A DNA stretch of 16,048 nucleotides, taken from assembly GCA_016840465.1 (NCBI GenBank), contig JAEOSH010000051.1, forward strand, positions 1 to 16,048, read 5' to 3'. Below are positions 1 through 16,048 of the stretch, piece by piece. The notes beneath the pieces were generated by a model. The model was not told where the DNA came from, did no database searches, and was given only the letters and a program-made list of their open reading frames with translations. The DNA comes from Candidatus Baldrarchaeum yapensis (GTDB taxonomy: Archaea; Asgardarchaeota; Baldrarchaeia; Baldrarchaeales; Baldrarchaeaceae). The position numbers and the translations under genes were made by a program. Each line of letters begins with the position of its first letter. The first letter of the stretch is position 1.

Positions 1-544
1 GGTGCGACGACGCGGAGGAGTTCGTTGTGGACGGGACCGCCGTTCCTGTGGGATATCTCGAGGAGAGGTTTGTGCGGGGGAGGGCTGTGCTTTCGAGACC
101 GACTGTCGACATAAAGTCAATCTACGACATAGGGTGGACATGTTCGCGTTTGCGCGGGCGATGCGGTCGCGGGACATCTCGGAGGCCATGGGTGTGCTTC
201 CGCGTGGTTCGACTCTCTACGCGGATGGCGAGTTTTTCGTGAGGGAGAACTGCGTGGAGGCGTTTCGGAGGGGCATTGACTTTCAGGTGAGGCCGCCACG
301 CGTGTTTTCGTGTCGTGTTCTTCGTCGGGCGGCCGAGGGTTTTTCGGCCCGGAGGTATCGCAGAAGGAAGAACGGAGAGCGTGGTGCGGCGGTGTTTGAC
401 AGGGTTCGGGAGATTCCGTACAGGGATCCTGAGAGTGTGGTATCGTTTGTTGTTTTCAGGGCGGTGGCGCACAACGTTAGGCGGATGCTGATGCTGGAGG
501 CGCTGGCCGGCCTCTTTGTGCGGATAGGTGGCGGGGGTGATTGA
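1..544 (+). pseudogene. C-terminal part of a DDE transposase, frame interrupted near position 130
   Basis: Positions 3 to about 130 read well in frame 3 (VVDGTAVPVGYLEERF..., with a candidate first catalytic Asp in the DGT motif). From about 130 the coding signal moves to frame 2 and runs to a TGA at 542-544. The frame-2 part has LYADGEFFV (candidate second Asp), a YxxRxxxE arrangement at RYRRRKNGE (candidate catalytic Glu) and a C-terminal VAHNVRR helix, all typical of IS4/IS5-superfamily transposases. The upstream part of frame 2 is Arg/Cys-rich and looks like out-of-frame translation, so joining the two frames is the better reading. The switch is a -1 shift and could occur at ATAGGG/GTGGAC near 130-138. 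It could be a decay mutation, a sequencing error or programmed frameshifting. The N-terminus lies outside the window. The DNA is much more GC-rich than the archaeal core to its right, which fits a mobile element. The exact IS family is not certain. Confidence 0.7.
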
Positions 545-585
545 GGTGCAGGGTTTGACAAAAGACAACCTTTTGGTGGGCTCAC

Positions 586-1308
586 TCATAACCTTAGTCT
601 TTTAAGTCTCTGGAGAAGGCTATTGGGAGAATCACTGATATGCAAAGCTATGGGTATACTTTTAGATTGAGCTGTTGCGATAACATGCTCATCGGGCACT
701 TTATTCGTATGTAAAACCACAAGCCCCGGCTTCTTCAAATCCTCGTCCAGTAATAGGAGTGGTGATCGTCCTGTACTCACATTAACTATTATCAGCGCCC
801 TCTTAGATGATACTTCAAACAGTTTACTTAGTGCGTTTTTCGGTAGCGTTAAGAGCCCGGTACCCTCAACTGCTATATAGCCATAAAGTAATTGCGATGA
901 ACTCTCCGAATCTGTGAGAAGTTCAGCACCCAGTGCTTTACAGATATCGTTAACGGTCGTTGGGGCGCTAAACTCTCTTATATCTAGGATTATATCTATG
1001 GGCACTTCCGCACCTGCCAATCTCTCAAAAGCTGTGGTTATTTCCCCGCCGTTCTCCTCATCTATCAGCAGGAGCGCCTCGACAAACCTCTTTATCATTC
1101 TCGTTCCTGGATACTTTCGTCGCCCACTTTCGTAGTCGCTTATTACTGATGGTGAAAGGCCCAGATAGTTTGCGAGTACTATCTGTGGAATGTGAAATAT
1201 CTCTCGCCATTTCTTTAACATCTTACTCGGGTCGTCCGATAACGCTATTTCACCTGCTATTCTCCGTGCGAGTTTTACCTTCGAATAATTATCAAATGCC
1301 ATGCCCAC
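586..1308 (-). CDS. XRE-type helix-turn-helix transcriptional regulator (archaeal)
   Basis: This 240-codon gene reads from a GTG at 1306-1308. An ATG two codons further in (1300-1302) is an equally plausible start, and no clear Shine-Dalgarno decides between them. Residues about 30-80 form a Cro/C1-type helix-turn-helix: KKWREIFHIPQ, then VLANYLGLSPSVISDYESGRR, with the recognition helix around SPSVISDYE. The C-terminal 150 residues have alternating beta/alpha character (for example ALIIVNVSTG, GLVVLHTNK) and probably form a ligand-sensing or dimerisation domain. I cannot name its ligand. The architecture resembles the predicted XRE regulators widespread in archaea (COG1709-like, from memory). 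The gene lies downstream of tRNA-Pro on the same strand but has its own TATA-like element. Its stop lies about 40 nt from the end of the flanking transposase frame, so an insertion landed just beyond its 3' end. Targets are unknown. Confidence 0.8.
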   Translation of the reverse strand: MGMAFDNYSKVKLARRIAGEIALSDDPSKMLKKWREIFHIPQIVLANYLGLSPSVISDYESGRRKYPGTRMIKRFVEALLLIDEENGGEITTAFERLAGAEVPIDIILDIREFSAPTTVNDICKALGAELLTDSESSSQLLYGYIAVEGTGLLTLPKNALSKLFEVSSKRALIIVNVSTGRSPLLLLDEDLKKPGLVVLHTNKVPDEHVIATAQSKSIPIALHISDSPNSLLQRLKRLRL

Positions 1309-1349
1309 TCACTGCAATTACCTTTAGAACGAGGAGATACCTGAAAAAG

Positions 1350-1358
1350 TTTATAAAG
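1350..1358 (-). promoter_or_regulatory. TATA-like element of the XRE regulator gene
   Basis: The - strand reads CTTTATAAA here, about 45 nt upstream of the GTG/ATG start codons. An archaeal start site about 25 nt downstream would give a leader of roughly 20-30 nt. The element sits in the short gap after tRNA-Pro, so the regulator can be transcribed independently of the tRNA. Confidence 0.45.
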
Positions 1359-1413
1359 AATTTCTCGACAAGTGCCGAAGATTTGGTGGGGCCGCCGGGA
1401 TTTGAACCCGGGA

Positions 1414-1441
1414 GTCGGCCCGAGGGTAAGAAACCCTCGGC
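1414..1441 (-). other. Intron 2 of tRNA-Pro (28 nt, in the variable loop)
   Basis: The inner hairpin CCGAGGG-TTTCTTA-CCCTCGG is perfect. A central helix CGGT/GCCG (one U-G pair) and bulges GGG and ACT place the cuts so that the exons join as TGG + TC, a normal five-base variable loop directly before the T-stem. The exon-side third helix is weak, so this is a relaxed BHB. Confidence 0.75.
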
Positions 1442-1453
1442 CCACCGGCGCCC

Positions 1454-1471
1454 TTGACCGGTGTTATACCT
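1454..1471 (-). other. Intron 1 of tRNA-Pro (18 nt, inside the anticodon)
   Basis: BHB fold on the - strand: exon helix GCC/GGC, four-base-pair central helix GGCC/GGTC (one G-U), 5' bulge TCA, 3' bulge AAG, and inner hairpin GGT-ATAAC-ACC. Cutting after the second nucleotide of each bulge gives an intron from 1471 to 1454, with anticodon base C34 at 1472 and G35-G36 at 1453-1452. A one-base register change would give anticodon CAG, which does not fit the tRNA-Pro body. Confidence 0.75.
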
Positions 1472-1534
1472 GAGGCCGGCATCATACCAAGCTAGACCAC
1501 GGCCCCAACTCATTTAAAGTTCTGGTAGTCAAGT

Positions 1535-1544
1535 GTTTAAATAA
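1535..1544 (-). promoter_or_regulatory. TATA box of tRNA-Pro
   Basis: The - strand reads TTATTTAAAC, about 30 nt upstream of the mature 5' end at 1506. This is the right spacing for an archaeal TATA box with a start site near 1514 and a leader of a few nucleotides. Confidence 0.5.
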
Positions 1545-1941
1545 TTTTCTTCCGATGATGGAGAAGGTGTAAGTTTGGTTAGGTATTTGGAGTTCTTACT
1601 AGAATAAACACTTTATTGCACTTTTGGGCGAACAAGACGAATTATTAAGTGTCAAGTAAGTATTTGCACTGTAGTGGCATGTAAAAACGTCAAAAGATTA
1701 TTCATCAGAATATGATACGATCAGAACTCGTAAAAAGGGTAATTTGAGTGTCAACTGCTGGTTACGATGCCATATCTGCATGTTTCAAGTGTATGTCAAC
1801 GTGTTCCATAGGTCATCTTGAAACCTTGTTTTTGAACGTAGATTTCAAGCAATTGTATCATTAAATCGTATCAAGATACGTGGCTCCGCATAATCATGAT
1901 ACCTGATACGCGCTACAACAATTTCTCGTAACCTTCAGAAA

Positions 1942-1953
1942 AAGTAATAAACT
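1942..1953 (+). promoter_or_regulatory. Probable TATA element of tRNA-Gly
   Basis: An A/T-rich AAGTAATAAACT lies about 35-45 nt upstream of the mature tRNA-Gly 5' end. It is spaced for a start around 1973 and a short 5' leader. The match to the archaeal TATA consensus is only fair. Confidence 0.35.
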
Positions 1954-1985
1954 CTGTCACTTATCTATTGTAACTTGAGCCCAGT

Positions 1986-2063
1986 GCGGCCGTCGTCTAG
2001 TCTGGTCTAGGACACCGGCCTCCCGAGCCGGTTACCCGGGTTCAAATCCCGGCGGCCGCACCA
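1986..2063 (+). tRNA. tRNA-Gly(CCC), intronless, CCA encoded
   Basis: Acceptor GCGGCCG (1986-1992) pairs with CGGCCGC (2053-2059), then discriminator A at 2060 and CCA at 2061-2063. Anticodon stem CCGGC (2015-2019) pairs with GCCGG (2027-2031), enclosing the loop C-U-CCC-G-A with anticodon CCC at 2022-2024. The T-arm is CCGGG-TTCAAAT-CCCGG. No intron is needed for a normal cloverleaf. The T-arm and much of the acceptor stem match those of the neighbouring tRNA-Pro. Confidence 0.93.
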
Positions 2064-2065
2064 AC

Positions 2066-2075
2066 CCATTTATGA
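2066..2075 (+). promoter_or_regulatory. Possible TATA element for the EF-2 family gene
   Basis: CCATTTATGA follows directly after tRNA-Gly and lies about 60 nt upstream of the ATG at 2135, with a predicted start near 2096. The motif is weak. Read-through from the tRNA promoter is the alternative. Confidence 0.25.
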
Positions 2076-2134
2076 AACTCCTTCTATTCTGTGAGCGAGG
2101 ATAGTAGTCACTTTGTTGTCTCGTGGTGCTGGAC

Positions 2135-4321
2135 ATGTCTTCTTATGCGAAGAAGGTAAGGGAAATTGCAAGCCTGATGAAGCACAAAGAGAGAATAAGA
2201 AATATCGGCATAATAGCGCATATTGACCATGGAAAAACAACACTAACAGACATGTTGCTTGCAGCCGCAGGATTGCTATCGCCAGAACTAGCGGGTGAAG
2301 TAAGAGCTCTTGATTACTTAGAAGAAGAGCAGAAGAGAGGAATAACCATAAAGACGGCAAATGTTTCGCTAGTTTATTCGTATAAGGGTGACAAGTACCT
2401 AATAAATTTAATAGACACGCCTGGGCATGTGGATTTTTCCGGAAAAGTCATGCGGGCTCTTCGCGCAATAGACGGCGCCATTGTTGTTGTAGACGCCGTA
2501 GAGGGAGTAATGGTACAAACAGAAATCGTTACACGGCAGGCACTGATAGAAAGGGTGAAACCCATACTTTTCATTAATAAACTTGATCGCTTGATAAGGG
2601 AACTGAAGTTACCGCCTGATAAGATGAGAAAGAGACTTGAGAAGATCATAAGAGATTTTAATTCTTTGATAAGCATGTACGGTGAGCATCCGTATCGTGA
2701 GAAATGGAGAGTTAGCGTACCCGATGGAAGCGTAGTGTTTGGTAGCGCCCTTCATAAGTGGGGTTTTACTGCCGAGATCCTAGAAAGAAAAGGACTAAAA
2801 GTCGGTGACATAATAGAGTTTTATAACAAAGACGAATTAAATGAACTACAGAAATTGTTACCTGTTCACGAAGCAGTACTCGACGCAGTAATAAAGAATC
2901 TTCCCGACCCCATTTCTGCACAGTCTTATAGAATTCCAAAGATATGGCCTGGAAATCTAAATTCCGAAATTGGACATGCACTTTTGAATTGTGATGAAAA
3001 CGGACCAACGGTAATTTGTGTTACGAAAATACTGGTTGATCCTCACGCTGGAAACATAGTTGTCGGTAGAGTTTTCTCTGGTGAAGTTCACGAAGGAGAT
3101 CCCCTATATGCAATTGTAGCTGGAGAGAAAGCACGAGCATATAAGGTCTCGTTATTCATGGGTCCACATCGGTATCAGATTTCCTCGGTACCCGCTGGTA
3201 ATATAGTTGCATTTGGAGGATTTAATGAGGTAAAGGTTGGAGATACAATTGTTGAGGAGAAGTTTAAGGACTTTTGTATCCCATTTGAGACAATAAAGTA
3301 TCTTGTCGAGCCCGTGGTTACGGTCTCATTAGAGCCGGAGAGAACCGCACAACTGGAAAAAATGTTACATATATTAAAGGAATTGGAGTTTCAAGATCCA
3401 AACCTATCAATTAAAATAAATGAAGAGACCGGAGAGTGCCTATTGTCAGGATTAGGGGAACTTCACTTGGAAATAACAATAAAAGAGTTGGAAAAACAAT
3501 GTATCAGCGTAATGGTATCACCACCCATCGTATCGTTCAGAGAAAGCGTAAAGAGAGTTGGTTCGGAGGTTGTTGAGCAGAGTAGTAATTTGAAGAACGA
3601 AATAAAGGTTCGTGCGCGTCCTCTTAGTGAAGACTGCATAAGACTGCTTTCTGAGCATGTAATTCCTAAACTTTCGCGAAAAAGGAGCAAAGAAGGAAAG
3701 TTTGTCGTGTCTAGGCGAGTATTTGAAGTGTGTCAGTTGAGTGGAAAAATATGGGCCATAACTCACCATCCAAACATTCTGGTGTCTCATATACCAGAAA
3801 CTAAAGAAATTTTATCGGTTAAAGATCAAATCATAGAGGCGTTTGAGGATGTTTGTAAATCTGGGCCTTTGTGCGGGGAAACTCTGAGGGGGGTTCTTCT
3901 TGAGATACTAGACTTAAAAGTTAGTAGGGATCCTTCAGAAAGGGATCCCCTGCAAATAATTCCAATGGCATACAAGGCATTCATTAAGTCACTCAAGCAA
4001 GCCGATCTAACATTATTAGAGCCAATTTACCGGATACAAATAACCGCACCACAGGATGTGATCGGTAAGGTGCTGAATTTGCTAAATCAGCGAAAAGGAG
4101 ATGTCGAAAGACTTGAAAGCGACCCATCATCCCCATTAATAATTTTAACTGGATATATCCCTGTCAGGACAAGCTTTGGTTTATCGACTGAACTTAGATC
4201 GAGAAGTTCAGGTCGTGCTTTTCTTCAAATGTCATTCTCTCACTGGGCGGAGGTCCCATCGGAATCAAGAGAACAAATAATAAGGGAGTTAAGAGCGCGG
4301 AGAGGAGAATTGTATGAATGA
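2135..4321 (+). CDS. Elongation factor 2 family GTPase lacking the diphthamide histidine
   Basis: EF-2 drives GTP-dependent translocation on the ribosome. The chosen start is ATG 2135 (728 aa), because GGTG lies six nt upstream. An in-frame GTG at 2123 would add four residues. G motifs (ATG numbering) are complete: P-loop AHIDHGKTT 28-36, RGITI 68-72, DTPGH 94-98, NKLD 148-151 and SAL near 209. Domain II (GEVHEGDPL), domain III (SGLGELHLE), domain IV (GPLCGETLRGV) and domain V (EPIYRIQI) follow in the usual order and length. In the domain IV tip loop, where archaeal EF-2 normally has HEDAIHRG followed by QVIPA, this protein has SRDPSERDPLQIIPM. The diphthamide histidine aligns with Glu602 (codon 3938-3940). 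The gene is AT-richer than its EF-1alpha neighbour and stands alone on the + strand, outside the ribosomal cluster. It may be an aEF-2 paralog or the only EF-2 of a lineage without diphthamide, so no symbol is given. Confidence 0.93.
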   Translation: MSSYAKKVREIASLMKHKERIRNIGIIAHIDHGKTTLTDMLLAAAGLLSPELAGEVRALDYLEEEQKRGITIKTANVSLVYSYKGDKYLINLIDTPGHVDFSGKVMRALRAIDGAIVVVDAVEGVMVQTEIVTRQALIERVKPILFINKLDRLIRELKLPPDKMRKRLEKIIRDFNSLISMYGEHPYREKWRVSVPDGSVVFGSALHKWGFTAEILERKGLKVGDIIEFYNKDELNELQKLLPVHEAVLDAVIKNLPDPISAQSYRIPKIWPGNLNSEIGHALLNCDENGPTVICVTKILVDPHAGNIVVGRVFSGEVHEGDPLYAIVAGEKARAYKVSLFMGPHRYQISSVPAGNIVAFGGFNEVKVGDTIVEEKFKDFCIPFETIKYLVEPVVTVSLEPERTAQLEKMLHILKELEFQDPNLSIKINEETGECLLSGLGELHLEITIKELEKQCISVMVSPPIVSFRESVKRVGSEVVEQSSNLKNEIKVRARPLSEDCIRLLSEHVIPKLSRKRSKEGKFVVSRRVFEVCQLSGKIWAITHHPNILVSHIPETKEILSVKDQIIEAFEDVCKSGPLCGETLRGVLLEILDLKVSRDPSERDPLQIIPMAYKAFIKSLKQADLTLLEPIYRIQITAPQDVIGKVLNLLNQRKGDVERLESDPSSPLIILTGYIPVRTSFGLSTELRSRSSGRAFLQMSFSHWAEVPSESREQIIRELRARRGELYE

Positions 4322-4361
4322 AATGCTAATTATTATATCACGTCAAGAGGGGTAAATGTCA

Positions 4362-4409
4362 GGGACAAAAATTAAAATACCAGAAAATGCTACTTTAAAT
4401 CAAAAATTG
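4362..4409 (-). terminator. T-rich stretches after rps10
   Basis: Read on the - strand, the region downstream of the rps10 stop contains two T-runs (near 4397-4409 and 4366-4377). This agrees with archaeal oligo-T termination of the cluster before it meets the convergent EF-2 gene. No hairpin is evident. Confidence 0.3.
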
Positions 4410-4464
4410 CAATATCTAGCGTGGAAATCGAAACCAAATAATACTCTCAGCAGATTTCACGTTG

Positions 4465-4767
4465 TTATAATTCTATTTCCACGAAGACCTCCGGTGGAAT
4501 CTTTATACGCATTATTTGTCGTAGCGTTCTTTCTTCCGCGTCTATTATTATCAGTCTTTTATGAATTCTCAGAGAGTAATGATCCCATGTTTTTGAACCC
4601 TCGCCACAGGGAGATCTGCGTACTGGCACCTTGAGTTTTCTAGTTGGCAAAGGAATAGGTCCCGAAATGGAAACGCCGGTTCGTTTGGCTATCGAAACTA
4701 TTTGACTTGCAACTTGTTCGAGTTGCCGTGGGTCTGTGGATGTTAACCGGATTCTCGCTTTAGACAT
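4465..4767 (-). CDS. rps10: 30S ribosomal protein uS10
   Basis: At 100 aa this is a normal length for archaeal uS10, a head-domain protein of the small subunit near the 3' domain of 16S rRNA. Diagnostic stretches are [11 protein letters not shown] near the start, the loop [20 protein letters not shown] (about 36-55), [14 protein letters not shown] (about 60-73) and the C-terminal [16 protein letters not shown] lies about eight nt upstream of the ATG. It follows EF-1alpha by about 34 nt on the same strand, the widely conserved tuf-rps10 pair of archaea, and is the last gene of the cluster, convergent with the EF-2 family gene. Confidence 0.96.
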
Positions 4768-4801
4768 CAGTTATTACCTCAAAAAATTGTTGATTGAGGG
4801 T

Positions 4802-6103
4802 TTATTTCGCTGGCGTGACCTCTTGTACTATTCCGACGGCGACCGTTCTACCCATGTCTCTAATAGCGAAGCGTCCGAGAGGCTTTATTTCCTCATACTT
4901 CTCGAGCACTATCGGTTTCAGTGGAACGAATTTCACTATCGCGGCTTCTCCCTGCTTTATTATCGATGGATTCTCTTGTACCACCTGACCTGTTCTGGGA
5001 TCCAGTTTTGCTATCAACTGCTCAAACCTCACTGGTGTGTGCGCGGTGTGTGCATGAAGGACCGGGGTGTAACCAGCCGCTATTGCCGTGGGATGCCATA
5101 CGACGAATATTCTTCCTATGAATTCTTTCACAACCGTCGGGGGATTTGTTGGATGTCCTGCGACATCTCCTCTTCTGATGTCCTTTCTTGACACTCCCTT
5201 TACGTTAAATCCTATGTTATCGCCAGGTTCTGCCTGTGAGATTCTCTCATGGTGCATCTCGATGGACTTCACTTCTCCCTTTATCCCTGGGGGCTCGAAT
5301 ATTACAGTATCGCCCTCCTTAAGAACTCCGGTCTCAACTCTACCAACGGGAACTGTTCCAACACCGGTTATCGAGTAGACGTCTTGGATAGGAATTCTAA
5401 GCGGCTTGTCTATGGGCTTCGGTGGCACTTCGAATGTGTCGAGAGCCTCCACGAGTGTTGGTCCATCGTACCATGGCATCTTATCGCTCTTTGTGACAAT
5501 ATTGTCACCTGTCCATGCGGAGACGGGAACGAATGGCACCTTCTCCAGTCGATAACCTATTGTTTTAAGCAGAGCTGAAACTTCCTTCTTTATCTCCTCG
5601 TATCTTTCCTTGCTCCAGTTCACTGATGGGTCGTCCATCTTGTTCACTGCTACGACTATCTGATCAACACCGAGGGTCTTAGCAAGATAAGCATGTTCTC
5701 TTGTCTGCCCACCTGGTCCAATTCCCGCCTCGAATTCTCCCTTCTTGGCGGATACTACAAGCAGTGCACAGTCTGCCTGGCTGGCACCTGTAATCATGTT
5801 CTTTATGAAGTCTCTATGTCCTGGGGCGTCTATTATCGTGAAGTAGTACTTTCTGGTCTCGAATCTCCAGAACGATAGGTCTATCGTTAGTCCTCTTTCC
5901 CTTTCTTCCTTAAGTTTGTCCATTATCCATGCGAACTTGAAACTCTCCTTACCTAGTGCTCTTGCCTCTTCTTCGAATTTTCTTAGTGTTCTCTCATCCA
6001 CGTATCCAGTAAGGAATAATAGGTGCCCCATTAGGGTCGATTTCCCGTGATCGACGTGCCCGATGACTACAAGGTTCAGATGAGGCTTCTTCTCAGAGGC
6101 CAT
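4802..6103 (-). CDS. tuf: Translation elongation factor EF-1alpha (aEF1A)
   Basis: This GTPase delivers aminoacyl-tRNA to the ribosomal A site. The chosen start is the ATG at 6101-6103 (433 aa, [10 protein letters not shown]), because GGAGG at 6111-6115 lies seven nt upstream. The earlier in-frame ATG at 6107-6109 is only one nt from that site. The G domain has GHVDHGKST (about 15-23), [28 protein letters not shown] and the SAWTGDN G5 loop. Domains II and III follow, with [11 protein letters not shown] and the C-terminal [15 protein letters not shown]. Nothing is truncated. It sits between rps12 and rps10 with rps7 absent, and has its own likely TATA box. The gene symbol follows common archaeal usage. 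Confidence 0.97.
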
Positions 6104-6180
6104 CGCCATCCCTCCGAAGATGTTACTGTTATGGTGTGTACCAAAATGGTTGAGAGGCTTAGAATACGAATCATCAAAGG

Positions 6181-6190
6181 GAATATAAAT
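6181..6190 (-). promoter_or_regulatory. TATA box upstream of EF-1alpha
   Basis: The - strand reads ATTTATATTC in the 121-nt gap between rps12 and tuf. A start about 25 nt downstream (near 6160) would give a leader of roughly 55 nt, so tuf-rps10 can be expressed separately from rps12. Confidence 0.45.
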
Positions 6191-6224
6191 TCTTACATTG
6201 GGTGTCTACATCGGTGGTTCGCAA

Positions 6225-6668
6225 TTATCTAAGGGGTTTTTCCTTCTTACCCTCCAAAAGGGCCTCAAGCGAGACGCCGTTAACTTTAACAACCTTATAC
6301 TTAACTCCTGGGAGGTCTCCATAACTTCTTCCTTTTCGTCCGCCAATGCCCTCTATTATGACCTCATCATGCTCATCTATGAAGAGCAATCCACCGTCGC
6401 CTGGCACAAATGCCGTGACCTGCTTCCCGTTCTTCACAAGTTGCACTCTAACGCACTTTCTTAATGCGCTGTTCGGCTGGCGAGCCTCTATACCTACCTT
6501 CTCTATAACTATGCCCCTAGCTTGAGGAGCTCCCTCAAGCGGATCGGTTTTTATTCTAAGTCCAAGCATTCGGCGTTTATAATAGTAATCCTTCCACCGG
6601 AATTTCTTTCTCTTCATTATTAGTTTTCTAGCCGCAAATTCTCCGACAGGCGATTTTGAACCGGGCAT
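6225..6668 (-). CDS. rps12: 30S ribosomal protein uS12
   Basis: This is a decoding-centre protein of the small subunit. At 147 aa it has the usual archaeal/eukaryotic (S23-like) length. Diagnostic stretches are [16 protein letters not shown] (44-59), the decoding loop [15 protein letters not shown] (63-77), the second loop FVPGDGG (87-93), [11 protein letters not shown] (100-110) and the basic C-terminus GKKEKP. The GAGGT about eight to ten nt upstream supports this ATG. In most archaea rps7 follows rps12 directly; here the next gene is EF-1alpha. Confidence 0.97.
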
Positions 6669-6765
6669 TATTCATTACCTCGATCATACTTTTGGAGGAA
6701 ACATCATTAACGCATACGGGTGATTATCCTGAATGATTTCGGTATAGTACATAACACGACTTAGG

Positions 6766-6777
6766 GAATTTAAAGGT
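6766..6777 (-). promoter_or_regulatory. Likely TATA element upstream of rps12
   Basis: The - strand reads ACCTTTAAATTC, a good archaeal TATA with an adjacent purine/pyrimidine BRE-like context. It lies within the 279-nt gap (6669-6947) between nusA and rps12. The predicted start is near 6743, giving a leader of about 75 nt. I see no gene or clear RNA in the rest of that gap. Confidence 0.4.
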
Positions 6778-6947
6778 GTATGATCAGTGACCGTATGTGA
6801 AGTAACTTAAATCAAGCGGAAGAGTTTTGTGTGGAGTCGAAATCGGAGGCGTAATATTTAGTAGCCGATCCGATTAGGACGAGAGTGCACTGCCGATCTT
6901 CAGATACGATTCTATGATCAAATTCAACTCTTATTCTCCGGAAAAAA

Positions 6948-7394
6948 TTACTCTATTATGACGTCATCTATACCAAAGTGACGTTTTGCAAGTATTCTCG
7001 CCTTAGCAACGTTCTTTCCATTCTTTCCGATAGCAAGTCCCTTGTATTTTGGATCAACAGTTACTATTGCCACCTTTCTACCATCTTTGCGCTCAGTTAT
7101 GTGTACAGACTTTATACGTGCAGGCATGAGGGCATTTTTTATAAATTCTTCGGGCTTATCGGAGTACTCAACAACATCGATATCCTTTTTGAGTATCTGC
7201 TTTATCCTTTTTATATTCTCGCCGCGTTTCCCAATAGCGAGTCCCAGGTCACCTGCTTTTACCACAAAGATCAAACGGTTCATATTTTCGTCAATTACAC
7301 AGTCCTTTACGAGGGCTCTTGTGAAGGTTTCGAAGAGCGATATATACCTAATTTCCTCCGTTGTTAACCTAATTTTACTACTAGTCATGCTCAC
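6948..7394 (-). CDS. nusA: Archaeal NusA-like KH-domain transcription factor
   Basis: This short archaeal NusA lacks the bacterial N-terminal and S1 domains and consists of two KH RNA-binding domains, thought to act in elongation, termination or rRNA transcription. Here 148 codons carry KH1 with GLAIGKRGENIKRI (51-64) and KH2 with GLAIGKNGKNVAKA (119-132). The GTG at 7392-7394 overlaps the TGA of rpl30e (GTGA), with GGAG five nt upstream. An ATG at 7386-7388 would shorten it by two residues. The overlap implies translational coupling to rpl30e. The position after rpoA and rpl30e is the conserved archaeal arrangement. Confidence 0.95.
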   Translation of the reverse strand: MSMTSSKIRLTTEEIRYISLFETFTRALVKDCVIDENMNRLIFVVKAGDLGLAIGKRGENIKRIKQILKKDIDVVEYSDKPEEFIKNALMPARIKSVHITERKDGRKVAIVTVDPKYKGLAIGKNGKNVAKARILAKRHFGIDDVIIE

Positions 7395-7699
7395 TCACTC
7401 TCCTCTACAAGTTTTAATATATCGGAATCTCCCGGATCTATAATAGCTAATGAGGAAACCATGAACGGTTTGCCGCATAGGGCTCCTAACTCAACACTAG
7501 AGCCCTCAAAAACATATAATGGAGTTTTGGAGAGTTTGCAATAATACATGACTTCTTGTTTTATTTCCTCCGGCGCTTCTTTTGCCAAAATTATCAATTT
7601 CGCTCTTCCTCGTCTTATCGTGTCAAGAGTACGCTTGGAGCCCAATATCACCTTACCGGTTTTTAAGGCCATTTTTAATGATTTCTCAAGGTTTACCAC
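7391..7699 (-). CDS. rpl30e: 50S ribosomal protein eL30
   Basis: A 102-aa member of the L7Ae/L30e fold, which binds RNA and belongs to the large subunit. Recognisable features are the N-terminal LEKSLKMALKTGKVILGSK, then RGRAKLIILAKEAP and YCKLSKTPLYVFEGSSVELG. It starts at GTG 7697-7699, two nt after the rpoA stop codon, with GGAGGTGA in the last codons of rpoA as ribosome binding site. The GTG is therefore well supported despite being a minor start codon. It ends inside the nusA start. Confidence 0.95.
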   Translation of the reverse strand: MVNLEKSLKMALKTGKVILGSKRTLDTIRRGRAKLIILAKEAPEEIKQEVMYYCKLSKTPLYVFEGSSVELGALCGKPFMVSSLAIIDPGDSDILKLVEESE

Positions 7700-7701
7700 C
7701 G

Positions 7702-10700
7702 CTATTCACCTCCACTTTTCTTCACTAGGGGCGTCATGAACAACTCCAACATCCCAGTACCAAGGGGGATCTCCTGACCGATTATTATATTTTCTATCAC
7801 TCCTTGCAACTTATCTACTTCTCCACGTGCGCTCGCATCTAGCAACTGCTTAACCGTAACCTCAAATGCGGCCCTCGCAAGGACGCTTGGTTTCTCACCG
7901 CTAATGCCATGCCTACCTATTTGTCTAATCTCACCAGTTGCGGTCATTATGTCAGCCACTAGCATGATATGTCTAACATCCACGTCAAGACCCTGTTCTC
8001 GCAGAACGCCCATAGCTTCCTCTATTATTGCGGCCCTTGCTGCTTCTATGCCCAGTACCTCCGCAATTTCATGGATGTTATTTGTTTTTGTTCTCCGTTT
8101 ATCAACTCCGGGCACCCTTAGTACTTCATCCAAGTTCGAACCTTCAGTCTCTAAGACATATTCGACCTCGCCATCTCGCATCTTCTTGCTTATCACAACT
8201 CTAGTTATGTTTTTAATTCCCTTGAGATGATAAGATCTTACTTTCTCGACTAACTTCTGAAGTGCAGTGATTGATCTAGCTTCAGGGGTCTTAGGGGTCA
8301 CAATTATGAAATTATCCCTCACCTCAACCTGTACGTCCTTTATTCGTGAGAGTTTCTTCGCAACCTCGTCAATCGTCAATCCTCTGTTCTCCAATAGATG
8401 TTCATTTACTAAGATTACTACGCACTCGTTTGTTAGATCCATTCTTATATCATCAGCGATGGACTCCACTTTTGTCATCTCAATATTCCTTGCTACCTCT
8501 CTGGCCTTTTTTTCGTCTGTTCTGTAACTCTCTTCCAGATAAACTGTCATTGTTGGTGTTGAAGGATTCCTTCTTGCGTCAACTATCTCTATAAGTCGCG
8601 GAAGTCCCAAAGTCACGTTAAGTTCTCTTACACCAGCAAAGTGGAATGTTCTTAGGGTCATTTGTGTGCCGGGCTCGCCTATCGATTGCGCAGCCACGGT
8701 ACCAACGGCCTCTCCAGGCTCCACCTGTGCTAGGTTGTAGTATTTTGTGACTTCTTTAAGTAGAGTCTCAAAGTGCTCCTTGCTGATTCCGACCCTCGAT
8801 GCGAGATCTCTCAACTTGTCTATTAACGATTTAGGAAGAACTCCCTCCCTTTCCAAGGCCTCAAGTCTTTTGATAACATCTTCGTCTACCTTTCTTCTTT
8901 CGGGGACTATTTCGTCCAATAATTGCGGTAGCACTTTCTCTAGAATGGCGTCAACATTTACTGCCGACCCGTGATCGCTCTTCATAGGATCTATGCCATC
9001 CTCGCCATACCTAAACTGGACTATTTGCCCATCGGCTGTTCTGACGGTACTGTCATATTCCACCTTTATGTCCTGCAATGCATTTATCAACCGTCTTTGC
9101 ATGTAACCGCTTATCGAAGTTCTAACAGCCGTATCCACGAGTCCTTCTCTTCCACCCGCGGCGTGGAAGAAGAATTCTATCGGATTCAGTCCTCTTCTAT
9201 AACTCGAGAAGACGAACCCTCTGGCGCCAGCGCTTAACCCATACTCGCGCCTGAAGTGTGGCAACACGCGATCTCTATATCCTCTCTTTATTCTCTCTCC
9301 TCTGATGGACTGCTGTCCGAGACATGCTGCCATTTGTGTGATATTCAACTTTCCTCCTCTTGCCCCTGTCTCCGCCATTATGACAGCAGCGTTGTTAAGT
9401 TCCTCTCCAAGGTACTCTACTGCTATCTCACCCGCCTTGTCTCTGGCCTCCTGCAACACTTCCATGATCTTTAACTCAAGCGTCTCCTCAAGCGTCTTTC
9501 CTGGAAGCCTTTCTAAGCGTCCCTCTTCATAATCCCTTATTAACTCATTAACTCTTTCCTCGGCCTCGCTCAGTATCTTCTGGATTTTCTCAATTATTTC
9601 GCTCGGAATTTCTACATCATCGAGACCCATTGTAAAGCCTTTCCTTGAAATGTGCTCTATGAGCATCTTGCCTAATTTGTCCAAAAACTCTCGTGCAGCA
9701 TCATATCCGTGGTCCTTCGTTATCCTGTGAAGTACGCTGTTAGGCACGAACGCCCCTATTCCCTTTTCGTCTATTGAGCCGCAGAGAAGCTTGCCGTCTC
9801 TGATGACAACATATGCATCGTATGGGCAATCGGTCTCTTTACAACCCTCACGGCAACCCCTGCAAATGTTAGCTCTAAACGAGATATTTATCCCCTTAGG
9901 AAGTAGCAAGCTGAAGATTTGTTTTCCTGTCCAGAGTTTTACCGGCTTCTTTATTGCGGGCTCTGGAAGGTCTCCCTTATAGCCAGCAACTGTCAACAGT
10001 TGGCAAACATCATCCTTTGTGAAGAGGGCATCCTTTCGGGTAAGCAGATATGCCGATGTTATATAGTCTTGAATGGCTCCAATGATGGGGCCTCCGTATC
10101 TTGGAGAAAGTATTTGATTCTGAACTCTCATTAATATTCTCGCTTCCGCCCTTGCCTCTTCGCTCTGAGGAACGTGAAGATTCATCTCGTCTCCGTCAAA
10201 GTCAGCATTGTACGGTGGGCAAACGCAAAGATGTAATCGGAAGGTCCTATACGGCAGGACCTTCACTTCGTGTGCCATTATTGACATCCTATGTAAAGAT
10301 GGTTGCCTGTTGAACAATACGATATCTCCATCTCTCAAATGCCGTTCAACTATGTATCCGGGCTCTAGCGACTCAGCGATCGCCTCTCTATCCTTAACGA
10401 ATCTCAGGTCTATTCTTCTGCCATCTGTCCGTATGATGTAATTTGCACCCGGATACTGATCCGGTCCTCTTTTTACAAGCATCTTTAACTCTTCGATATT
10501 CCACTCGGTTACCTTCTCGGGAACGGTCAATATCTTTGCAACGAACTCAGGAACACCAACCTCATTAATACTCAAATTAGGATCAGGAGAAATGACAGTC
10601 CTAGCGGAGAAATCTACACGTTTTCCTGATAGATTACCTCTAAATCTTCCCTCTTTACCCTTTAACCTCTGACTTAGCGTCCTAAGAACCCTTCCTGATC

Positions 10701-11577
10701 TGTGCCTTGCGGGAGGAATTCCAGAAACCTCGTTATCGAAATATGTGATCACATGATACTGCAATAACTCCCATAAATCGTCGATGATTATCTGAGGTGC
10801 TCCAGCCTCGATGTTCTCCTGCAACCTGCTATTTATTCGTAGGATATCAACTAACTTATGTGTAAGGTCGTCTTCGGATCTCACACCAGATTCTAATGTT
10901 ATACTCGGCCGTACTGCTATTGGAGGTACTGGAAGTACTGTTAGGATCATCCACTCTGGTCTTGCGCGTTTGGGATGGATCCCAAGAAGGTAACAATCAT
11001 CATCAGGAATTCTTTCGAATCTATCTCTTATCTCCACGGGAGTGAGCCTTCTAAGTCCCTCTGGGGTCTCCTCGTAAAAGGTCGTTGGTTTTTCAAACCT
11101 TATCTTGTATTGCTCGGCACCGCAATGAGGACATTGTTTAACATTTGCAACCTTCTTTGCAACCTCCTCGGAAATCTCCTGCGCAAGGATAGGCCATTTA
11201 TCCATGTTTTCGCGTATTCTCTTCAAATACTGATTTATAACGTCCTGGGGTAATAAAACTCTACTACAAACTCTGCAGATGCACTTAAGGATCCTATTTA
11301 TTATCTTGGCGAAACCAACATGAATAACGGGTCTTGCAAGCTCTATATGTCCAAAATGACCTGGACATTCTCCCATTCTGTTACCGCATGTACCGCATCT
11401 TTGTCCAGGTTCGATGGTCCCGAGACGGGGATCCATAAGCCCAGATTCAATAGGAGTACCATCTTCATTATATGTATCCGGAGTAAATATTCTCGCTACG
11501 CTCATTTTTCGAATCTCATCTGGGGAGAGAATTCCAAACTCTATTGCACTAATCCTCTTAGGCACACGTAAACTCAT
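7702..11577 (-). CDS. rpoA: DNA-directed RNA polymerase subunit A, undivided A'+A''
   Basis: The largest RNA polymerase subunit, holding the catalytic Mg. The 1291-aa frame begins with A' features: zinc ligands C61, C64, C71 and H74, a second set C101, C104, C149 and C152, and the catalytic [10 protein letters not shown] at 457-466 (D459, D461, D463). A third Cys cluster lies at C572, C575, C579 and C584. [20 protein letters not shown] (738-757) and the bridge-helix region near 800-830 follow. The normal A'/A'' break would fall around residue 870-890, but the frame continues without stop, start or frameshift into A'' ([20 protein letters not shown] at 958-977, trigger-loop region) and the jaw/C-terminal part. 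A G-rich AGGGGGGA lies about five nt upstream of the ATG, overlapping the rpoB stop. Fused A is reported for Thaumarchaeota/Aigarchaeota and some other archaea, whereas most archaea split it. Confidence 0.97.
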
Positions 11578-11588
11578 AAAAATCCCCC

Positions 11589-14500
11589 CTAAGTTCTCTC
11601 CTCTAATCTGAGTCTAGGAGCTATACATAACGACATTAGTTCTTGTAAGAGTAACTTGAACGCATAGGATGTAATTACCGGGGCAAACTCTCCATCCTCA
11701 CCATGAATTGGACAGATGTACTTATTTCTATTTCTGTCGTAGTAAGCTATGAATCCACATTTCTCACATACTATTATTTCGACTTTATCGGATTCCTCGA
11801 GCAATCTATCCTTAAGTAACATTGCCGCTCCATATCCGACTAGGCAGTCTCTTTCCATCTCTCCAAATCTAAGTCCTCCCTCCCTCGCTCTTCCTTCAGT
11901 TGGCTGTCGAGTTAGTATCTGAACAGGTCCTCTTGCTCTCGCGTGGATTTTGTCAGCAACCATGTGGTGCAATTTCTGGTAATAAACAACGCCTATGAAG
12001 ATGTCAGCCTCAAACTTCCTTCCTGTGATTCCGTCATACATTACCTCCCTTCCGTTATACTTAAAGCCCAGACGTTGCAATTCCGCCATTAGGTCTTCCA
12101 CCTTCTCTCCATAGAACGGTGTTCCATCGACCTTTCTACCAGCTAGCGCTGCAACTTTACCTGCAATGGACTCTATAAGTTGCCCAAGGGTCATTCGTGA
12201 TGGAAATGCATGCGGATTTATTATCAGATCGGGAACTATGCCGTCCTCCGTAAATGGCATGTCTTCCTGCGGCACTATCAGTCCGATCACTCCCTTCTGC
12301 CCATGTCTCGATGCAAATTTGTCGCCAAGTTCAGGGATTCCAAGCCTTCTGACCTTCACCTTCACAAGTCTATTACCATCAGCTGTCTGTGTTAGTATAA
12401 CAAGATCGACGATTCCCTCCTCACCATGCCGCAGGCTTATTGAGGTTTCCCTTCTTGCGCCTGGTCTTACCTCGAATTCGGCATACTCCTCTAAGAATCT
12501 CGGAGGGCTCGTTCTTCCTATAAGCACATCTCCTCCCTTAACTTCAAGCTCAGGCTCTATTATCCCATCCTCAGCCAAACACCTGTACACGTATTCTGCT
12601 CTGTAGCCCCTTACGTCTCTAGGCGGTATCTCGAAGCGATCTTCCTGTCCTCCTGGGAATTTCCTCTCTTCTGCCTCGTAACATCTGAATGTGGTCGAGC
12701 GAGCAAGTCCTCTTTCGATAGAAGCCTTATTTATTATGAGAGCGTCCTCAATGTTATATCCCTCATACGATAATACTGCAACTATGAAGTTCTGTCCTGC
12801 TGGTCTCTTATCGAACCCTGTTACCTCAGCCCCCTTCGTTGTAACCAGAGGTACCTGCGGGTAGTGAAGTACGTGGCTTCGTGTGTCAACTCTTAATTTA
12901 AAGTTAGCTGCGGCCAAACCAAGAGCCTGCTTTGCCATACCTGCTTCATAGGAATTCCTCGGAGACTGGTTATGCTCAGCATACGGTATTAAGGAGGCGG
13001 TAACCCCTAAGATCATAGGAGGGTATATCTCGAGATGCGTATGCTGTTCTGTGAGGTCTTCAGGGTCAAGTGCTATGTACGCGTTTTCTTCCTCCTCCGC
13101 ATCAAGGAATTCGACTATTCCATGTTTCACGAGATCCGAGAACTTCCACTCCCCCTTTCTTATCTTCTCCACATGTTCTGGCCTTAATTTCGGTTGTCCG
13201 TTTTCAACGATGATAAGTGGTCTGCGCGCGCGTCCCGAGTCACAGTTGACATAAACTTCCTTTACACCACTAGTTTCATAATAAGCGACGTTCACCTCGG
13301 GGTCTATATGACCCCTCCTTCTCAATTGTCTAATCTGAATTGCCAACTGTTGCCCATCGGGGTGGTATCCAATGAGCCTGCCGTTAAGGAAAACTCTCGC
13401 ATAAGTGTTCTTCTCGGAGCTGGTTTCCTCAGGTGGCTTTACACCCAGTTCATATAGTTTTGACTCTATAGTTGACTCGTCAATACCAACGGATATGCAA
13501 ACCATGAGCGCAAGGTTCTTAACAAGTCCGCAGTTTGGCCCTTCAGGGGTTTCATTTGGACAAATCTTACCCCAATGTGTCGCATGTAAGTCTCGTGCCT
13601 CAAAATGAGGCTGACTTCTACTTAATGGTGATACTATTCTTCTAAGGTGACTAAGGGCGGACATGTAATTTGTTCTATCAAGCAATTGACTAATTCCTGC
13701 CTTTTGTCCAGGCCAGTTTCCTGTGGCAAGTGCATGCCTAAATCTTTCAGTAATAACATCTGCCCTTACAACAGTATGTAAACTAATTTTCTTAGACTTG
13801 TCAACCCCCTTCTCTATCTGGTACTTTATGTCCTTGCATAGGTTGTTAAACGCGTATCTGAACAGAGTTTCTAGAAGATCTCCGACAAGTCTCAGCCTCT
13901 TGTTTGCATAATGATCCTTATCATCCGGTTCTCGTCTTCCTAGTACAAGCTCCAGCAAACGGCGCGTCATTAACGCCAAAAAATGAGCCTTCTTAATGCG
14001 GTCTTCTTTGGACGTTCCAACATGTGGCAATAGATACCTATCCAAAATCTGCTCAGCGCGTTCTATTCTTCTCTCTCTTGCCTGTCCAAGTGCGACTCTC
14101 CTACCTATATAATCAAGCGCGTCCTTTATCGTCTTTTCAGGATTTCTGGGATCATACACAACTTTAGCTGATCGTGCTTCTTCCATTGATGGTATGAGTT
14201 GGGTTTCAATTTCGGTATCCCCCTCAGCAATCGCCTCTATGATTTGCTTGTCCGTAACTAAGCCCAATGCCCGCATCATTATTACTAAGGGTATCTTTGT
14301 TGGAAGGGACGGCATGGATACCTTTAATGTTCCATCACGAGATCGTTCTATACTCACTGGTGCTCTAAATCCCCGTCCACTGGAGAATACTTTAGCAACA
14401 TGCGTCGCAGTACTTCCACTTGGCGCTACTTCGACGATAATTCTATTCGGTGCTAGATCCTCTTGAGTTACGATAACCCTTTCAGAGCCATTTATTATAA

Positions 14501-14993
14501 AGTAACCTCCGGGATCATTAGGATCCTCCCCCGCCTCTATCAACTGATCTGGCGTCATCTTTGACAAATAGCACTTACATGACTTCAACATTATTGGGAT
14601 TCTTCCTATAAAGACCTTCTCGGTCTTCCCCTCTTTGACCATTCCTGTTTCATTATCGACATATATTGGGGTCATTTCAAGATAAACTGGCGCAGCATAC
14701 GTAAGGTTTCTAATTCTGGCCTCCATGGGATATATTTTTCTCGTAGAACCATCTGCCTCCCTTATCATTGGCTCTCCAACTTCTATCTTCCCGAATTTTA
14801 TGTATTTTAGTGAAGATCCCTCCTCTTCACGTGCCTCTATCTCTATCTGTCCAATCTCGTCGACAATTGCCTGCATCCCTCTAGTTATGAACGCATTAAA
14901 CGACTCCAATTGTTGCTGTACCAATCCCATCTCTTTAAAGTAAGCCTTCATAACCTCCCAACGATCCTCCGTAGTGAGATTAATCCTCTGCAT
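11589..14993 (-). CDS. rpoB: DNA-directed RNA polymerase subunit B (undivided)
   Basis: The second-largest RNA polymerase subunit, in one piece as in Crenarchaeota, Thaumarchaeota and relatives (many euryarchaea split it into B' and B''). The chosen start is ATG 14993 (1134 aa), preceded by a GGGTGGGTG element about eight nt upstream. An in-frame GTG at 15005 has no such site. Landmarks are [17 protein letters not shown] and [18 protein letters not shown] near residues 455-490, [17 protein letters not shown] near 750, [14 protein letters not shown] near 900, and the C-terminal zinc ribbon C-x2-C...CPIHG near 1085, whose last ligand may be His in place of Cys. It ends with [12 protein letters not shown] and a short tail. 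It is separated by about 17 nt from rpoH and 11 nt from rpoA, so it is clearly in one operon. Confidence 0.97.
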
Positions 14994-15010
14994 ACAGACA
15001 CCCACCCAAC

Positions 15011-15280
15011 TTATTTCTCCCTGCCTTTCTCAATAACATATCTATATGCAACATGAGTACCCGCAGTAGGACTTTTTCTTATAACTTTAATTATGTCTCC
15101 AGGTTTTGCACCAATTATTTGGACTATGGGGTCAGAATCCTTTATCCACGGAAGTTGTTCGGGCTTTATGTTTAAATTTGCTAGCAGTTTCCTCGCCTCC
15201 CTCTTACTGAGAATAATATGCTCTGGAACAAGTTCATGTTCGAGTATTTCGACCATTAACACCCTCTTTTTACTACTCAT
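15011..15280 (-). CDS. rpoH: DNA-directed RNA polymerase subunit H (Rpb5 C-terminal homologue)
   Basis: Small assembly-domain subunit of the archaeal enzyme, equivalent to the C-terminal domain of eukaryotic Rpb5. The start is taken at ATG 15278-15280 ([13 protein letters not shown], 89 aa), giving the normal family length with GGTGA eight nt upstream. A longer frame from 15313 would add eleven non-homologous residues. Diagnostic features are [23 protein letters not shown] and the C-terminal [23 protein letters not shown]. It is the first gene of the rpoH-rpoB-rpoA-rpl30e-nusA operon, a conserved archaeal order. Confidence 0.96.
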
Positions 15281-15388
15281 CTGATAACTCACCAATCCGA
15301 GTATGGGTATCATTCATATCATCATATGCGTGTACCCGAGAATCAGAATGCATGTACCACATCATACCCGTTATGGATATCTTTCCTT

Positions 15389-15433
15389 GATCACTTTGTG
15401 ATCCGTAATTTACAAATAAGCGTATATATTTTT
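15389..15433 (-). promoter_or_regulatory. rpoH operon promoter with a palindromic operator-like site
   Basis: On the - strand, AAAAAATATATAC (about 15424-15436) is a strong TATA-like element. About 25-30 nt downstream, where transcription should start, lies a perfect palindrome GATCAC-TTT-GTGATC at 15389-15403. This implies a leader of roughly 110-120 nt before rpoH. A repressor bound at the palindrome would block initiation. The binding protein is unknown. Confidence 0.45.
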
Positions 15434-15480
15434 TTCTAAAGTATTAGTACTTCTGAAACTTCTTCTCGGAGAATGCGAAA

Positions 15481-15489
15481 GGTTTATGC
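15481..15489 (+). promoter_or_regulatory. TATA-like element of the right-hand transposase
   Basis: GGTTTATGC lies about 28 nt before the ATG at 15514. The predicted start falls at or just before the ATG, suggesting a leaderless transcript. No Shine-Dalgarno precedes the ATG, which agrees with that. Confidence 0.35.
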
Positions 15490-15492
15490 GGC

Positions 15493-15562
15493 CGCCCGCC
15501 GGCACCTAACAGTATGAAACCCCGACACAACTCCACACAGGCGAAACGCGCACCGGCGGGCG
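15493..15562. repeat. 10-bp GC inverted repeat around the transposase start
   Basis: CGCCCGCCGG (15493-15502) and its exact complement CCGGCGGGCG (15553-15562) are separated by 50 nt, flanking the transposase ATG. A further nine-base copy CGGCGGGCG follows at 15577-15585. They could be subterminal transposase-binding sites or an RNA hairpin hiding the start codon. In such GC-rich DNA, chance is also possible. Confidence 0.4.
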
Positions 15563-16048
15563 ACCGAAATACGGTACGGCGGGCGCAGTATTTAAGCGTA
15601 TCGGCGGTCGCGGGGGCGCTCCCGCGCTCCATACGCGGCTACAAGATCGATCGAGCGTCTCTCTCCTGGATCCTGACGAGCGCTACTGTCTCCAATGACT
15701 TCGTGACGTCCGCCGCGCGGCCGCTTCATGTGCATCCCGACTCGGTGGCCTTCCAGATGAGGAAAATAGGAATGCGCGACGCCGAGAGTCTCAACGAGAT
15801 CCTCGGGGAGATCGCCGCCGGAGTGCTGCGCCGCAGGAGGGTATTGATCGCGATGGACACAACCGAAGTTCCCTACTTCGGCACACGCGACGAGTGGGTC
15901 CACTACTCCCCCACCAAGAAGTGCTACGTGCATAGGTACGTCGTGGCGGCCGCCATCGACGGCCCCCGGAAGATCCCACTCTCCATAAGGCCCATCTCCA
16001 TGTTCGGCAGCCGCGCCGGCGCCGCGGAGGCGGTGCTTCGTGACATCG
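15514..16048 (+). CDS. DDE transposase, N-terminal part, runs off the right edge
   Basis: An uninterrupted frame of 178 codons starts at ATG 15514; the previous in-frame stop is TGA at 15454. Strong coding character (C/G-ending codons) supports it. The N-terminus is basic (MKPRHNSTQAKRAP), followed by a helical region. The first catalytic Asp is in LIAMDTTEVPYFG (near residue 115), followed by DEWVHYSPTKK and HRYVVAAAIDGPRKIPL. The D-x-T-x-x-P-Y-F-G motif recalls ISH3/ISC1439-type archaeal transposases (from memory, tentative). The second Asp and the Glu would lie beyond the window. It is far more GC-rich than the rpo cluster, indicating an inserted element. It is divergent from rpoH, and its insertion end lies within the ~230 nt upstream of rpoH. 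Confidence 0.75.
   Translation, partial: MKPRHNSTQAKRAPAGDRNTVRRAQYLSVSAVAGALPRSIRGYKIDRASLSWILTSATVSNDFVTSAARPLHVHPDSVAFQMRKIGMRDAESLNEILGEIAAGVLRRRRVLIAMDTTEVPYFGTRDEWVHYSPTKKCYVHRYVVAAAIDGPRKIPLSIRPISMFGSRAGAAEAVLRDI

Follow-up and report, generated by a model that had tools for sequence, protein, structure and literature searches.

The window, by which we mean the whole stretch of 16,048 nucleotides analysed here (contig JAEOSH010000051.1 of Candidatus Baldrarchaeum yapensis), carries a gene that is almost certainly the EF-2 paralog of an organism devoid of dph genes. Its product is a protein of 727 amino acids of the aEF-2p type (positions 2135..4318, + strand) in which glutamate replaces the histidine that is normally converted to diphthamide. 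A second EF-2, encoded elsewhere in the genome, keeps this histidine, and the two proteins are worn in opposite parts. Taken as a whole, the reading that we favour, by some distance short of certainty, is that the window copy would be an auxiliary ribosome-dependent GTPase and that the second copy would carry out translocation.

A complete EF-2 with an altered tip

The reading frame is uninterrupted from the ATG at 2135 to the stop codon at 4316-4318. Each of the five EF-G/EF-2 domains (GTP_EFTU, EF-G_D2, EFG_III, EFG_IV and EFG_C) scores above its cut-off in a Pfam search. With TIGR00490, the model for aEF-2, the window copy reaches 731.5 bits, less than the curated cut-off of 738.45, which a class-sister copy (L005) exceeds with 815.7 bits. 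The AlphaFold2 model of the window copy (pLDDT 85.9, pTM 0.77) finds its nearest fold in Methanoperedens EF-2 (6u43; Z 55, rmsd 2.6, 707 residues), and the protein is, as modelled, a whole EF-2 fold with a changed tip.

The P-loop (AHIDHGKTT, 2216..2242, + strand; motif table and sequence), the switch I region (QKRGITIKTANV, 2330..2365, + strand) and the switch II region with its catalytic histidine (DTPGHVDFSGKV, 2414..2449, + strand) are canonical, the switches according to the motif table. During translocation, the domain IV tip of EF-2 normally reaches into the decoding centre, where it protects the codon-anticodon duplex by means of diphthamide. In the window copy, tip loop A (VVEQSSNLKNEI, 3569..3604, + strand) has lost the consensus of canonical EF-2, xxGKSPNKHNRx, as scored in the motif table. 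Tip loop B (VSRDPSERDPLQIIP, 3920..3964, + strand) contains the altered diphthamide site, Glu602 (codon 3938-3940).

Glutamate at the diphthamide position

The domain IV loop of the window copy reads ...LKVSRDPSERDPLQIIPM. In pairwise alignments with solved archaeal EF-2s, VSRDPSERDPLQIIP matches, without gaps, VHEDPAHRGPAQLYP of Sulfolobus (8hl1), VHEDNVHRGPAQIYP of Pyrococcus (5h7j) and LHEDAVHRGPAQVLP of a methanogen (6q2d), which places Glu602 at the position of the modified histidine. Residue 602 again falls in the diphthamide column of an alignment of 54 sequences. A preliminary description of this DNA had made the same assignment and had noted that the flanking landmarks GPLCGE, QIIPM and EPI are intact; the alignments bear out the former, and all three landmarks are found in the window copy. 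Inspection of the tip loop reveals no further histidine, and the alignment to archaeal EF-2s shows none elsewhere in the loop at the modified position, a case that the description had named as speaking against it.

The three sister genomes carry Met, Met and Leu in the diphthamide column (HKNPEMRDPSQ, HKNPEMRDSSQ and HKNPELRDSSQ), so that within this class of four genomes Glu occurs only in G000, to which the window contig (C94) belongs. Given these sister residues and the unbroken frame, Glu602 is neither due to chance nor the product of a local sequencing error. That the Glu codon reflects a fault of sequencing or assembly, or that the contig was assigned to the wrong genome, might be entertained for a genome split into 100 contigs, but it is most improbable. 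Indeed, besides the sister residues and the intact frame, the RpoB encoded on the window contig is closest to that of the same three genomes (76% identity, against 49-70% for eight other genomes of the phylum), indicating that the contig is rightly binned.

The DNA of the loop contains AGGGATCC twice (3926-3948), with a spacing of 15 bases, coding for RDP-SE-RDP. The sister genomes have the second RD(P/S) only. The first RDP, absent from them, may be a chance change or a short duplication.

Absence of the diphthamide pathway

The gene had been proposed to work without diphthamide. In support of this, the recommended search for dph1/dph2, dph5 and dph6 gives nothing in G000, which is 96% complete: profiles for Dph1/2 (PF01866), Dph5 (TIGR00522) and Dph6 (PF01902) have no match in this genome, while four archaeal controls are matched by each. 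PF01866 and TIGR00522 are missing from all four genomes of the class and are present in 21 and 24, respectively, of the 227 genomes of the phylum. One sister genome, G003, encodes a PF01902 (Dph6-family) protein (C6:19645-20289, L156; 145.6 bits), the other dph genes being absent. In that genome the family may serve a different function.

A second EF-2 that keeps the histidine

The second EF-2 of the genome, which the preliminary description had advised to look for, lies at G000:C32:11018-13120 and scores 684 bits with TIGR00490. The loop of this C32 copy (VHEDPAHTTYYQISL) retains the histidine (HEDPAHT), but the next residue is changed from Arg to Thr, giving HT for HR. Its counterparts in the sister genomes have the loop VHVDPAHTGMGQIAP. 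Other oddities of the C32 copy are TTYYQISL after the histidine, DTPGHISF and SGIDPLQIE. The presence of a second, histidine-bearing EF-2 in G000 refutes the suggestion that the window gene is the only translocase of a lineage devoid of diphthamide. The other option of the earlier interpretation, a paralog with a changed role, fits. The loss of the SPNKHNR loop, the sharing of the arrangement across the class and most of the phylum, and the canonical descent of the window copy had been left out of that interpretation.

Two EF-2s are found in each of the four genomes of the class. Both types, hereafter the window type and the HT type, occur in most of the sampled dph-lacking families of the phylum, some incomplete genomes having yielded one. 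The dph-bearing genomes examined (G004, G041, G053, G074 and G076-G078) contain a single canonical EF-2 with HEDxxHRG and no HT type. The combined pattern of EF-2 and dph genes points to a phylum that is probably Asgard.

Some EF-2 genes of the phylum have peculiarities of their own. In G226 the two types are back to back in divergent orientation (L175:3-2120, - strand, and 2563-5334, + strand). The EF-2 paralog of another family (L022:847-3618; G226:C137:3217-5295, + strand) harbours an intein within the P-loop (HVDHGK/CVSGDSKV...VHN/TT; Pfam Intein_splicing, 1.4e-26). The EF-2 genes of dph-bearing G071, G073, G074 and G159 are interrupted at one common point, DTPGH(V), by a short insert (L168:8939-9283, - strand; also L015, L019 and L020). 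In G074 it is about 29 nt long and contains a CGAGCC-GGCT-GGCTCG hairpin. Interruptions of this kind suggest an archaeal intron of very small size.

Mirror-image wear of the two copies

According to the motif table, the window-type copies mostly retain the P-loop, switch I (RGITIKTAN), switch II (DTPGHVDFSGKV) and the SGxGELHLE motif of domain III, but have lost both tip loops; in the window copy itself, KSPNKHNR has become EQSSNLKNE and HEDxxHRG has become SRDPSERD. Conversely, the HT copies retain KSPNxHN and HxDPAHT in most families and have diverged elsewhere (RGITIFTSV, DTPGHISFTGEV and SGIDPLQIE). Compared with L011, a canonical EF-2 from a relative that has dph genes, the window copy is 64% identical in domain G, 52% in domain III and 24% in domain IV, as against 50%, 35% and 42% for the C32 copy. 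Judged from sequence, one copy is thus without tip loops but canonical in its switches and domain III, and the other shows the opposite pattern.

The window-type copies of other families are more decayed than the window copy, with variable loss of the domain IV/V matches, and those of G176 and G177, which belong to one family, still have His in the diphthamide column (AEHRSPS); on both grounds, the window-type copies need not all share one function. The G174 copy, of the same family, has Asn in this column. Across the class, Arg603, which adjoins the site, and the length of the loop are retained.

Descent and tempo

A tree of 33 sequences was computed under a site-mixture model and rooted with euryarchaeal outgroups only, eukaryotic EF-2s being left out; a larger quick tree was also built. 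The window copy groups with the canonical EF-2 lineage, with Sulfolobus outside and the dph-bearing relatives inside (support 98/97 and 100/99), and in the 33-sequence tree the HT copies make up a clade of their own (100/100) on a long stem (0.74). A clade uniting both types is rejected (AU p 5.5e-5), ruling out a recent duplication inside the dph-lacking group. Trees of domains G-III alone and of domains IV-V alone give the same split as the whole protein. This agreement means that the mosaic look of the copies does not come from recombination between them. The grouping of all window-type copies is weakly supported (68/67). The window copy is not firmly joined to its class sisters, and the clade that would unite them is not rejected (AU p 0.10). 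These trees, which have long branches, place the window copy within the lineage of canonical EF-2 and make the C32 copy a divergent branch.

Between G000 and G001, identity is 54.5% for the window type, 75.2% for the HT type, 82.4% for uS7 and 76% for RpoB. Estimates of dN and dS (YN00) are quoted for the close pair G001-G003 only, as dS is saturated between families; they amount to 0.028 and 0.24 for the window type, the HT values being 0.012 and 0.318. The identity gap and a dN far below dS indicate that the window type evolves faster yet remains under purifying selection. Its rapid evolution, along with the variable loss of domain IV/V matches in other families, might be taken to mean that the gene is a decaying relic without function. 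This is very improbable given an open frame of 727 codons, intact catalytic motifs, the low dN between sister genomes and the presence of the gene in 4/4 genomes of the class. The end branches of the window copy measure 0.39 for domains G-III and 1.29 for domains IV-V, about three times as much, which makes the domain IV-V half the relaxed part of the protein.

Because the window copy keeps its GTPase and large-subunit parts and has dropped both tip loops, it is probably not the main translocase. The C32 copy, by virtue of its slow evolution and retained loops, is the better candidate for this task. The reverse assignment, in which translocation falls mainly to the window copy and a special role to the histidine-bearing C32 copy, draws on the position of the window copy in the canonical lineage, on its higher score with the aEF-2 model (731 versus 684 bits) and on its canonical switches and domain III, regions in which the C32 copy differs. 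We consider it quite unlikely, since the C32 copy changes as slowly as a housekeeping protein (75% identity to its sisters, close to the 76% of RpoB, against 54% for the window copy), and the C32 type retains the decoding-centre loops across the phylum, whereas the window type has elsewhere lost far more. Still, the C32 copy could itself be the specialised one of the two, in view of HT for HR and of TTYYQISL, DTPGHISF and SGIDPLQIE.

Genomic context

Just upstream of the window EF-2 gene lies a tRNA-Gly (CCC) gene (1986..2063, + strand; ARAGORN). Convergent to the EF-2 gene is a cluster of ribosomal and RNA polymerase genes (uS10, EF-1A, uS12, NusA, eL30, RpoA, RpoB and RpoH; 4465..15313, - strand) recognised from their open reading frames, with family matches for NusA and L30e. 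This cluster links the contig to its order. The window and its sisters have no conserved neighbourhood of the window-type gene in common among the 20 regions compared, and no neighbouring gene was found that hints at the role of the window copy.

The classical gene order is uS12-uS7-EF-2-EF-1A. Although the EF-2 gene is convergent to uS10, the locus is not taken here as a remnant of the str operon, as uS7 is on contig C61 and the sisters hold the EF-2 gene elsewhere. The interval between uS12 and EF-1A (6109-6225) is devoid of uS7 (locus L179 on C61), and the classical order is thereby broken. Partial open frames occupy both ends of the contig (2-544 and 15514-16047). A Pfam search with the latter frame gives no match. 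The two may be fragments of a repeated gene, similar to a transposase, where the assembly was cut short.

Proposed role of the window copy

Another proposal sees in the window copy a second, conditional translocase with a redesigned tip, Glu taking the place of diphthamide, employed under certain growth or stress conditions. The five domains and complete set of GTPase motifs, the predicted EF-2 fold, and the preservation of Arg603 and loop length in the class are all compatible with this. On the other hand, both tip loops are lost, conservation is lowest in domain IV (24% identity to the canonical protein) and the branch lengths of the two halves (1.29 for IV-V versus 0.39 for G-III) are the opposite of what is expected for the tip of a translocase. 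We therefore regard a conditional translocase as unlikely, though less so than the reverse assignment discussed above.

The auxiliary GTPase that we favour could have arisen as follows. After the loss of Dph, the histidine-bearing C32 copy would have performed ordinary translocation with an unmodified histidine. The window copy, a descendant of the canonical lineage, would no longer have been needed to hold the codon-anticodon duplex. It would have kept a working GTPase and its large-subunit side, while its domain IV tip would no longer be able to make the standard contacts with the decoding centre. Such a protein might act on large subunits or on ribosomes that are idle, for instance in aIF6 release or in recycling. 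When it lacks diphthamide, Sulfolobus aEF-2 is active as a GTPase on ribosomes and frees aIF6 from 50S subunits in a GTPase-dependent manner (PMC8024482). In eukaryotes, release of this kind is assigned to the EF-2 relative EFL1 (PMC8024482). A large-subunit or recycling task for the window copy, which we infer by analogy, would be the simplest interpretation and is offered tentatively. The division of labour would resemble the branching of EFL1 from EF-2 in eukaryotes.

Relation to known EF-2 relatives and significance

The second EF-2 of dph-lacking archaea, aEF-2p, was reportedly described by Narrowe et al. in 2018 (doi 10.1093/gbe/evy154). As restated in PMC10307638, many archaea that lack dph genes have an additional EF-2 from which key residues are absent. 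As far as that account describes aEF-2p, the window gene is of this already described kind: the genome is devoid of dph and has two EF-2s, and this one is without the diphthamide residues (Glu602, SRDPSERD). Two features set it apart, in that the paralog of this class is much less decayed than those of most other families and, within the class, Glu is peculiar to G000. With canonical aEF-2 (8hl1, 5h7j, 6u43) the window copy shares the five domains, the GTPase motifs, the fold and the lineage, but it has neither the diphthamide histidine of HxDxxHRG nor the SPNKHNR loop and falls just below the TIGR00490 cut-off.

EFL1 is a eukaryotic EF-2-like GTPase that releases eIF6 together with SBDS. Its proposed likeness to the window copy, as an EF-2-derived GTPase specialised for the large subunit, is one of analogy. 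The window copy matches EFL1 (5anb) with 274 bits, far more weakly than EF-2 (632 bits), and orthology is not indicated. Snu114/EFTUD2, the EF-2 relative of the spliceosome, is an EF-2-derived GTPase without a translocase role. It matches the fold of the window-copy model with a Z of about 45, but belongs to another complex and has a large N-terminal extension, and here, too, orthology is not indicated.

Added here to the published pattern are the Glu variant of this genome, the loss of loop A along with loop B, the opposite wear seen in the two EF-2s and the assignment of the window type to the canonical lineage. To our knowledge, diphthamide was long held to be universal in archaea and eukaryotes. 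Diphthamide-free lineages with two oppositely worn EF-2s lend themselves naturally to testing the purpose of the modification and of each part of EF-2. The mirror-image pattern makes two questions accessible to experiment: which copy is the translocase, and how an EF-2 devoid of its tip acts on the ribosome. In this group, EF-2 should be used for phylogeny with caution unless the two lineages are separated. It is possible, though we hold it doubtful at present, that in dph-lacking archaea of Asgard type the roles were swapped, the divergent histidine-bearing EF-2, changed in its switches and domain III, having taken over translocation and the canonical EF-2, still a GTPase but deprived of both decoding-centre loops, having become a new ribosome factor. 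If so, a canonical EF-2 would have turned into an archaeal counterpart of EFL1 along with the loss of diphthamide.
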